Shown: in pieces, positions 1 through 64,000 of the stretch | Position numbering within the stretch: the first letter of the stretch is position 1 | How the letters are laid out: every line of letters begins with the position of its first letter | DNA from: Anaeromyxobacter dehalogenans 2CP-C | GTDB taxonomy: Bacteria > Myxococcota > Myxococcia > Myxococcales > Anaeromyxobacteraceae | DNA: 64,000 nucleotides | Direction: 5' to 3' | NCBI RefSeq assembly: GCF_000013385.1 | Contig: NC_007760.1 | Location: 372,001-436,000 of the forward strand | The notes under the pieces: generated by a model | Database searches by the model: none | Seen by the model: only the letters and a program-made list of their open reading frames with translations | What the model was told of the DNA's origin: nothing | Program-made: the position numbers and the translations under genes

Positions 1-703
1 AGCGCGCGAGGAACCCCTCCACCGCGCGCATCGCCTCGTCGGGCCGCCGCTGCAGGACGAGGTGCGGCGCGTCGAGCATGCGGATCTCGGCGTCCGGGCG
101 CACCAGCCGGATCTCGATGGCGAGCCCGGTGCGGAGCAGCCGGTCCTGCCGCCCGCCCAGGAACAGCACCGGCGCCGGGCAGTCGCGGAGCCAGCCGGTC
201 GCGTCCACGTGCAGCGCCTCGTGCGCGCGGCGCGCCATCACCCGCGGCTGGACCGACGCGACCGCGGCCTGCACGTCGGCCACCAGCGCGTCGGGCGCGT
301 CGTGCCCGGCGAGCAGCACCCGCACCGCGTGCGCAGGCAGCGGCAGCCGGAAGAACGCGGGCGAGAGCGGCCGGAGCGCCGACACCAGCCGCGCCGCCGG
401 GCGCCGGTGGAAGCTCGCCGCCAGCACCACCCCGACCAGCCCCGGCGGCCGCCCTGCGGCGACGCGCAGCGCGAGCGGTCCGCCGAAGGACTCGCCGAGG
501 AGCGCGAAGCGCCGCCCGCGCGGCAGCTCGGCGCGCACGAGCTCGGCGAGCTCGGCGTACGAGCGCACGCGGTCCGGCGGGTACGACAGGGTGCGCAGCT
601 CGAGCGTGCCGCTCGCGGCGGCCACGAACCGTTCGAGGAGCCGGCCGGTGCCGTCCAGGCCGGGCAGGAGCAGCGTGAGCAGCGGTCCGTCGGAGGCGGT
701 CAT
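1..703 (-). CDS. Alpha/beta-fold hydrolase (3' end outside window)
   Basis: The protein begins MTASDGPLLTLLLPGLDGTG at the ATG whose complement is 701-703 and reads to the window edge without a stop, giving at least 234 residues. The early LPGLDGTG segment fits the oxyanion-hole strand of alpha/beta hydrolases. GESFGGP near residue 70 is the nucleophile elbow (G-x-S-x-G). Near the end of the visible part, PHLVLQRRPDEA supplies the expected late catalytic His after a segment like 'APVLFLGGRQDRLL' that normally carries the acid residue. No signal peptide is visible, so it is probably cytoplasmic. The substrate cannot be told from sequence. It is the only gene of its transcription unit visible here; the 211 bases up to the next gene on the other strand show nothing I recognise. 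Confidence 0.8.
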   Translation of the reverse strand, partial: MTASDGPLLTLLLPGLDGTGRLLERFVAAASGTLELRTLSYPPDRVRSYAELAELVRAELPRGRRFALLGESFGGPLALRVAAGRPPGLVGVVLAASFHRRPAARLVSALRPLSPAFFRLPLPAHAVRVLLAGHDAPDALVADVQAAVASVQPRVMARRAHEALHVDATGWLRDCPAPVLFLGGRQDRLLRTGLAIEIRLVRPDAEIRMLDAPHLVLQRRPDEAMRAVEGFLAR

Positions 704-914
704 GGTGTGACACGGTGACACGGCTGCCTGACGCGGCGCGTCTGCCGGTCGTCATAGGCCGGAGGCAGGGCGCCGTGGGCGGCCACCGCGGGCTCCGCCG
801 TCCGCCGCACCCCGTGCGGCGTCGCGGCCGTTGGCGGGCGCCCGGGATCCTGCGAGGTTGGATCGGGCGGTGGCGCGGCGGTGACGGCGCCGGCCGCCGG
901 AACGGGGGAGGTCG

Positions 915-1748
915 ATGATCGGGTGGATCAGCGCGCTCGCGCTCGCCGCCGCCGTCGCGCTCGTGGGCGTGCGGCGCGCCCGGTTCGCGCGGGAGGTCGC
1001 GGCGGAGGCGCGATCGCTCTGGGCGGTCCGGGAGGACGCGCCGCCGTCCCGCCTCGATCCCGGGACCCTGCCCGAGCCGGTGCGGCGCTACCTCGGGTTG
1101 GCCGGGGCGCTCGGGGCGGCGCCGCTCACCGCGGCCCGGCTCCGCCACGGCGGCACCTTCCGGCCGGCGCTCGAGGGCGCGTGGCGGCCGATCCGCGGCG
1201 TGCAGTACCTCGCCGCCGAGCCGCCGGGCTTCGTGTGGTGGGGACGCGTGCGGCTCGCGCCCGGGCTGGAGGTCGCGGCGCGGGATCGCTCGGCCGGCGG
1301 CGAGGGCGGCATGCGCATCGCGCTCGCCTCCGCCCTGGTGGTGGCCGACGTCACCGGTCCGGAGATCGACGCGGCCGCGCTGCAGCGGCTGCTCGGCGAG
1401 CTCGTGTGGCTCCCGACGGCGCTGCTCGACGCGCGGCACGTGGCGTGGCTGCCGCGCGACGCCTCGAGCGCGCGGGCGCGGCTGCGCGTGGGCGGGCGGG
1501 AGGTGGAGGCGACCTTCCACTTCGGCGGCGACGGCCTCCCGGAGCGGATCACGGCGCTGCGCTACCGCGACGTGAAGGGCCGGGGCGTGCTCACGCCGTG
1601 GACCGGGCGCTGCGCCGACTGGCGCGAGGTGGGCGGCGTGCGCGTCCCGTTCCGGATGGAGGCGAGCTGGGAGCTCGACGGCCGCGACCGTCCGTACGCG
1701 CGCTTCGAGCTGGAGCGGCTGGAGCACGGGGTCCCGCGACCGTTCTAG
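915..1748 (+). CDS. DUF6544-like hypothetical protein with N-terminal membrane anchor
   Basis: A 277-residue protein starting MIGWISALALAAAVALVGV, a hydrophobic segment of about 18 residues that looks like an uncleaved signal anchor. The rest (LPEPVRRYLGLAG, PGFVWWGRV, GELVWLPTALL, YRDVKGRGVLTPW, GVRVPFRMEASWELD) matches the pattern I know from the DUF6544 family, whose function is not established. The family resemblance is from memory of the P-V-x-R-Y-L and W-x-P-T motifs and was not searched. The start is the first ATG, with GGGGGAGG nine bases before it. It is monocistronic as far as visible, followed by a GC hairpin. Confidence 0.7.
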   Translation: MIGWISALALAAAVALVGVRRARFAREVAAEARSLWAVREDAPPSRLDPGTLPEPVRRYLGLAGALGAAPLTAARLRHGGTFRPALEGAWRPIRGVQYLAAEPPGFVWWGRVRLAPGLEVAARDRSAGGEGGMRIALASALVVADVTGPEIDAAALQRLLGELVWLPTALLDARHVAWLPRDASSARARLRVGGREVEATFHFGGDGLPERITALRYRDVKGRGVLTPWTGRCADWREVGGVRVPFRMEASWELDGRDRPYARFELERLEHGVPRPF

Positions 1749-1752
1749 GCCG

Positions 1753-1771
1753 CCGCCCCTCGCCGGGGCGG
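1753..1771 (+). terminator. GC-rich hairpin after the DUF6544-like gene
   Basis: CCGCCCC (1753-1759) and GGGGCGG (1765-1771) pair perfectly around a five-base loop, five bases after the stop codon. There is no T-run, as is common in very GC-rich genomes, so termination is plausible but unproven. Confidence 0.35.
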
Positions 1772-1947
1772 GAGCGACGCCACGTTCGACGCACCCACGG
1801 TCCGGGCGTGGGGCGCGATGCCTCGACGGCTTTCCGGGCGTCGCACGACGTTCGGGTTCCGCCCTTGGGGCGCGGCGATGCCGGCGCGAAGTGGGGAACA
1901 CTGACAGCTCGCCTCACCCACACGCACGTTCACTCGGGGGAAATCCG

Positions 1948-4242
1948 ATGCGCACCACAGGCACCACCACGCTGGCCCTGCTCGCGGCGCTGGCGCTCGC
2001 GCCGTCCGCCGCGTCCGCCGCAGCCGACGACCCGCAGCTCCCGGACGTCGCGCCGACGACCGACAACCCGTCGCATCCGCTCGGCGACGCGCAGGCGGCG
2101 CGCAAGGCCGTCGCGATCCAGGAGAAGCTGAACGGGAGGACGAAGGGCAGGACGCACCAGGTCGCGCGCGGCCAGTACGTCGAGCTCGAGCGGCTGGGCG
2201 AGGACCGGATCTGGACGGTGGTGGGCGAGTTCGGCGACGCCGTGAACGCGACCTACGGCGGCACGGCCGGCCCGCTGCGCAACCAGATCCCGGAGCCGGA
2301 CCGCGCGGTGGACAACGTGACCATCTGGGCGCCGGACTTCAGCCGCGCGTACTACGAGGCGCTGCTGTTCTCCGACGCGCCGGGCGACGTCTCGATGCGG
2401 AACTTCTACAAGGAGCTCTCCGCGAACCGCTACACCGTGAACGGCGAGGTCACCGACTGGGTGAAGGTGCCGTTCAACGAGGCCAACTACGGCGCGAACT
2501 ACTGCGGGGGCATCGTCTGCGCCCGCACCTGGCTGTTCGTGCGCGACGCGGTGAACGCCTGGTACAACGCGCAGATCGCGGCGGGCCGGACGCCGGCCGA
2601 GATCGACGCCTACCTGGCGCAGTACGACGTGTGGGACCGGTACGACCACGACGGCGACGGCAACTTCAACGAGCCGGACGGCTACATCGATCACTTCCAG
2701 GCGATCCACGCGGGCGAGGGCGAGGAGACCGGCGGCGGCGCGCAGGGCACCGACGCGATCTGGAGCCACCGCTGGTACGCGTTCTACAACAACATCGGCG
2801 CGACCGGCCCCGCGTTCAACCGCGCCGGCGGCATCCGCATCGGCAACAGCAGCTACTGGATCGGCGACTACACCGTCGAGCCGGAGAACGGCGGCGTGGG
2901 GGTGTTCGCGCACGAGTTCGGCCACGACCTCGGCCTGCCGGACCTCTACGACACCTCCGGCAACACCGGCGGCGCCGAGAACTCCACCGGCTTCTGGACG
3001 CTCTACTCGGTCGGCTCCTACGGCGCCTCGGGGCGGCCGGAGGACGGCCTGGGCACGAAGCCCATCCACATGAGCGCGTACGAGAAGATCTTCCTGGGCT
3101 GGTCGAACTACCAGGTGGTGCGCGCCGGCCAGTACGCCTCGCTGAAGCTCGGCGCGGCGGAGGCGAACACGAAGCAGGCGCAGACGCTGGTGGTGCTGCT
3201 GCCCGACAAGGTGGTGGAGCGCAACGTCGGCGCGCCGTACGCCGGGACGTACTTCTACTACTCCGGCTCGGGGAACGACCTCGACAGCTCGATGACGCGC
3301 CAGGTGACGCTGCCCGCCGGCAGCGCGTCGCTCACCGCCAAGGTGCGGTTCGACATCGAGCTGGACTGGGACTACGCGTACCTGACGGTGAACGGCGCGC
3401 CGGTCCAGACCAACCTCTCGACCTCGACGAGCCCGAACGGCCAGAACTTCGGCAACGGCATCACCGGCTCGACCGGCGGCGCCTGGGTGGACCTCACCGC
3501 CGACCTGTCGGCGTGGGCCGGCCAGACGGTGACGCTCGGGTTCCGCTACTGGACCGACGTCGCGGAGTCCCGGCCCGGCTTCTTCGTGGACGACATCGCC
3601 GTGAGCGGGCAGGCGGTGGACGGCGGCGAGGCGGAGGCGGGCTGGACGTACCACGGGTTCGTGCGCACGAACGGCACGCTCGCGGCGCCGTACTTCAACG
3701 CCTACTTCGCCGAGTACCGGCAGTACCGCGGGTACGACCAGTCGCTCGCCACCGGCCCGTACACCTTCGGCTACCTCAACGACCCGGCGCTGCAGAACTG
3801 GGTGGACCACTTCCCGTACCAGGACGGCCTGCTGGTCTGGTACTACGACACGTCGTTCGCCAACAACAACGTGGGGGACGCCTGCGCGAGCGGCCGCTGC
3901 GGCGGCCTGTTCCTGCCGGTGGACGCGCACCCCGGGCTCGTCCTGCGCCCCGACAACGGGAAGGCCTGGCGCCCGCGCTTCCAGGCGTACGACTCGACGT
4001 TCGGGCTCGAGCCGACCGACGTGGTGTGCCTGCACGCGAACAGCCAGGAGGGCTGCTTCGGCGGGCTCGCCGGCAACCCGCTCTTCGACGACACGCAGAG
4101 CTACTGGGTGCCGCCGGATCCGTCGCTCAACCACTACGGCTGGTCGAGCGTGATCGTGCCGAACACCGGGACCACCATCCGCGTGGTCGGGACCTCGGCG
4201 CAGGGTGACTTCATGCAGGTCGTGGTCGCGCCGAAGCGGTAG
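1948..4242 (+). CDS. Secreted M6-family (immune inhibitor A-like) zinc metalloprotease
   Basis: A 764-residue secreted protease. The start at 1948 is chosen because GGGGGAAA precedes it at proper spacing and it begins a clean signal peptide (MRTTGTTTLALLAALALAPS with an A-x-A cleavage region near residue 24). The zinc site HEFGHDLGLPDLYD starts at His322, giving H322-E323-x-x-H326 plus Asp332, typical of peptidase family M6. Residues about 440-560 (YYSGSGNDLDSSMTRQVTLP through FFVDDIAVSG) look like the MAM/jelly-roll module found after the catalytic domain in InhA-type enzymes. The C-terminal part carries several Cys pairs. The inferred role is degradation of extracellular protein, in keeping with a myxobacterial lifestyle. 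No dedicated inhibitor or secretion gene lies beside it. Confidence 0.9.
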   Translation: MRTTGTTTLALLAALALAPSAASAAADDPQLPDVAPTTDNPSHPLGDAQAARKAVAIQEKLNGRTKGRTHQVARGQYVELERLGEDRIWTVVGEFGDAVNATYGGTAGPLRNQIPEPDRAVDNVTIWAPDFSRAYYEALLFSDAPGDVSMRNFYKELSANRYTVNGEVTDWVKVPFNEANYGANYCGGIVCARTWLFVRDAVNAWYNAQIAAGRTPAEIDAYLAQYDVWDRYDHDGDGNFNEPDGYIDHFQAIHAGEGEETGGGAQGTDAIWSHRWYAFYNNIGATGPAFNRAGGIRIGNSSYWIGDYTVEPENGGVGVFAHEFGHDLGLPDLYDTSGNTGGAENSTGFWTLYSVGSYGASGRPEDGLGTKPIHMSAYEKIFLGWSNYQVVRAGQYASLKLGAAEANTKQAQTLVVLLPDKVVERNVGAPYAGTYFYYSGSGNDLDSSMTRQVTLPAGSASLTAKVRFDIELDWDYAYLTVNGAPVQTNLSTSTSPNGQNFGNGITGSTGGAWVDLTADLSAWAGQTVTLGFRYWTDVAESRPGFFVDDIAVSGQAVDGGEAEAGWTYHGFVRTNGTLAAPYFNAYFAEYRQYRGYDQSLATGPYTFGYLNDPALQNWVDHFPYQDGLLVWYYDTSFANNNVGDACASGRCGGLFLPVDAHPGLVLRPDNGKAWRPRFQAYDSTFGLEPTDVVCLHANSQEGCFGGLAGNPLFDDTQSYWVPPDPSLNHYGWSSVIVPNTGTTIRVVGTSAQGDFMQVVVAPKR

Positions 4243-4265
4243 CGCGCCCGCGGGCGGGGACGGGA

Positions 4266-4289
4266 GGGGCCGGCACGGCGCCGGTCCCC
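4266..4289. terminator. Hairpin between convergent genes
   Basis: GGGGCCGGC (4266-4274) pairs with GCCGGTCCCC (4280-4289) with one bulged T, lying in the 78-base gap between the stop codons of two convergent genes. It could end transcription from both sides. No T-tract is present. Confidence 0.4.
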
Positions 4290-4320
4290 CCGCCCACCCC
4301 CCGCCGCCCGGTGCGGCGGC

Positions 4321-7300
4321 TCAGGGGACGTACACCGCGGGTCCGGGCCGCCCGGGCAGCCCGTCCACCGCGCCGCGCGAGACGAAGGTGGCGCCGCCGT
4401 CGGTCGAGACGTGGAGCAGGTCGCCGCCGAGGTAGAGCGCCGGGCCGCTCGCGGACACCGCGTCCAGCCAGGCCGGGCCGCCCGCCGCGGCGATGAACGT
4501 GGCGCCGCCGTCGGTGGAGCTGAACAGGCCGACGTTCGAGGCCACGTGGATCGCGCCGGAGGGCGCCACCGCCACCCCGCGCAGGGAGAGGGTGTAGCTG
4601 GCCGGCGCCACCAGCCCGGCCGCCGCGCCGCGCTCGGCGAAGGTGACGCCGCCGTCGGTGGAGACGAACACCGTGTCGCGCGCCGCCACCGCGACGGTGC
4701 CGCCGCGGGCGTCCACGCCGACGGTGTCGGAGAGGTAGCTCGTCGAGCCGGCCGGCGGCAGCCGCTGCGTGAAGTGCGCGCCGCCGTCGGTGGAGACCTG
4801 CAGCCAGGACATCTGCCCGAGGTACACGGTGCTCGCGTCGGGGGCCGCCACGCAGGCGGCCATGGCGGCGTTCGTGAGCGTCGCCGGCGGCGCGAAGGTG
4901 GCGCCGCCGTCGGAGGAGACCGAGAGCCCGAAGGTGGTGACCGCGTAGACTCGAGTGCCCGCCGCCGCGAGATCCTCGACGCCCGGGTTCCCGAGCCCGT
5001 CCGCCTTGGTGCGCAGCACGAAGGTGCGGAACCCGTCGGTGGAGACGGCCACGCCGCTGTCGAGCGCGGCGTACAGCGAGCCGCCGGCGGCGGCCACGTC
5101 GCGCACCCCGCCGGCGGGCAGCTCCGCGGAGCGGAAGGTCGCGCCCGCGTCGGTGGACAGGAAGAACCCGGGCGCGTAGCCGACGTACACGCGCGCGCCC
5201 TCGGCGTACACGGTGGAGGCGATGGCCGCGGTGCTGTCGGGCGCGACGAACCAGCGCGGCGCGAACGTCGCCCCGCCGTCCGCCGAGGCGCAGAACGCGT
5301 CGGTGGAGCCCGACCAGTAGCGCTGCCCGCTCACCACCCAGACGCCCTGGCCGGAGACCGCCACGTCCAGGATCGAGGTCTCGCCGGCCGGGCACGGGCG
5401 GGCGATGGACGTGGCCGAGGCGGGCGCGCCGGTCGCGTCGCGGCCCAGGATGGCGAGGCCGGCGGCGGTGGCGGCGTACACGCGGTCGGCGGTCACCGCG
5501 ACGGCGCGGACGTCGGCGGAGGGGAGTGCGGGGACGGTGCCGGTGTCCAGCCGGGCGAACGTCGCGCCGCCGTCGGTGGAGCGGAGGAGGCCGGTCGAGG
5601 TCGCGGCGAACACGTCCCCGGTGCCGGCGTCGAGCACCACGTCGGCGACGGCCCGGTCCGCGACGGTCCACGCGAACGTGCGCGCCCGGTCGTGCGAGAC
5701 CGCGAGGCCGAGCGACGTCGCGACGTACACGTCCTTGCCGGCGCCGGCGATCGCCGTCACCCGGGCGTCGTTGCCGTCCATGGTGCGCTGCAGGAGCGGC
5801 ACGAACGTCGCGCCGCCGTCCACCGAGCGGAACACGCCCTCCTCCGTGCCGGCCAGGACCAGGCTGCCCTCGGCCCACACCGCCAGGCCCGGGAGCAGCC
5901 AGCCGTTCGTGGGGCTCACCAGCCGGGTGAGCGCCCAGGCAGCCCCGTCGTCGGAGCCGGCCACGCCGCGCTCGGTGGCGCGCCAGAGCCGGCCGGTGAC
6001 CGGGTCGCGATGGAACGCGTACGTCCAGCCGGCGCCGCCCAGCGCGACGAACCGGGCCGGCACCGCCCCGGCGCCGCGGGCGAGCCCGCCGGTGGTCGCG
6101 ACGTAGGTGAACCCGGTGGTGGACACGGAGTAGCGCTGCTGGCGCACCGCCTCGCGGTTGCCCGCCCGATCCACCGAGTAGTAGCGGAGCAGGGTCTCGC
6201 CCTCGCCCACCGCGATGGGGCCGGCGGCGGCGCCCTCCACCACGGTGCCGTTGCCCGGCGCCGGCGCGCTGCCGTCGGTCGTGTACACCACGCGCGCGCA
6301 GCCGGAGCCGCCCGCGTCCGCACAGGTGAGCGTGACCTGCTGCGGCGCCGCGTACACGCCGTCGGTCACGCTGGCGGTGGTGACCGGCTCGACGCAGTCC
6401 GGGTCGGTGGTGAAGGTCCAGGAGACCGCGGCGGGCAGCCCGTTGCCGGCGAGGTCGGTGACGCCCGGGTCGATCGTGGCGGTGTAGGTCGTGCCGCACT
6501 CGAGGCGGCGGTCGGGCGGGAAGCGCGCCGTCCGCGTGGCGGGGTCGTACGCGGCGCCGGTCGCCTGCGCGGGCGCGAGGGTGAGCCGGGCGGCGGTCAC
6601 CGTCGCCGGGTCCATGTCCTCGTCGAACGCGGCCGCCGGCACCACGTCGAGCGGGACGCCGGTGGCGCCGTCGGGCGGGAACACCGAGGCGACGCCGGGC
6701 GGATCCACGTCGATGACGTAGGTGCCGGTGCCGGTGGCGCTCCGGTTCCCCTCCCCGTCGAGCGCGAAGAACGTCAGCGTCGCGGTCGCCTCGAGGCGGA
6801 CCGGCCCGACGTACGTCTGCGGGGCGCCGCCGTTCACCGCGTACACCGTCTGCGCGCAGCCCGAGCCGCCGGGCTCGTCGGCGCAGGCGATCGTCACGTC
6901 CACCGGGTGGTTGAAGTGGCCGCCGGCCGGGTCGGCGGCGACCGCCGGCGCGACGGTGTCCGGCGCGCCGCGGGTGTCGAAGCCGAGCACCCAGCCGGCG
7001 AACGGCTCGCCCCGCGCGCCGCGCGCGGTGGGCAGGATGAAGACCGCGTAGGACGTCGAGAGCGCGAGCGGCGCCGCCGGCGTGAGCACCAGCGTGGCGG
7101 TGGCCGCGTCGTAGGCCGGCGTGAACGGCACCGGGGTCGTGCCGCGCCGGAAGGACAGGGCGCCGGCGAGGGTGGCGGTGTCCACGCAGGTGTTGAACCG
7201 GATCCGCACCGTCGCGTTCACCGAGACGCCGTCCGCGCCCTGCGCCGGCGCGGACTCCACCACCTGCAGCGAGCTCGCCGCGGGGAGCGCGCAGGACGAG

Positions 7301-7407
7301 CCGCCGGGGGCGCCGCCTCCGCCCCCGCCGCCGCCGGAGCAGCCGGCGAGCGCGAGGGCGGAGGCGAGGGCGACGGCGAGGGGGGGCAGGGCTGCGCGAC
7401 GGTGCAT
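4321..7407 (-). CDS. Large lipoprotein: Ig-like and chitobiase-C-like modules followed by a BNR/Ycf48-type propeller
   Basis: A 1028-residue lipoprotein. The start is the ATG at 7407, preceded by GGAGGAT; it gives a signal peptide ending in lipobox L-A-G-C with Cys23, then a poly-Gly linker. Residues about 45-140 and 240-345 resemble bacterial Ig-like (Big_5) domains (SAPAQGADGVSVNATVRIRF; VFPPDGATGVPLD). Each is followed by a module like the chitobiase C-terminal repeat (HFNHPVDVTIACADEPGGSG; YAAPQQVTLTCADAGGSG). From about residue 450 there are at least ten repeats ending in S-T-D-G-G-A-T-F or close variants, the hallmark of sialidase/Ycf48-like beta-propeller blades. No sialidase catalytic residues are apparent, so a binding or scaffold role on the cell surface is more likely than glycosidase activity. 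It is divergent from the aminopeptidase gene. Confidence 0.85.
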   Translation of the reverse strand: MHRRAALPPLAVALASALALAGCSGGGGGGGGAPGGSSCALPAASSLQVVESAPAQGADGVSVNATVRIRFNTCVDTATLAGALSFRRGTTPVPFTPAYDAATATLVLTPAAPLALSTSYAVFILPTARGARGEPFAGWVLGFDTRGAPDTVAPAVAADPAGGHFNHPVDVTIACADEPGGSGCAQTVYAVNGGAPQTYVGPVRLEATATLTFFALDGEGNRSATGTGTYVIDVDPPGVASVFPPDGATGVPLDVVPAAAFDEDMDPATVTAARLTLAPAQATGAAYDPATRTARFPPDRRLECGTTYTATIDPGVTDLAGNGLPAAVSWTFTTDPDCVEPVTTASVTDGVYAAPQQVTLTCADAGGSGCARVVYTTDGSAPAPGNGTVVEGAAAGPIAVGEGETLLRYYSVDRAGNREAVRQQRYSVSTTGFTYVATTGGLARGAGAVPARFVALGGAGWTYAFHRDPVTGRLWRATERGVAGSDDGAAWALTRLVSPTNGWLLPGLAVWAEGSLVLAGTEEGVFRSVDGGATFVPLLQRTMDGNDARVTAIAGAGKDVYVATSLGLAVSHDRARTFAWTVADRAVADVVLDAGTGDVFAATSTGLLRSTDGGATFARLDTGTVPALPSADVRAVAVTADRVYAATAAGLAILGRDATGAPASATSIARPCPAGETSILDVAVSGQGVWVVSGQRYWSGSTDAFCASADGGATFAPRWFVAPDSTAAIASTVYAEGARVYVGYAPGFFLSTDAGATFRSAELPAGGVRDVAAAGGSLYAALDSGVAVSTDGFRTFVLRTKADGLGNPGVEDLAAAGTRVYAVTTFGLSVSSDGGATFAPPATLTNAAMAACVAAPDASTVYLGQMSWLQVSTDGGAHFTQRLPPAGSTSYLSDTVGVDARGGTVAVAARDTVFVSTDGGVTFAERGAAAGLVAPASYTLSLRGVAVAPSGAIHVASNVGLFSSTDGGATFIAAAGGPAWLDAVSASGPALYLGGDLLHVSTDGGATFVSRGAVDGLPGRPGPAVYVP

Positions 7408-7524
7408 GCGGATCCTCCGAGAAGGCGCGCAGTCTACACGCGCGGTGCAGGCGCGCGAGGGCCAGCGCGGGCACGCGGGTAGGCCGCTGTCGGGCACTTG
7501 GCCCGGCGCGACCGCGGGGTGCTA

Positions 7525-10158
7525 ATGGGTGCGATGCCGATCCCCGCCCTCGCACTCGCCCTGGCCGCGGTCGCCGCCTCCGCCCCCGCCTCGCCGCCGG
7601 CGCTCCCCGCCGGCGAGGTCCCGCCCGCGCTGCGGCTGCCCGCCGGCGTGCGGCCCGTCCGCGGCGAGGTCTCGCTGACGCTCGATCCCGCCGCGGAGCG
7701 CTACCGCGGCCGGGTCCGCTACCCCGTGGTCCTCGACGCGCCGGCGCGCGTCGTCTGGCTGCACGCGGAGGGGCTGGAGATCGAGGAGGCGAAGGTGGGC
7801 GGCCGGCCGGCCCGGGCGGTCCTCGCCGAGGGCGGGCTGCTGGGCCTCGTCCCCGACGCCCCGCAGCCGCCGGGCGAGGCGGACGTGGAGATCGCGTTCG
7901 CCGGCACGGTGGACCGGGTGCGGAGCCGCGGGATCTACGCGGTGCCGGAGGCGGGGCGCTGGTACGCGTACACGTTCTTCGAGCCCGCCGACGCGCGGCG
8001 CGCCTTCCCCTGCTTCGACGAGCCCGGCTTCAAGATCCCCTGGCGCCTCTCGCTGACGGTGAAGGCGGGCGACCGGGCCATCGCGAACACGCCGGCCGCC
8101 CGCGAGGCGCCGGACGGCGGGGGCACGCGCGTCGAGTTCGCCGAGACGCGGCCGCTGCCCTCGTACCTGGTCGCGTTCGTGGTGGGCCCGTTCGACCTGG
8201 TGGACGGGGGCGCCGGGGGAGCGGCCCGCGTGCCGGTGCGCTTCGTGGTGCCGCGCGGGCGCGGCGGCGAGACCCGCTACGCGGCCTCGGTCACCGCGCG
8301 CATGCTCGACCTCATCGAGGCGGAGACCGGCGTGCCGTATCCCTACGAGAAGTGCGACGTGGCGGTGGTGCCGCGCTTCTGGGGCACCATGGAGCACCCC
8401 GGGATCGTGGCGCTGGGTCAGCCGCTCACGCTCGTCCCGCCGGCGGAGGAGACCCGAGAGCGGAAGCTCCGCTACGCCACCATCGCGATGCACGAGCTCG
8501 TGCACCACTGGTTCGGCGACCTCGTCACCATGGCCTGGTGGGACGACACCTGGCTGAACGAGTCGCTCACCAGCTTCCTCGACTCCGTGGTCGTCGATGC
8601 GCTCGAGCCGGCCTGGCGGCGCACCGCCCGCCGTCGCGCCGAGGGCCGCGCGTCGGCGCTCGAGGCGGACGTGCTCGCCGCGGCGAAGCGCCTGCGGGAG
8701 CCGGTCGGCTCGCGCGACGAGATCGAGGGCGCCTTCGACAACGCCATCACCTACGACAAGGGCGCCTCGGTGGCCGCCATGTACGAGCGGTACGTGGGGC
8801 GCGAGGCGTGGCGCGCGGTGCTGCGCGACCACCTGCTCGCGCACGCGCACCGCACCGCCACGACCGAGGACTTCCTCGCCACGCTGGCGTCCCGCTCGAC
8901 CCCGGCCGTGGCCGCCTCGCTGCGCGGGTTCCTGGAGCGCCCGGGCGTGCCGCTCGTCCGCGCCTCGGTGCGCTGCGACGGGCGCGGCGCCGCGGCGGTG
9001 GTGCGCCAGGAGCGCTTCCTCGCGTCCGGCGCGCGCGATCCCGCGGCCGCGTGGTCGATCCCGCTCTGCGTGCGCGCCGGCGCCGGCGGGCGCGTGGAGA
9101 CGGCGTGCGGCCTCGTCGGCGGCGAGGGGCCGGAGGGCGAGGTCCCGCTGCCGTTCTGCCCGGAGTGGCTCTGGCCCAACGCGGGCGGCACCGGCTACCA
9201 CCTCACCGCGCTCGACCCCGCCGCGCTCCCCGGCCTGTGGCCCCGGCTCGCGCCGGCGGAGCGGCTCGCCGCCGCCACCGACGCGTCCCTGCTCGCGCGC
9301 CGCGGCGATCTCCCGCCCGAGGCGGCGCTCGGCCTGGTGGCGCCGCTCGCCGCGAGCGAGGACGGGCTTCAGGTGGAGGCCTCGCTGGAGCTGGCGCGGC
9401 TGGCGCAGCCGGAGTGGATGGAGCCGGCCGACCACGCGCGCTGGCGCGCGTTCGTGCGCGACACCTGGGGCCGGCGGGCGCGCGCGATCGGGTGGATGCC
9501 CCGGCGCGGCGAGCCCGACGACGCGACGGCGCTGCGGCGCCTGCTCCTGCCGCGGGTGGCGGGCGAGGGCGAGGACCCGGCGCTCGCCGCCGAGGCGGGG
9601 AAGCTGGCGCGGCGGTGGCTCGCCGATCGCCGGTCGGTGCCGGCCGAGGCGGCCTGGCCGGCGCTGGAGGTGGCGGCGCGCACCGGGGACGCGGCGCTGT
9701 TCGACCGCGTCCTCGCGGCGGCGCGCGGGGCGCGGGACCGGACCGACCGGGCGCGCCTGCTCGCGATCCTGGGGCGCTTCGAGCGGCCGGCGCTCCTCGA
9801 CCGCGCGCTGGCGCTGGTCGCCTCCGGCGCGGAGGACCTGCGCGACACCGCCGCGATCCTGCGCGTGGCGCTGGCCGGGCGGGAGACGCGCTGGCGCGCC
9901 TGGGAGCTGTTGCGCACGCGGTGGGAGGCGATCGCGCCGCGGCTGCGGAGCGACGAGGGCTCGTGGCTGGTGGCGCAGGCCGCCGGGCTCGCCTGCGATC
10001 CCGGGCGCGCCGGCGAGGTGGCCGCGTTCCTGCGCCCGCGCGCCGAGGCGTTCGACGGGGCGCCGCGGGCGCTCGCCCGCGCGCTGGAGGACGCAGACGC
10101 CTGCCGCGCCGCCCGCGCCCGCAACGGGCCCGCGGTGGCGCGCTTCCTGGGGCGCTGA
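7525..10158 (+). CDS. M1-family metallo-aminopeptidase, secreted
   Basis: An 877-residue gluzincin. The zinc site is HELVHHWFGD with His323, Glu324, His327 and the downstream Glu346 in WLNES, all present. The exopeptidase motif reads G287-T-M-E-H-P-G, where family members usually have GAMEN; Glu290, which binds the substrate amino group, is retained. The N-terminal beta-domain (about 35-240) and a long helical C-terminal region (about 520-877) match the ERAP/PepN layout. Residues 1-25 form a signal peptide if translation begins at ATG 7525 or 7534; a TTG at 7498 is also in frame but lacks a ribosome site. The likely role is trimming N-terminal residues from peptides in the periplasm or outside the cell. 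Confidence 0.88.
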   Translation: MGAMPIPALALALAAVAASAPASPPALPAGEVPPALRLPAGVRPVRGEVSLTLDPAAERYRGRVRYPVVLDAPARVVWLHAEGLEIEEAKVGGRPARAVLAEGGLLGLVPDAPQPPGEADVEIAFAGTVDRVRSRGIYAVPEAGRWYAYTFFEPADARRAFPCFDEPGFKIPWRLSLTVKAGDRAIANTPAAREAPDGGGTRVEFAETRPLPSYLVAFVVGPFDLVDGGAGGAARVPVRFVVPRGRGGETRYAASVTARMLDLIEAETGVPYPYEKCDVAVVPRFWGTMEHPGIVALGQPLTLVPPAEETRERKLRYATIAMHELVHHWFGDLVTMAWWDDTWLNESLTSFLDSVVVDALEPAWRRTARRRAEGRASALEADVLAAAKRLREPVGSRDEIEGAFDNAITYDKGASVAAMYERYVGREAWRAVLRDHLLAHAHRTATTEDFLATLASRSTPAVAASLRGFLERPGVPLVRASVRCDGRGAAAVVRQERFLASGARDPAAAWSIPLCVRAGAGGRVETACGLVGGEGPEGEVPLPFCPEWLWPNAGGTGYHLTALDPAALPGLWPRLAPAERLAAATDASLLARRGDLPPEAALGLVAPLAASEDGLQVEASLELARLAQPEWMEPADHARWRAFVRDTWGRRARAIGWMPRRGEPDDATALRRLLLPRVAGEGEDPALAAEAGKLARRWLADRRSVPAEAAWPALEVAARTGDAALFDRVLAAARGARDRTDRARLLAILGRFERPALLDRALALVASGAEDLRDTAAILRVALAGRETRWRAWELLRTRWEAIAPRLRSDEGSWLVAQAAGLACDPGRAGEVAAFLRPRAEAFDGAPRALARALEDADACRAARARNGPAVARFLGR

Positions 10159-10167
10159 CGCCGCCGG

Positions 10168-10590
10168 TCAGCCTCCGCCCGGCGCGTCGAGAGGGGCGCC
10201 CTCGGGCACGTGCTGCATGGCGGCGGAGTTCATGCAGTACCGCAGGCCGGTGGGCGGCGGGCCGTCGGGGAACACGTGGCCCAGGTGGCCGTCGCACCGG
10301 GCGCACCGCACCTCGGTGCGGCGCATGCCGTACGAGCGATCGTGCACCTCGACCACCGCCTCCTCCGACACCGGGCGGGTGAACGACGGCCAGCCGGTGC
10401 CGGACTCGAACTTCTCGCCGGAGCGGAACAGCGGGTTCCCGCAGCCGGCGCAGACGTAGGTCCCCGGCTCGTGCGTGCCCAGGAAGCAGCCGGTGCCGGG
10501 CGGCTCGGTGCCGTGGCCGCGCAGCACCTGGTACTGCTCCGGCGTGAGCCGGTCGCGCCACTCGGCGTCGGAGAGGATGAGCTTGTCCAT
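10168..10590 (-). CDS. msrB: Peptide-methionine (R)-S-oxide reductase
   Basis: A 140-residue single-domain MsrB that repairs methionine-R-sulfoxide. Zinc-binding CxxC pairs are visible (CAGCGNPLF and [12 protein letters not shown]), as are GTGWPSF and the catalytic Cys in RYCMNSAAM. The start at 10590 ([12 protein letters not shown]) is preferred because GAGG lies just upstream; an ATG at 10620 would add ten residues of low-complexity sequence. No signal peptide, so cytoplasmic. It ends ten bases from the stop of the convergent aminopeptidase gene. Confidence 0.95.
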
Positions 10591-10698
10591 GCGGGCCTCG
10601 CGGGCGGTGGAGCGTCCCATCGCGCCGCGGGTACGTAACCGCGCCGGGCTCCGCGCGCCCGGGGCGCAGGCGGTAAGGCTCCCGAGCTCCTGGGACCC

Positions 10699-12780
10699 TC
10701 AGGCCGCGGCACCCCCCAGCCGGAAGCCGCCGAGCAGCTCCGCCAGCTCGCCCGAGCGGGACGACAGCTCCGCCGCCGCCGCCGAGGACTGCTCGGCGCT
10801 GGCGGCGTTCTGCTGCGTCACCCGGTCGATCTCCGCCACCGCGCCGGTGATCCGCTCGACCCCGCCGGCCTGCTCGCGCGCCGCGGCGCTGATCCCGGCG
10901 GCGAGCGCGGCGAGCCGATCCGAGCCGGCGCGGATCACCTCCAGCCGCTCCGCGACCGCGCGGGTGATGGCGTCGCCGTCCGCCGCCTGGCGCACCGACT
11001 CGTGGATGAGCGCCTCGGTGCGCGAGGCCGCCGCCTTCGAGCGGAGCGCGAGCGACCGCACCTCCTCGGCCACCACCGCGAACCCGCGGCCGGCGTCGCC
11101 GGCGCGGGCCGCCTCCACCGCCGCGTTCAGCGCGAGCAGGTTGGTCTGGAACGCGATCTCGTCGATGTCCTTGATGATCTGCGCGGTCTGCTCGGCCGCC
11201 CCGCGCACCTGCGCCATGGTCGCGGTCATGCGCGACACCGTGGCGGCGCCCTCGGCCGCGGCGTCGCGCGCGGCGGCGGTGAGGCCGTCGGCGGCGGAGG
11301 CGTGCTCGGAGGTGGCGCGCGCCTGCCCGGCCACCGCCTCCAGCGTCGCGCCGGTGCGGCCGATGGCGGAGGCCTGCTCGGCGGCGCCGCCGGCCACGGC
11401 CTCGCTGGTGGAGGCGATCTGGGCCGCGGCCGCCGAGATCCGGCCCACGGCCTCGACCACCTGGCCGAGCGCCGCGTCGAGCGCGCCGGCGGTGCCGTTC
11501 ACCACCTGCTGGAGCCGCGCGTGGTCGCCCTGGTAGCGCCCGCCCATGCGCGCACGCAGGTCGCGCGCGGCGAGCCGCGCCAGCACGTCGCTCGCCTCGC
11601 GCACCGGCGCCGAGACCGCGTCCAGGATCTCGTTCACCCCGGCGAGCACGCGGCGGTAGTCCCCCTCGCAGCGCGCCGGGTCGCCGCGGCGGCCGAGGTC
11701 GCCGGCGCGGCCGGCCTCGATGGCGACGTCCACCTCGCCAACCAGCGCGCGGATGGCCGCGGTGCAGGCGTTCACGCTCCGGCGGAGCGTGTCGAACTCG
11801 CCGCGATAGGTCTCCTCGATCGGCGCCGGCGCCTCCCCGCGCGCCAGCCGCTCGAGCGCGCCGGCCGCGGCCCGGAGCGGCGCCACCACCGCGTCGAGCA
11901 GGGCGTTCATGCCCCGCACCAGCTCGCCGTTCTGGCCGGGGTAGCGCGACGGGTCGGCGCGCACGTCGAGGCGCCCCTCCGCCGCGGCGCGCAGGAGCAG
12001 CGCCAGGTCGGCGTTGCGCAGGCGCACCACCTCGAGCAGCGCGTTCACCCCGCGCTTCAGGTCGAGGAAGCGGCCCTGCACCGGCAGCTCGACGTCGGGC
12101 GGCACCTCGCCGGCCGCGAGCCGCACCACCCGATCCGTGGCGACCTCGATCGGCCGGATCACCGTGTCGAGGAGCAGGTTGATCCGGCCGATCATGGCGC
12201 CGTTGTACCCGTGGTAGCGCGTGACGTCGGCCCGCACGTCCAGCCGCCCGGCGGTGGCCGCCTCCACCAGGCGCCGGATGTCCTCGTTGCGCTGCTCGAC
12301 CACCTCGATGACCGCGTTCACCGCGCAGCGCAGGCGGTCGAAGTCGCCCTCGAACGGCGCGGTCATGCGCGCGGGGAGGTCGCCGCGCGAGATGCGCTCC
12401 ACCGCCTCCGCGGTGGCGGCGAACGGGGCGGAGAACGCGTCCAGCGTCTCGTTCAGGGTCCGGATGACGAGCTGGAACTCCGGATCGATGCGCCCCTCGG
12501 CGCCGCGCACCGTGAGCGTCCCGGCGCGCACCGCGTCGCGCACGCGCACGGACTCGGTGCGCATGGCGCGGAGGGCGTCGCCGACCACGCGCGAGACGAA
12601 CAGCCCACCCCCGGCGATCACCGCCGCCACCGCCGCCGGGGCGCCGAGCGCCAGGGCGGCGCCGCCAGGCAGGCTCCCCCGTGCGGCGAGCCAGCCCGCG
12701 AGGCCGGCCGCGAGCGTGGCGCCCGCGGCGAGCAGGGAGGAGCCGAGGATCTTCGTCGAGACCGGGAGCGAGCGGAGCAT
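10699..12780 (-). CDS. Methyl-accepting chemotaxis protein with tandem HAMP-like array and no periplasmic sensor
   Basis: A 693-residue receptor. Two TM helices (about 11-33 and 39-66) are separated by only a few residues, so there is no periplasmic ligand domain. Residues about 67-430 consist of repeated HAMP-like units; the segment G-R-L-D-V-R-A-D-x-x-R-Y-x-G-x-N-G followed by I/M-N-x-L-L-D occurs at least twice almost verbatim, with further degenerate copies. The C-terminal signalling domain contains the conserved hairpin tip [20 protein letters not shown] plus [19 protein letters not shown], which contacts CheA and CheW. An intracellular signal or the membrane state is the probable input. 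No che genes lie beside it, so it is an orphan receptor. Confidence 0.92.
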
Positions 12781-12979
12781 CGTCGGGACTCCGGCGAGGG
12801 GGCGCGGTGCTGCGGAGCCGCCGCAGCACCCCGCGTGCCAGCCTGCCGCGAGCGCGCCGAACGCCCGGACCGCGGCCGCTTGCGCACCGGGGCCGCCCGG
12901 CGCCGTCCCGCGTCCCGGGTCGAGTGGCGCGCGCCCCAGGGTGGACGCGCTGGGGCCGCGGAGACGGATGGGGGCGCCT

Positions 12980-13001
12980 GCGCGTCAAGGTGTTGACGCG
13001 C
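12980..13001. repeat. Perfect 9-bp inverted repeat, possible operator or hairpin
   Basis: GCGCGTCAA (12980-12988) and TTGACGCGC (12993-13001) are exact inverse complements around the four bases GGTG. No T-run follows, so an operator is as likely as a terminator. It is 200 bases upstream of the rdh operon start. Confidence 0.45.
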
Positions 13002-13092
13002 TTCGCGAGCCATCGGCGGCGAGGCCCGCCCGGTCGCCCGAGGCGGGTCGAGGGTGGGCGCGGCGCCCACCGCGTTTCAGGTTGCCCGGGAG

Positions 13093-13109
13093 GCTTTCAA
13101 TCGGAAAGC
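13093..13109. promoter_or_regulatory. Putative activator site: GCTTTC-N5-GAAAGC dyad
   Basis: Perfect 6-bp arms (13093-13098 and 13104-13109) surround AATCG. The core TTTC-N5-GAAA recurs at 28364-28376 upstream of the MetA-like gene. In both places it lies 60-70 bases before a candidate -24/-12 promoter, as expected for an upstream activating site of the XylR-type regulator at 24911. A second palindrome, TCAATTGA at 13151-13158, equals the centre of the known XylR/DmpR site. The assignment is inference. Confidence 0.4.
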
Positions 13110-13170
13110 GCGCGGTGCCGCGCACGTCGGAATTCCTGCGCAATTGCATGTCAATTGAGCGCTCGGTGCG

Positions 13171-13186
13171 TGGCATGGCCCATGTA
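13171..13186 (+). promoter_or_regulatory. Weak candidate sigma54 promoter for the rdh operon
   Basis: TGGCATGGCCCATGTA matches the -24 element (TGGCA) and its correct spacing, but the -12 element reads ATGT rather than TTGC, so the near-invariant C is lost. Transcription would start near 13198, almost at the first ATG (13200). Confidence 0.25.
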
Positions 13187-13199
13187 ACCCCGGGCGGGC

Positions 13200-13688
13200 A
13201 TGCCGTTCCGCCCGAATGCACGAAGCCGCGCCTCGCGCGCCCTGGAGTGGACCTTCGCGGCCCTGCTGCTGGGGGCATCCGCCGCGATCCTCGTGGCCGC
13301 GGGCGTGAGCCGCGCGGACGCTCACTATCAGTGGACAAGGCCGGCGGGAGATCCCGCGCGCGGCGCGGTCACCCCGGCCGCCGTGTGGGAGCGGCTCCGG
13401 ACGGTGCTCGATCCCGAGCTCGGCATCGACGTGGTGGACCTGGGCCTCGTCTACGACGTCACGGTGCCGCGCGACGGCCGGGTGGCCGTGGTGATGACGC
13501 TCACCTCCGCGGGCTGCCCGTTCTCGAAGCAGATGATCGAGGACGTGCGCCGCGCGATCTTCCAGCACCCGGCGGTGCGCGAGGTGGCGCTCACCGTCAC
13601 CCGGGACCCGCCCTGGAGCTGGGACCGCGTGAGCCTGGAGGCCCGGAAGCGGATCGTGGAGGGATCGCACGCGGGGGCGCATCGATGA
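13200..13688 (+). CDS. Membrane-anchored DUF59 / MIP18-SufT-like iron-sulfur assembly protein
   Basis: A 162-residue protein. Residues 1-15 are Arg-rich, 16-36 form one TM helix, and about 58-150 are a DUF59 domain with the family signature DPELGIDVVDLGLVYDV starting at Asp71 and the conserved Cys106 in LTSAGCP. DUF59 proteins (SufT, PaaD, eukaryotic MIP18) help build or transfer Fe-S clusters, normally in the cytosol. Here the positive N-terminus predicts the domain lies on the outer face of the inner membrane, which is unusual. Its stop overlaps the start of the CcdA-like gene (ATGA), and the rdhA genes follow. I infer a role in Fe-S supply or insertion for the exported dehalogenases or ferredoxins. 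The start could be leaderless relative to the weak promoter at 13171. Confidence 0.75.
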   Translation: MPFRPNARSRASRALEWTFAALLLGASAAILVAAGVSRADAHYQWTRPAGDPARGAVTPAAVWERLRTVLDPELGIDVVDLGLVYDVTVPRDGRVAVVMTLTSAGCPFSKQMIEDVRRAIFQHPAVREVALTVTRDPPWSWDRVSLEARKRIVEGSHAGAHR

Positions 13689-14311
13689 CCCTGCTCGGCC
13701 CGCTCTCCAGCGGCTTCCTGCTCGGGCTGGGCACGGGTCCGCTCTGCTTCATCGGGTGCATCCCGCTGGCGCTGCCCTTCGCGCTGCCGGAGGCGGGGGC
13801 CGGGCCGCGGCGCGGCGCCTGGGGGTTCCTGGCGAAGTTCCTGGCCGGCCGCCTGGTCGCGTACTCGACGGTCGGCGTGCTCACCGGCCTCGCGTCGTCG
13901 ATGGCCGGGCCCGTGCAGCGCCGGGTGGTGACGGTGGCCTGGCTGGCGCTGAGCGTGGTGCTGATCGTGCACGGCCTCGGGCGCGGCCTGCCGCACCGCG
14001 GGGCGTGCGGCGCGGTCGCGCGCGTGGCGCGGTCGCGCGCGTTCCCCTTCCTGCTCGGGCTCGCCGCCGCGCTGTCGGTCTGCCCCCCGTTCCTGCTCGC
14101 GGTGGCCTACGCGATGGATCGCTCGGGGCAGGTGGTGGGCGGGCTCGCCTTCTTCCTCGCCTTCTTCGCCGCCACCACCCTCTACGTCGTGCCCGTCGCG
14201 CTGCTCGGCTACCTGCCGCGGCGCGACCTGTGGCAGCGCGTGGGGCGCGGCGCGTCGGTCATCGCGGGGATCGCGCTGCTGGTGCAGGGAGTGCGGGAGC
14301 TACTGGCGTAG
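13685..14311 (+). CDS. CcdA/DsbD-like (TauE/SafE-type) membrane protein
   Basis: A 208-residue protein with about six TM helices. Cys21 and Cys25 lie in the first helix (GPLCFIGCIPLALPF) and Cys133 in LSVCPPFLLA, the arrangement used by CcdA/DsbD membrane domains to carry electrons from cytoplasmic thioredoxin to the periplasm. Families annotated as sulfite exporter TauE/SafE look alike, so transport of a small anion is the alternative. The gene starts inside the stop of the DUF59 gene and sits 120 bases before rdhA1. With the TlpA-like protein at 27749 it could keep periplasmic cysteines reduced for Fe-S or corrinoid loading; this is inference. Confidence 0.7.
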   Translation: MTLLGPLSSGFLLGLGTGPLCFIGCIPLALPFALPEAGAGPRRGAWGFLAKFLAGRLVAYSTVGVLTGLASSMAGPVQRRVVTVAWLALSVVLIVHGLGRGLPHRGACGAVARVARSRAFPFLLGLAAALSVCPPFLLAVAYAMDRSGQVVGGLAFFLAFFAATTLYVVPVALLGYLPRRDLWQRVGRGASVIAGIALLVQGVRELLA

Positions 14312-14390
14312 GAGCCCGGGCCTCCGCGCCAGCGCGTGAACGCCCGGAACGCAGCACGACCATCGATCGACTGGGAGGCGAACGGCATCC

Positions 14391-14438
14391 ATGACCAACC
14401 ATCACCGGCACGAACCAACGAGGGGTCGCGCGCCATGA
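14391..14438 (+). CDS. Possible 15-codon leader peptide coupled to rdhA1
   Basis: An ATG at 14391 opens a 15-residue frame, MTNHHRHEPTRGRAP, whose TGA overlaps the rdhA1 ATG as ATGA. GGGAGG lies 12 bases before it, which is rather far. The peptide is His/Arg-rich with no family resemblance. It may be a translational-coupling leader or chance. Confidence 0.25.
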   Translation: MTNHHRHEPTRGRAP

Positions 14439-16357
14439 CCAAGACGGACCGTTACGTCCTGTGGGGCATCGGCGCCGCGTGGGTCCTCGACCTCGCGGTC
14501 TTCATCCTGTCCGACTACCACATCTACGCCTTCCTGCTGCTGTTCGTGGTCGCGGCGGTCGGGCTCGCCTGGTGGGGGCTGCGCTTCCCGGTCACCGCGA
14601 AGCTGCGGAGGAACGCGGCGCTCTCCGTGAGCGGCTTCTGGACGGTGGCCCTGGTGCTGCTGTTCGGGCCCTGGCCGGTTCCGGACAAGCCCGACTACAT
14701 CGTGGGCGAGGTCCACCGCTTCAGCGAGATGGAGCACGGCTTCGCCCGCGGCCTGACCGGAGTCACGGGTCCGAACATCGCGGCGGGCGGCCTCGTGTAC
14801 GGCGACCCGGCCGATCAGGGCCACATGATGTCGGAGTGGGGCTGGCCGCCGAACTTCATCAGCGGCAACCCCGTGTCGCGTGCGCTGTTCGGCGGCACCA
14901 TCCTCATGGAGCGTCTCCGCGGCGCGACCACCATCGGCGGCGAGCCAGCGAACCCGCTCCGGTACAGCTGGTCGAACTTCGAGGGCGAGAAGCGGGACAA
15001 GAAGCTCGGCTGGAACAGCGGCGACTACCTGTTCGGCGAGGTCGCCAAGGTCATGGGCACGCAGAAGGCGAGCTACACGCCTCGCGAGAACGCCCTCATG
15101 ATCAAGTCGCTCGCGGCCTGGCTCGGCTCCCCGAAGATCGCCATCGCCGCGGTGGACCCGCGCTGGTTCTACTCGCACGACCTCAGCACCTGGGGCACGC
15201 CGCTGCCGCTGAAGGACGCGAAGGACCTGAAGTACGTCATCCAGCTCTTCACCGACCAGGACTGGACCCGCGTGCACAACGACTCGGGCACCTCCTGGTG
15301 GTCGGTGTCGAACAGCGGCCAGGCCTACTCCACCAGCGCCTGGATCGGCATCCGCATGGCGCAGGTGCTCCGGGACATGGGGTACACCGCCCGCGTCGGG
15401 TTCGGCGGCATGAACTACGAGAACATCGAGACCACCGTCTCGGTGTACAGCGGCATCGGCGAGTACGGCCGCCTCTCCGACGCGGTGGTTCCCACCGCCG
15501 GCGGTCTCCGCTTCAAGTCCGCCACCATCTTCACCGACTTTCCGATGGACGTCGGCGAGCCGAACGTCGGCTGGGGCATCACCCGCATGTGCGCGAACTG
15601 CGATCGCTGCGCCCGAGCGTGCCCGGTGAACGCCGTGCCGATGGGCGAGCCGACGGTCGAGAACGGCGTGAACATGTGGCAGGTGGACAAGGACAAGTGC
15701 ACCCGGTTCCGGACCGGGAACCTGAACGGCAACATGTGCGGCGCCTGCCTGGCGGTGTGCCCGTACAACAAGCCCGACACACCGTTCCACCGCGTCGGGA
15801 ACTACATCATCCGGCACAGCCCGATCGCCACCTACCTGTTCGGCAACATCCACGGCGTCGGCCTCGAGGACTGGCTCGACTTCGAGTACAGCTCCGAGGC
15901 CGGCCCCTACAACGTGAGCCGTCCGGCCCGCTGGATCCAGGAGGACCCCGGCTGGAAGGCCAAGTTCCCCTACCAGGTCGGCCAGTACATCTACACCGAG
16001 CGTGACCGCTCCAAGAACGAGGAGTGGGCGTCCGGGGTGGACCCGAAGATGGGGAAGGTCGGGCTCAGCTACAAGGGCACGACCTGGGGGAAGATCCCCG
16101 ATCGCCTGGTGGACGCCAACGGCCGCAACCGCAACGTCCACTGGGACTACGAGGCGGGCGAGCTCCCGCCCAACCTGCCGCTGCCCGGGAAGCTGCTGAC
16201 GCCGGAGGAGGCGACCCGCCTGCTGCTGGAGGGCAAGGCGTTCTCCGGCGCCTCCTACACGCCGGACGCCGAGGTCTTCCCGCCGCGCGATCCCAAGTAC
16301 GAGAAGCAGAAGCTGTCCTACGAGCAGGCCGCCCGCATGTGGGCCGAGGAGAAGTGA
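14435..16357 (+). CDS. rdhA: Reductive dehalogenase catalytic subunit 1, N-terminal TM type
   Basis: A 640-residue corrinoid/Fe-S enzyme of the RdhA family, which removes halide from organohalides as terminal reductase of respiration. Three TM helices (about 7-25, 30-49, 61-78) replace the usual RRxFxK Tat signal. The basic loop RFPVTAKLRR between helices 2 and 3 should be cytoplasmic, placing the catalytic domain outside. The core contains GIGEYGRLSDAVVPTAGG and FTDFPM, equivalent to the cobamide-binding region of the QueG/RdhA fold. Two ferredoxin motifs follow: C386-x2-C389-x2-C392-x3-C396-P, then C422 with C435-x2-C438-x3-C442-P. The start is taken at ATG 14435 with AGGGG nine bases upstream; an in-frame extension upstream adds only low-complexity residues. 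A two-TM anchor gene follows two bases after the stop. The substrate is unproven; chlorinated phenols are suggested by the XylR-type regulator. Confidence 0.93.
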   Translation: MTKTDRYVLWGIGAAWVLDLAVFILSDYHIYAFLLLFVVAAVGLAWWGLRFPVTAKLRRNAALSVSGFWTVALVLLFGPWPVPDKPDYIVGEVHRFSEMEHGFARGLTGVTGPNIAAGGLVYGDPADQGHMMSEWGWPPNFISGNPVSRALFGGTILMERLRGATTIGGEPANPLRYSWSNFEGEKRDKKLGWNSGDYLFGEVAKVMGTQKASYTPRENALMIKSLAAWLGSPKIAIAAVDPRWFYSHDLSTWGTPLPLKDAKDLKYVIQLFTDQDWTRVHNDSGTSWWSVSNSGQAYSTSAWIGIRMAQVLRDMGYTARVGFGGMNYENIETTVSVYSGIGEYGRLSDAVVPTAGGLRFKSATIFTDFPMDVGEPNVGWGITRMCANCDRCARACPVNAVPMGEPTVENGVNMWQVDKDKCTRFRTGNLNGNMCGACLAVCPYNKPDTPFHRVGNYIIRHSPIATYLFGNIHGVGLEDWLDFEYSSEAGPYNVSRPARWIQEDPGWKAKFPYQVGQYIYTERDRSKNEEWASGVDPKMGKVGLSYKGTTWGKIPDRLVDANGRNRNVHWDYEAGELPPNLPLPGKLLTPEEATRLLLEGKAFSGASYTPDAEVFPPRDPKYEKQKLSYEQAARMWAEEK

Positions 16358-16358
16358 C

Positions 16359-16610
16359 ATGGACCGGCTCAAGCAGCTCAAGATCCAGATCTCGCTGCAG
16401 TGGTACGAGCTGATCCTCATCGGCGTCACCGCGGGCCTGCTCGCCTTCGGCGTATGGGCGCTGATCGACACGCTCCTCATCTCGTCGCCGGTCGCGGCCT
16501 GGCGCTTCCTCGCGCTGTTCGTCATCTGGTCGCTGCCGGGCATCGCGGTCCTCGCGTTCGTCCGGCCGCGCACCGCCGCCGAGGCGGCGCAGGAGCAGCC
16601 CACCCCGTAA
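16359..16610 (+). CDS. Small two-TM membrane protein, RdhB-like anchor 1
   Basis: An 83-residue protein with two TM helices (about 16-38 and 46-68), located directly after rdhA1 with a one-base gap, the position RdhB takes in classical rdhAB pairs. RdhB proteins are about 90 residues with three helices and dock RdhA to the outer face of the membrane. This one has no clear sequence motif in common, so it is RdhB-like by size, topology and context only. Because RdhA1 already has TM helices, it may be a partner subunit rather than the sole anchor. Confidence 0.6.
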   Translation: MDRLKQLKIQISLQWYELILIGVTAGLLAFGVWALIDTLLISSPVAAWRFLALFVIWSLPGIAVLAFVRPRTAAEAAQEQPTP

Positions 16611-16625
16611 CCCCCACCCCCTGGA

Positions 16626-16657
16626 CCCGGGGCCGGGCCGGACGGCCCGGTCCCGGG
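16626..16657 (+). promoter_or_regulatory. Strong intra-operon hairpin between the two rdhA units
   Basis: A 14-bp stem (16626-16639 with 16644-16657, one G-U pair in RNA) closes a GGAC loop. It lies 16 bases after the anchor gene stop and ends 20 bases before the GTG of rdhA2. With no T-run it may set mRNA stability or attenuate rdhA2 relative to rdhA1 rather than end the transcript. Confidence 0.5.
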
Positions 16658-16677
16658 GGAGGGGACTGGAGCACCGC

Positions 16678-18153
16678 GTGCGCTGGAAGGCTCGAGAGCT
16701 GGGATGCGTCGCGCTCGCCGCGGCGGGGGCGGTGGCCTGGGCAGCGATGGCCTCGGCGGCCCTGGTCGAGCGGGAGTGGCGCGCCACCTGGATCTCCGTC
16801 GGCGCGGCGCTCGCCTGCGCGGCGGTCGCGACGGGGCTGGTGGTGGCGCGCCGCCGCGGCGCGCTGGACGGGGCGGTGCCGCGCCGCGTGCTGCGCGCCG
16901 CGCTCGCGTCGGCGGTGGCGCTGGCGCTCGCGCTGGTGCTCCCGTCCGATCGCAGCTTCCCGGACAAGCGGGTGGGCGCCGCCACGCCGACGACCGAATA
17001 CGACGCGTCCACGCAGCCCGGCAACGACGTCCTCGGCAAGGTCGAGCGGACGAGGGGCGGCGGGAGCGAGGACGAGCTCACCTTCACGGTGTACGACGTG
17101 TGCTCCGGCAAGGTCGCCCACCGCGCCGCGCGCGACGGCGCGCCGGCGCCGGTCGCGGTGGAGGTCACCGAGCCGGCCGTGCTGGCCGCGCAGATCAAGG
17201 ACGAGGCCCGCGCGCTCGGCGCGCAGGTGACCGGGATCACCGCGCTCCACCCGCAGTTCGTGTTCCGCAAGGACAACGACGGCCGGCCCGTCGAGCTCCG
17301 CCACCGCTTCGCCATCGTCATCGGCACCGGCCTCGACTACCGGCTCGCGAGCCCGTCCGCGCCGCTGCCCTGGCGCGACTACTACAGCGCCATCCCGGAG
17401 GAGGTGGCGGCGGTCCTCTCCGGTCGCAGCGACGACCCCGCCGTTCCCATCCCTGCGGAGGTGATCCAGGAGTACCGCGACACGCTCGAGTTCTACGCGG
17501 AGGGCGGCCGGATCGCGGTGCACCTGGCGAAGGCCATCCGCAGCCTGGGCTACCCGGCGCGCGCGCACTTCGGCCGGTGGTCCGAGGTGCAGGTGGTCCC
17601 GCTCGCGATCGAAGCCGGGCTGGGGGAGGTGGGCAAGAACGGGATGCTCATCAACGACCGCTTCGGGCCGCGCGGCAGCTTCGCGGTGGTGACGACCGAC
17701 ATCCCGCTCGCCGTGGACCGGCAGCGCGATCTCGGGGTGCAGGAGTTCTGCCGCGTCTGCAACAAGTGCGCGGACGCCTGTCCGGTGAACGCGGTCCCGC
17801 GCGGCGACGCGGGCGCGCCGGCGGGCGGCGTCTCGCGCTGGCAGGTGGACGGCCCGAAGTGCTGGACGTACCTCAAGCTGAACCCGAAGTGCATGGCGTG
17901 CACCGGGGCCTGCCCCTTCAACAAGAAGGACCTGCTGGCGCACCGCTGGGCGCAGGCGCTCATCGCGCGCAAGTCGGTCGTCGCCAACCACCTCCTGGTG
18001 TGGCTCGACGACCTGCTCGGCTACGGCAGGGCCGCGCTCCGGCTGCGCGACGAGGCGCGCAGGGCGCTGGGCGAGCCCGCCGCGGCGCCGCCCCAGGCGC
18101 CGGATCGGCCGCAGGCGGGCGGCGGCGCCTCGGCGCCGGAGGCGCGGTCGTGA
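16678..18153 (+). CDS. rdhA: Reductive dehalogenase catalytic subunit 2, N-terminal TM type
   Basis: A 491-residue second RdhA homolog. It begins with GTG, with GGAG ahead. Like RdhA1 it has three TM helices (about 8-30, 38-57, 74-89) with a basic loop RRRGALDGAVPRRVLR between helices 2 and 3, so the catalytic domain should be periplasmic. IEAGLGEVGKNGMLINDRFG is the corrinoid-domain signature shared with epoxyqueuosine reductase. Fe-S ligands are C358, C361, C364, C368-P and C395, C405, C408, C412-P. It is shorter than RdhA1 and lacks its roughly 150-residue C-terminal extension. The two differ too much to be a recent duplication. It could act on another substrate or on the same substrate at a different position. 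Confidence 0.9.
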   Translation: MRWKARELGCVALAAAGAVAWAAMASAALVEREWRATWISVGAALACAAVATGLVVARRRGALDGAVPRRVLRAALASAVALALALVLPSDRSFPDKRVGAATPTTEYDASTQPGNDVLGKVERTRGGGSEDELTFTVYDVCSGKVAHRAARDGAPAPVAVEVTEPAVLAAQIKDEARALGAQVTGITALHPQFVFRKDNDGRPVELRHRFAIVIGTGLDYRLASPSAPLPWRDYYSAIPEEVAAVLSGRSDDPAVPIPAEVIQEYRDTLEFYAEGGRIAVHLAKAIRSLGYPARAHFGRWSEVQVVPLAIEAGLGEVGKNGMLINDRFGPRGSFAVVTTDIPLAVDRQRDLGVQEFCRVCNKCADACPVNAVPRGDAGAPAGGVSRWQVDGPKCWTYLKLNPKCMACTGACPFNKKDLLAHRWAQALIARKSVVANHLLVWLDDLLGYGRAALRLRDEARRALGEPAAAPPQAPDRPQAGGGASAPEARS

Positions 18154-18317
18154 AGGCGGGCCCCTCCGCCGGAGCGGTGAGGGCGTGGCTCGCGCTGGGC
18201 GCGGCGGGCCTGCTCGTCGGTGCGCTGTTCAACGTGGCGTTCCAGGCCGCGCCCTGGAGCCCCGGGGGCCTGTCCGGCGGCCTGATCGCGGCCGCGCTGC
18301 TGTGGGTGCTGTCATGA
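18150..18317 (+). CDS. Small two-TM membrane protein, RdhB-like anchor 2
   Basis: A 55-residue protein starting with GTG inside the stop of rdhA2 (GTGA). It has two hydrophobic segments (AWLALGAAGLLVGALFNVAF and GGLSGGLIAAALLWVL). It occupies the same place after rdhA2 as the 83-residue protein does after rdhA1, suggesting a matching partner subunit. No conserved motif is recognised. Confidence 0.55.
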   Translation: MKAGPSAGAVRAWLALGAAGLLVGALFNVAFQAAPWSPGGLSGGLIAAALLWVLS

Positions 18318-18478
18318 TCGAGCTCGTCACCACGCTGCTGCTCGCCGTGGGCGTCTACGCGCTGCTGCGGCGCCCCGACGGCCACGGCTGCGGCGGCGAC
18401 TGCGGCCGGTGCGGGGGCGAGCCAGGGTGCGCGCCGCTCGTCCAGCTCGAGCGACCCCGCGGGGGGGAACGTCGATGA
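18314..18478 (+). CDS. 54-residue TM protein with Cys-rich tail
   Basis: ATG 18314 overlaps the preceding stop (ATGA), and its own stop overlaps the next start. One TM helix (about 4-18) is followed by C26-x3-C30-x2-C33-x5-C39. This resembles the small FeoB-associated Cys-rich membrane proteins, whose tails are thought to bind metal. In this operon it may hold an Fe-S cluster or deliver iron. The tail follows RR, so by charge it is cytoplasmic, unlike the RdhA domains. Confidence 0.6.
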   Translation: MIELVTTLLLAVGVYALLRRPDGHGCGGDCGRCGGEPGCAPLVQLERPRGGERR

Positions 18479-19929
18479 CCTGGGCCGGCCCGGCTGCGCT
18501 GGCGGTGTTCGTGGGCGGGGTGGTCGCCTCGCTGCGCGGCTGGATCCCGCAGCGCGTGATCACGCTGCAGGCGCTCCTGCTCGCCATCGCCGGGATCGCG
18601 CTCGGGCTCACCGCGCTCGCCGGCCAGCCCATCCCCTGGCCACAGCTCCTCGCGTCGGCGAACGTGCACCCGGTCACCAGCGTCATCGCGGGCTTCCTGC
18701 TCGCGGGTGCGCTGCACGCCGCCGGCGCGTTCGACGCCGCGGCGCGGCTGCTCGCGCGCCTCACGCGCACGCGGCTCGGAGCGCCCTTCGTGATCCTGCT
18801 GGTGGTGAACCTGCCCACCATCCTCGCCATGCCCTGCGGCCGCATCCTGGTGTCGCCGCTCATGCCGCTCGCGCTCATGCTGGGGTGGGCGCTCGCCCGC
18901 GAGCGCCGCGAGCCGGTGCTGGTGGCGGTGACGGTGTTCGGCCTGGTCGTGAACGCGGCGGCCTCGTGCGGCCCCTCGGTGATCGGCGGGATCGGGATGC
19001 TGGGCGAGGGCATGGGGCGCTATCCGCCCGGCTCCTTCTCCAACCCTGCGCAGATCGCGATCCTGGTGATCACCGTCGCCACCATGGCGCTGATCCGGTG
19101 GGGCTTCGGCGGGACGCTCCGGATGCGCGCCACGCCCCCGGCGCCCGTCGAGCGGCCGGTGCCGGAGCACGGGTACCTCGCGCTGGCGATGTTCGTGGCG
19201 GTGCTGCTCCTCGTCGTGCTGGTGCGCCCGCCGGTCCCGCTGCAGGTGACCCTGACGCTCGGGACGGCGTGCGTGATGCTGGTGGCCCGGCTCGGCCTCG
19301 ACGACCTCCTGGGCGGCGTGATGCTCCACCCGCTCTCCGCCATGCTGGCCGGGTTCCTGGTGGCGGGCGCGCTCTCGGTCGCGGGGGCGTTCGACGCGCT
19401 GCTCGTGCTGCTGGTGTGGGCGGCGGAGCACACCTGGCTCGGCTACGTCGGGGTGAGCGTCGTGCTGGCCTACGTGCCGGTGATGCTGGCGATGCCGTGC
19501 GGCCGGATCGTCTCGCTCGCGCTCATCCCCGGCGTGCTCCTGTTCGGCGTCCGCCTGGCGGGCGTGACCGGCCTCGAGCGCGCCACGCCGACGCTGCTCT
19601 CCGCCTTCATCCTGGCCGGCGCGGCCTCCTGCGGCCCCTCCGCCATCGGCGGCATCGGCAGCATCGGCGAGGGGCGGCTGCGCATCCGCGACGCCTGGTC
19701 CGGCCAGCCGCAGGCGCTCGGGATCTTCCTGGGCGTCCCGGTCACCGCCCTGCTCGTCTCGCGGCTGCCGCTCGCCTCGGTGGCGCTCGACGTCCGCTAC
19801 TTCCCGGTGGCGCTCGCGCTCGGCGCGCTCGCGGGCGCGGTGGTGAACCTCGTGTACGGCTACCGCGTGCACCACCTCGGCGGCCTGCTGGGCGGCCTCG
19901 TCACCGGCGCGCTCCTGGTGATCCTGTGA
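18475..19929 (+). CDS. Duplicated-domain multi-pass transporter of unknown substrate
   Basis: A 484-residue very hydrophobic protein with at least ten TM helices. The two halves are homologous. FLLAGALHAAGAFDAAARLL matches FLVAGALSVAGAFDALLVLL; LAMPCGRI occurs near residues 118 and 338; AASCGPSVIGGIG and AASCGPSAIGGIG occur near 162 and 384, an offset of about 220 residues. Such inverted or direct repeats with re-entrant loops are typical of ion-transporter-superfamily carriers, but I cannot place it in a named family. Its position inside the rdh operon suggests halide export, uptake of the organohalide or its acid, or ion coupling. The paired Cys and Pro-Cys-Gly motifs are unusual for a carrier and might bind metal. 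Confidence 0.6.
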   Translation: MTWAGPAALAVFVGGVVASLRGWIPQRVITLQALLLAIAGIALGLTALAGQPIPWPQLLASANVHPVTSVIAGFLLAGALHAAGAFDAAARLLARLTRTRLGAPFVILLVVNLPTILAMPCGRILVSPLMPLALMLGWALARERREPVLVAVTVFGLVVNAAASCGPSVIGGIGMLGEGMGRYPPGSFSNPAQIAILVITVATMALIRWGFGGTLRMRATPPAPVERPVPEHGYLALAMFVAVLLLVVLVRPPVPLQVTLTLGTACVMLVARLGLDDLLGGVMLHPLSAMLAGFLVAGALSVAGAFDALLVLLVWAAEHTWLGYVGVSVVLAYVPVMLAMPCGRIVSLALIPGVLLFGVRLAGVTGLERATPTLLSAFILAGAASCGPSAIGGIGSIGEGRLRIRDAWSGQPQALGIFLGVPVTALLVSRLPLASVALDVRYFPVALALGALAGAVVNLVYGYRVHHLGGLLGGLVTGALLVIL

Positions 19930-20417
19930 GGCGCGCCCTCGTCGCCGTGAACGCGCTCGCGGTCGGCCTCACGCTCGCGTACCTGGGCTGGCTGCTCGGC
20001 GACGCCCTTCGCGCCGGCCAGCCGTGGGCGGTCACCTGCTACGACTGCAAGGCGTGCACGGCGCGGTGCGTGCTCGGGCTCGACCCGCAGGGCTTCGTGT
20101 CGGCGGCGCTGGCCGGGAGCGGCGACGTGTACATGTACGCGACGAACGTGCGGCTCCGCGCGCGCCACGCGCTGGAGATCGACCCGGGGATGCTGGTGAC
20201 GGTCGGGGACCGGCACCCGACCGCGCGAGAGGCGGCGGCCGAACTGGGGCCGGACGCGGAGGTGGTCACCTTCAGGATGCGGGCGCGCGACGCGGCCCGC
20301 GCGTGCTTCCGCTGCGGCGCCTGCGAGAAGGGCTGCGGGCTGCGGCTCCCCCTGCTCCGCGTCATCACGCAGCTCCGCGGCGACGCGAGCAACGAATGGG
20401 CGTCCCATGCTCCGTAG
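19926..20417 (+). CDS. Membrane-anchored 2x[4Fe-4S] protein, HdrC-like
   Basis: A 163-residue protein with a GTG start overlapping the transporter stop. One N-terminal TM helix (about 5-28) precedes two cysteine clusters: C38-x2-C41-x2-C44-x3-C48 and C127-x2-C130-x2-C133-x3-C137. The spacing matches 2x[4Fe-4S] proteins of the HdrC/GlpC type, though Pro does not follow the fourth Cys. Few charges precede the helix (two Arg), consistent with clusters outside. It is probably one of three relay proteins moving electrons from menaquinol to the dehalogenases. Confidence 0.7.
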   Translation: MRRALVAVNALAVGLTLAYLGWLLGDALRAGQPWAVTCYDCKACTARCVLGLDPQGFVSAALAGSGDVYMYATNVRLRARHALEIDPGMLVTVGDRHPTAREAAAELGPDAEVVTFRMRARDAARACFRCGACEKGCGLRLPLLRVITQLRGDASNEWASHAP

Positions 20418-21036
20418 CCCCGTCTTCCTGTCCGCCCTGACGTTCCTGGCCGTCGCGCTCGGCGTGCGCGCCGCGCAGGCGCCGTGGAGGGAGCAGTTCC
20501 CCGGCTCCTATCCGCGGGTGGTGGCGCCGGCGGAGGCGAGGTTCGAGTTCCTGCCGGACGAGCTCCGGATCCACCTGTCCGACCAGACGCGCAGCGGCCG
20601 GATCATCGTGTTCGCGCACGTGGAGGGCGGCAGCCTGCTCGGCCTGCTGAAGCCGATCGTGGACGGGACCGTCACGGTGCGCCGAGGCGACCTCGCGGAC
20701 TACGCGCTCGCGATCCACGGCGGGGAGATCGGGGAGCACCGGCTCCTCAAGGCCATGGACCGGTACGTCGAGCGGGAGGACATGCTCGAGCGGATCCTCG
20801 AGGCGCGCGCGAAGGGCCTGCGCTTCGGGGTCCAGCGCTGCCTCTACCCGATCTGCAACCGCTGCCTGGACGGCTGCAAGAGCGTGATGCGCCGCGACTA
20901 CCCCATCTCCATGCGCGTGGGGGAGCGCGGGAACGTCGAGCCGGGGTTCGCGAAGGGCAGCTGTCCGCGGTGCGGGAAGTGCTTCGTGTGGTGTCCGTCT
21001 GGCGTGCTCCGGGACAGCGGGTCCCTCACCAACTAG
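20407..21036 (+). CDS. Exported 2x[4Fe-4S]-type protein
   Basis: A 209-residue protein overlapping the previous gene by 11 bases. Residues 1-25 (MLRSPVFLSALTFLAVALGV, then RAAQA) form a Sec-type signal peptide. Cysteines: C145-x4-C150-x2-C153-x3-C157 and C186-x2-C189-x2-C192-x3-C196-P. The first cluster's four-residue gap departs from the ferredoxin rule. The middle part (ARFEFLPDELRIHLSD, HGGEIGEHRLLKAMDRY) matches nothing I know. An Fe-S protein exported by Sec would have to receive its clusters outside, which fits an exported assembly factor at 13200. It is a probable periplasmic electron shuttle to RdhA. Confidence 0.65.
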   Translation: MLRSPVFLSALTFLAVALGVRAAQAPWREQFPGSYPRVVAPAEARFEFLPDELRIHLSDQTRSGRIIVFAHVEGGSLLGLLKPIVDGTVTVRRGDLADYALAIHGGEIGEHRLLKAMDRYVEREDMLERILEARAKGLRFGVQRCLYPICNRCLDGCKSVMRRDYPISMRVGERGNVEPGFAKGSCPRCGKCFVWCPSGVLRDSGSLTN

Positions 21037-21044
21037 GAGACGCG

Positions 21045-21410
21045 GTGCTCGAGGCGATGGAGATCGCGGTCGTGATGCTCCCGGTGGTGCTGGTCGCGGG
21101 GATGCTCGTCCGGCTGGTGGCGCGCGGTCAGGCGCAGGTGCTGCTCTGCATGGAGTGCGAGCTGTGCATGGGCGCGTGCCCGCTGTGCGCCAAGCGCGGC
21201 GAGGCGTTCCCCGGGCCGAAGGGGATCCTCGCCGCGGCGAAGACGGGCAAGGTGGAGGCCGCGATCGCCGCGGGCGCGCTCGACTGCACCTCCTGCGGCG
21301 CCTGCACGCGCGTGTGCCCGCGCGGCCTCGCCCCGCAGGTCGAGGTGGAGCGGTGGCGCGCCGCGGCCGAGCGGGAGGGGACGCGCGGCGCGGCACGGGG
21401 ACCCGCGTGA
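21045..21410 (+). CDS. Membrane-anchored 2x[4Fe-4S] ferredoxin-like protein
   Basis: A 121-residue protein. GTG 21045 is chosen since AGGAG lies five bases upstream; ATG 21057 would be too far. One TM helix (about 7-25) is followed by C35-x2-C38-x2-C41-x3-C45-P and C81-x2-C84-x2-C87-x3-C91-P, classical 4Fe-4S signatures, so two clusters are expected. It is the third consecutive small Fe-S protein and its stop overlaps the TonB receptor start. The RLVAR following the helix suggests the clusters could face the cytoplasm, so orientation is uncertain. If so, it might take electrons from a cytoplasmic donor rather than deliver them outside. Confidence 0.7.
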   Translation: MLEAMEIAVVMLPVVLVAGMLVRLVARGQAQVLLCMECELCMGACPLCAKRGEAFPGPKGILAAAKTGKVEAAIAAGALDCTSCGACTRVCPRGLAPQVEVERWRAAAEREGTRGAARGPA

Positions 21411-23356
21411 GCGCCCGTCCTCCATCGGCCGGACGGACGGCCATCGCGCTCGCGTGCGCCGCCGGTCCGGCGCTGGCCCCCGCGCTCGCGTCGGCGCAAG
21501 AGCCGGCGCTCCCCGCCGTGGTGCTGGACGAGCAGGTCATCCGGCTGCCTCGGGCCGAGGCGGAGGGTCGGCCGCCGGCGACGATCACCGTCGTGGACCG
21601 CTCGACCTTCGAGGGCGAGGCCAAGGACGTCGGCCAGCTGGTCTCCGCGGCCCCCGGCGTCGTCGTGGAGGAGCACGGCGGGATGGGCCAGCTCACCACC
21701 GTCTCGATCCGCGGCTCGACCCCGGACGGCGTCAAGGTGCTGCTGGACGGCCTGCCCCTCAACACGGCCTTCGGCGGCGGCGTGGACCTCTCCACCATCC
21801 CGCGCGCGTGGGTGGACGCGGTGGAGGTGGTGCGCGGACCCGAGGGCGCGCGCTACGGCGCGGGCGCGCTCGGCGGCGCGCTGAACGTGGTCACGCGCCG
21901 ACCGAGCGCGGGGAGCTGGAGCCTCGAGACGGGGGGCGGCTCCTACGACACCGCCCGCGTCGCGGCCGAGCTCGCCGCCGCGGTGGGGCCCGGCTCGCTG
22001 ATGGTGGCCGCGAGCGCCGACACGACCGGCGGCCGGTTCCCGTTCCGGCTCGATCCAGGGCTCCCCGGCGGTCCGACCGTGGCCGCGATGCGCGAGAACG
22101 CCGAGGCCCGGCGCGCCGGCCTGCTGGCGAAGCTGGCGCGGCCGCTGTCGCGCGGCCGGCTCGACGCGCTCGTCGAGGTGTCCGGCGGGCACCGGGGCCT
22201 GCCGGGCTTCGCCGCCTCGCCCACGCCGTGGGCGTGGCAGGACGACGCGCGGCTGCTCGCGATGGGGCGCGTGGCGCGCTTCGGCGCGATCGGCCCGGCC
22301 ACGCTCGCGACCCGCGGGCACCTGCGGCTCGACCGCCTCGACGCCCGCGTCACCGGCCCGCGAGACCCGCCCGTCCGGCAGCGCGGCAGCGCGGCCGGGC
22401 TCGCGCTCGACGCGACGGGGTCCCACGCGCACGGCGTGCTCAGCGCCTCGCTGGAGGCGTCGGGAGAGCTCATCGACGCCGACGGGCTGGGCCGGCGGCG
22501 CGAGCTGCTCGGCGTCGCGGCGGCGGTGTCGGAGGATCTCGCGCTCGCCGGCGGTCGCTTCCGGCTCGCCCCCGCGGTCCGCGCGGAGCGGGCGGGGCGG
22601 TTCGGCGGGGTGTCCGGGACCCTCGGGCTGGGCGCGCGCCTCGGGCCCGCGCTGCGCGCGCGCGCGAGCGTCGGCCGCACCTTCCGCCCGCCCGGGGTGG
22701 CGGAGCTGCACCTGCAGCAGGGGCTCCTGGTCCCGAACCCGGACCTCCGGCCGGAGACGGCGGTGGCCGTCGACGCCGGCCTCGTCGCCGACGGCCGCGC
22801 CGGCCTCGTCGCCGTCACCGGCCACCTCACCCGCTACGACGATCTCGTCGTCTACGAGCCGAGCGACGCGTTCGGCAGGCTGAAGCCGTTCAACTCGGGG
22901 CGCGCGATGGCGAGCGGCCTCGAGGTGGAGGGCGCGACGGCGCCGGTCGGCGGCCCGCTGCGCGCGAGCGCCAGGGGGAGCTACACCTTCCTCGCCACCG
23001 AGCTGCTGCGGGGCGCGCCCGCCGAGGTGGGCCACTGGATCCCGTACCGGCCGCGCCACCGCGCCGTCCTGCGCGCCGCGCTCGCGCCGGGGCCGGCGAC
23101 GGCGCACGTCGAGCTTCACCACCTGGGCCGCCGCTACCGCGACCGGCGCGGCGTGAACCCGATCCCGCCCTCGACCGTCTGGAACGCCGGGCTGAGCGCG
23201 CGCGTCGCGCGCCACCCCGACGTGCGCATCCAGCTCGAGGTGCTCAACCTCGCCGACGACCGGACGCTCACGGACGGCCTCGGCGATCCCCTCCCCCCGC
23301 GCACCGTGATGATCACGCTGCGCGCCGGGTCCACGCCCCAGGAGAACGCGCCATGA
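21407..23356 (+). CDS. TonB-dependent outer-membrane receptor, candidate corrinoid or organohalide importer
   Basis: A 649-residue receptor starting with GTG inside the preceding stop (GTGA). A signal peptide ends near ALASAQE (residue 32). The plug domain spans about 55-170 with TTVSIRGSTPDGVKVLLDGLP and ARYGAGALGGALNVVTRRP, signatures of BtuB/FepA-type plugs. The rest is a beta-barrel ending in LRAGSTPQENAP, without the usual terminal aromatic. RdhA enzymes need a cobamide, so vitamin B12 or another corrinoid is the leading candidate, with the organohalide itself or iron as alternatives. The next gene encodes a surface propeller lipoprotein, overlapping by four bases. Confidence 0.8.
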   Translation: MSARPPSAGRTAIALACAAGPALAPALASAQEPALPAVVLDEQVIRLPRAEAEGRPPATITVVDRSTFEGEAKDVGQLVSAAPGVVVEEHGGMGQLTTVSIRGSTPDGVKVLLDGLPLNTAFGGGVDLSTIPRAWVDAVEVVRGPEGARYGAGALGGALNVVTRRPSAGSWSLETGGGSYDTARVAAELAAAVGPGSLMVAASADTTGGRFPFRLDPGLPGGPTVAAMRENAEARRAGLLAKLARPLSRGRLDALVEVSGGHRGLPGFAASPTPWAWQDDARLLAMGRVARFGAIGPATLATRGHLRLDRLDARVTGPRDPPVRQRGSAAGLALDATGSHAHGVLSASLEASGELIDADGLGRRRELLGVAAAVSEDLALAGGRFRLAPAVRAERAGRFGGVSGTLGLGARLGPALRARASVGRTFRPPGVAELHLQQGLLVPNPDLRPETAVAVDAGLVADGRAGLVAVTGHLTRYDDLVVYEPSDAFGRLKPFNSGRAMASGLEVEGATAPVGGPLRASARGSYTFLATELLRGAPAEVGHWIPYRPRHRAVLRAALAPGPATAHVELHHLGRRYRDRRGVNPIPPSTVWNAGLSARVARHPDVRIQLEVLNLADDRTLTDGLGDPLPPRTVMITLRAGSTPQENAP

Positions 23357-24843
23357 GAGCAGCCACCATCCTCGGAACCCTCGCCGTCGCGGCGCTCGCA
23401 GCCTGCGACTCCGACGCGACCTGCCCCGAGGGGCAGGTGGAGTGCGCCGGCCGGTGCGTCGCGCTCGCGACCGACCCGCTGAACTGCGGCGCGTGCGGCG
23501 TGGCCTGCGGGCCCGGCGCCACCTGCGGCGCGGGCGCGTGCGGGTGCGGCCCCGGGACGGTCCTCTGCGGCGCGACCTGCGCGCAGCTGGAGAGCGATCC
23601 CGACCACTGCGGCGCCTGCGGGAGCGCGTGCCGGGACGCGCAGGTGTGCAGCTCGGCCGGCGGCGCGGCCGCCTGCGCCGACGCGTGCGGCGAAGGGCAG
23701 GTCGCCTGCGGCCGCGCCTGCGTCGAGCTCGCGTTCGACCGCTACCACTGCGGCGCGTGCGGGACCGTGTGCCAGCCGGGGGAGGCGTGCGACGCAGGGA
23801 CGTGCCGCTCCCTGCAGGTCGCGTGCTTCGCCACCGACGACGTGCGGCCGATCGCGCCGGACCTCGCCGCCGCGGGCTCGCCGCGGCCGGCGGGCGACGG
23901 CCCGATCGCGCTCGCGGCCCTGGGCGGCGACGTATGGGCCGCGGCGGCGCTCTCGGGGAGCGTGATCCGGCTGCCGCTCGACCTCTCCGCGCCGCCCGTC
24001 GAGCACGCGCTGCACGGCTCGGACCTGGAGGGCATCGCCGCCGCGTCCGACCGCTTGCTGGTCTCGAACTCGGGCGGCGGCTCGGTGGCAGTGGTCGATC
24101 CCGTCACCGGGCGCGTGCTCGACGACGTGCTCATCCCCGGGCTCCCGGGCGCCAACCCGCGCGGCATCGCGGTGCTGGACGGCAAGGCCTACGTGGCGCT
24201 GTACGGCCGGGACGAGGCGAGCGGCGGGCAGGGGGTGGCGGTGCTCGATCTGTCGCGCCTCGCCGGGTGCGCCGCCGCGCCCTGCGCGACGGTGGAGCGC
24301 GTGGTGGACCTGCGCGGCGCGGCCGACGCCGGCGGCCTGCCGTTCCCGGGCAAGGCCGTCGCCGCCGGCGGGCGCGCGTGGATCACGATCGCGAACCTGG
24401 CGCGCGACACCGACCCGGCGAGCTGGACCTACGGCTACTACGTGAAGCCGGCCGGCCCGGGACGGCTCGCGGCGCTGGACGGCACGTCCGACGCCGTGCA
24501 GCTGGTCTCGCTCGGCGACGGGTGCCGGAACCCGGGCGCGCTGGCGGTGGACGGCGCCACGCTCTGGGTCTCCTGCGGCGCGGCGGGCGCGGCCGGCCTC
24601 GTGCCGGTGGACGTGTCCGATCCCCGCGCGCCGGTGGTCGGACCCGTGCTCGCGACCGCCTTCGACGCTCCCGGTGCCGTGGCCATCTGCCGCGGAGCGG
24701 GGTTCGTGGCCGACCAGTATACAGGTCGGGTGCAGCGCTTCGACCCGGTGACCAGGACGAGCGAGGAGACGGTGACCGCCTGCCCGGTGGGTGCGCAGGG
24801 CTGGGCCTGGGCCGCGGATCTCCTGTGCGCTCCCGCGCGCTGA
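23353..24843 (+). CDS. Cys-rich lipoprotein with C-terminal beta-propeller
   Basis: A 496-residue lipoprotein; lipobox L-A-A-C gives Cys18. Residues about 22-155 hold four copies of the myxobacterial Cys-rich repeat (CAGRCVALATDPLNCGACG, CGATCAQLESDPDHCGACG, CGRACVELAFDRYHCGACG and a shorter one), probably disulfide-bonded outside the cell. Residues about 170-496 form a YncE/SMP-30-like beta-propeller (ALGGDVWAAAALSGSVIRLP, GIAAASDRLLVSNSGGGSVA). Paired with the TonB receptor, it resembles the BtuB-BtuG arrangement in Bacteroides, where a propeller lipoprotein hands cobalamin to the receptor. That comparison is my inference from architecture, not from sequence identity. Confidence 0.7.
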   Translation: MRAATILGTLAVAALAACDSDATCPEGQVECAGRCVALATDPLNCGACGVACGPGATCGAGACGCGPGTVLCGATCAQLESDPDHCGACGSACRDAQVCSSAGGAAACADACGEGQVACGRACVELAFDRYHCGACGTVCQPGEACDAGTCRSLQVACFATDDVRPIAPDLAAAGSPRPAGDGPIALAALGGDVWAAAALSGSVIRLPLDLSAPPVEHALHGSDLEGIAAASDRLLVSNSGGGSVAVVDPVTGRVLDDVLIPGLPGANPRGIAVLDGKAYVALYGRDEASGGQGVAVLDLSRLAGCAAAPCATVERVVDLRGAADAGGLPFPGKAVAAGGRAWITIANLARDTDPASWTYGYYVKPAGPGRLAALDGTSDAVQLVSLGDGCRNPGALAVDGATLWVSCGAAGAAGLVPVDVSDPRAPVVGPVLATAFDAPGAVAICRGAGFVADQYTGRVQRFDPVTRTSEETVTACPVGAQGWAWAADLLCAPAR

Positions 24844-24910
24844 GCGCGCGCCGGCGGGACCGGCAGGCCCGAGCCATCAACCAGGGGAGATCGCGACGCG
24901 GAAGGCGACC

Positions 24911-26569
24911 ATGAAGCTCCACGACATCCACCTGCTCGACCTGTTCGATGTCGGCACCGATCAGGGCTGGCTCAGCATGCACCAGCAGCGCATGGTGCTG
25001 CACAGCGCGGCGGCGGTCAGCATCATGCGTGCGCAGCTCGTCCGCAGCCTCGGGCACGACGCGGCGCGGGCCATCGTGTTCCGCTGGGGCTTCGCCCAGG
25101 GCTACTTCGACGCGATGATGACCTCGGACCACCTCGCCAGCCTGGAGCCGGTGGATCGGTTCGTGTTCGGCTGCACGCTCCACACCATGGAGGGCATGGT
25201 GCGGGTGGCGCCCAAGGTCATCGAGGCGAACGGCCCCGGGAAGCTGCACATGGAGGCCAACTGGTGGCACTGCGCCGAGGCCGACGACCACGCGCGCGTG
25301 CTCCCGGCCGGCCTCACCAGCTCCTGCTGGGCCACCCTGGGCTACGCCTCGGGCTTCGCCACCTACGTCATCGGCGCGCTCATCCTGTTCAAGGAGCTGT
25401 CCTGCCGCTGCTCCGGCGCGCCGTGCTGCTCGGTGATGGGCAACGACATGGAGGGCTGGGGGGAGCGGGCTGCGGAGATCGAGGGCCGCTACACGCTCGC
25501 CGGCGAGACGTCCTTCACGCAGCAGTGGAAGGAGATCCACCGGGAGTGCGAGCGGGCCAGGGCCGCCCGCAGCGCGGCGGCGGCGGCGCACCCGGCGCCC
25601 ACCGCGACGCTCACCTCGGTGAGCGGCCCGGACCGCACCACCGGGCCGCTGAACTTCGTCGTCTGCAGCCAGTCCATGACCGAGCTGCTGGCGCTGGCGG
25701 AGCGCGTGGCGCCGCTCGAGATCAACGTGCTCATCGAGGGCGAGAGCGGGACCGGCAAGGAGTTCCTGGCGCGCTACATCCACGAGAAGAGCCTGCGCGG
25801 CGACGCGCCCATGGTGGCCATCAACTGCGCCGCGCTCACCGAGGGCCTGCTCGAGTCGGAGCTGTTCGGGCACGTGCGCGGCGCGTTCACCGGCGCGGTC
25901 CGCGACAAGCCCGGCCTGTTCGAGCACGCCGGGAGCGGCACCATCCTCCTCGACGAGATCGGCGAGATGCCGCTCTGCCTCCAGGCGAAGCTGCTGCGCG
26001 CGCTCGAGACGCGCGAGTTCCGGCGGGTGGGCGGCGAGAAGGTGCTGCGGCTCGGCGCGCGGGTGGTCGCCTCGACCAACCGCGACCTCCGCCGCCAGGT
26101 GCAGGCGGGCGCGTTCCGGGAGGACCTGTTCTACCGCCTGGGCGGCTTCGTGCTCACCATCCCGCCGCTCCGCGAGCGGCGTGAGGAGATCCCGGCGCTG
26201 GCGCACTACTTCCTGCACTCGACCGCGCGGCGCTGGAACAAGGGGGTCCAGACCATCAGCCCGGGCGCGATGCGGCGCCTGATGAGCTATCCGTGGCCGG
26301 GAAACGTCCGCGAGCTCCAGCACGCCATCGAGCGCGCGACGGTGGTGGCCTCGCAGTCGGTGCTGACCGTCAAGGACCTCAACCCGGAGATCGCGGCGAC
26401 CGGGGCGCCCGCCGAGTGCGACCTCGACGTCGAGGCCAACGAGCGGCAGCTCATCGAGGAGGCGCTCCGGCGGTTCCACGGCAACCGCAAGGAGGCCGCG
26501 GCGGCGCTGCGCATCAGCCCGGTCACCCTCTGGCGGCGCGTGCGGAAGTACGGCCTGTCGATCACGTGA
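24911..26569 (+). CDS. XylR/DmpR-type sigma54-dependent aromatic-sensing activator
   Basis: A 552-residue regulator in the classical order: XylR-N (about 10-115), V4R (about 135-195) with C139 and a Cys cluster C165/C167/C172/C173 that may bind zinc, a linker, then AAA+ (about 250-480) with Walker A GESGTGKE from Gly277, the sigma54-contacting loop GAFTGA at 324-329 and Walker B ILLDEIGEM, and a Fis-type HTH at the end (GNRKEAAAALRISPVTLWRRV). DmpR, XylR and HbpR of this group sense phenols, toluenes or hydroxybiphenyl. Here a chlorophenol inducer for the rdh operon is the natural hypothesis. It lies 67 bases after the last operon gene, with GGAAGG ahead of the ATG. It overlaps the convergent flavoprotein gene by eight bases. 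Confidence 0.92.
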   Translation: MKLHDIHLLDLFDVGTDQGWLSMHQQRMVLHSAAAVSIMRAQLVRSLGHDAARAIVFRWGFAQGYFDAMMTSDHLASLEPVDRFVFGCTLHTMEGMVRVAPKVIEANGPGKLHMEANWWHCAEADDHARVLPAGLTSSCWATLGYASGFATYVIGALILFKELSCRCSGAPCCSVMGNDMEGWGERAAEIEGRYTLAGETSFTQQWKEIHRECERARAARSAAAAAHPAPTATLTSVSGPDRTTGPLNFVVCSQSMTELLALAERVAPLEINVLIEGESGTGKEFLARYIHEKSLRGDAPMVAINCAALTEGLLESELFGHVRGAFTGAVRDKPGLFEHAGSGTILLDEIGEMPLCLQAKLLRALETREFRRVGGEKVLRLGARVVASTNRDLRRQVQAGAFREDLFYRLGGFVLTIPPLRERREEIPALAHYFLHSTARRWNKGVQTISPGAMRRLMSYPWPGNVRELQHAIERATVVASQSVLTVKDLNPEIAATGAPAECDLDVEANERQLIEEALRRFHGNRKEAAAALRISPVTLWRRVRKYGLSIT

Positions 26570-27668
26570 CCGCGGCCCCGGCCCGGAGCGCGGTGAGCGC
26601 CGCCGCCTTCAGGGCCCGATGCTTCGACACGCTCGCGGCGGGCGCCACGGCCCGGTCCAGCTCCGCACGGACCGCGTCGCGGAGGGCGGCCGGCGAGAGG
26701 CGCGCGCCGAGCAGCCGCGCCTCGGCCTCGGTGGCGCGCCAGGGACTCGGCGCCACGCCGCCCAGCACGACGCGCGCCGCGGTGACGAGCTGGCCGCGCA
26801 CCGCCACGCGCCCGGCCACCGAGGCGGTGATCGTGTCGCGAACCCGGCGCGCGTCGAAGAAGGCCATCTCCCCGGCCACGGGCCAGCGCAGGTGCACGCA
26901 CGTCAGGATGTCGGCCGGGGTGGTGCAGGCGGGACGCGGGCCCGCGGTCCGGCGCGGCGGGTAGAGCCGGTCGAGGGGGAGCCGGACCATGCCCGAGATG
27001 CTGTGCGCCTCGACCCTGGCGTCGTGGGCGATGAGCACCGGGGCGAGCGAGGAGGGGTGGGCACACGCACAGGCCTGTCGATCGAAGAGCGCGCCCTCGG
27101 CCGCCCAGCGCCCCTCCAGCGGGCAGCGATCCGCCCCCAGCCGGCGGCACGGGCGCCCCTCGGTGCGCAGCGACCAGCAACGCGGGTACTGCAGGAGGTT
27201 GCCGCCGACGGTCGCGGCCGCGCGGACCGCGGGCGTCGCGGCCATGCCGGCGGCGCGCGCGACCTCGGGGAACCGGGCCAGCACCACCGGGCTCTGCGCG
27301 AGCTCCTGGAGCGTCACGAGCGTGCCGATGCACAGCCCGTCGTGCCGGACCTCGACCCGGTGTAGCTCGGCGAGCCCGCGGATGCACACCACGGTGGCCG
27401 GCGCCCGCGGCGCGAGGCGCAGCCGCTCGCTCACGTCCACGCCGCCTGCCACCACCACCGCGCCCTGGTACGCGCGCCACGCCGCCTCCGCGAGCGTGCC
27501 GGCGAGGTGCCACTCGGGAAAGCCGCGCGCACGCGCTCGCGCGCGCCTTGTGTCCGGGGCGATCACGCCCTCGCCCCGTTTCACGAAGCGGGCCAGGGCG
27601 CGCCGCTCGCGGCGCGCCCGCCATTGCGCTGGCGCGGCGCGCTCGCCTCGCCGGCGCGGTCGTTTCAC
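26562..27668 (-). CDS. FAD-binding subunit of xanthine-oxidase family enzyme, HcrB-like, orphan
   Basis: Up to 368 residues. FAD-site motifs VVVAGGVDV (about 70) and ATVGGNLLQYPRCW (about 152) match the medium subunit of CO dehydrogenase/xanthine oxidase enzymes. An insert with Cys residues (RCW, PCRRLGADRC, ACAC) between the second FAD motif and HPSSLAPVLIAHDA resembles the extra [4Fe-4S] loop of 4-hydroxybenzoyl-CoA reductase beta subunits. Neither a molybdenum subunit nor a 2Fe-2S subunit is beside it. The GTG at 27668 is the longest start; GTG 27584 is an alternative, since the first 28 residues are Arg-rich. It could be an electron-transfer flavoprotein for the dehalogenation island or for anaerobic phenol breakdown. 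Confidence 0.65.
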   Translation of the reverse strand: MKRPRRRGERAAPAQWRARRERRALARFVKRGEGVIAPDTRRARARARGFPEWHLAGTLAEAAWRAYQGAVVVAGGVDVSERLRLAPRAPATVVCIRGLAELHRVEVRHDGLCIGTLVTLQELAQSPVVLARFPEVARAAGMAATPAVRAAATVGGNLLQYPRCWSLRTEGRPCRRLGADRCPLEGRWAAEGALFDRQACACAHPSSLAPVLIAHDARVEAHSISGMVRLPLDRLYPPRRTAGPRPACTTPADILTCVHLRWPVAGEMAFFDARRVRDTITASVAGRVAVRGQLVTAARVVLGGVAPSPWRATEAEARLLGARLSPAALRDAVRAELDRAVAPAASVSKHRALKAAALTALRAGAAVT

Positions 27669-27719
27669 GCGGCGGCGCGCGCTTCAAGGTGAACGCGCGC
27701 GTGACCGGAGCGCGCCGCG

Positions 27720-27735
27720 CGGCACGCGGGTTGCT
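27720..27735 (+). promoter_or_regulatory. Candidate sigma54 promoter for the tlpA-like gene
   Basis: CGGCACGCGGGTTGCT differs from TGGCACG-N4-TTGCW only at the first base and keeps GG-N10-GC exactly. The start would be near 27746, three bases before the ATG, so the message may be leaderless. A CTTC-N5-GAAC dyad at 27682-27694 sits 25 bases upstream. Confidence 0.5.
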
Positions 27736-27748
27736 CCGGGAGACGCCC

Positions 27749-28327
27749 ATGACACCTCCAACTCCTGCGGCGCGCCGCACCTCGGGTCGCCCGCGCGCGG
27801 GCGCGCGTCGCGCGCCGCTCCTCGTGGCCGCGGTGGTGCTCGGCGTGGCGACGCTGGTGATCGCCGACCGGACGCTGGGCGGCTCCGGGGCGCCGCGCAC
27901 GGACGCACCAGCGCCGCCGTTGCGGGTCGGAGCCGTGAGCGGCGGCGGAGAGATCGATCTCGCGCGGCTACGCGGGCGCGCCGTGGTGGTGAACTTCTGG
28001 GCGCCCTGGTGCGCGCCGTGCCAGGCCGAGCTGCCGGATCTCGCGGCGGTCAAGCAGGACCTGGCGGGACGCTGCGTCGAGCTCGTCGGGATCGCGGGCG
28101 ATGGCACGCGGACCGAGGTGGCGCAGGTCGCCGCGCGGCAGCCGTATCCGATCGGCTTCGACGAGCGCGGGGACGCGATGCGGGCCTGGCGCGTGGAGTC
28201 GGTGCCCACGACCTACCTCGTGGACGCGGACGGGAAGGTTCGTACGGTGATCCCCGGCGCCGTCGGCCGCGAGGAGCTGCTCGAGGCGCTTCGCCCGATC
28301 ATCCCGGCGACGTGTCCGGCGGGGTGA
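27749..28327 (+). CDS. TlpA-like membrane-anchored periplasmic thioredoxin
   Basis: A 192-residue protein with an Arg-rich N-terminus, one TM helix (about 24-41) and a thioredoxin-fold domain with active site WCAPC (in VVVNFWAPWCAPCQAELP) and the cis-Pro region SVPTTYLVD. TlpA/ResA proteins reduce disulfides outside the cytoplasm, for example in cytochrome c maturation. No cytochrome genes are nearby. The candidate sigma54 promoter just upstream and the CcdA-like gene in the rdh operon suggest it passes electrons from that protein to cysteines of exported Fe-S proteins; this is inference. GGGAG precedes the ATG by seven bases. Confidence 0.85.
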   Translation: MTPPTPAARRTSGRPRAGARRAPLLVAAVVLGVATLVIADRTLGGSGAPRTDAPAPPLRVGAVSGGGEIDLARLRGRAVVVNFWAPWCAPCQAELPDLAAVKQDLAGRCVELVGIAGDGTRTEVAQVAARQPYPIGFDERGDAMRAWRVESVPTTYLVDADGKVRTVIPGAVGREELLEALRPIIPATCPAG

Positions 28328-28339
28328 GCGCGGGCCGCG

Positions 28340-28360
28340 CGCGCTTCGCGATGAAGCGCG
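28340..28360 (+). terminator. Hairpin after the tlpA-like gene
   Basis: CGCGCTTC (28340-28347) pairs exactly with GAAGCGCG (28353-28360), 12 bases past the stop. There is no T-run. A terminator or an operator dyad is possible. Confidence 0.35.
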
Positions 28361-28363
28361 GGG

Positions 28364-28376
28364 TTTCGGGTTGAAA
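28364..28376. promoter_or_regulatory. TTTC-N5-GAAA dyad, putative activator site
   Basis: TTTC (28364-28367) and GAAA (28373-28376) are separated by GGGTT. The geometry is the same as the dyad at 13095-13107 before the rdh operon. It lies about 57 bases upstream of the candidate -24/-12 promoter at 28433, a usual distance for an enhancer-type site. Confidence 0.4.
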
Positions 28377-28432
28377 GGTCGATCGCGCCGCCGAGCGGGT
28401 CGAGGTGGTCGAGATCCGGGCGGATGGGTGGG

Positions 28433-28448
28433 CGGCACGCCCGTTGAA
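28433..28448 (+). promoter_or_regulatory. Candidate sigma54 promoter for the MetA-like outer-membrane gene
   Basis: CGGCACGCCCGTTGAA fits TGGCACG-N4-TTGCW except at the first base and at the -12 C (A here). The start would be about 50 bases before ATG 28512, leaving room for the GGAGAGG ribosome site. Confidence 0.42.
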
Positions 28449-28511
28449 GAGCGCCCGCTCCACATCACCGCCGCCGCTGGACGGGCGGCCAACGGAGAGG
28501 TCGTGACCAAC

Positions 28512-29399
28512 ATGAAACCGCATCCATGGAAGCCCATCCTCGCGCTCCTCGCGGCGATCACCCTGGCGACGCCCGCGGCCGCGAAGGAAGGCGGCGATCA
28601 GTACCCGGTGGGCGTCGACGGCCTCGCCGCCGGCGCGCTCCCTCCGCCGGGCACCTACCTCCTGAGCATGGTCGCGCTCGTGCACGGCGACGTCCAGGAT
28701 GCCGACGGGCACGACGCGGGCGTCGAGGCGAACGCGCAATTCGGCGTGCTGCGCCTGGTCCACGTCACCAAGCTCCGAGTGCTCGGGGCGCAGTACGCGT
28801 TCGGCGCGATCCTGCCGTACTGGCACCAGAGCGCGAAGATCCGCACGCCGGCGGGCAAGCTGGAGCTGGACGCGGACGGCCCCGGCGACATCACGCTGAA
28901 CCCCGTCTACCTGAACTGGCACCTCCCGCGGAACCTCCACCTGCTCGCCACCGTGGACCTGAACCTGCCCACGGGGCGCTTCCGCACCGACGGCGGACTG
29001 AGCCAGGGCGTCGGCTACTACAGCGTCAGCCCGGCCGTCGCCGCCACGTGGTACGCGCCCGGCGGCTTCGAGGCCTCGGGGAAGCTCCTGTACAACCTCA
29101 AGCGCGAGAACCCCGTCACCGGCGTCCGGTCCGGCGACGAGCTCGAGCTCGACTTCGCGGTGGCGAAGCTCTTCGGGCCGTTCGAGGCCGGCATCGGCGG
29201 CTACTACGCGGTGCAGACCACCGACGACGAGCTGGATGGCCAGAAGGTCAACGCGAAGGCCGAGGGCCTCGCCCTGGGCCTCCAGGCCGCGTATCAGGCA
29301 CCGTTCGGCACGTTCATCGGCATGTGGCACCACGACGTGACGAGCGACAGCCGCCTGCAGGCGGATCGCGTCTTCCTCAAGTTCATGCTCCCGCTGTAG
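28512..29399 (+). CDS. Phenol MetA-type / SphA-like outer-membrane protein
   Basis: A 295-residue protein. Residues 1-24 are a signal peptide (ending near TPAAA), followed by PPPGTYLLSMVALVHGDVQDADG and a series of alternating strands (QYAFGAILPYWHQSAKI, GDITLNPVYLNWHL, GVGYYSVSPAVAATWYAP), a beta-barrel style shared with the 'phenol MetA degradation' family encoded in aromatic-degradation loci. It ends in an aliphatic Leu rather than Phe. The likely role is passage of aromatic substrates across the outer membrane. ATG 28512 has GGAGAGG 11 bases upstream; GTG 28503 is too near the ribosome site. Confidence 0.75.
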   Translation: MKPHPWKPILALLAAITLATPAAAKEGGDQYPVGVDGLAAGALPPPGTYLLSMVALVHGDVQDADGHDAGVEANAQFGVLRLVHVTKLRVLGAQYAFGAILPYWHQSAKIRTPAGKLELDADGPGDITLNPVYLNWHLPRNLHLLATVDLNLPTGRFRTDGGLSQGVGYYSVSPAVAATWYAPGGFEASGKLLYNLKRENPVTGVRSGDELELDFAVAKLFGPFEAGIGGYYAVQTTDDELDGQKVNAKAEGLALGLQAAYQAPFGTFIGMWHHDVTSDSRLQADRVFLKFMLPL

Positions 29400-29411
29400 C
29401 ACCCGCGGCGG

Positions 29412-29443
29412 GGCAGGTCGGGTCGTCCGATCCCCGGCCTGCC
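29412..29443. terminator. Imperfect hairpin between convergent genes
   Basis: GGCAGG (29412-29417) pairs with CCTGCC (29438-29443), with inner GGG/CCC pairing, in the 70-base gap between convergent genes. Confidence 0.35.
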
Positions 29444-29469
29444 TCGCACGCGGTCCCGGCGGTGCGTGC

Positions 29470-30489
29470 TCACCGCGGGGCGAGCGCCAGCGCGAGGCCG
29501 AGCAGCGCGGCGTAGACGAGCCCCACCGCCGCCATCCGCGGCGTGAGCGGGATGAGGCGCACGCGTTCACGTACGGTGAACAGCGTCCGGAGCGCGCCGG
29601 CGGCCATCGGGGCCGAGGCGAGCGGCAGGAGCATCCAGGGCCCGAGGCCGAGCAGGAGCCAGGAGCCGAGCGGCGCGAGGTACGCGAACGCGACGAGGCT
29701 CGCGATCTCGACGCGGTTGAAGCCCGGCCCGTGGAGCACCGCGCCCGTCCGCCAGCCCTTCACGCGGTCGAACTCGTGATCGCGGAGGTCGTCCACCAGC
29801 AGCACCGCGGTGACGAGCGCGCCCACCGGCAGGCCGACGAGGTAGACCGGCAGCGGCAGCGACGCGAGCAGCCGCCACGGCTGCGGCGCGCCCTGCACCG
29901 CGGCCGCCTGGATGAAGTACGTGCCCACCACGCCGACCACGCCGAACATCAGCACGAACAGCGGATCGGCCTGGCCTCGGCGCGCGTAGGCCCAGGGGCC
30001 GCCGTTGTACGAGAGGCTGGTCACGATCCCGAGGACGCCGAACGCCAGCACCGGCGCGCCGCCGATCCGGTACAGGTACGGCGCGGTCGCCAGGGCCAGC
30101 AGCAGGCAGCCGACCACCGCCAGGCGCAGCGTGGCGAGCCGCAGGGCGCCCGTCTCCACCGCGTGGACGAGCTCGGGGTGCTCCGGGAGCTTCGGGTGCA
30201 GCCGGAGCAGCTCGTGGTTGTCGGTGAAGAGCCCCGCCACGTGGATGACCCACGAGCCGAACAGGCCCACCAGCGCCGGCCACGGCGAGAGCACCCCGAA
30301 GTGAACCGCCAGGCCGAGGCCGACCAGCACCGGCTGCGCCGCGGTGGGGAGCGAGTGCGTGGGGTACACGAGCAGGTCCACCCAGATGCTCCGCGCCGAC
30401 ACGGCCGGGATGGCGCCGGCGGCGGCGAGCTCCTCGGAGCGGCCGGAAGGGGCGGGCGATGGCGTGCTCACCCCCACAGCTTCGATCAA
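29470..30489 (-). CDS. UbiA-superfamily membrane prenyltransferase-like protein
   Basis: Up to 339 residues with about eight TM helices. VLLVDDLRDHEFDRVKGWRT is close to the second Asp-rich motif of MenA-type enzymes (N-N-x-R-D-x-x-x-D-x-x-x-G-K-R-T). The first Asp motif (N-x-x-x-D) is not clear: the corresponding place reads LFTDNHELLRL. It may therefore be a divergent or altered UbiA homolog rather than an active 1,4-dihydroxynaphthoate prenyltransferase. The start is uncertain (TTG 30489, GTG 30477 or 30471), with no good ribosome site for any of them. The cluster at 58903-64000 contains the better menaquinone prenyltransferase candidate. Confidence 0.65.
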   Translation of the reverse strand: MIEAVGVSTPSPAPSGRSEELAAAGAIPAVSARSIWVDLLVYPTHSLPTAAQPVLVGLGLAVHFGVLSPWPALVGLFGSWVIHVAGLFTDNHELLRLHPKLPEHPELVHAVETGALRLATLRLAVVGCLLLALATAPYLYRIGGAPVLAFGVLGIVTSLSYNGGPWAYARRGQADPLFVLMFGVVGVVGTYFIQAAAVQGAPQPWRLLASLPLPVYLVGLPVGALVTAVLLVDDLRDHEFDRVKGWRTGAVLHGPGFNRVEIASLVAFAYLAPLGSWLLLGLGPWMLLPLASAPMAAGALRTLFTVRERVRLIPLTPRMAAVGLVYAALLGLALALAPR

Positions 30490-30561
30490 CTGGGGGACCG
30501 CGGCGCGCCGGTGGTGCGCGGCATGGCGCCGCGCACGACCCGGACCGCCGCCCGCCGGCGC

Positions 30562-30939
30562 TCACCGCCGCACCCGCGGTGGCGGGGAGGGCGGCCGCGT
30601 GGCGGCGGCGGGCCCACGAGCCGTCCCGGGCGCCGAGGCGGTCCATCCCGTCGCCGAGCCGGCCGCGACCTCGCCGAGCGCGCCGGCGATGCCCGCCGTG
30701 AAGACGGCCCACAGGCCGATCCAGAGCGCGGCGAGGAGCGCTCCGACGGCCAGGTCCGGCGAGCCGCGGGCGGCGCGCGCGAACCGGATGGCGGGCAGGC
30801 GCCTCGGGGCCGGAGGGGCGGCCGGCGCCGGCCGCGGCGCCGGCGTGGGGAGCCGGGGGGCGAGGGCCTGCGGGCCGCCGGTCAGCCAGAGGGCGCCCCA
30901 GGAGGGCGCAGCGCTGGAGGGTGACGCTCGAGACTTCAT
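30562..30939 (-). CDS. Hypothetical Pro/Ala-rich single-TM protein
   Basis: A 125-residue protein. The start at 30939 is supported by AGGGAGA just upstream. The N-terminal half is Pro/Ala/Arg-rich, and one TM helix lies near 76-96 (AVGALLAALWIGLWAVFTAG). The tail is Pro/Arg-rich. No family is recognised. It is divergent from the LysR gene at 30995 (55 bases apart), so it may be that regulator's target. Confidence 0.5.
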   Translation of the reverse strand: MKSRASPSSAAPSWGALWLTGGPQALAPRLPTPAPRPAPAAPPAPRRLPAIRFARAARGSPDLAVGALLAALWIGLWAVFTAGIAGALGEVAAGSATGWTASAPGTARGPAAATRPPSPPPRVRR

Positions 30940-30994
30940 GTGGTTTCTCCCTGTGCTCGCCGCGCGGCCTGCGCGGCACGTGGAGGATGTACCG

Positions 30995-31936
30995 ATGTCG
31001 AAGCGCGGCTTGAACGCGCAGGGCGGCGCGGGCCCCGCGCAGCAACGCGCGGGGCTGGACTGGGGCCACCTCGAGTTCTTCCTCGAGCTGGTGCGCACCG
31101 GCAGCCACGCCCGCGCGGCGCGGCGGCTCGGGGTGGACCGCAACACCGTGGCGCGCCGGGTGGCGGCGCTGGAGGGCGCCCTCGGCCTGGCGCTGTTCGA
31201 GCGCGGGCCGCAGGGCTGGGCGTGCACCACCACCGGCCAGGAGCTGGCCGAGCTCGCCTCGCGGGTCGAGCAGGACGTGCTCGCGCTCGCGCGCCACGCC
31301 GACACGCGCGACCGCGCGCTCGACGGCACGGTGCGGCTCACCACCGCCTCGCACCTCGCCACGCACCTGTTCCTGCCGGCCGTCGGCGTCCTGCGCGAGC
31401 GGCACCCCGGGCTCGTCCTCGAGATCGCCGCCGACCAGCGCGCCTTCGACCTGACCCGGCGCGAGGCCGACCTGGCCGTCCGCATGGGCCGCCCGCGCGA
31501 CGCCGGGCTGGTGACGCGCAAGCTCTCCGACGTCGCCTACGGGCTGTACGGCGGCCGCGCCGCGCTGGGCGGGAGGTCGCGCGCGGTGGACTTCGCGGCG
31601 GACCCGTTCGTCGGGCTCGACGAGGGCCACGCCGCCGTGCCGCAGGAGCGCTGGCTGGAGCGCGTCGCGCCGGCGCGCCGGATCGTGTTCCGCTGCAACA
31701 GCACCACCGCGCTCATCCAGGCGGCGCGGCTCGGGCTCGGGGTGGCGGTGCTCCCGCGCTTCGTGGCCGACCGCGATCCGGCGCTGGTGCGGCTGGACGG
31801 TCCGGAGCCGGCGCCGCACGAGCTGTGGCTGCTCGTGCACGGCGATCTGCGCCGCACGCCCCGGGTGCGGGCGGTCATCGACTGGCTGGACGGGCTGGTG
31901 GAGCGGGCCCGGCCGGCGCTGTCGGGCCAGGCCTAG
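30995..31936 (+). CDS. LysR-family transcriptional regulator
   Basis: A 313-residue protein. The N-terminal winged HTH (about 22-80) reads LEFFLELVRTGSHARAARRLG, then DRNTVARRVAALEGALGLALF. A periplasmic-binding-type effector domain follows (about 105-300). The ATG at 30995 has GGAGG eight bases upstream. It lacks an adjacent metabolic operon, so its effector is unknown. Its stop overlaps the stop of the convergent propeller gene. Confidence 0.88.
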   Translation: MSKRGLNAQGGAGPAQQRAGLDWGHLEFFLELVRTGSHARAARRLGVDRNTVARRVAALEGALGLALFERGPQGWACTTTGQELAELASRVEQDVLALARHADTRDRALDGTVRLTTASHLATHLFLPAVGVLRERHPGLVLEIAADQRAFDLTRREADLAVRMGRPRDAGLVTRKLSDVAYGLYGGRAALGGRSRAVDFAADPFVGLDEGHAAVPQERWLERVAPARRIVFRCNSTTALIQAARLGLGVAVLPRFVADRDPALVRLDGPEPAPHELWLLVHGDLRRTPRVRAVIDWLDGLVERARPALSGQA

Positions 31937-32667
31937 CGCCGGCGCGGGCCGCGCGGGCCGGCGCGCCGCGCCCGGCTCGCCGTCCGTCCGGCGGGCCCGG
32001 GGCGGCGCACCGCGCGCACCTTCCCGCTCGCGGCGCCCCCGCAGAAGAAGAGCCCCGCGCCGTCGGACTCGAGCCCGCTCACCAGCACGCCGCGCGGCAT
32101 GGCGAGGCGCGCCCGCACCGCGCCGCCGTCGGGGTCCACCCGGCGCAGCTCGCTCTCGCCCGCCTCCATCGTCCCGTGCCACAGCTCGCCGTCCACCCAG
32201 GTGACCCCGGTGACGAAGCGATCCGACTCGATGGTGCGGAGGACGGCGCCGGTGGCCGGATCGAGCCGGAGGATCCGGCGCTCCCCGTAGCGCCCGAGCC
32301 ACAGGCTCCCCTCGGCCCAGCACAGGCCCGAGCCGCCGGCGCCCTCTGGCGCGGGGATGCTGCCGAGGACCGCCCCGGTGGTGGGGTCCACGCGCAGGAT
32401 CCGGTCGCCCGCGAGCTGGTAGAGGTGCCGGCCGTCGAAGGCGGTGCCGGCGTCGCACGCGACCTCCAGCGTGCGGACCGGCTCGCCGCTCGCCGGGTCG
32501 AACGCGACGAGCCGCGCGCCGGTCGCCGCCCAGACGCGCTCGCCGTCGAAGCTGACGCCGTGCACCGGGGCGCCGTCGAACGGGCCGTACTCGCGCACCA
32601 CCTCCGCCTCGCCGACGTCCTCGCGCTGCGCCGCGCCCGCGGCGCCCTTCCTCGCTCCGGGGCTCAT
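31933..32667 (-). CDS. Beta-propeller (Vgb/SMP-30-like) cytoplasmic protein
   Basis: A 244-residue protein with repeated propeller strands: GVSFDGERVWAATGARLVAFDPASG, YQLAGDRILRVDPTTGAVLG, LWLGRYGERRILRLDPATGAVLR. No signal peptide. The D-P-x-T/S-G-A/E repeats resemble virginiamycin B lyase or glutaminyl cyclase propellers, but no catalytic residues can be assigned. It is translationally coupled (ATGA) to the upstream regulator gene, so the two probably act together, for instance as a sensor and its regulator. Confidence 0.65.
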   Translation of the reverse strand: MSPGARKGAAGAAQREDVGEAEVVREYGPFDGAPVHGVSFDGERVWAATGARLVAFDPASGEPVRTLEVACDAGTAFDGRHLYQLAGDRILRVDPTTGAVLGSIPAPEGAGGSGLCWAEGSLWLGRYGERRILRLDPATGAVLRTIESDRFVTGVTWVDGELWHGTMEAGESELRRVDPDGGAVRARLAMPRGVLVSGLESDGAGLFFCGGAASGKVRAVRRPGPAGRTASRARRAGPRGPRRR

Positions 32668-33914
32668 CCCTGCCCGATAGTGCGGGGGAGCGGCAGCAGC
32701 AACGCCGGGTTGAAGCCGCTCACGGGGGCCGCGACCCAGCGGCGCGCCCGCCCGCGCCCGAGGGCGCGGACGGCGCGGCGCTCGGCGAGGACCGTCAGGC
32801 CGCGCTGGACCGTGCGCCGGCTGGCGCCCAGCGCGAGCGCCAGCGCCGAGGACGACCAGGCCTGGCCGTCGGCGAGCAGGGCCGCGAGCGCCGCGGCCGG
32901 GCCGTCGGCGTCTCCCGCCGCGGCGGGCGGCGCGAGCACCGCCACGCCCGCTCCGGCGCGCGGCGCGAGCGCGAACCCGGCCGGCGTGGCGCGCACCGCC
33001 GCCAGGTCGCGGACCGCGCGGCGCAGGCGGGCCACCTCCACCCGCAGCCGCCCGCGGAGCGACGGGGTGGCGCGGGCCGCGCCGAACGCGCGGCGCACCA
33101 GCAGCTCGCGCGGCGCGTCGCCCGGCCAGGCCTCCGCGAGGGCGCGGAGCAGCGCGAACAGCACCGGCCGGCGCGCGAGGTCCACCGCCGCGCCGCCGCG
33201 GCCGGCGGTGCGCCGGCAGCCGTCCACGACCAGCCGGTCGCTCCGGCGGAGCGCCTCGACCTCCTCGAGCCGGAGCGGCTGCTCCCCGCCGGCCGAGAGG
33301 AGCCGTGCGGCCGGGCTCGCCAGCGCGTCGCCGGCCCGCTGCACCTCCGTTGCGAGCGCCGGGATCCCGGCGCGCGCCGCCGCCCGCCGGGCCCGCGCGT
33401 GCGCGTCCGCGGCGGCCGCGCTCCGCCCGCGTCGGAGCGCGACGTCGAGCGCGGCGAGCCCGGCGACCGCCGCGAGCGCCGGCGGCGCGCCGCGCAGGTC
33501 GAGCCGGCCGAGCGCGCGGTCCGCCTCGGCCACGCGGCCGGCGAGGAGCAGCCGCCGGACCGCGAGCAGCCGGGCGTGGAGCGCGTTCGCCCGGTCGCCG
33601 CCCGCCTCGAGCGCGCGCGCCGCGTCGTCGAGCGCGCCCGGCGGCCCGGCCGGACCGCGCGCGGCGAGCGCGATCTCCGCCTCCGCGGTGGCGCAGCGCG
33701 CGCGGGCGAGCGGCGCCGCCGGCCCGAACGCGCGCGCGGCCCCCCGCAGCAGCCGCCGCGCCGCGTCGAGCTCGCCGAGCTGGGCCATGGCGATGCCCCG
33801 CAGCGCGAGCCCGGTCGCGTCGCGCCGCAGCGCCACCTGCCGCAGCGCGCCGAGCGGATCCCCGGCCTGGAGCGCGCGGGCGGCGGCGGCGACGGCGTCG
33901 GGGGGCGCGGGCAT
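32664..33914 (-). CDS. Helix-turn-helix regulator with TPR-like N-terminal part
   Basis: A 416-residue Ala/Arg-rich protein. Residues about 10-195 look like helical TPR-type repeats (ALRGIAMAQLGELDAARRLLRGAA). About 240-330 resemble a winged-helix of the response-regulator C-terminal type (VLFALLRALAEAWPGDAPRELLVRRAF; LRVEVARLRRAVRDL). A second HTH lies near the C-terminus (ALALALGASRRTVQRGLTVL). The ATG at 33914 is chosen as the first start of good composition, although no clear ribosome site is seen. It is coupled to the downstream propeller gene. Confidence 0.6.
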   Translation of the reverse strand: MPAPPDAVAAAARALQAGDPLGALRQVALRRDATGLALRGIAMAQLGELDAARRLLRGAARAFGPAAPLARARCATAEAEIALAARGPAGPPGALDDAARALEAGGDRANALHARLLAVRRLLLAGRVAEADRALGRLDLRGAPPALAAVAGLAALDVALRRGRSAAAADAHARARRAAARAGIPALATEVQRAGDALASPAARLLSAGGEQPLRLEEVEALRRSDRLVVDGCRRTAGRGGAAVDLARRPVLFALLRALAEAWPGDAPRELLVRRAFGAARATPSLRGRLRVEVARLRRAVRDLAAVRATPAGFALAPRAGAGVAVLAPPAAAGDADGPAAALAALLADGQAWSSSALALALGASRRTVQRGLTVLAERRAVRALGRGRARRWVAAPVSGFNPALLLPLPRTIGQG

Positions 33915-34060
33915 CGGTCCGGGATCGTAAGCGGGGAAGGGCCCGCGCTCACGCGCCGGTCGAGGCGCGCCGGTCGTCCCGCCCGCCGTGCGCTGGTGTG
34001 CGTCAACCGCGCCCGCACGCTCCGTGGACGGCGCGCGCGGCCCCATGCTCTATCCGGCGC

Positions 34061-35275
34061 ATGCGATCCGACCGGAACCTCGGCACCCAGGCCCGCCGCG
34101 ACGGCGTGTGGCCGCGCACCTACCGCCTCGAGCCGCGGTGGCGCGCCGCGCTCCACGGGTTCGGCGCGCTCGCCCTCGTGGCGGCGGTGGCTGCCTCGAT
34201 CGCGTCGCTCCGGGGCGGGCCGCCCGGGTTGCTGGTCGCCGTGGCGCTCGGCTTCGGCGCGCTGAGCGCGTACCTCGTCGCCGTGGCGCGCGTCGAGCGG
34301 CTCCTCCTGCACGCCGACGGCGTGGAGGTGATCGCGGTCGGCCGGGCACCGCGGCGGCTCCGCACCGACCAGATCGCGGGGCGCCGCACCATCCCGCTCC
34401 AGTACGGGATGGAGAAGCTCGTGCTGGAGCGGCGGGAGCGCGGGGCGAAGCCGCTCTCCCTGACCTTCCAGTTCGAGCGCGACGCCGCGCTCGACGCGTG
34501 GCTCGCGTCGATCCCGGACCTCGACGCGGCGGACCGCGCCGGCGCCGAGGCGGCGCTGCTGGCCTCGGCCGAGCTGGGGGCCGACGAGGCGGCCCGCCGC
34601 TCCGCGCTCGCCCGGTCGCACCAGCTCGCCAGGGCGCTGAAGGGCGTCGCGATCGGGGTCGCGGGGTGGGGGCTGCTCTTCCCGCGGCCCTACCCCGTGG
34701 TGATCGCCGCGCTGGCCGCCATCCCGCTCGCCACGATCGCGCTCGTGGTGGCCGGCCGCGGCCGCTACGCGGTCGAGGAGCGGCGCAACGAGGTGCGGCC
34801 CGGCGTCGGGGTGCCCGTCTTCGCGCCCGGCGTGGTGCTCATGCTCCGCGCGCTCCTCGACTACCAGGTGGTGGACGTCTCGCCGATGCTCGCGTGGACC
34901 GGCGCCGGCGCGGTCGCGCTCACCGCGCTGCTGGTGCGAGGCGACGCGGCGCTCCGGCGCCGCTGGTTCGTGCCGGTCCTGATCGTCGCGCTCGTGGCCC
35001 CGTATCCCTGGGGGGCGCTGAACGCCGCCGACGTGCTGCTCGACCGCGCGCCGGCCGAGGTGCACGAGGTGCCGGTGCTGCACAAGCACGTCTCGAGCGG
35101 CAAGCACACGAGCTACGACCTCCGGCTGCCGCCGTGGGGACCGATCGCGGAGGCGCAGGAGGTGGACGTGGGCCGGGAGCTGTACGGCGCGGTCGAGGTG
35201 GGCGACGTGGTCTGCGCGCACCTGCGGCCCGGCGCGCTCGGCGCGCGCTGGTTCGTCGTAGACGTCTGCGACTGA
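34061..35275 (+). CDS. Hypothetical multi-pass membrane protein with PH-like N-terminal domain
   Basis: A 404-residue protein. Two TM helices (about 30-50 and 54-75) are followed by a soluble segment, VERLLLHADGVEVIAVGRAP to LTFQFERDAALDAWLASIPD, that resembles bacterial PH (DUF304-like) domains. More TM helices follow (about 200-330) and then a soluble C-terminal domain with TSYDLRLPPWGP. No functional family is recognised. It stands alone between divergent and co-directional neighbours. Confidence 0.55.
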   Translation: MRSDRNLGTQARRDGVWPRTYRLEPRWRAALHGFGALALVAAVAASIASLRGGPPGLLVAVALGFGALSAYLVAVARVERLLLHADGVEVIAVGRAPRRLRTDQIAGRRTIPLQYGMEKLVLERRERGAKPLSLTFQFERDAALDAWLASIPDLDAADRAGAEAALLASAELGADEAARRSALARSHQLARALKGVAIGVAGWGLLFPRPYPVVIAALAAIPLATIALVVAGRGRYAVEERRNEVRPGVGVPVFAPGVVLMLRALLDYQVVDVSPMLAWTGAGAVALTALLVRGDAALRRRWFVPVLIVALVAPYPWGALNAADVLLDRAPAEVHEVPVLHKHVSSGKHTSYDLRLPPWGPIAEAQEVDVGRELYGAVEVGDVVCAHLRPGALGARWFVVDVCD

Positions 35276-35376
35276 AGGCAACCGGCCCCTCCGGGCCACG
35301 CCCTTCGGCCACGCCCCGGCCGCGCCGTTGAGCGGCGCCGCGCCCGCGGCTATGCGGGTCGGACCGGAGGTCGGCC

Positions 35377-35955
35377 ATGGCGAAGAAGATCCTGATGCTG
35401 GTCGGGGACTACGTCGAGGACTACGAGGTGATGGTGCCGTTCCAGGCGCTGCTGGCGGTCGGCCACGCCGTGCACGCGGCCTGCCCGGGCAAGAAGGCGG
35501 GCGAGAAGGTCCGCACCGCGATCCACGACTTCGAGGGCGACCAGACGTACAGCGAGAAGCGCGGCCACGACTTCGCGCTCAACGCCACGTTCGACGAGGT
35601 GCGGGCGCTCGACTACGACGCGCTCTGCATCCCAGGTGGCCGGGCGCCGGAGTACCTGCGGCTCGATGCCCGGGTGCTCGAGATCGTCCGGCACTTCGCG
35701 GAGGCCTCGAAGCCCATCGCCGCCATCTGCCACGGCGCCCAGATCCTCGCGGCGGCGGGGGTGGTGAAGGGCCGGCTCGTATCCGCCTATCCGGCGTGCG
35801 CGCCCGAGGTGCGCCTCGCCGGCGGCGAGTACGCGGAGATCGCGATCGACGCAGCGGCGGTGGACCGCAACCTCGTCACCGCGCCCGCGTGGCCCGCGCA
35901 CCCGCAGTGGATCGCGAAGTTCCTGCAGGTCCTGGGGACGCGAATCACCACGTAG
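35377..35955 (+). CDS. DJ-1/PfpI family protein
   Basis: A 192-residue class-I glutamine-amidotransferase-like protein. The nucleophile Cys lies in [10 protein letters not shown] with the usual upstream Glu in GDYVEDYE, and GGRAPEYLR matches PfpI-type proteins. Members act as glyoxalase/deglycase, protease or chaperone; which one applies here cannot be told. GGAGG precedes the ATG by seven bases. The last 11 bases overlap the convergent hydrolase gene. Confidence 0.85.
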
Positions 35956-36562
35956 CGCCGGCCAGGTGCCGGCGGATCGCGGCCGCCACGTCGTCCGGCC
36001 GCTCGTTCGCGAACGCGTGGGTGCCGCCCGGGAACACCTGCAGCGTGGCCCCAGGGATGCGCGCCTCGAGCAGGCGCCCCACCGCGAGCGGGCTCACCGG
36101 GTCGGCGTCGCTCCACAGGAGCAGCGTGGGCGCGGCGATCTCGCCGAGCCGCGCGGTGCGGTCGCTCCGGTCCTCCACGAACCAGCGCGGCACGCCGGGC
36201 AGCGACGCGAGGTACTCCGGCCGCCAGTCGGCGGCGCCGGTGCCGCGTAGGTCCACGCCCCCCGAGGTCGCCACGAGCACCAGCCGGTCCACACGCTCCG
36301 GGTGCTCGAGCGCGAGCCGTACCGCCAGCGCGCCGCCCATCGACTGCGCGACGACGTGGCTCCGGCCCGGCGGCAGCCGCGCCAGCACCCACGCGAACAG
36401 ATCGCCGGTGGAGCGGATCGCGGGATCCGGCGGGCAGCCGCCGAACCCGGGGTAGTCGAGGCGGAGCGCCGGGCCGAGGTCGGCGAGCCGCTCGGCGACC
36501 GGCGCCCAGAACGCGGACCGGCCGCCGGCGCCGGGGAGGAAGACGAGCGAGGGCCTGATCAT
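35945..36562 (-). CDS. Alpha/beta hydrolase
   Basis: A 205-residue compact hydrolase. Oxyanion strand FLPGAGG, nucleophile elbow AQSMGGA (Ser about 94), Asp in LLLWSDADP and His in GGTHAF complete a catalytic triad. The length is short for the family, suggesting a minimal cap. No signal peptide. Substrate unknown. Confidence 0.82.
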
Positions 36563-36628
36563 CGCGACGCGAGTGTAGCCGCGCCTCCCCGCGCCCGCCC
36601 GCGGAACGGGCGGGGGAGGCGGCGATCC

Positions 36629-36760
36629 TCACGCGGCCGCCGGCGCGCGGTCCAGGAACCCGTACACGTGCCGGATGCGGCCCTCGCGGACGAGCGCCAC
36701 GTCGAACCCGATCACCGGGGGCGCGGGCGCGCCGGCCGGCCGGGCGGCGATGGGAAACGG
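36629..36760 (-). pseudogene. C-terminal remnant of a SnoaL/NTF2-like gene
   Basis: A 43-codon open stretch between an in-frame TAA (36761-36763) and TGA (36629-36631). It encodes FDVALVREGRIRHVYGFLDR near its end, which matches the last strands of SnoaL-like (NTF2-fold) proteins. No start or N-terminal part is present upstream, where the sequence turns into the regulatory dyads of the next gene. It is best read as a decayed fragment. Confidence 0.5.
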
Positions 36761-36785
36761 TTAGGCCGCGGGTGGCGGCGCCGCG

Positions 36786-36802
36786 ATGACGTGCGAGGTC
36801 AT
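36786..36802. promoter_or_regulatory. Dyad operator 1, ATGAC-N7-GTCAT
   Basis: ATGAC (36786-36790) and GTCAT (36798-36802) form a perfect dyad. A near-identical copy lies 46 bases downstream. It is probably the binding site for the MmyB-like regulator encoded next. Confidence 0.55.
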
Positions 36803-36831
36803 GCCGGCTCCGCGCCGCGGGTGGGCGGGCC

Positions 36832-36848
36832 ATGACGTCCGAGGTCAT
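36832..36848. promoter_or_regulatory. Dyad operator 2, ATGAC-N7-GTCAT
   Basis: ATGACGTCCGAGGTCAT differs from copy 1 by one base inside the spacer. It lies 35 bases before the regulator start codon, so self-repression is plausible. Confidence 0.55.
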
Positions 36849-36882
36849 GGTGGGACCGCGGCCCCGCGGTTAGCTTCCCCGC

Positions 36883-37716
36883 ATGCATGCCCCGCCCGCC
36901 CCCACGGCCCCCGCCGGCGTCGGCCCGCTGCTGCGCGCCTGGCGCACCGCCCGCGGCAAGAGCCAGCTCGCGCTCGCCCTCGAGGCCGGCGTGTCGAGCC
37001 GCCACCTGAGCTACCTCGAGAACGGGCGCTCCACCCCGAGCCGGGAGATGGTGCTCGACCTCGCCGAGGTGCTGGGCGTCCCGCTCCGGGAGCGGAACGC
37101 GCTGTTGCAGGCGGCCGGCTACGCGGCGGTGTTCCGCGAGACGCCGCTCGACGCGCCGGACCTGGCCGAGGTGCGGCGCGCGCTCCTGCACGTGCTCGAG
37201 GCGAGCGAGCCGAACCCGGCGCTCCTCGTGAACCGGCGCTACGACGTGCTGCTCGCGAACGGCGCCGCGGTGCAGCTCATCTCGCACTTCGCGCCGGCCT
37301 GGCGCGGGCGCAACAACGTGGCGCTCATGCTCGTCTCGCCGGACGGCCTCCGCCCCTCGGTCGAGAACTGGGCCGAGGTGGCGGGCCACGTGCTGCACCG
37401 GATGCGCGACGAGCTGTCGGCCATGGCCGCGCGCGACCCGGACGACGAGCGGCTGCTCCGGGTGGCGCTCGAGGCCGAGCCCGAGCTACGCGCCGCGCCG
37501 GGGGCGTCGCCCGGACCGGCGATCCTCGTGCCCATCCGGCTCCGCCGCGGCGACCTCTCGCTCGACCTCTTCACCACCATCACCACCGTCGGCACGCCGC
37601 TGGACATCACGCTGCAGGAGCTCCGCATCGAGACGCTGTTCCCGGCGAGCGCGGCGGCGCGCGAGGCGCTCGCGCGCGTCCGCGAGGCCGCCGAGCGGGA
37701 GGAGGACGCCGGGTGA
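36883..37716 (+). CDS. MmyB-like XRE-family transcriptional regulator
   Basis: A 277-residue protein. The XRE HTH (about 15-75) reads RTARGKSQLALALEAGVSSRHLSYLENGRSTPS. The C-terminal PAS-like MmyB domain (about 105-270) reads NPALLVNRRYDVLLANGAA, then ITTVGTPLDITLQELRIETLFPA. In this family the C-terminal part may bind a small hydrophobic ligand. Two matched dyads lie just upstream. The usual divergent target enzyme seems to be lost (see the SnoaL remnant). Confidence 0.88.
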   Translation: MHAPPAPTAPAGVGPLLRAWRTARGKSQLALALEAGVSSRHLSYLENGRSTPSREMVLDLAEVLGVPLRERNALLQAAGYAAVFRETPLDAPDLAEVRRALLHVLEASEPNPALLVNRRYDVLLANGAAVQLISHFAPAWRGRNNVALMLVSPDGLRPSVENWAEVAGHVLHRMRDELSAMAARDPDDERLLRVALEAEPELRAAPGASPGPAILVPIRLRRGDLSLDLFTTITTVGTPLDITLQELRIETLFPASAAAREALARVREAAEREEDAG

Positions 37717-37806
37717 CGCAGCGTGAAGCCGCTTGACGCGGGCAGGGCCCCTGGGATATCCGTCCGCCCTTCTCACGATCGGTGCTCGCGCCGGAGGAGG
37801 TGTCCC

Positions 37807-37857
37807 ATGAAGCTGGAGCTCGTCGCCCACCCGGGATGCCCCTCGGAGCGCGCCTAG
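37807..37857 (+). pseudogene. Truncated thioredoxin-like start (16 codons)
   Basis: GGAGGAGG sits five bases before ATG 37807, a very strong ribosome site, yet the frame MKLELVAHPGCPSERA stops at TAG 37855. The start K-L-E-L-V-x-H-P-G-C-P is like the first strand and active-site turn of small thioredoxin-fold proteins, with the second Cys missing. It is probably a gene remnant; a regulatory mini-ORF cannot be excluded. The same frame reopens after the TAG and runs into the RbfA-like gene. Confidence 0.4.
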
Positions 37858-37977
37858 CCGACTCGACCGTTCCCGGACGACGGGTCCTCGCTGCGCGCGC
37901 TCCTCTCCGAAGCGCTGCGCCCAGGCATGTCCACGCGATCGCGCTCCCGCGGGAGCGCGCGCCAGGAACCCGTCGTG

Positions 37978-38403
37978 ATGACCCCAGAACGCCCGAATCG
38001 CCCCGGCGCGCCCGCGCGCGCCACCCCGTCCACCCCGCAGCCCGCCGCCTCCGCGGCGGACGCGGCCGCCCTCCGCGCCGAGCGCCTCGAGCGCATCCTC
38101 CTCGCGCTGTTCCGCTCGGTGGTGCGCGAGGAGTCCACCGACCCCGGGCTCACGGGCGTGGACCTCGTCGCGCTCCGCCTGTCGCAGGACGGCGCGGAGG
38201 CGCGCATCGGGTACGCGCTCGAGGTGCCGCGCGGCGAGCGGCAGGGAGCGGAGCGCGAGGCGGCCGAGGCGCTGGCCCGCGCCGCGCCGCTCCTGCGCGC
38301 CCGGCTCGCCGAGGTGATCGAGCTGCCCACGCTGCCCTCGCTCACGTTCGCGCTCGAGCGCGTCCGCGAGGTGCCGCGCGCGGCGCGGGCCGGGGCGGCG
38401 TGA
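37978..38403 (+). CDS. RbfA-like protein (ribosome-binding factor A family paralog)
   Basis: A 141-residue protein if ATG 37978 is used (ATG 37927 adds 17 residues). After a Pro/Ala-rich leader, the segment RLERILLALFRSVVREESTDPGL, the strand VDLVALRLSQDGAEARIGYAL and the end LLRARLAEVIELPTLPSLTFALE follow the RbfA fold order (the family's E-x-x-D-P-R-L and L-R-x-x-P-x-L-x-F). RbfA aids 30S subunit maturation. Lack of the nusA-infB-rbfA context and the low-complexity leader suggest a paralog of altered role. Confidence 0.55.
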   Translation: MTPERPNRPGAPARATPSTPQPAASAADAAALRAERLERILLALFRSVVREESTDPGLTGVDLVALRLSQDGAEARIGYALEVPRGERQGAEREAAEALARAAPLLRARLAEVIELPTLPSLTFALERVREVPRAARAGAA

Positions 38404-38419
38404 TCCCGTGGTGCCCCTG

Positions 38420-39406
38420 TCAGAGGTGCACGAGGCCGGTCCGCACCGCGGCGAGCGTCGCGGTGCCGACCGCGATCCAGAGCGCGACCGCCATGGCGAG
38501 GGCGCCGGCCCCGACCGAGCGCAGCGCCTGGCGGGAGAGCCCGAGGCCCACCAGGAACAGCGTCAGCACCAGCGCGCGGCGCCCCGCCTCGGCGGCGAGC
38601 AGCCCGGCGGGACGCAGCGCGGGCAGGAACGTCGCGAGCGCGGCCACCGCCACGAAGCCGAGGATGAACCAGGGCGGGCGCGCCGACGTCGCCGCCCCGC
38701 CGCCGCGCGCGCGCCGCGCCACGATCCCGATGGCGAGCGTCACCGGCACGATCCAGAGCGCGCGGGCCAGCTTCACGGTGGTCCCGACCGCGAGCGCCTG
38801 CGGGCCGTAGGCGAGCGTCGCGCCCACCACCGAGCTCGTGTCGTGGATGCCGAGCGCCGCCCACAGGCCGAACGCCGGCTCGCCGAGGCCGGCGGCGTGG
38901 CCGAGCAGCGGGAACACGAGCAGCGCGGCCGAGTTGAGCAGGAACACCGCGCCGAGCGCGATCGAGGTCTCGTGCTCGTCCGCCCCGACCACCGGCGCGA
39001 CCGCGGCGATGGCGCTCCCGCCGCAGATGGCCGTGCCGACCGAGATGAGCGCCGCGGTGCGGGCCTCCACCCGCGCGGCGCGGGCGAGGAGCGCGCCCAG
39101 CGCCAGGCACGCGGCGATGCTGACGAAGGTGTAGCCCACGCCGCGCGCCCCGACGTGCGCCACGACGCGGAGGTCCATGGCGCCCCCGAGCGCCACCACC
39201 GACAGCGGCAGGAGCCGGCGGGCCAGCGCGCGCGTGGTGGGGGCGTACGGGTTCCCGGTCGAGAGCGCGAGCGCGACGCCGGCGGTGAGCGCGAGCGCCG
39301 GGGAGACGTGCGGGAGGGCGACGCAGGCCAGGCCCAGGGCCGGCACGAGGAAGGACGCGATCGATCGCGCGGGCGGGGTGCGGGGCTCGGAGGTGGGCCG
39401 TTCCAT
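38420..39406 (-). CDS. YeiH-family putative sulfate exporter
   Basis: A 328-residue protein with about ten TM helices. GTAICGGSAIAAVAPV and the helix end GIHDTSSVVGA are the signatures of the YeiH (UPF0324/PSE) family. It starts at ATG 39406; an upstream in-frame extension is low-complexity. The next gene upstream on the same strand encodes a LysR regulator, mirroring the yeiE-yeiH association in enterobacteria. The transported ion is uncertain in the family. Confidence 0.88.
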   Translation of the reverse strand: MERPTSEPRTPPARSIASFLVPALGLACVALPHVSPALALTAGVALALSTGNPYAPTTRALARRLLPLSVVALGGAMDLRVVAHVGARGVGYTFVSIAACLALGALLARAARVEARTAALISVGTAICGGSAIAAVAPVVGADEHETSIALGAVFLLNSAALLVFPLLGHAAGLGEPAFGLWAALGIHDTSSVVGATLAYGPQALAVGTTVKLARALWIVPVTLAIGIVARRARGGGAATSARPPWFILGFVAVAALATFLPALRPAGLLAAEAGRRALVLTLFLVGLGLSRQALRSVGAGALAMAVALWIAVGTATLAAVRTGLVHL

Positions 39407-39482
39407 GCGGCGGGAACCTAGTCGCTCGGCGGCCCGGCGGCCCGCCGGGATTTCCGATGGGGCATCGGCGGCGCCGCGGGGC

Positions 39483-40406
39483 TCACGGGAACCAGGCCGG
39501 GCGCGACGCCCCGGCGGCGAGCCGCTGCGCCTCGCGCAGGAAGCGGCCCGCGATCCCGGAGACGCCACCGGCCGGCAGCGCCCACGAGAACGCGCGCTCG
39601 ATGCGGAGGCCGTCGAGCGGGAGCGCGCGCAGCGCGCCGGTGGCGAGCTCGGTGCGGATCGCCCAGCGCGACAGGAAGCCCACGCCCAGGCCGAGCTGGA
39701 CCGCCGCCTTCACCGCGTCGTTCGTCCCGAGCTCGAGGTCGGCGTGGCGCCGCGTCCGGCGGACCCCCGCGCGCCGGAGCGCCTTCTCCACCACGGCGCG
39801 GGTGCCCGAGCCGACCTCCCGCCACACGATGGGCACGCGGTCCAGCTCGGCGAGGTGGCGCAGGCGGAGGAGCTCGGCCGGCGCCGCGCTCGACGCCGCC
39901 GCGACGATCTCGTCCTGCGCGAACGGCTCGAGGCGCACGTGCGGCGCGCGGGAGAGCCCCTCCACCAGGCCGAGCGGGACGGTCCCCTTCGCGAGCCAGC
40001 CGAGGACCGCGTCGGTGTTGCCGACGTCCACGCGCACCGCCACGCCCGGGCGCGCGCGGCGCAGCTCCGCGAGGAGGTGCGGGACCACCCACGCCGCGGT
40101 CGTCTGGCTCGCCCCGAGCACGAGCGTGCCGCCCTCCTCCGCCTCGCGGTCCATCGACGCCTCCGCCGCGCGCAGCGCCTCGTCCACGCGCTGCGCGTGC
40201 TCGAGGAGCCGCTGGCCGTCCGCGGTGAGGTGGACGCCGTGGGCCGTGCGCAGGAGCAGCGGCCGTCCGCACTCCCGCTCCAGCTCGCGGATCTGCTCCG
40301 AGAGCGCGGACGGCGAGAGGTGCAGCGTGCGCGCGGCGACCGAGATGCGGCCGGCGAGCGCGACCTCGCGGAAGGACTGCAGGCGGCGCGGATCGAGGCG
40401 GGACAT
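39483..40406 (-). CDS. LysR-family regulator, YeiE/CbbR-like
   Basis: A 307-residue protein. The HTH (about 5-60) reads LQSFREVALAGRISVAARTLHLSPSALSEQI. The effector domain (about 92-290) contains GTLVLGASQTTAAWVVPHLLAEL and LGVGFLSRWAI, close in style to the YeiE/CysL group. It lies 76 bases upstream of the yeiH-like gene on the same strand, so it likely controls it. Confidence 0.88.
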   Translation of the reverse strand: MSRLDPRRLQSFREVALAGRISVAARTLHLSPSALSEQIRELERECGRPLLLRTAHGVHLTADGQRLLEHAQRVDEALRAAEASMDREAEEGGTLVLGASQTTAAWVVPHLLAELRRARPGVAVRVDVGNTDAVLGWLAKGTVPLGLVEGLSRAPHVRLEPFAQDEIVAAASSAAPAELLRLRHLAELDRVPIVWREVGSGTRAVVEKALRRAGVRRTRRHADLELGTNDAVKAAVQLGLGVGFLSRWAIRTELATGALRALPLDGLRIERAFSWALPAGGVSGIAGRFLREAQRLAAGASRPAWFP

Positions 40407-40442
40407 CCGGGCAGGGTAGCGGATCCGGCGCCGCGCGCGGGC

Positions 40443-41269
40443 TCAGCGCGCGGCGGGGGCGGCTGGCTCGGCGGCGGCTGGCGCCGGCGCGGACAGCGAG
40501 AGCACCGGCCTGCAGATCTCGGACACCTCGGTGCCCTCGCGGAAGCTCACGCAGGTGACCACCAGGCGCGTCCCGCGGACGACCTGCTCGGCGCCGACGA
40601 CGGTGGGCGGCTTGCCCGTCGCGTTCCGCAGGACGCGGCAGGTGGCGGCGAGCCCCTCGACCGTGCACGCCTGCGTCCGGCGCTCGAAGCCCTGGATCGG
40701 GAGCCTGGACAGGAGCGCGTCGAGGACGCCCTCCCGCCCGTCGGGGACGCCGATCCACGTGAGCACCGCCTCTCGCTCGCACTGGATCGATCCGGAGCCC
40801 GCATGGTCGCGAGGCTGGCGAGCAGCACCCGGCAGCGCTCCTCGGCGCCTGCGAAGGCCTGGCACGTGAGCCCCCGCTTCGCGGGCGCACGATCGGCGGT
40901 GGCCATGAGCAGCACGCGGCCGTCTGCGCTGCGGAGCCGCGTGGTGGGCAGCGAGGACCCGTCCGCCAGCTCCACCTTCGACGCGCCCTCCTCGACCGGC
41001 TGCGGCGCCACGGCCCTGAACCCCGCGATGATGCCGCGGACGTACTCGTCCCCGGCGCCCGGGCCGAGGTCGCGCAGCGAGAAGCGGACGTCCGGGCACT
41101 CCACCGTGAGCGCCGTCGCGTCGCGCTCGAGGACGATGCACTGGGCGAGTCCGGGAGCGCTCGCCGAAGATGTTGCGTCGGCGGCGGTCGGGATCGAGGC
41201 TGCGGCCAAGGACGCGAGCGCGAGCGCGAGGTGGGTAGGCGAGGGCGTGCCGCCAGTGAACCACTTCAC
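40443..41269 (-). pseudogene. Frameshifted secreted hypothetical protein
   Basis: Two reading frames each carry half of one apparent protein. From GTG 41269 the first half gives a signal peptide (HLALALASLAAASIPTAADA) and then IVLERDATALTVECPDVRFS and RGLTCQAFAGAEERCRVLLAS. Near 40790-40830 coding character moves to another frame, which continues CEREAVLTWIGVPDGREGVL, RTQACTVEGLAATCRVL and VVTCVSFREGTEVSEICRPV to the stop at 40443. A single-base indel explains this. No family is recognised. It may be a true pseudogene or a sequencing error. Confidence 0.6.
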
Positions 41270-41371
41270 GCAGGGCGCGTCCAAGTCGCACGGCGTCGTA
41301 CAGGCCGCGCGCCGCGACGGACCCGACTCGGCGCTTCCGCGCCGTGCCGGACGCAGGTAGCGTTCGCCGCC

Positions 41372-42148
41372 ATGCGAACGCTGCTCGCCATCGCGCTGGC
41401 GCTCCTCCCGACCGTGGGCCTTTCCGACGTGACCGGCGAGGCGGAGACCGACCTCGGCCAGCGCGTGTGGGTGCGGCCCATCTCGAAGGACGCCTGGCTC
41501 ATCCGGTCGGTGAGCCCGATCGAAGGGTGGGGCGACGTCGAATCGAACGCCGTCCTGGTGGCCGGCGCCGCCGAGTCGGTGCTGATCGACACGCCGGCCA
41601 CGGAGGCGCAGACCGCGCCCGTGCTCGCGTGGGCCGCCGACACGCTGCGCCGGCCGGTGCGGCACCTCGTCGTCACGCACTGGCACGCCGACCGGATGGG
41701 CGGGATCGGCCTGGCCCGGCCGCGCGGCATCCGGACGTACGCGCTCGGGAAGACGCGCGCGCTCGCGCGGCGCCACGGCCTGGTGGTCCCGGAGCGCGAG
41801 CTGCGCCCCGAGGAGCGGCTCGTCCTCGCCGGCGTGAAGGTCGAGACCTGGTACCCCGGCCACGGGCACACCGCCGACAACCTCGTCGTGTGGCTCCCCG
41901 CGGACCGGCTGCTCGTGGGCGGGTGCTTCGTGAAGGCGGCGGAGGCGACGACGCTCGGGAACCTCCAGGAGATCGATCCGGTGCAGTGGGCGAAGGGCGT
42001 CGCCGCCACCGACCGTCGATATCCCGAGGCTCGGACCGTCGTCCCGGGTCACGGTGCGGCCGGCGGTCCCGAGCTGCTGCGCCACACCGCGGCGCTGCTC
42101 CGGGCGCACGCGGGCGGGCGCGGCAATGAGGGCGCGCGGGGCAGGTGA
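41372..42148 (+). CDS. Metallo-beta-lactamase, subclass B1-like
   Basis: A 258-residue secreted enzyme (signal peptide about 1-18). It retains the full B1 zinc set: H103-x-H105-x-D107 in THWHADR, H166 in PGHGHTADN, C185 in VGGCFVK and a final His in VVPGHG. Lys188, three residues after the Cys, matches the B1 substrate-carboxylate Lys. These features separate B1 beta-lactamases from the general MBL-fold hydrolases (glyoxalase II and others). The predicted reaction is hydrolysis of beta-lactams including carbapenems in the periplasm. No transposon or integron is seen around it, so it looks like a resident gene. Activity is untested. Confidence 0.8.
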   Translation: MRTLLAIALALLPTVGLSDVTGEAETDLGQRVWVRPISKDAWLIRSVSPIEGWGDVESNAVLVAGAAESVLIDTPATEAQTAPVLAWAADTLRRPVRHLVVTHWHADRMGGIGLARPRGIRTYALGKTRALARRHGLVVPERELRPEERLVLAGVKVETWYPGHGHTADNLVVWLPADRLLVGGCFVKAAEATTLGNLQEIDPVQWAKGVAATDRRYPEARTVVPGHGAAGGPELLRHTAALLRAHAGGRGNEGARGR

Positions 42149-42191
42149 GCCGGGCTGCCGTCGAGCCAACGCTCCGTGAGAGGATGCGGGC

Positions 42192-42329
42192 GTGTACACG
42201 CTCCGCTGCACCGGCAAGCTGCTGAAGCGCCTCGGCCCCGTCACCGAGCTGGCACGCGAGCCGCCCACCACGCTCCTCGGCGACGCGCCACGGCAAAGAC
42301 GCCTGCGCAGCAGTTGCTCGACGAGGTGA
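42192..42329 (+). pseudogene. N-terminal fragment resembling DUF6933
   Basis: GTG 42192 opens YTLRCTGKLLKRLGPVTELA, then PPTTLLGD, which fits the start of DUF6933 proteins (a x-L-R-C-T-x-K-L-L-x-R-L pattern). The frame then loses sense and stops after 45 codons, inside the start of the DUF4304-like gene. It is likely a deletion junction that removed most of the gene. Confidence 0.45.
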
Positions 42330-42895
42330 TCCGGAACGGGCTCGCGCCGATGCTGAAGGCGCTTGGCTTCCGGAAGGCGGGCCGCACGTTTCGCAGCGCC
42401 GCGCCCCGGTGCGTGCTCGTCGTGAACGTGCAGGCGAGCCACTGGAGCACCCGCGACGCGCTGCAGTTCACCGTCAACGTGGGTGCGTTCTACATCGGCT
42501 TGAACGACGTCCTGCAGCGCGGCACCTGGCCGAGCCCCAGCACCTCGGGTCCCACTGAGTACCAGTGCCACGTTCGCCAGCGGCTGGGGCGCCTCACGCC
42601 CGCGCAGCGCGACGTATGGTGGGACCTGAAGGTCGGAGCGCCCTGGACTCAGGTCTCGGTGGAGGTCACCGAGGCGGTGCGCGAGCACGGGTTGCCGTGG
42701 CTCCGAGCGATGACGGATCTCGACATGGCACGGAGCCATGCCGAAGCGCGCAGCGGTCCTCACATCGCCGCGGGGCTCGCCCTGCTCGCGGGGCGTCGCG
42801 ACGAGGCCACGCGCATCGTGGTCGTGGCGACGGAGTCGGGCGCAGATCGAGGCCAGCTTCGCCTCTGGGCGCGGCAGGCCGACCTGATCCCCTGA
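42314..42895 (+). CDS. DUF4304 domain protein
   Basis: About 193 residues. It reads LLDEVIRNGLAPMLKALGFRK, RTFRS and VLVVNVQASHWSTRDALQFT, typical of DUF4304, a small family often near immunity or toxin loci but with no known activity. The natural start seems damaged: the codon in the expected place (MAKTPAQQ in relatives' style) reads ACG at 42287-42289. TTG 42314 is used here and GTG 42326 is possible. The gene directly follows, and partly overlaps, a truncated DUF6933-like fragment. Confidence 0.6.
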   Translation: MLDEVIRNGLAPMLKALGFRKAGRTFRSAAPRCVLVVNVQASHWSTRDALQFTVNVGAFYIGLNDVLQRGTWPSPSTSGPTEYQCHVRQRLGRLTPAQRDVWWDLKVGAPWTQVSVEVTEAVREHGLPWLRAMTDLDMARSHAEARSGPHIAAGLALLAGRRDEATRIVVVATESGADRGQLRLWARQADLIP

Positions 42896-42903
42896 GGCGT
42901 GGC

Positions 42904-43365
42904 TCAGCCGCGCTCGATCGCGGCCCGCAACGTCTCCAGCGCCGCCCGGACGTCGCACCGGAACGGCGCGGTGAGGAGGGCGGCGGCGAAGCCGACGGTT
43001 GTGGTTCCGGCCACGAGCGCGAGGACGATCCCCGCGACACCGGACGCGAGCCCGCGCAGGTTCGCCACGGCCGCATACGAGAAGAACGCGAACCAGACCC
43101 CCAGGAACGCGGCGAGCGCCCACCGGAGCCGGAAGCGGAGCCGGACGACCGAGCCGCCCCCGGCGGTCGCGATCTCGCCGAGTACCACTGCATGCGGCCG
43201 TCCGACGTTCCGCACGAGCTCGAACCGCCGCCCCTGGAGCTTCCCGCGGAACGGCCGCTGCGGTGCCGTGTGCCCCTGGGTCACCAGGTCCGCGAGCCGG
43301 GTCACCAGCTCCTCGGGGGTCGCCGTCGAACGAAGCTCGGTGCGGTCGATGGGGAGGAGCTTCAT
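42904..43365 (-). CDS. Hypothetical two-TM membrane protein
   Basis: A 153-residue protein. The soluble N-terminal part (TPEELVTRLADLV, GKLQGRRFELVRNV) is followed by two TM helices (about 85-105 and 110-132) and a C-terminal helix. ATG 43365 is preferred; upstream in-frame codons run into the tRNA gene and are not real coding. No family is recognised. Confidence 0.6.
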   Translation of the reverse strand: MKLLPIDRTELRSTATPEELVTRLADLVTQGHTAPQRPFRGKLQGRRFELVRNVGRPHAVVLGEIATAGGGSVVRLRFRLRWALAAFLGVWFAFFSYAAVANLRGLASGVAGIVLALVAGTTTVGFAAALLTAPFRCDVRAALETLRAAIERG

Positions 43366-43484
43366 CTCGGATGGCCGTCCCGCGGGTCCGGGGTGATCGG
43401 GTCGTACGCTGGGTGCACACCATACCCCACCGGTGCCGAAAAACGAAACGCCCGGGGTCGCCGGGCGTCGGGTCCATCGAAGAT

Positions 43485-43560
43485 TGGAGCGGGAAACCGG
43501 ATTCGAACCGGCGACCCTCAGCTTGGGAAGCTGATGCTCTACCAACTGAGCTATTCCCGC
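43485..43560 (-). tRNA. tRNA-Gly (CCC)
   Basis: The reverse strand reads a 76-base tRNA including an encoded CCA: acceptor GCGGGAA pairs with TTCCCGC, the D-arm holds AGCTCAGTTGG, the anticodon stem TCAGC/GCTGA encloses loop TTCCCAA (anticodon CCC), and the T-arm contains GGTTCGAATCC. It decodes GGG. Confidence 0.97.
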
Positions 43561-43639
43561 GTCGCGACCCCGTTTTTGCCGTGAAGGCGGGCGGGAGTCA
43601 AGGAGATCGGCGGCGCGCTCGGGACGGGGCGGTCGGCGC

Positions 43640-45595
<1,956 letters not shown>

Positions 45596-45607
45596 GACGG
45601 CTCCTCG

Positions 45608-45644
45608 CGAAACGACTCTGGGTCAGGACGAAACGACTCTGGGT
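45608..45644. repeat. Two 16-bp direct repeats, 21-base period
   Basis: CGAAACGACTCTGGGT occurs exactly at 45608-45623 and 45629-45644. The two-turn spacing puts both on one face of the helix, as for a cooperative binding protein. They lie in the leader of the prpR-like gene, 13 bases from its start codon. Confidence 0.6.
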
Positions 45645-45757
45645 TCGGGAGAGGCGGGCGCGGTGTACCGGCGAGTGTACCGAAAACGGAACGAAGCGCG
45701 CCAGTAGCGGAACGGAGCGGAACGGATCGGGAGGCGGGACCCGGCTGGGGAGTGTAC

Positions 45758-45775
45758 GTTGATTCGCATGTCAAC
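45758..45775. promoter_or_regulatory. GTTGA-N8-TCAAC dyad, possible enhancer site
   Basis: Perfect 5-bp arms lie about 75 bases upstream of the predicted fad operon start, a fitting place for the PrpR-like activator. Confidence 0.35.
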
Positions 45776-45814
45776 CCGCCGCCTTGGCCGCTCGGCTGGA
45801 GGCGGGCGATGACG

Positions 45815-45830
45815 TGGTGCGGCACGTGCA
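45815..45830 (+). promoter_or_regulatory. Candidate sigma54 promoter of the fad operon
   Basis: TGGTGCGGCACGTGCA keeps TGG at -24, TGCA at -12 and exact GG-N10-GC spacing. The start would be near 45841, about 59 bases before the fadN-like ATG. Confidence 0.48.
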
Positions 45831-45899
45831 ACTTGTGCGCGTCGGCGCGGCGGCCGGCAGGGGCCGCGCAGCGGACGCGAACGCACCACGGAGGCCACG

Positions 45900-48287
45900 A
45901 TGGACCGGATCGAGCGGGTGGCGGTGCTGGGGTCGGGCGTGATGGGCAGCACCATCGCCGCGCACCTCGCCAACGCGGGCTTCGGGGTGCTGCTCCTCGA
46001 CATCGTCCCGAAGGAGCCGAACGCCGAGGAGAAGGCGGCCGGCCTGGGGCTCGACAGCCCGGTGGTGCGGAACCGCCTCGCCACGGCGGCGCGGGCGGGC
46101 CTCGAGAAGCTGAAGCCGGCGCCGCTCTACCTGCCGGCGTACGCGTCGCGCATCGAGGTCGGCAACCTCGAGGACGACCTCCCGCGCCTCGCCACCTGCG
46201 ACTGGGTGGTCGAGGTGGTGCTCGAGAACCTCGAGGTGAAGCGCCAGCTCCTCGGGCGCATCGCCCCGCACCTCAAGCCGACGGCGGTCCTCACCACGAA
46301 CACGAGCGGCCTCTCGGTGAACGCCATCGCCGACACGCTGCCCGAGGCGCTCCGCCCGCGCTTCCTCGTCACCCACTTCTTCAACCCGCCGCGCTACATG
46401 CGGCTCGTCGAGATCGTCTCGAGCCGCCACACCGACCCGGCCGTCGCGGCGGGCATGGCCGAGCTCATCCGCGTGCGCCTCGGCAAGGGCATCGTCACCG
46501 GCAAGGACACGCCGAACTTCGTGGCGAACCGCATCGGCGTGTTCGCCATGTGCAACGCGATCCGGCACATGGTGGAGCTCGACCTCACCGTCGAGGAGGT
46601 GGACGCCATCGCCGGCCCGCCCACCGCGCGCCCGAAGAGCGCGACGTTCCGCACCGCGGACCTGGTGGGCCTCGACACGCTGCTGCACGTGGCGAGGAAC
46701 TCCTACGAGCTGCTGCCGGGCGACTCGCGCCGCGAGGAGTTCAAGCTCCCCGCGTTCCTCGAGCAGATGGTCGCGAAGGGGATCCTCGGCAACAAGTCGA
46801 AGGGCGGCTTCTTCCGCAAGGAGAAGGGCGAGGGCGGCGGGCTCTCCTTCTACGACCACCGCAAGGGCGAGTACGTGCCGGCCGCGAAGCCGCGCAGCGC
46901 CTCGGTGGAGGCGACGAAGGGGATCGACGACCCGGCCCAGCGCCTGCGGGCCGCGCTCGGCGGGAAGGACAAGGCCGCGGAGCACGCCTGGCGCAACCTG
47001 CGCGACACGCTGCTCTACGCGTTCGAGCGAATACCGGAGATCGCCGACGACGTGGTGAACGTGGACGCGGCCATGCGCTGGGGCTTCGGCTGGGACCTCG
47101 GGCCGTTCGAGATGCTCGACGCGGTCGGCGTCCCGGCGTTCGTGGCGCGAGCCGAGAAGGACGGCGTGGCGGTGCCGGAGCGGCTCCGCGGCATCGAGCG
47201 GTTCTACGTCGAGGAGGGCGGGCGGCGCCGCTACCTCGATCTCGCCGGCGGCGGGGGGTATCGCGACGTGCCGCGCCCGGCCGACCAGATCGACCTCGCG
47301 GTGCTGGAGAAGTCGGGGGCGGTGGTGGAGCGGAACGCGGGCGCCTCGGTGCTCGACCTCGGCGACGGCGTCTTCTGCCTCGAGTTCCACACCAAGATGA
47401 ACGCCATCGGCCCGGACGTGCTCGCCATGGTCCACAAGGCGGTGGCCCGCGCCGAGCGCGACGGCCAGGCGCTCGTCGTCGCGAACCGCGGCCAGCCGGC
47501 GTTCTCGGCCGGCGCGAACCTGATGCTCATCGCGGTGGCCATCGCCGAGGGCGCGTTCGACGAGATCGCGCTCACCATCCGCGCGTTCCAGAAGGCGATG
47601 ATGGCGCTGAAGTACGCGCGGGTGCCGGTGGTGGCGGCGCCGCACGGGCTGGCGCTGGGCGGCGGCTGCGAGGTGTGCCTGCACGCCACCGCCATGAACC
47701 CGCTCGCCGAGACGTACATGGGGCTCGTCGAGATCGGCGTGGGGCTGCTCCCCGCCGGCGGCGGCACCAAGGAGATGGCGCTCCGGGCCATCCGCCTCGC
47801 CGAGAAGTACGAGGTGGACGCCTCGCCGTTCGTGTTCAAGCACTTCAACACCGTCGCGCTCGCCAAGGTGAGCGCCTCCGCCGACGAGCTCGTCGCCATG
47901 GGGATGCTCCGCGAGGGCGACGCGGTGACGCTCTCGCCGGACCGGCTGGTGCACGACGCGAAGCAGAAGGCGCTCGGGCTGGCCGCGAACTTCCGGCCGG
48001 GCACGCCCGCCACCGGCCTGCGCGCGCCCGGCCGCGGCGCGGCGGCGAGCATCGCCTCCCAGCTCTGGAACATGCGCATGGGCGGCTTCATCACCGAGTA
48101 CGAGGAGCAGCTCGGCCGCACCATCGCCGGCGTCATGACCGGCGGCGACGTGCCGGCGGGCACGCTCGTCACCGAGCAGGACCTGCTCGATCTCGAGCGC
48201 GAGGCGTTCCTGAAGCTGTGCGGCGAGCGGAAGACGCTCGAGCGCATCCAGCACATGCTGAAGAAGGGCAAGCCGCTCCGGAACTAG
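45900..48287 (+). CDS. fadN: 3-hydroxyacyl-CoA dehydrogenase / enoyl-CoA hydratase, FadN-like
   Basis: A 795-residue bifunctional beta-oxidation enzyme. The N-terminal NAD-binding 3-hydroxyacyl-CoA dehydrogenase has Rossmann motif VLGSGVMGSTIAAHLANAG (about 8-26) and THFFNPPRYMRLVEIV. A second HAD C-terminal segment spans about 360-420. The enoyl-CoA hydratase/isomerase domain (about 490-640) has oxyanion turns SAGANLMLI and APHGLALGGGCEVCLH. This dehydrogenase-first order is that of Bacillus FadN, not E. coli FadB. GGAGG precedes the ATG. It is first in the fadNAE-like operon. Confidence 0.92.
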   Translation: MDRIERVAVLGSGVMGSTIAAHLANAGFGVLLLDIVPKEPNAEEKAAGLGLDSPVVRNRLATAARAGLEKLKPAPLYLPAYASRIEVGNLEDDLPRLATCDWVVEVVLENLEVKRQLLGRIAPHLKPTAVLTTNTSGLSVNAIADTLPEALRPRFLVTHFFNPPRYMRLVEIVSSRHTDPAVAAGMAELIRVRLGKGIVTGKDTPNFVANRIGVFAMCNAIRHMVELDLTVEEVDAIAGPPTARPKSATFRTADLVGLDTLLHVARNSYELLPGDSRREEFKLPAFLEQMVAKGILGNKSKGGFFRKEKGEGGGLSFYDHRKGEYVPAAKPRSASVEATKGIDDPAQRLRAALGGKDKAAEHAWRNLRDTLLYAFERIPEIADDVVNVDAAMRWGFGWDLGPFEMLDAVGVPAFVARAEKDGVAVPERLRGIERFYVEEGGRRRYLDLAGGGGYRDVPRPADQIDLAVLEKSGAVVERNAGASVLDLGDGVFCLEFHTKMNAIGPDVLAMVHKAVARAERDGQALVVANRGQPAFSAGANLMLIAVAIAEGAFDEIALTIRAFQKAMMALKYARVPVVAAPHGLALGGGCEVCLHATAMNPLAETYMGLVEIGVGLLPAGGGTKEMALRAIRLAEKYEVDASPFVFKHFNTVALAKVSASADELVAMGMLREGDAVTLSPDRLVHDAKQKALGLAANFRPGTPATGLRAPGRGAAASIASQLWNMRMGGFITEYEEQLGRTIAGVMTGGDVPAGTLVTEQDLLDLEREAFLKLCGERKTLERIQHMLKKGKPLRN

Positions 48288-48332
48288 CGGTCGAACCGGC
48301 GTCGAGCGCGCGAGCGCGAGAGGAGACCTGGA

Positions 48333-49505
48333 ATGAGCGCAGCCTACGTCCTCGCAGCGGTGCGGACCCCCGGGTGCAAGGCGAAGAAGGGGAAGCTGAA
48401 GGACGTCCGCCCGGACGACCTGGCCGCGGTCGCCATCCGCGCGCTGCTGGCGCGGACCGGCGTCGAGCCGGGGCAGGTGGAGGACGTGATCCTCGGGTGC
48501 GCGTTTCCCGAGGGCGAGCAGGGCATGAACCTCGGGCGCGTCGCGGCCCTCCGGGCCGGGCTGCCGGTGGGCGTGCCGGGCCAGACGGTGAACCGGTTCT
48601 GCGCCTCGGGTCTCCAGTCCATCGCCACCGCCGCCGAGCGGATCATGGCCGGCCAGGCCGACTGCATCGTGGCGGGCGGGGCCGAGAGCATGAGCCTCGT
48701 GCCCATGGGCGGCTCGCACTTCAGCGCGAACCCGTCGCTGGTCGCCTCCTGGCCGGAGTCGTTCGCGGCCATGGGCATCACCGCCGAGCTGGTGGCGGCG
48801 CGCGATCACGTCAGCCGCGAGGACCAGGACGCGTTCGCGGTCGCGAGCCACGCCCGCGCCGCGCGGGCGCAGGCGGAGGGCCTGTTCGCGGACGAGCTCG
48901 TCCCGGTCGAGGTCGAGCAGGTCACCGTGGAGAAGGGGAAGGCGGTGCGCCGCACCGAGCAGGTCACGGCCGACGACGGCGTGCGCCCCGGCACCAGCCT
49001 CGAGGCGCTCGCGCGGCTGAAGCCCGCGTTCAAGATCGACGGGACCGTCACCGCGGGCAACGCCTCGCAGACCACCGACGGCGCCGCGGCCGCGCTGGTC
49101 GTCTCCGAGGCGTTCCTCTCCCGCACCGGCCTCGCGCCGCTGGCGCGCTTCGTCTCGTACGCGGTGCGCGGGGTGCCGCCGGAGATCATGGGCATCGGCC
49201 CGGTCGAGGCGATCCCGGCGGCGCTGAAGCGGGCCGGCCTGCGCGTCGAGGACGTCGGGCAGATCGAGCTGAACGAGGCGTTCGCGGCCCAGTCGCTCGC
49301 CTGCATGCGCGCGCTCGGGCTCGACCCGGCCAAGGTGAACCCCACCGGCGGCGCCATCGCGCTCGGGCACCCGCTCGGCTGCACCGGCGCGAAGCTCACC
49401 GCCACGCTGCTGCACGGCCTGCGGCGGACCGGCGCGAGGCACGGGATCGTGTCGATGTGCGTGGGCGGCGGGATGGGCGCGGCGGCGGTGTTCGAGCGCG
49501 CCTGA
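48333..49505 (+). CDS. fadA: Acetyl-CoA acyltransferase (3-ketoacyl-CoA thiolase)
   Basis: A 390-residue thiolase that cleaves 3-ketoacyl-CoA to acetyl-CoA. The nucleophile Cys lies in VNRFCASGLQ (about 91). NEAFAAQ, GHPLGCTGAK (catalytic His) and the final CVGGGMG Cys are all present. AGGAGA lies six bases before the ATG, 45 bases after fadN. Cytoplasmic. Confidence 0.93.
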   Translation: MSAAYVLAAVRTPGCKAKKGKLKDVRPDDLAAVAIRALLARTGVEPGQVEDVILGCAFPEGEQGMNLGRVAALRAGLPVGVPGQTVNRFCASGLQSIATAAERIMAGQADCIVAGGAESMSLVPMGGSHFSANPSLVASWPESFAAMGITAELVAARDHVSREDQDAFAVASHARAARAQAEGLFADELVPVEVEQVTVEKGKAVRRTEQVTADDGVRPGTSLEALARLKPAFKIDGTVTAGNASQTTDGAAAALVVSEAFLSRTGLAPLARFVSYAVRGVPPEIMGIGPVEAIPAALKRAGLRVEDVGQIELNEAFAAQSLACMRALGLDPAKVNPTGGAIALGHPLGCTGAKLTATLLHGLRRTGARHGIVSMCVGGGMGAAAVFERA

Positions 49506-49549
49506 CGGGCGCGCGGGCGGCTCACGGAACGCGACGAGGAGGACGGACC

Positions 49550-51325
49550 ATGGCGAAGCTGTTCAAGGGCGCGGAGTACCTGATCTCCGAGGCGACCAAG
49601 GACGACGTCTTCACCCCGGAGGACTTCACCGAGGAGCAGCGCCAGATCGCCGAGACCGCGGAGCAGTTCGCCGAGACCGAGGCGCTCCCGGCCGAGCACG
49701 CGCTCGAGCAGCACGAGCCCGGCGTGGCCGCGGCGCTCATGCGCAAGGCGGGCGACGCGGGCCTGCTCATGATCGACGCGCCCGAGGCGTACGGCGGGCT
49801 GGCGCTCGACAAGGCCACCAGCATGCTCGCCGCCGAGCGGATGGGCATGGGCGGCGCGTTCTCGGTCTCGTACGCGGCGCACACCGGCATCGGCACGCTC
49901 CCGCTCGTCTACTACGGGACCGACGCGCAGAAGGACCGCTACCTCACGAAGCTCGTCACCGGCGAGTGGGCGGCCGCGTACTGCCTCACCGAGCCGGAGG
50001 CGGGCAGCGACGCCATGGGCGGGAAGGCCACCGCGACGCTCTCGCCGGACGGGAAGCACTACCTGCTCGACGGCACCAAGCAGTTCATCACCAACGGCAG
50101 CTTCGCGAACCTGTTCACCGTGTTCGCGAAGGTGGACCGCAAGCACTTCACCGCCTTCCTGGTGGAGCGCACCTTCCCCGGCGTGACGGTCGGCCCGGAG
50201 GAGAAGAAGCTCGGCATCAAGGGCTCCTCCACCACCTCGGTGATCTTCGAGAGCGCGAAGGTGCCGGTCGAGAACGTGCTCGGCGAGATCGGCAAGGGGC
50301 ACAAGATCGCCTTCAACGTGCTGAACGTGGGCCGGTTCAAGCTGGGCGCCGCCGTCACCGGCGCGGCGAAGCTCGCGCTCGCCACCGGCGCCGCCTACGC
50401 GAACGCCCGCAAGCAGTTCGGCACCCCCATCGCCCGCTTCGGCGCGATCCGCGAGAAGCTCGCCGACCAGGCCGCCGGCGTGTACGCCTCGGAGTCGCTC
50501 ATCTACCGCCTGGCCGGCCTCATCGACGACCGGCTCGCCACGATCCCGGCGGAGCAGCCCGGCTACTACGAGGCCTACCAGCAGGGCATCGAGGAGTACG
50601 CGATCGAGTGCGCCATCGCGAAGGTGTTCTGCAGCGAGGTGCTCGCCGACGTGGTGGACGAGGTGGTGCAGATCCACGGCGGCTACGGCTTCATCCAGGA
50701 GTACCCGGCGGAGAAGTACTACCGCGACGAGCGCATCAACCGGATCTTCGAGGGCACCAACGAGATCAACCGCCTGCTCGTGCCCGGCACCATCCTGCGC
50801 CGCGCGCTGAAGGGCGAGCTGCCGCTGCAGCGCGAGGTCATGAAGGCGATGGACGCCCTCATGAACCCGTCGCTCGACGAGGTGGATCCGGCGGTGCCGT
50901 TCGCGGCCGAGAAGGCCACCGTCGCGAACCTGAAGCGCGCGTTCCTGGTGGTGGCCGGCGCCGCGGTGCAGCGGTACGGCGAGGCGCTGAAGGACGAGCA
51001 GGAGGTGCTGCTCGCGCTCGCCGACGTCGCCATCCAGGCGTTCGCCGCCGAGAGCGTGGTGCTCCGCGCCGAGAAGACCGCGTCCACGCAGCCCGAGGCG
51101 CGCCGGGCGCTCGCCGCCGCCGCGGTGAAGGTGCACACCTTCGCCGCCGCCGAGAAGGCCGCCACCGCCGCCCGCCGCGCCGCGTTCTACGTGGGCGAGG
51201 GCGACACGCTCACCATCCTGCTCGGCGGCATCCGCCGCTTCTCGAAGTACGACGCGGCGGGCCTGCTCCAGGCGAAGCGGCGCCTCGCCGACGCCGTGCT
51301 CGAGACCGAGAAGTACCCGTTCTGA
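49550..51325 (+). CDS. fadE: Acyl-CoA dehydrogenase, FadE-like with C-terminal extension
   Basis: A 591-residue FAD enzyme that makes enoyl-CoA. Signatures are AAYCLTEPEAGSDAMGG, FGTPIARFGAIREKLAD and QIHGGYGFIQEYPAEKYYRD, with the catalytic-base region IFEGTNEINR. The extra C-terminal region of about 170 residues (from about 420) fits the long ACAD group to which Bacillus FadE belongs. GAGGAGG precedes the ATG. Electrons would pass to ETF, whose genes are not in the window. Confidence 0.93.
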   Translation: MAKLFKGAEYLISEATKDDVFTPEDFTEEQRQIAETAEQFAETEALPAEHALEQHEPGVAAALMRKAGDAGLLMIDAPEAYGGLALDKATSMLAAERMGMGGAFSVSYAAHTGIGTLPLVYYGTDAQKDRYLTKLVTGEWAAAYCLTEPEAGSDAMGGKATATLSPDGKHYLLDGTKQFITNGSFANLFTVFAKVDRKHFTAFLVERTFPGVTVGPEEKKLGIKGSSTTSVIFESAKVPVENVLGEIGKGHKIAFNVLNVGRFKLGAAVTGAAKLALATGAAYANARKQFGTPIARFGAIREKLADQAAGVYASESLIYRLAGLIDDRLATIPAEQPGYYEAYQQGIEEYAIECAIAKVFCSEVLADVVDEVVQIHGGYGFIQEYPAEKYYRDERINRIFEGTNEINRLLVPGTILRRALKGELPLQREVMKAMDALMNPSLDEVDPAVPFAAEKATVANLKRAFLVVAGAAVQRYGEALKDEQEVLLALADVAIQAFAAESVVLRAEKTASTQPEARRALAAAAVKVHTFAAAEKAATAARRAAFYVGEGDTLTILLGGIRRFSKYDAAGLLQAKRRLADAVLETEKYPF

Positions 51326-51406
51326 TCTCACGAGGGCTGCGCGGCGCGCCGGGGCGGGCTACGCTTCGGCGCGCCGGGCCCGCGGCGGCCCGGGGAAGGG
51401 CACCCG

Positions 51407-52102
51407 GTGGACGACCAGCAGCGGCGGATCGCGGAGGGCGTGGCGCTCCTGCGCGCGCGCTTCGACGAGAAGATGAAGGCCACCCCGTCGCTCGCGGACG
51501 CGAGCCCGCAGGGCGACGGGCCGGCGAACCGCCACGGCATGCCGAAGGAGCCGCCCGGCCAGAACGTCTTCGAGAAGCACGAGTGGCCGGTGATGGACCT
51601 CGGCACCGGGACGCCGGACGTCGCCCCCGAGCGCTGGCGGCTCGTGGTGGACGGCGCGGTGGAGGCGCCGCTCGAGCTCTCCTACGCCGACCTGCTGGCG
51701 CTCCCGCAGGTGGACGAGGAGGCCGACTTCCACTGCGTGACCGGCTGGTCGATCCTCGACGTGGCGTTCCGCGGCGTGCGGCTCGAGACCGTGCTGGCGC
51801 TGGCGCGGCCCACCGGGGCGGCCACGCACCTCATGGCGCACTCCGCCGACGGCTACTCCACCAACCTGCCGCTGGAGGAGGCGCTGAAGCCGGACGTGCT
51901 CCTCGTGCACGCCGTCGAGGGCCAGCCGGTCGCGCGCGACCACGGCGGCCCGGTGCGGCTGGTGGTCCCGCAGCTCTACGCGTGGAAGGGCGCGAAGTGG
52001 CTCACGCGCCTCGAGGTCATGACGCAGGACCGCCGCGGCTACTGGGAGATCCGCGGCTACTCCAACACCGCGTACCCGTGGCGCGACGACCGGACCTGGT
52101 GA
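51407..52102 (+). CDS. Sulfite-oxidase-fold molybdopterin-dependent oxidoreductase
   Basis: A 231-residue protein starting with GTG. The SUOX fold is visible as RWRLVVDGAVEAPLELSYADLLALP, the Mo-ligating Cys in ADFHCVTGWS, then MAHSADGYSTNLPLEEAL and LVVPQLYAWKGAKWLTRLEV. No Tat or Sec signal is visible, so unlike MsrP/YedY it is probably cytoplasmic, or it uses a start not seen. The single domain lacks the dimerisation domain of sulfite oxidase. Substrate unknown. Confidence 0.82.
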   Translation: MDDQQRRIAEGVALLRARFDEKMKATPSLADASPQGDGPANRHGMPKEPPGQNVFEKHEWPVMDLGTGTPDVAPERWRLVVDGAVEAPLELSYADLLALPQVDEEADFHCVTGWSILDVAFRGVRLETVLALARPTGAATHLMAHSADGYSTNLPLEEALKPDVLLVHAVEGQPVARDHGGPVRLVVPQLYAWKGAKWLTRLEVMTQDRRGYWEIRGYSNTAYPWRDDRTW

Positions 52103-52129
52103 GCGGGGGCCCGCGCGCGCGGGCGCCGG

Positions 52130-52513
52130 CTACTTCTTCTTCGCGAACGCCTTGAAGAACGCGACGACCTGCGAGGTGGCGCCCTTCCAGTCGAGCTCCG
52201 CCGCCGGCTCGTCCTCGGTCCCGTCCACCCAGATGCCGCCGCAGGACTCGCAGGTGTCGTAGGCGAGCGAGCGCTTCTCGCCCCCCTCGACGACGACCAG
52301 GTCCACGTTGCAGGCCGGGCACATCCCCGAGATCTCGTCCGCGTTCACGTACCCGCCGAGCGCCGACAGCGCCGGCAGGTTGGCGTGCAGCAGCACCTTG
52401 TTGAGATCGGCGGCGTCACCCACCCAGATGCCTCCGCACTCGGCGCAGCGCTGGACTGCGCTGTCCTCGTGGGCGATCTCGTTCAATTCGACGCTGCACC
52501 GCGGGCAATCCAT
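52130..52513 (-). CDS. TFIIB-type double zinc-ribbon protein
   Basis: A 127-residue protein with two zinc ribbons: MDCPRCSVELNEI with RCAECGGIWVG, and CPACNVDLVVV with TCESCGGIWVDG. This zf-TFIIB family is common in Deltaproteobacteria/Myxococcota with no firm function. The C-terminus is Lys-rich (FFKAFAKKK). Confidence 0.8.
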   Translation of the reverse strand: MDCPRCSVELNEIAHEDSAVQRCAECGGIWVGDAADLNKVLLHANLPALSALGGYVNADEISGMCPACNVDLVVVEGGEKRSLAYDTCESCGGIWVDGTEDEPAAELDWKGATSQVVAFFKAFAKKK

Positions 52514-52625
52514 GACGTAGCGGGTCCTCCTCGGACCGGTGACACGACGGGTTGGGATCGGGGTTTCAAGCGAGGGCCGGCTCTTGCCGAGTCCTGGTCA
52601 TACTAGGCAGAAGCCGTGCCACGTT

Positions 52626-53290
52626 TCAACGGGCTTCGGCGTCCGCGGCGGCGACCGCGGCGCGCAATGCCTCGATCAGGAGACGCAGCCGTTCCGGGTG
52701 GAGCTTCAGGGCCACCCGGTTCACCACCAGGCGGGCCGACACCTCGAGGACCTTCTCCTCGATGACGAGGCCGTTGGCGCGCAGCGTCTCCCCGGTCTCG
52801 GTGATGTCCACGATGGTGTCGGCGAGCCCGAGCGAGGGCGCCACCTCGATGGACCCGTGCAGCGGGATGATCTCCGCGGGCACCCCCTTGGCGGCGAAGT
52901 GCCGGGCGGCGAGCGACAGGTACTTCGTGGCCACGCGCGGCGCGACCCCGCGCGGCAGCGGCCGGGCGCCCTTCGGGCGCGCCACGATCACGGTGCAGCG
53001 GCCGATCCCCAGGTCGAGCGGCTCGTAGAGATCGCGCGGCTCCTCGCGCAGCACGTCGAGCCCGACGATGCCGACCTCGGCCGCGCCGTGCTCCACGTAG
53101 CTCGCCACGTCGCCGGCGCGGATCGAGATGAAGCGCAGGCCGGCCTCGGGGGCGTCGGCCGCCAGCTTGCGCGTGCCCTCCAGCAGCTTGCGCGGCGAGA
53201 CGCCGAGCGCCCGCTCGAACAGCGCCGAGGACTCCTGCAGGAGGCGCCCCTTCGGCACCGCCACCGTGATGAGCTCGCTCGTGCCCGGCA

Positions 53291-53291
<1 letters not shown>
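52626..53291 (-). CDS. hisG: ATP phosphoribosyltransferase, short form
   Basis: A 221-residue HisG_S, the first step of histidine synthesis (ATP + PRPP). PKGRLLQES, RAGDVASYVEHGAAEVGIVG and GLADTIVDITETGETLRANG are family signatures. The short form lacks the regulatory C-terminal domain and normally needs HisZ, which is not in the window. The start overlaps the murA stop by one base (TGATG), so the genes are coupled. Confidence 0.94.
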
Positions 53292-54559
<1,268 letters not shown>

Positions 54560-54639
54560 CGATGGCTCCTTCGGCGTCCGGGAACGGGATCGCCCGGACG
54601 GTGCTGCGTGCAAGCGGGGTGCGAGCGGCGGCGCGGATT

Positions 54640-55496
54640 CTACGCGGCGCCCGCCAGGCGCGCCACCGTGAGCCTGGGCAGGCCGGCCAGGTCCGGCCGC
54701 GCCTCCGCCCGCTCGAACCCCGCCTCCCGGCAGAGCCGCGGCAGGACGTCCAGGTGGCGCTCGTGCATCTCCAGCACGAGCGTGCCGCCGGGCACGAGCC
54801 GGGCCGGCGCGCCCTCCACGATGCGCCGGAGCAGGTCGAGGCCGTCGGGGCCGCCGTCGAGCGCCAGCCGCGGCTCGCGGCGCACCTCCCGCGGGAGCGT
54901 GTCCAGCTCGCCACGCGGGACGTAGGGCGGATTGGACACGATCACGTCGAAGCGCTCGCCCTCGCGGAGCGCCGCCCACAGGTCGCCCTGGCGCAGGTCC
55001 ACCGCCGCGCCGAGCGCGCGCGCGTTCTCCTCGGCGACCACGAGCGCGTCGGCGGAGAGGTCGGTCGCGACCACCCGCGCGCCGGCCCGCTCCAGCGCGA
55101 GCGACACGCCCAGGGCGCCGGACCCGGTGCACAGGTCGAGCGCGGCCCCGCCCTCCGGCAGCGCGTCCCGCGCCGCTTCCAGCACGAGCTCGGTCTCGGG
55201 CCGCGGCACCAGCACGCGCGCGTCCACCCGGAACGGCCGGCCGTAGAAGTCGCGCCGGCCGGTGAGGTAGGCGGTGGGCTCGCCCTCGCCCCGGCGGCGC
55301 ACCAGCTCGCGGAACGCGGCCAGCTCCGGCGCGCCGAGCGGCTTGTCGAAGTCGAGGTAGAGCCGCATCCGCTCGCAGCGCAGCGCGTGCGCGAGCAGCA
55401 GCTCCGCGGTGAGCCGCGGCGCGTCCACGCCCTTGCGGCCGAAGAACTCCTGGGTCCAGGCGAGGAGGCGGAGCGTCGTCCAGGCCTCGCCCTCGC

Positions 55497-55500
<4 letters not shown>
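54640..55500 (-). CDS. prmC: Release-factor glutamine methyltransferase
   Basis: A 286-residue SAM-dependent enzyme that methylates the Gln of the GGQ loop in release factors. It has an N-terminal helical domain, SAM motif [18 protein letters not shown] and catalytic NPPY in [10 protein letters not shown]. The GTG start overlaps the prfA stop (GTGA), the standard prfA-prmC coupling. Confidence 0.94.
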
Positions 55501-56609
<1,109 letters not shown>

Positions 56610-56821
56610 GGGGGGGACTTCTTACCGTTTCCTCGCGGGGATGGGCAAGGCGTGGCGCGCGCCGGGTGCCGCCTCGACGCGCCCCGGCGCGCCGGGCGAA
56701 CCGCCGCACCTGCGCGGATCGAGCGGGCGCTGCCCGGGTCACCCCGGGAGGGCCCGGCTCGGCGTGTGGCGCGGCGGCAGACCCTGGCTACCCTCGCGCA
56801 TGAGGGTCCTCCATTCCGCGC

Positions 56822-58345
56822 ATGCGCCGCCTGCTCCGCATCCCGCCGCCTCCCGCCCTGCGGCCCGCCGTCGCGTACGGCCTCGCGGTGGCGCTGCCCG
56901 TGGCGTGCACGTTCGCGCTGCTCGCCGCCCCGGGCGTGCTGCGTGCGCGGTTCGTGCCGATGCTCCCCGCGGTGCTCCTCGCCGCCTGGCTCGGAGGCGC
57001 CGGCCCGGGCGTGGTGGCGACGCTGCTCTCGGCGCTGGGGGTGAACCTGAGCGTCATGGGCCCTGCCACCGGCTGGGCGCCCGGCGGGCGAGAGCTGGCC
57101 GCCACGCCTGCCTTCCTGATGGTCGCGACGCTCCTCGTGCTCGCCTGCGCCGCGATCCGCACCGGCTACGCCGAGCGGGCGGCGCGCGAGCGCGCGGTGC
57201 GCGAGAGCGAGGCGCGCTTCCGGACGCTGGTCGAGACCATCCCGCAGCTCGTGTTCACGCTCGCGCCCGACGGCAGGCCGGACTTCCACAGCCCGCAGTT
57301 CGAGGCCTACACCGGCCTCGACAACGAGGCCATCCTCGCGGCGGGCTGGGCGGCCCAGTTCCACCCGGACGACCGGGCCCGGGCGCGCGCCGACTGGGAG
57401 GCCGGCTTCGCCGCGGGGCGCGCCGTGAGCGGCGAGTACCGGCTGCGCGGGCGCGACGGCGGCCACCGCTGGTTCCTGGTGTCGGCGGTGCCGCTGCGCG
57501 ACGCCGGCGGGCGGGTGGTGAAGTGGTTCGGGACCTTCACCGACATCGAGGCGCAGAAGGAGGTCGAGCGCCGCAAGTCGGAGGCCATCGCGGCCCGCGA
57601 CGTGTTCCTCTCGGTGGCGAGCCACGAGCTGAAGACGCCGGTCACCGCCGCGCTGCTCCAGGCCCAGCAGGCGCTCCGCTCGCTCGATCGCGACCCGGCC
57701 GACGCCCGCCGCGCGCGCGGGCAGCTGGCGGCGGCGGCCGCCAGCGTGGAGCGGCTCGGGCGGCTCGTCGAGGCGCTCCTCGACGTCTCGCGCCTCGCCA
57801 CCGGGCGCGCCGCGCTGGAGCGGCGCCGGTACGACCTCTCCGACGCGGTCCGGCAGGCGGCGGCGCGGCTCGCGGAGGCGGCGGCGCGGGTGGGGAGCGC
57901 GCTCGAGCTCGACGTCGAGCCGGGGCTGGCCTGCGAGGGCGACCGGCTGCGGATCGAGCAGGTGCTCACGAACCTCGCCTCGAACGCGCTGAAGTACGGC
58001 GCCGGCCGGCCCATCACCATCGGGCTGCGCAGGGAGGGCGGGCGCGCGGTGCTGCGCGTGCGCGACCGGGGCATCGGCATCCCGCCCGCGGACCTGGAGC
58101 GCATCTTCGGGCGGTTCGAGCGCGCGCACGAGGCGCGCCACTACGGCGGGCTCGGGCTCGGGCTCTGGATCGCGCGCGAGATCGTCGAGGGGAGCGGCGG
58201 CACCATCTGCGCCGAGAGCGCGCCGGGGGAGGGCGCCACCTTCACGGTGTCGCTGCCGCTCGCCCCGCCGGCGGCGCAGGCGGCCGCGGCGCCGGGCGGC
58301 GCCGGCGTCAGTCCCGCCGCGCCAGCGCCTCCGAGAGCGCCTTGA
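56822..58345 (+). CDS. PAS-containing sensor histidine kinase with DUF4118-like membrane domain
   Basis: A 507-residue protein. Residues about 1-115 hold TM helices in a DUF4118-like pattern (LPAVLLAAWLGGAGPGVVATLLSALG). PAS and PAC span about 130-250 (RTLVETIPQLVFTLAPDGRPDF). HisKA has the phospho-His in SVASHELKTPVTAA (about 265), and HATPase_c has NLASNALKYG, DRGIGIP and GGLGLGLWIA. No response regulator adjoins it. The 3' end overlaps the convergent GbsR-like gene by 38 bases. Confidence 0.9.
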   Translation: MRRLLRIPPPPALRPAVAYGLAVALPVACTFALLAAPGVLRARFVPMLPAVLLAAWLGGAGPGVVATLLSALGVNLSVMGPATGWAPGGRELAATPAFLMVATLLVLACAAIRTGYAERAARERAVRESEARFRTLVETIPQLVFTLAPDGRPDFHSPQFEAYTGLDNEAILAAGWAAQFHPDDRARARADWEAGFAAGRAVSGEYRLRGRDGGHRWFLVSAVPLRDAGGRVVKWFGTFTDIEAQKEVERRKSEAIAARDVFLSVASHELKTPVTAALLQAQQALRSLDRDPADARRARGQLAAAAASVERLGRLVEALLDVSRLATGRAALERRRYDLSDAVRQAAARLAEAAARVGSALELDVEPGLACEGDRLRIEQVLTNLASNALKYGAGRPITIGLRREGGRAVLRVRDRGIGIPPADLERIFGRFERAHEARHYGGLGLGLWIAREIVEGSGGTICAESAPGEGATFTVSLPLAPPAAQAAAAPGGAGVSPAAPAPPRAP

Positions 58346-58889
58346 TGGGCCCGACGTCGGCGCGGCTCGAGTCCACCAGCAGCTTCAGCACCGTGAGCGC
58401 CGCGCGCGCGAGGTCCGAGAGCACCTCCAGCCGCCGCGCCTTGAAGCGCGCCTGCGCCTTCACGGCGGGGTCCACGTCGGCGAGCGCGGCCCGCACCTCG
58501 GCGAGCGCGCGCTCGAACGCCGCGAGCGCCTGCTCCACGGCGCGCTTCTCGCGCTCACGCAGCACCCGGGCCACCAGCTTCCAGACGTTGGTCTCCGCCT
58601 CGAAGTGCTCCTTGCGGTCGCCCGGGACTTCCACGGTCCGCACCACGCCCCAGCGGCGCAGCTCGGCGAGGCTCATGGACAGCAGGCCGGTGGAGATCTG
58701 CAGCCGGTCGCACAGGTCGGGCGCGGCGAGCGGCCGGTCCGACAGGAACAGCACGGCCCAGATGCGCCCGAGCTGGCGGCGGAAGCCCCACAGCTCCATG
58801 AGCGCGCCCACCGCGTCGGCGACGGCGAGGTCGGCCTTCTGCAGCGCGTGGGAGGTGGGCGCGGCGGCGCGTTGCGCGGCGGCGGTCAT
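58308..58889 (-). CDS. GbsR/MarR-family regulator
   Basis: A 193-residue protein. The winged HTH (about 38-100) reads GRIWAVLFLSDRPLAAPDLCDRLQISTGLLSMSLAELRRWGVV. A helical C-terminal part follows. It lies 13 bases downstream of the UbiA-type gene on the same strand direction order (mqn cluster, then ubiA, with this gene after), but separated by its own start region. It resembles GbsR-type choline sensors in fold only. Confidence 0.8.
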   Translation of the reverse strand: MTAAAQRAAAPTSHALQKADLAVADAVGALMELWGFRRQLGRIWAVLFLSDRPLAAPDLCDRLQISTGLLSMSLAELRRWGVVRTVEVPGDRKEHFEAETNVWKLVARVLREREKRAVEQALAAFERALAEVRAALADVDPAVKAQARFKARRLEVLSDLARAALTVLKLLVDSSRADVGPIKALSEALARRD

Positions 58890-58902
58890 GCGGTTCCCCC
58901 GG

Positions 58903-59763
58903 TCAGCGGAGCGCCAGATCGCCCAGCGCGCACAGCGCGAACGCGATCGACGCGAAGGCGTTGTAGTTGAAGAACGCGACGTTGATCCGCTCGGGCCGGA
59001 GCGCGCCGCCCGGGGCCACGTAGCGGTGCTCGGCGGCGAGCGTGGCGGCGAGGATCACCGAGCCGAGGATCCACCCCGCCCCGCGGCCGGCCAGCGCCCC
59101 GGCGGCGAAGATCGCGGCCGCGGCGACGAGGTGGAGGCCCCGCGCCCAGCGGAGCGCGCCGGCGACGCCGAACCGCGCCGGGATCGAGCGGAGCCCCGCG
59201 CCGCGGTCGTAGTCCATGTCCTGCATCGAGTAGAAGACGTCGAACCCGGCGATCCACGCGCCCACGCCGAGCCCCAGCACCACCGAGGCGGGCGGCGCGG
59301 TCCCGGTGAGCGCGATCGCCACCCCCACCGGCGCGATCGCCTGCGCCACCCCGAGCCACAGGTGGCAGGCCCAGGTGAACCGCTTCGCGTAGGAGTAGCC
59401 GAGCAGGATCGCGAGCACCGGCAGCGCCAGCGCGCCGCAGACGGGGGAGATGAGCGCGGCGGCGGCCACGAACGCGGCGGCGGAGCCGCCGAGCAGCGCC
59501 CAGGCGGCGGCGGCCGAGACCTCGCCGGTGACCAGCTCGCGCCGCTGCGTGCGCGGGTTGCGCGCGTCGAAGGCCCGGTCGGCGATGCGGTTCATGGCCA
59601 TGGCGGCGGTGCGCGCCGCCACCACCGCCAGCGCCACCAGCGCGAGGCGCGCCGGGTCCAGGCGGGCCTCGGCGGCGACGAGCGCCACCGCGGCGGCCGC
59701 GAACGGCAGCGCGAAGAGCGAGTGGCTGAGCTTCACCATGCGCGCGAGCGCGGCGACGGTCAT
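58903..59763 (-). CDS. mqnP: UbiA-type polyprenyltransferase of the futalosine pathway (MqnP-like)
   Basis: A 286-residue protein with about eight TM helices. The first Asp motif is MNRIADRAFDARNPRTQ (N-x-x-x-D-x-x-x-D) and the second is FYSMQDMDYDRGAGLRSIP; both are intact. 4-hydroxybenzoate prenyltransferase homologs located in futalosine clusters prenylate the naphthoate precursor. Its start overlaps the amidohydrolase stop by four bases, tying it to menaquinone synthesis. ATG 59739 (MVKLSHSLFALPF) is an alternative start. Confidence 0.85.
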   Translation of the reverse strand: MTVAALARMVKLSHSLFALPFAAAAVALVAAEARLDPARLALVALAVVAARTAAMAMNRIADRAFDARNPRTQRRELVTGEVSAAAAWALLGGSAAAFVAAAALISPVCGALALPVLAILLGYSYAKRFTWACHLWLGVAQAIAPVGVAIALTGTAPPASVVLGLGVGAWIAGFDVFYSMQDMDYDRGAGLRSIPARFGVAGALRWARGLHLVAAAAIFAAGALAGRGAGWILGSVILAATLAAEHRYVAPGGALRPERINVAFFNYNAFASIAFALCALGDLALR

Positions 59764-60998
59764 TCGGGACGCTCCGGGCCCGGGCGCTGCCGGGCGAGCC
59801 AGGTGAACGGGCGCTCCTCGGCGCCGAAGGTGGAGACCAGCCACTCGGCCGGGTCCGCCGGGCGCGCGCCCTCGAGCGGCGCGGCGAGCACGCCCGGCGC
59901 GGCGCCCGGCGCGAGCCGGCCCACGTGCGGCGCGCCGAGCGCGGCGCCGTTCCAGGCGAGCGGGAGCAGCCGGGCCGCCGGCACCGCGGGCACCTCGCGG
60001 CGCAGCAGCGCCAGCTCGGCGAGCGGCGCGAGCGAGGGGCTGCTGGCGAGCGAGTCGGTGCCGACCGCGAGCGGGATCCCCGCCGCGAGGAGCGCCTCGA
60101 GCCGCGGCAGCGCGCCGAGGATGTAGCGGTTCGAGCGCGGGCAGAGCACCACGGTGGCGCCGGTGGCCGCGAGCACGCGGACGTCCTCGTCGTCGAGGTC
60201 CACGCAGTGGACCGCCAGGTGGTGCGGGCGGAGCTCGTCCTTCACCGCGTCCACCGGCGAGCGCCCCGTGATCCGCAGCGCGTGCAGCTCCGCGCCCAGG
60301 CTCGCGTACATGCGCCCGAACGCGCCCGCCGACCCGGTCGAGCAGAAGGCGCGCTCGGCCGGGTCCTCGGCGAGGTGCAGCGAGCCGGGGCCGGCGCGGA
60401 GCAGCGCGCGCAGCCCCTCGGCGTTCGTCGAGTAGATCGCGTGCGGGCTCTCCACCACCCGCAGCCCGGGCGGCGGGGCGGCGGCCTCGCGGGCCTGGCG
60501 GGCGGCGGCGCGGGCCTCCTCGAAGCGCCCGGGCGTGAAGCCGAACACCTCGTGGAAGATCGTGCCCCCGATGCCGGCGGCGGCCAGCGGGCGGAGCGAG
60601 TCGAGCGTGTTCGTGACGTCGCCCACCGCGGCCACCCCGGCGCGGGCCAGGTCCTCGGCGGCCATGCCCATGGCCTCCTCGGGCTCGCCCTCGCGCGTGC
60701 GCCGGCGCGCGGCCACGAACAGCTGGATCCAGGCGGGCAGCCCCTCGCCGCCCGCCACCCAGCCCTTCATGTGCGAGAGCTCGAGGTGCAGGTGGGCGTT
60801 CACGAGCGCCGGCAGGAGCACCGCGTCGAGCGGCTCCGCCCGCCCGAAGCGCGCCTCCACCTCGGCGCGCGGGCCGACCGCGCGCACGGTGTCGCCCTCC
60901 AGCGCCACCGCGCCGTCGGCGAGCGCCCGCCCGGCCGCGGCCGGCGCGCCGGGCGCGGCGCCGGGGAGCACCCAGGGGGCGGCCACCACGCGGATCAC
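59760..60998 (-). CDS. mqnX: Amidohydrolase, probable aminodeoxyfutalosine deaminase
   Basis: A 412-residue metal-dependent deaminase of the TRZ/ATZ amidohydrolase type. Metal ligands are visible in NAHLHLELSHM (H-x-H), HAIYST, HCVDLDDEDV and the Asp of VGTDSLASS. The GTG start overlaps the mqnC stop (GTGA). In the futalosine variant this enzyme converts aminodeoxyfutalosine to futalosine. The assignment rests on context; a guanine- or N-ethylammeline-type deaminase is the alternative. Confidence 0.78.
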   Translation of the reverse strand: MIRVVAAPWVLPGAAPGAPAAAGRALADGAVALEGDTVRAVGPRAEVEARFGRAEPLDAVLLPALVNAHLHLELSHMKGWVAGGEGLPAWIQLFVAARRRTREGEPEEAMGMAAEDLARAGVAAVGDVTNTLDSLRPLAAAGIGGTIFHEVFGFTPGRFEEARAAARQAREAAAPPPGLRVVESPHAIYSTNAEGLRALLRAGPGSLHLAEDPAERAFCSTGSAGAFGRMYASLGAELHALRITGRSPVDAVKDELRPHHLAVHCVDLDDEDVRVLAATGATVVLCPRSNRYILGALPRLEALLAAGIPLAVGTDSLASSPSLAPLAELALLRREVPAVPAARLLPLAWNGAALGAPHVGRLAPGAAPGVLAAPLEGARPADPAEWLVSTFGAEERPFTWLARQRPGPERPE

Positions 60999-62875
60999 GC
61001 GCGGGTCTCCTCCACCAGCTGGTACTTCATGTTGCGGCGGGCGGCGCGGAAGCCGGCGTCGCGGATGTGCCGCTCCACCTCCTCCGAGTCCATCTTGAAG
61101 GTGGTGCCGGCCGCGGAGACCACGTTCTCCTCGATCATCACCTGGCCGAAGTCGTTGCAGCCCATGTGCAGCGCGGCCTGCGCGACGCCCCCGCCCATGG
61201 TCACCCACGACGCCTGCAGGTTGGGGACGTTGTCGAGCACCAGGCGCGAGAGCGCGTTCGTGCGCAGGTAGGCGTGGGCGCTCCCGTCGCCCGGCTCGAG
61301 CCGGGTGTTCTGCGACTGGAACGGCCAGCAGATGAACGCCGTGAAGCCGTGCGTCTCGTCCTGCAGCTCGCGCAGCCGCATCAGGTGCGCCACCCGGTGC
61401 TCCGGCCCCTCGCCCACCCCGAACATCATGGTGGCGGTGCTCTTCAGCCCCTTGCGGTGCGCGGCCTTCATCACCGTGAGCCACTCGTCGGTGGAGCACT
61501 TGAGCGGCGCGATCCGGCGGCGGACCTCGTCGTCCAGGATCTCGGCGCCGCCGCCCGGGATGGAGTCCATCCCGGCCGCGATCAGCCGGTCGATGGTGGC
61601 CTCGAGCCCGAGCTCGCTGGTCCGGGCGATGTGCCAGATCTCCTCGGGGGAGAGCGCGTGCAGGTTGATCACCGGCCAGGTCTGCTTCACCCAGCGGAAC
61701 AGGTCCTCGTACCACTCGACGCCGAGGTCGGGGTGGAGGCCGCCCTGCAGCAGGATCTCGATGCCGCCGAGCGCCACCGTCTCGTCGATCTTCTGCGTCA
61801 GCTCCTCGCGGGTGAGGACGTAGGACTCCTGGTGGCCGCGGGGGCGGTAGAACGCGCAGAAGTGGCACGCGGTGGTGCACACGTTCGTGTAGTTCACGTT
61901 CCGCGACACGATGTAGGTGACGAGGTCGCCGGGGTGGAGCGCGCGCCGGCGCGCGTCGGCGGCGAGCCCGAGCTCGAGCAGCGGCGCGTGCTCGTCGAGC
62001 GTGGCCGCCTCGTCGGCGTCGAGCCGCTCGCCGTCCGCGCCCTTCTGCAGCGCGGTGTCCACCGAGACGGCGCGGCGCACGCGCCGGGTCCGGACCACGT
62101 CGTCCACGAAGCGGAGCGGCATGGGGGGCAGGAAGCCCTTCGTGGCGGCGCGCTCCAGGAACGCCTCCAGCCCCTGCAGCTCGTAGGGGCCGAGGCCGTA
62201 GCGGATCTTCTGGGTGAGGTACCGGCGGTACTTCTCCGGGTCCCCGCCCTTCAGCGCGGCGAACTTCTGCGCCAGCTCGGTGCGGATCCCGAGCCCGTGC
62301 TGCGCGGCCCGGGTCAGCTCCTGCACGTCCTCGGGCGAGACCGCGCCCGGCCGCGCCGCCCACAGCGCGAAGATCATGGGCAGCCCGGTGAGCTGCGTCC
62401 ACTCGCGGCCCAGGTCGAGCACGTGGTTCGCGCGGACGCCGAACCCGCGGTCGCCGATCACGAGCGCGCCCTTGGTGCCCTTGGCGCGGGCGAGCCCCTC
62501 CTCCGCGGGCATGGGCGTGAACCTCGGGTGGACGCCCTTCGCGTCGAGCACGAGCTTCGCGAGCACGTGCGAGGTGCGGGAGGCGGTGTCGAGGAACACC
62601 TCGTCCCAGATGGCCGGCGACTGCTCGCCGGCGAGCACCACCGTCTGCACCGGCCCGTCGGCGCCGATGGCGATGCCCGGCACGATGTCGTACTGCCCCT
62701 TGGTGAGCGCGGCGACCGACACGAGCGCCAGGTCCACCTCGCCCGCCTCCAGCATGGCCGCGCAGCGGGACGGCTCGGCCTGCACCAGCTCGATGCGCTC
62801 GGAGCCCTCCAGCCCGGCGGTGAGCGGCCAGGCGTTCAGGAACGAGACGGCGGCGGCGCGGATCTTCTTCGGCAT
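60995..62875 (-). CDS. mqnA/mqnC: Fused MqnA-MqnC: chorismate dehydratase plus dehypoxanthine futalosine cyclase
   Basis: A single 626-residue frame from ATG 62875 holds two complete enzymes. Residues about 1-265 are MqnA (AAVSFLNAWPLTAGLE; GEVDLALVSVAALTKG; ALVIGDRGFG), which makes 3-enolpyruvyl-benzoate from chorismate. Residues about 275-626 are MqnC, a radical-SAM cyclase with C333-x3-C337-x2-C340 (CTTACHFC), then QGGLHPDLGVEWYE and SIPGGGAEIL. These are separate genes in most organisms. The linker GFLPPMPLRFVDDVVRTRRV contains no stop; an internal restart at the Met in PPMPLRF (about residue 257) cannot be excluded. Confidence 0.88.
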   Translation of the reverse strand: MPKKIRAAAVSFLNAWPLTAGLEGSERIELVQAEPSRCAAMLEAGEVDLALVSVAALTKGQYDIVPGIAIGADGPVQTVVLAGEQSPAIWDEVFLDTASRTSHVLAKLVLDAKGVHPRFTPMPAEEGLARAKGTKGALVIGDRGFGVRANHVLDLGREWTQLTGLPMIFALWAARPGAVSPEDVQELTRAAQHGLGIRTELAQKFAALKGGDPEKYRRYLTQKIRYGLGPYELQGLEAFLERAATKGFLPPMPLRFVDDVVRTRRVRRAVSVDTALQKGADGERLDADEAATLDEHAPLLELGLAADARRRALHPGDLVTYIVSRNVNYTNVCTTACHFCAFYRPRGHQESYVLTREELTQKIDETVALGGIEILLQGGLHPDLGVEWYEDLFRWVKQTWPVINLHALSPEEIWHIARTSELGLEATIDRLIAAGMDSIPGGGAEILDDEVRRRIAPLKCSTDEWLTVMKAAHRKGLKSTATMMFGVGEGPEHRVAHLMRLRELQDETHGFTAFICWPFQSQNTRLEPGDGSAHAYLRTNALSRLVLDNVPNLQASWVTMGGGVAQAALHMGCNDFGQVMIEENVVSAAGTTFKMDSEEVERHIRDAGFRAARRNMKYQLVEETRA

Positions 62876-62889
62876 GGGAGCTCTCGGGA

Positions 62890-64000
62890 TCAGGCGGTGA
62901 CCTGGAGGCGGGCGGGCGGCTCGGCGGGGAGCGGCGCGTCGTGGACCTTCAGCACGCGGTAGAGGCTGTCGCGCTCGGCCGGCACGCGGCCGGCGGCGCG
63001 GATGAGCTGGTGCAGCGTGCGCTCGCTGAGCGCCTGCGGCACGGTGGACCCGGCCATGTGGTAGATGCGCTCCTCGAGCACGGTGCCGTCGAGGTCGTCC
63101 ACGCCGAACGACAGCGCGGTCTGCGCCAGCCGCTCGCCGAGCGACACCCAGTACGCCTTCACGTGGTCGAAGTTGTCGAGGTACAGGCGCGCCACCGCGA
63201 GCGTGCGCAGCGCGTCGTAGCCGGTGGGCTTCGGGAACGCCTTGCCGATCATGTTGTGCTCGGGGTGGAACGCGAGCGGGATGAAGACCTGGAACCCGTG
63301 GGTCTCGTCCTGCAGCGCGCGCAGCCGGCGCATGTGGTCCACCCGCTCGTCCAGCCGCTCGATGTGGCCGTAGAGCATGGTGGAGTTGGTCTTCACGCCG
63401 AGGCGATGGGCGGTCCGGTGGATCTCGATCCACTGGTCGGCGGTGGCCTTGTCGTCGCAGATCTTCCGGCGCACCCGCGGCGCGAAGATCTCGGCGCCGC
63501 CGCCGGGCATGGTCTGCAGCCCGGCGTCCATCAGCCGGCGCAGCACCTGCTCGTAGCTCATGCCGAACTTCTCGGCGAAGAAGTGGATCTCGATGGCGGT
63601 GAACGCCTTGATGGCCACCTCGGGCCAGGCGGCCCGGATCCGCGAGAGCAGCTCGGTGTAGTACTCGAACGGCAGGTCGGGGTGCAGGCCGGAGACGATG
63701 TGCACCTCGGTGACGCCGAGCGGCTTGCGCGACAGCACCTTCGCCACCGCCTCGTCGAGCGACATGGTGTAGCCGTCGGAGGCGCGCTGGTCGTCCTTGC
63801 GCGCGAACGAGCAGAACTTGCAGGACGCGACGCAGACGTTGGTCGGGTTGAGGTGGACGTTGCGGTTGTAGAACGCGAGCGCGCCGTGGCGGGCCTCGCG
63901 CACGTGGTTCGCGAGCGCGCCGAGCGCGGGCAGGTCGGCGGCCTCGAACAGCCTCAGGCCGTCGGCGTCGCCGAGCCGCTCGCCGGCCAGCACCTTGTCG
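62890..64000 (-). CDS. mqnE: Aminofutalosine synthase (5' end outside window)
   Basis: At least 370 residues are visible; the frame runs in from the right edge (DKVLAGERLGDADGLRLFEA), so the true start lies beyond 64000. Radical-SAM Cys triplet CVASCKFC (C-x3-C-x2-C), SGLHPDLPFEYYTELL and TMPGGGAEIF are MqnE signatures. It joins 3-enolpyruvyl-benzoate to SAM-derived adenosyl. It ends 14 bases before the mqnA-mqnC fusion starts, in the same operon. Confidence 0.93.
   Translation of the reverse strand, partial: DKVLAGERLGDADGLRLFEAADLPALGALANHVREARHGALAFYNRNVHLNPTNVCVASCKFCSFARKDDQRASDGYTMSLDEAVAKVLSRKPLGVTEVHIVSGLHPDLPFEYYTELLSRIRAAWPEVAIKAFTAIEIHFFAEKFGMSYEQVLRRLMDAGLQTMPGGGAEIFAPRVRRKICDDKATADQWIEIHRTAHRLGVKTNSTMLYGHIERLDERVDHMRRLRALQDETHGFQVFIPLAFHPEHNMIGKAFPKPTGYDALRTLAVARLYLDNFDHVKAYWVSLGERLAQTALSFGVDDLDGTVLEERIYHMAGSTVPQALSERTLHQLIRAAGRVPAERDSLYRVLKVHDAPLPAEPPARLQVTA

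Follow-up and report, generated by a model that had tools for sequence, protein, structure and literature searches.

The rdh island

We analysed a window of 64,000 nucleotides from Anaeromyxobacter dehalogenans 2CP-C (NC_007760.1, positions 372,001 to 436,000); all coordinates below count from its first letter. The window holds an island with two genes for reductive dehalogenase homologs, rdhA1 and rdhA2, whose genes run in the order listed here. This order is conserved along the whole island in a second Anaeromyxobacter genome, G031.

13200..13688, + strand: TM-anchored DUF59 (SufT/MIP18-type) protein, 162 aa (Pfam PF01883; conserved coding TM segment, invariant motif residues)
13685..14311, + strand: CcdA/DsbD_2-like six-TM protein, 208 aa (PF13386, E=5.1e-21), in ATGA overlap with the DUF59 gene
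14435..16357, + strand: RdhA1, a reductive dehalogenase domain carrying two [4Fe-4S] motifs, preceded by three TM helices and followed by a C-terminal extension of ~155 aa (TIGR02486, E=1.4e-38, below cut-off; NpRdhA homology)
16359..16610, + strand: 83-aa two-TM protein, RdhB-like by size, position and hydropathy (no Pfam match; conserved in G031)
16678..18153, + strand: RdhA2, three TM helices and reductive dehalogenase domain (TIGR02486, E=1e-38, below cut-off)
18150..18478, + strand: two overlapping small membrane ORFs (conserved in G031)
18475..19929, + strand: polytopic membrane protein with ~10 TM helices (weak CitMHS match; conserved in G031)
19929..21410, + strand: three ferredoxin-type proteins, 19929-20408, 20407-21036 and 21054-21410 (Fer4 families; 87% identical in G031)
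21407..23356, + strand: TonB-dependent outer-membrane receptor (PF00593/PF07715; conserved in G031)
24911..26569, + strand: regulator with XylR_N and sigma54-activator domains, aromatic-responsive type (PF06505, E=1.7e-21; PF00158, E=1.8e-63)
27720..27735, + strand: candidate sigma54 promoter 5' of the TlpA gene, CGGCACGCGGGTTGCT (the highest-scoring + strand match of the window, with conservation in G031)
27749..28327, + strand: TM-anchored TlpA/ResA-like thioredoxin with WCAPC (AhpC-TSA, E=1.6e-19; ResA family NF002854, E=1e-23, below cut-off)

A membrane-anchored DUF59 protein

The first protein of the operon matches PF01883 over residues 60-129 (E=1.8e-19; 70.2 bits against a gathering score of 23.5), within a domain that spans 60-150, and has structural relatives in 3lno, 2cu6 and 1uwd; its own AlphaFold model is of low confidence (pLDDT 54.7) and was set aside. 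It resembles SufT and the MIP18 family, auxiliary factors of cytosolic Fe-S assembly, in its complete domain and its DPE...MTLT..GCP...DPPW motif. Every canonical motif residue is kept, including D71-P72-E73 and Cys106, the latter invariant across 39 aligned DUF59 domains. It differs from these relatives in a single N-terminal TM helix, at residues ~18-36, that would place the domain outside, and in its membership of an rdh operon instead of a suf operon. Against the SUF-associated SufT equivalogs TIGR02945 and TIGR03406, which describe soluble, suf-linked proteins, it scores 83-86 bits, under the cut-offs of 143 and 203. The same genome encodes a soluble SufT in an ordinary full SUF operon, which suggests that the TM-anchored protein is a specialised extra copy.

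The TM helix is a genuine part of the protein. Its hydropathy is 2.17 here and 2.44 in G031, against at most 1.44, and nearly always at most 1.03, for the other Myxococcota DUF59 N-termini checked. Between the two genomes, 24 of codons 8-44 are identical, 7 differ synonymously and 6 non-synonymously, and codon positions 1, 2 and 3 show 4, 3 and 11 differences; the excess of identical and synonymous codons and the third-position bias show that the segment is truly translated. A misplaced start codon as the source of the helix is ruled out by this conservation across it. The open frame continues for only four codons 5' of the ATG (a 166-aa frame). A TM segment as a common feature of DUF59 proteins was likewise rejected, since the other DUF59 proteins examined in the Myxococcota set and in 38 RdhA genomes have none.

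The N-terminus is Arg-rich, with a conserved RSRASR and no RR, and the positive-inside count gives an N-in/C-out orientation. The preliminary description of this locus had proposed a DUF59 domain behind one TM helix and an Arg-rich N-terminus, a conserved Cys106 and a coupling to a CcdA/DsbD-like protein with membrane cysteines, and all of this was borne out. Its further claim that the domain lies in the periplasm is supported by the N-in/C-out charge bias of the helix, which predicts export of the domain itself.

What the exported domain would do is a separate matter. DUF59 biochemistry is unsettled, and binding of Fe-S clusters by SufT has so far escaped demonstration (PMC8593673), so the domain might have been co-opted for a role unrelated to such clusters, as a structural subunit or in metal binding or corrinoid handling for a dehalogenase complex. 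The faster divergence of the DUF59 protein (74% identity to the G031 copy, against mostly 81-93% for most neighbours) would suit such a change of role. We nevertheless consider it distinctly improbable, given that the full set of motif residues has been retained with its cysteine and that many of the neighbouring genes encode Fe-S proteins.

Identity and predicted topology of the dehalogenases

RdhA1 and RdhA2 score 133.5 and 134 bits with TIGR02486, below the subfamily cut-off of 160.35, and match in fold and in both Fe-S motifs. The closest solved structure to the RdhA1 core is NpRdhA (4ras; E=5.6e-40), which the RdhA1 model also matches in Foldseek. The two share the catalytic domain; the three TM helices and the C-terminal extension belong to RdhA1, and the catabolic enzyme NpRdhA has no such bundle. 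In the alignment RdhA1 keeps all cluster cysteines plus one Tyr and one Lys, which line up with the catalytic pair of NpRdhA; with these residues RdhA1 looks like an active enzyme. The RdhAs that it matches best in Desulfobacterota have neither TM helices nor clear Tat motifs, and a first genome contig search with RdhA1 returned no relatives. The C-terminal extension (15890-16357, ~155 aa) is mostly of low confidence in the model, and none of the RdhAs gathered for this analysis shows a relative of it.

The TM anchoring of both RdhAs, also part of the preliminary description, was confirmed: each carries three TM helices at its N-terminus, has no Tat motif there and contains both FeS1 and FeS2, the features of the hybrid TM-RdhAs (Atashgahi 2019, PMC6797604). 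In the passages available from it, the 2008 genome paper assigns TM helices and non-Tat signals to Adeh_0328, 0329 and 0331 and leaves the gene upstream of Adeh_0328 unmentioned (PMC2330069).

The island proteins differ from their hybrid relatives in the distribution of charges around the membrane. We calculated a charge index by counting Lys and Arg in the N-terminus plus loop 2 and subtracting the count for loop 1 plus the first 15 residues that follow TM3. The index is +5 for RdhA1 of the window, about +4 for RdhA1 of G031 when counted by eye, and +3 for RdhA2 in each of the two species. The other three-TM RdhAs tested, drawn from several phyla, range from -2 to -8, so that the charge bias of the island RdhAs is opposite to that of 19/19 relatives, which is new here. 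On this basis the catalytic domains of RdhA1 and RdhA2 are predicted to lie outside, in the periplasm, and those of the 19 relatives inside. The island proteins are further set apart from the hybrid TM-RdhAs by the TM-DUF59 and CcdA-like genes that accompany them.

These predicted N-in/C-out topologies, like that of the DUF59 protein, come from positive-inside counts, which are a rule and not proof, and in published TMHMM predictions some hybrid RdhAs come out in one orientation and some in the other (PMC6797604). The topology could thus have been misread, with the DUF59 and RdhA domains facing the cytoplasm and the TM helix merely tethering an ordinary SufT beside RdhA. That three proteins of one island, the DUF59 protein, RdhA1 and RdhA2, all come out N-in/C-out, in both species where counted, makes this very unlikely in our view.

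A different route to periplasmic dehalogenases would be dual insertion by Sec and Tat, as in the actinobacterial Rieske proteins (PMC5449189): TM1 and TM2 of RdhA1, and perhaps of RdhA2, would be inserted by Sec, and the domain, loaded with cofactors in the cytoplasm, would be moved with TM3 by Tat. Clusters would then be built in the cytoplasm, and the exported DUF59 and CcdA-like proteins would only protect, repair or serve another protein. RdhA1 shares with the Rieske proteins a predicted N-in orientation, three TM helices, a cofactor domain predicted outside and an RR (RR58-59) before a weak TM3. The RR lies ~8 residues after TM2 and is conserved in both species, and TM3 is weaker in hydrophobicity than its counterparts in 17 references (-0.32/+0.10, where these range from -1.34 to -5.37; the scale is approximate). 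Both the RR and the weak TM3 count among the reported hallmarks of this class, and Sco2149 requires ~8 residues between TM2 and RR as well as a weak TM3 (PMC5449189). However, RdhA1 departs from the Rieske proteins in its short loop and in a poor Tat consensus (LRRNAA/MRRNAA), and Tat is a candidate route for it. RdhA2 lacks a conserved RR right before TM3, its TM3 is more hydrophobic in G031, and dual insertion offers no reason for an exported DUF59 protein in the operon. We regard dual insertion as the main rival to our reading and a strong one, though somewhat unlikely.

The CcdA-like protein and TlpA

The stop codon of the DUF59 gene overlaps the start of the CcdA-like gene (ATGA). The encoded protein reaches 75.9 bits with PF13386 (cut-off 24.9) and has the six TM helices and the cysteines in TM1 (Cys21/Cys25) and TM4 (Cys133) of CcdA/DsbD_2 thiol electron carriers, the cysteines being conserved in G031. 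In contrast to those carriers, its gene sits with rdhA and not with cytochrome c maturation. Further DsbD/CcdA genes lie elsewhere in the same genome, and the island protein may therefore be dedicated to the island. A TlpA under sigma54 control had also been proposed; the gene and a conserved best-scoring + strand site are where this requires, and as a motif match the site makes sigma54 a candidate for the control of TlpA.

Distribution

The preliminary description had anticipated that TM-DUF59 and TM-RdhA genes would occur together in other genomes, and this expectation failed. Of the 195 Myxococcota genomes, the same two, and no others, carry a strong match to RdhA1 and a close TM-DUF59. Outside the genus, DUF59 is absent near all 38 RdhA loci, with 26 of the 38 genomes lacking any DUF59 hit, and it was absent near 30 Desulfobacterota loci and 17 loci in the phylum of genome G231, both sets with short flanks. 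We reject a general co-occurrence on the basis of 85 RdhA loci from other lineages (38 + 47, with a few loci shared between sets). The reference three-TM RdhAs among these comparisons are predicted to face the cytoplasm and so are not the right comparison class for co-occurrence.

DUF59 searches were extended to another 349, 297 and 199 genomes and yielded no TM-DUF59 ortholog, one of them returning no match at all and so being weak evidence on its own; in about 1,080 genomes searched there was no further TM-DUF59, and no plasmid record covered 80% of the query. Since the two genomes share one syntenic island, we count them as one event. The module is known only from this island in two related species, with no replicate in an independent lineage.

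Interpretation

In the general view, extracytoplasmic Fe-S proteins receive their cofactors in the cytoplasm and are then exported in folded form by Tat. Two RdhAs with predicted periplasmic domains and no N-terminal Tat signal would face a cofactor-insertion problem, which assembly outside, as the preliminary description had it, would solve; its interpretation is supported in part. The best reading of the extra DUF59 copy, which carries a TM anchor and opens the rdh operon in coupling with a CcdA-like gene, is that of a factor specific to the dehalogenases and facing the periplasm. We propose, with a probability of roughly 45%, that RdhA1 and RdhA2 are membrane-anchored, periplasm-facing reductive dehalogenases served by a dedicated SufT-type accessory factor whose own TM helix would tether its domain to the inner membrane on the outer side. 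Cys106 would serve the dehalogenases by handling Fe-S clusters or iron, in transfer, holding or repair, and the CcdA-like protein, via TlpA or directly, would carry electrons across the membrane so that ligand cysteines stay reduced.

The sequence itself establishes the domains, a TM helix that is real and conserved, the gene order, the two-species synteny and a charge bias that predicts periplasmic catalytic domains. From these we infer the export of the DUF59 domain, its action on the RdhAs and the thiol route, together with either cluster insertion outside or upkeep and repair only. The island suggests, short of proof, a possible insertion or repair of metal clusters beyond the cytoplasm. 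A stronger version, in which the tethered DUF59 protein and CcdA/TlpA thiols assemble [4Fe-4S] clusters in Sec-exported dehalogenases, or insert them, outside the cytoplasm, where these also take their corrinoid, seems doubtful to us. It counts against our proposal that we identified no periplasmic sulfur source, iron source or scaffold in the window.

The TM-DUF59 module is built from known families, and its arrangement at an rdh island is new. How outward-facing hybrid RdhAs are made has been listed as an open question (Atashgahi 2019, PMC6797604). An exported SufT-like factor and a thiol-reducing partner in one operon offer a concrete candidate for the making of such non-Tat dehalogenases. 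The host is a cultivable soil Anaeromyxobacter described as a chlororespirer, and chlororespiration by the strain is reported in passages of its genome paper (PMC2330069).

Regulation and other genes of the island

The sigma54 activator of XylR_N type with which the rdh island ends suggests aromatic-responsive control; a search for a sigma70-type promoter upstream of the operon found none. The TonB-dependent receptor is a possible importer of corrinoid, a substrate that we infer. Directly 3' of it lies a gene for a Cys-rich STIG1-like putative lipoprotein (LAAC; 23356-24843). The second ferredoxin-type protein (20407-21036; 2x[4Fe-4S]) carries at its N-terminus a Sec-like hydrophobic segment that contains no RR, and its topology is ambiguous. 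The second of the small membrane ORFs (18314-18478) encodes 54 aa, with one TM helix, a Cys-rich tail and no Pfam hit; it resembles FeoB-associated Cys-rich membrane proteins. Divergent from the rdh operon is a gene for a methyl-accepting chemotaxis protein (12780-10699, - strand), preceded by ~45 bases by a sigma54-like site, TGGCACGCGGGGTGCT (12840-12825, - strand).
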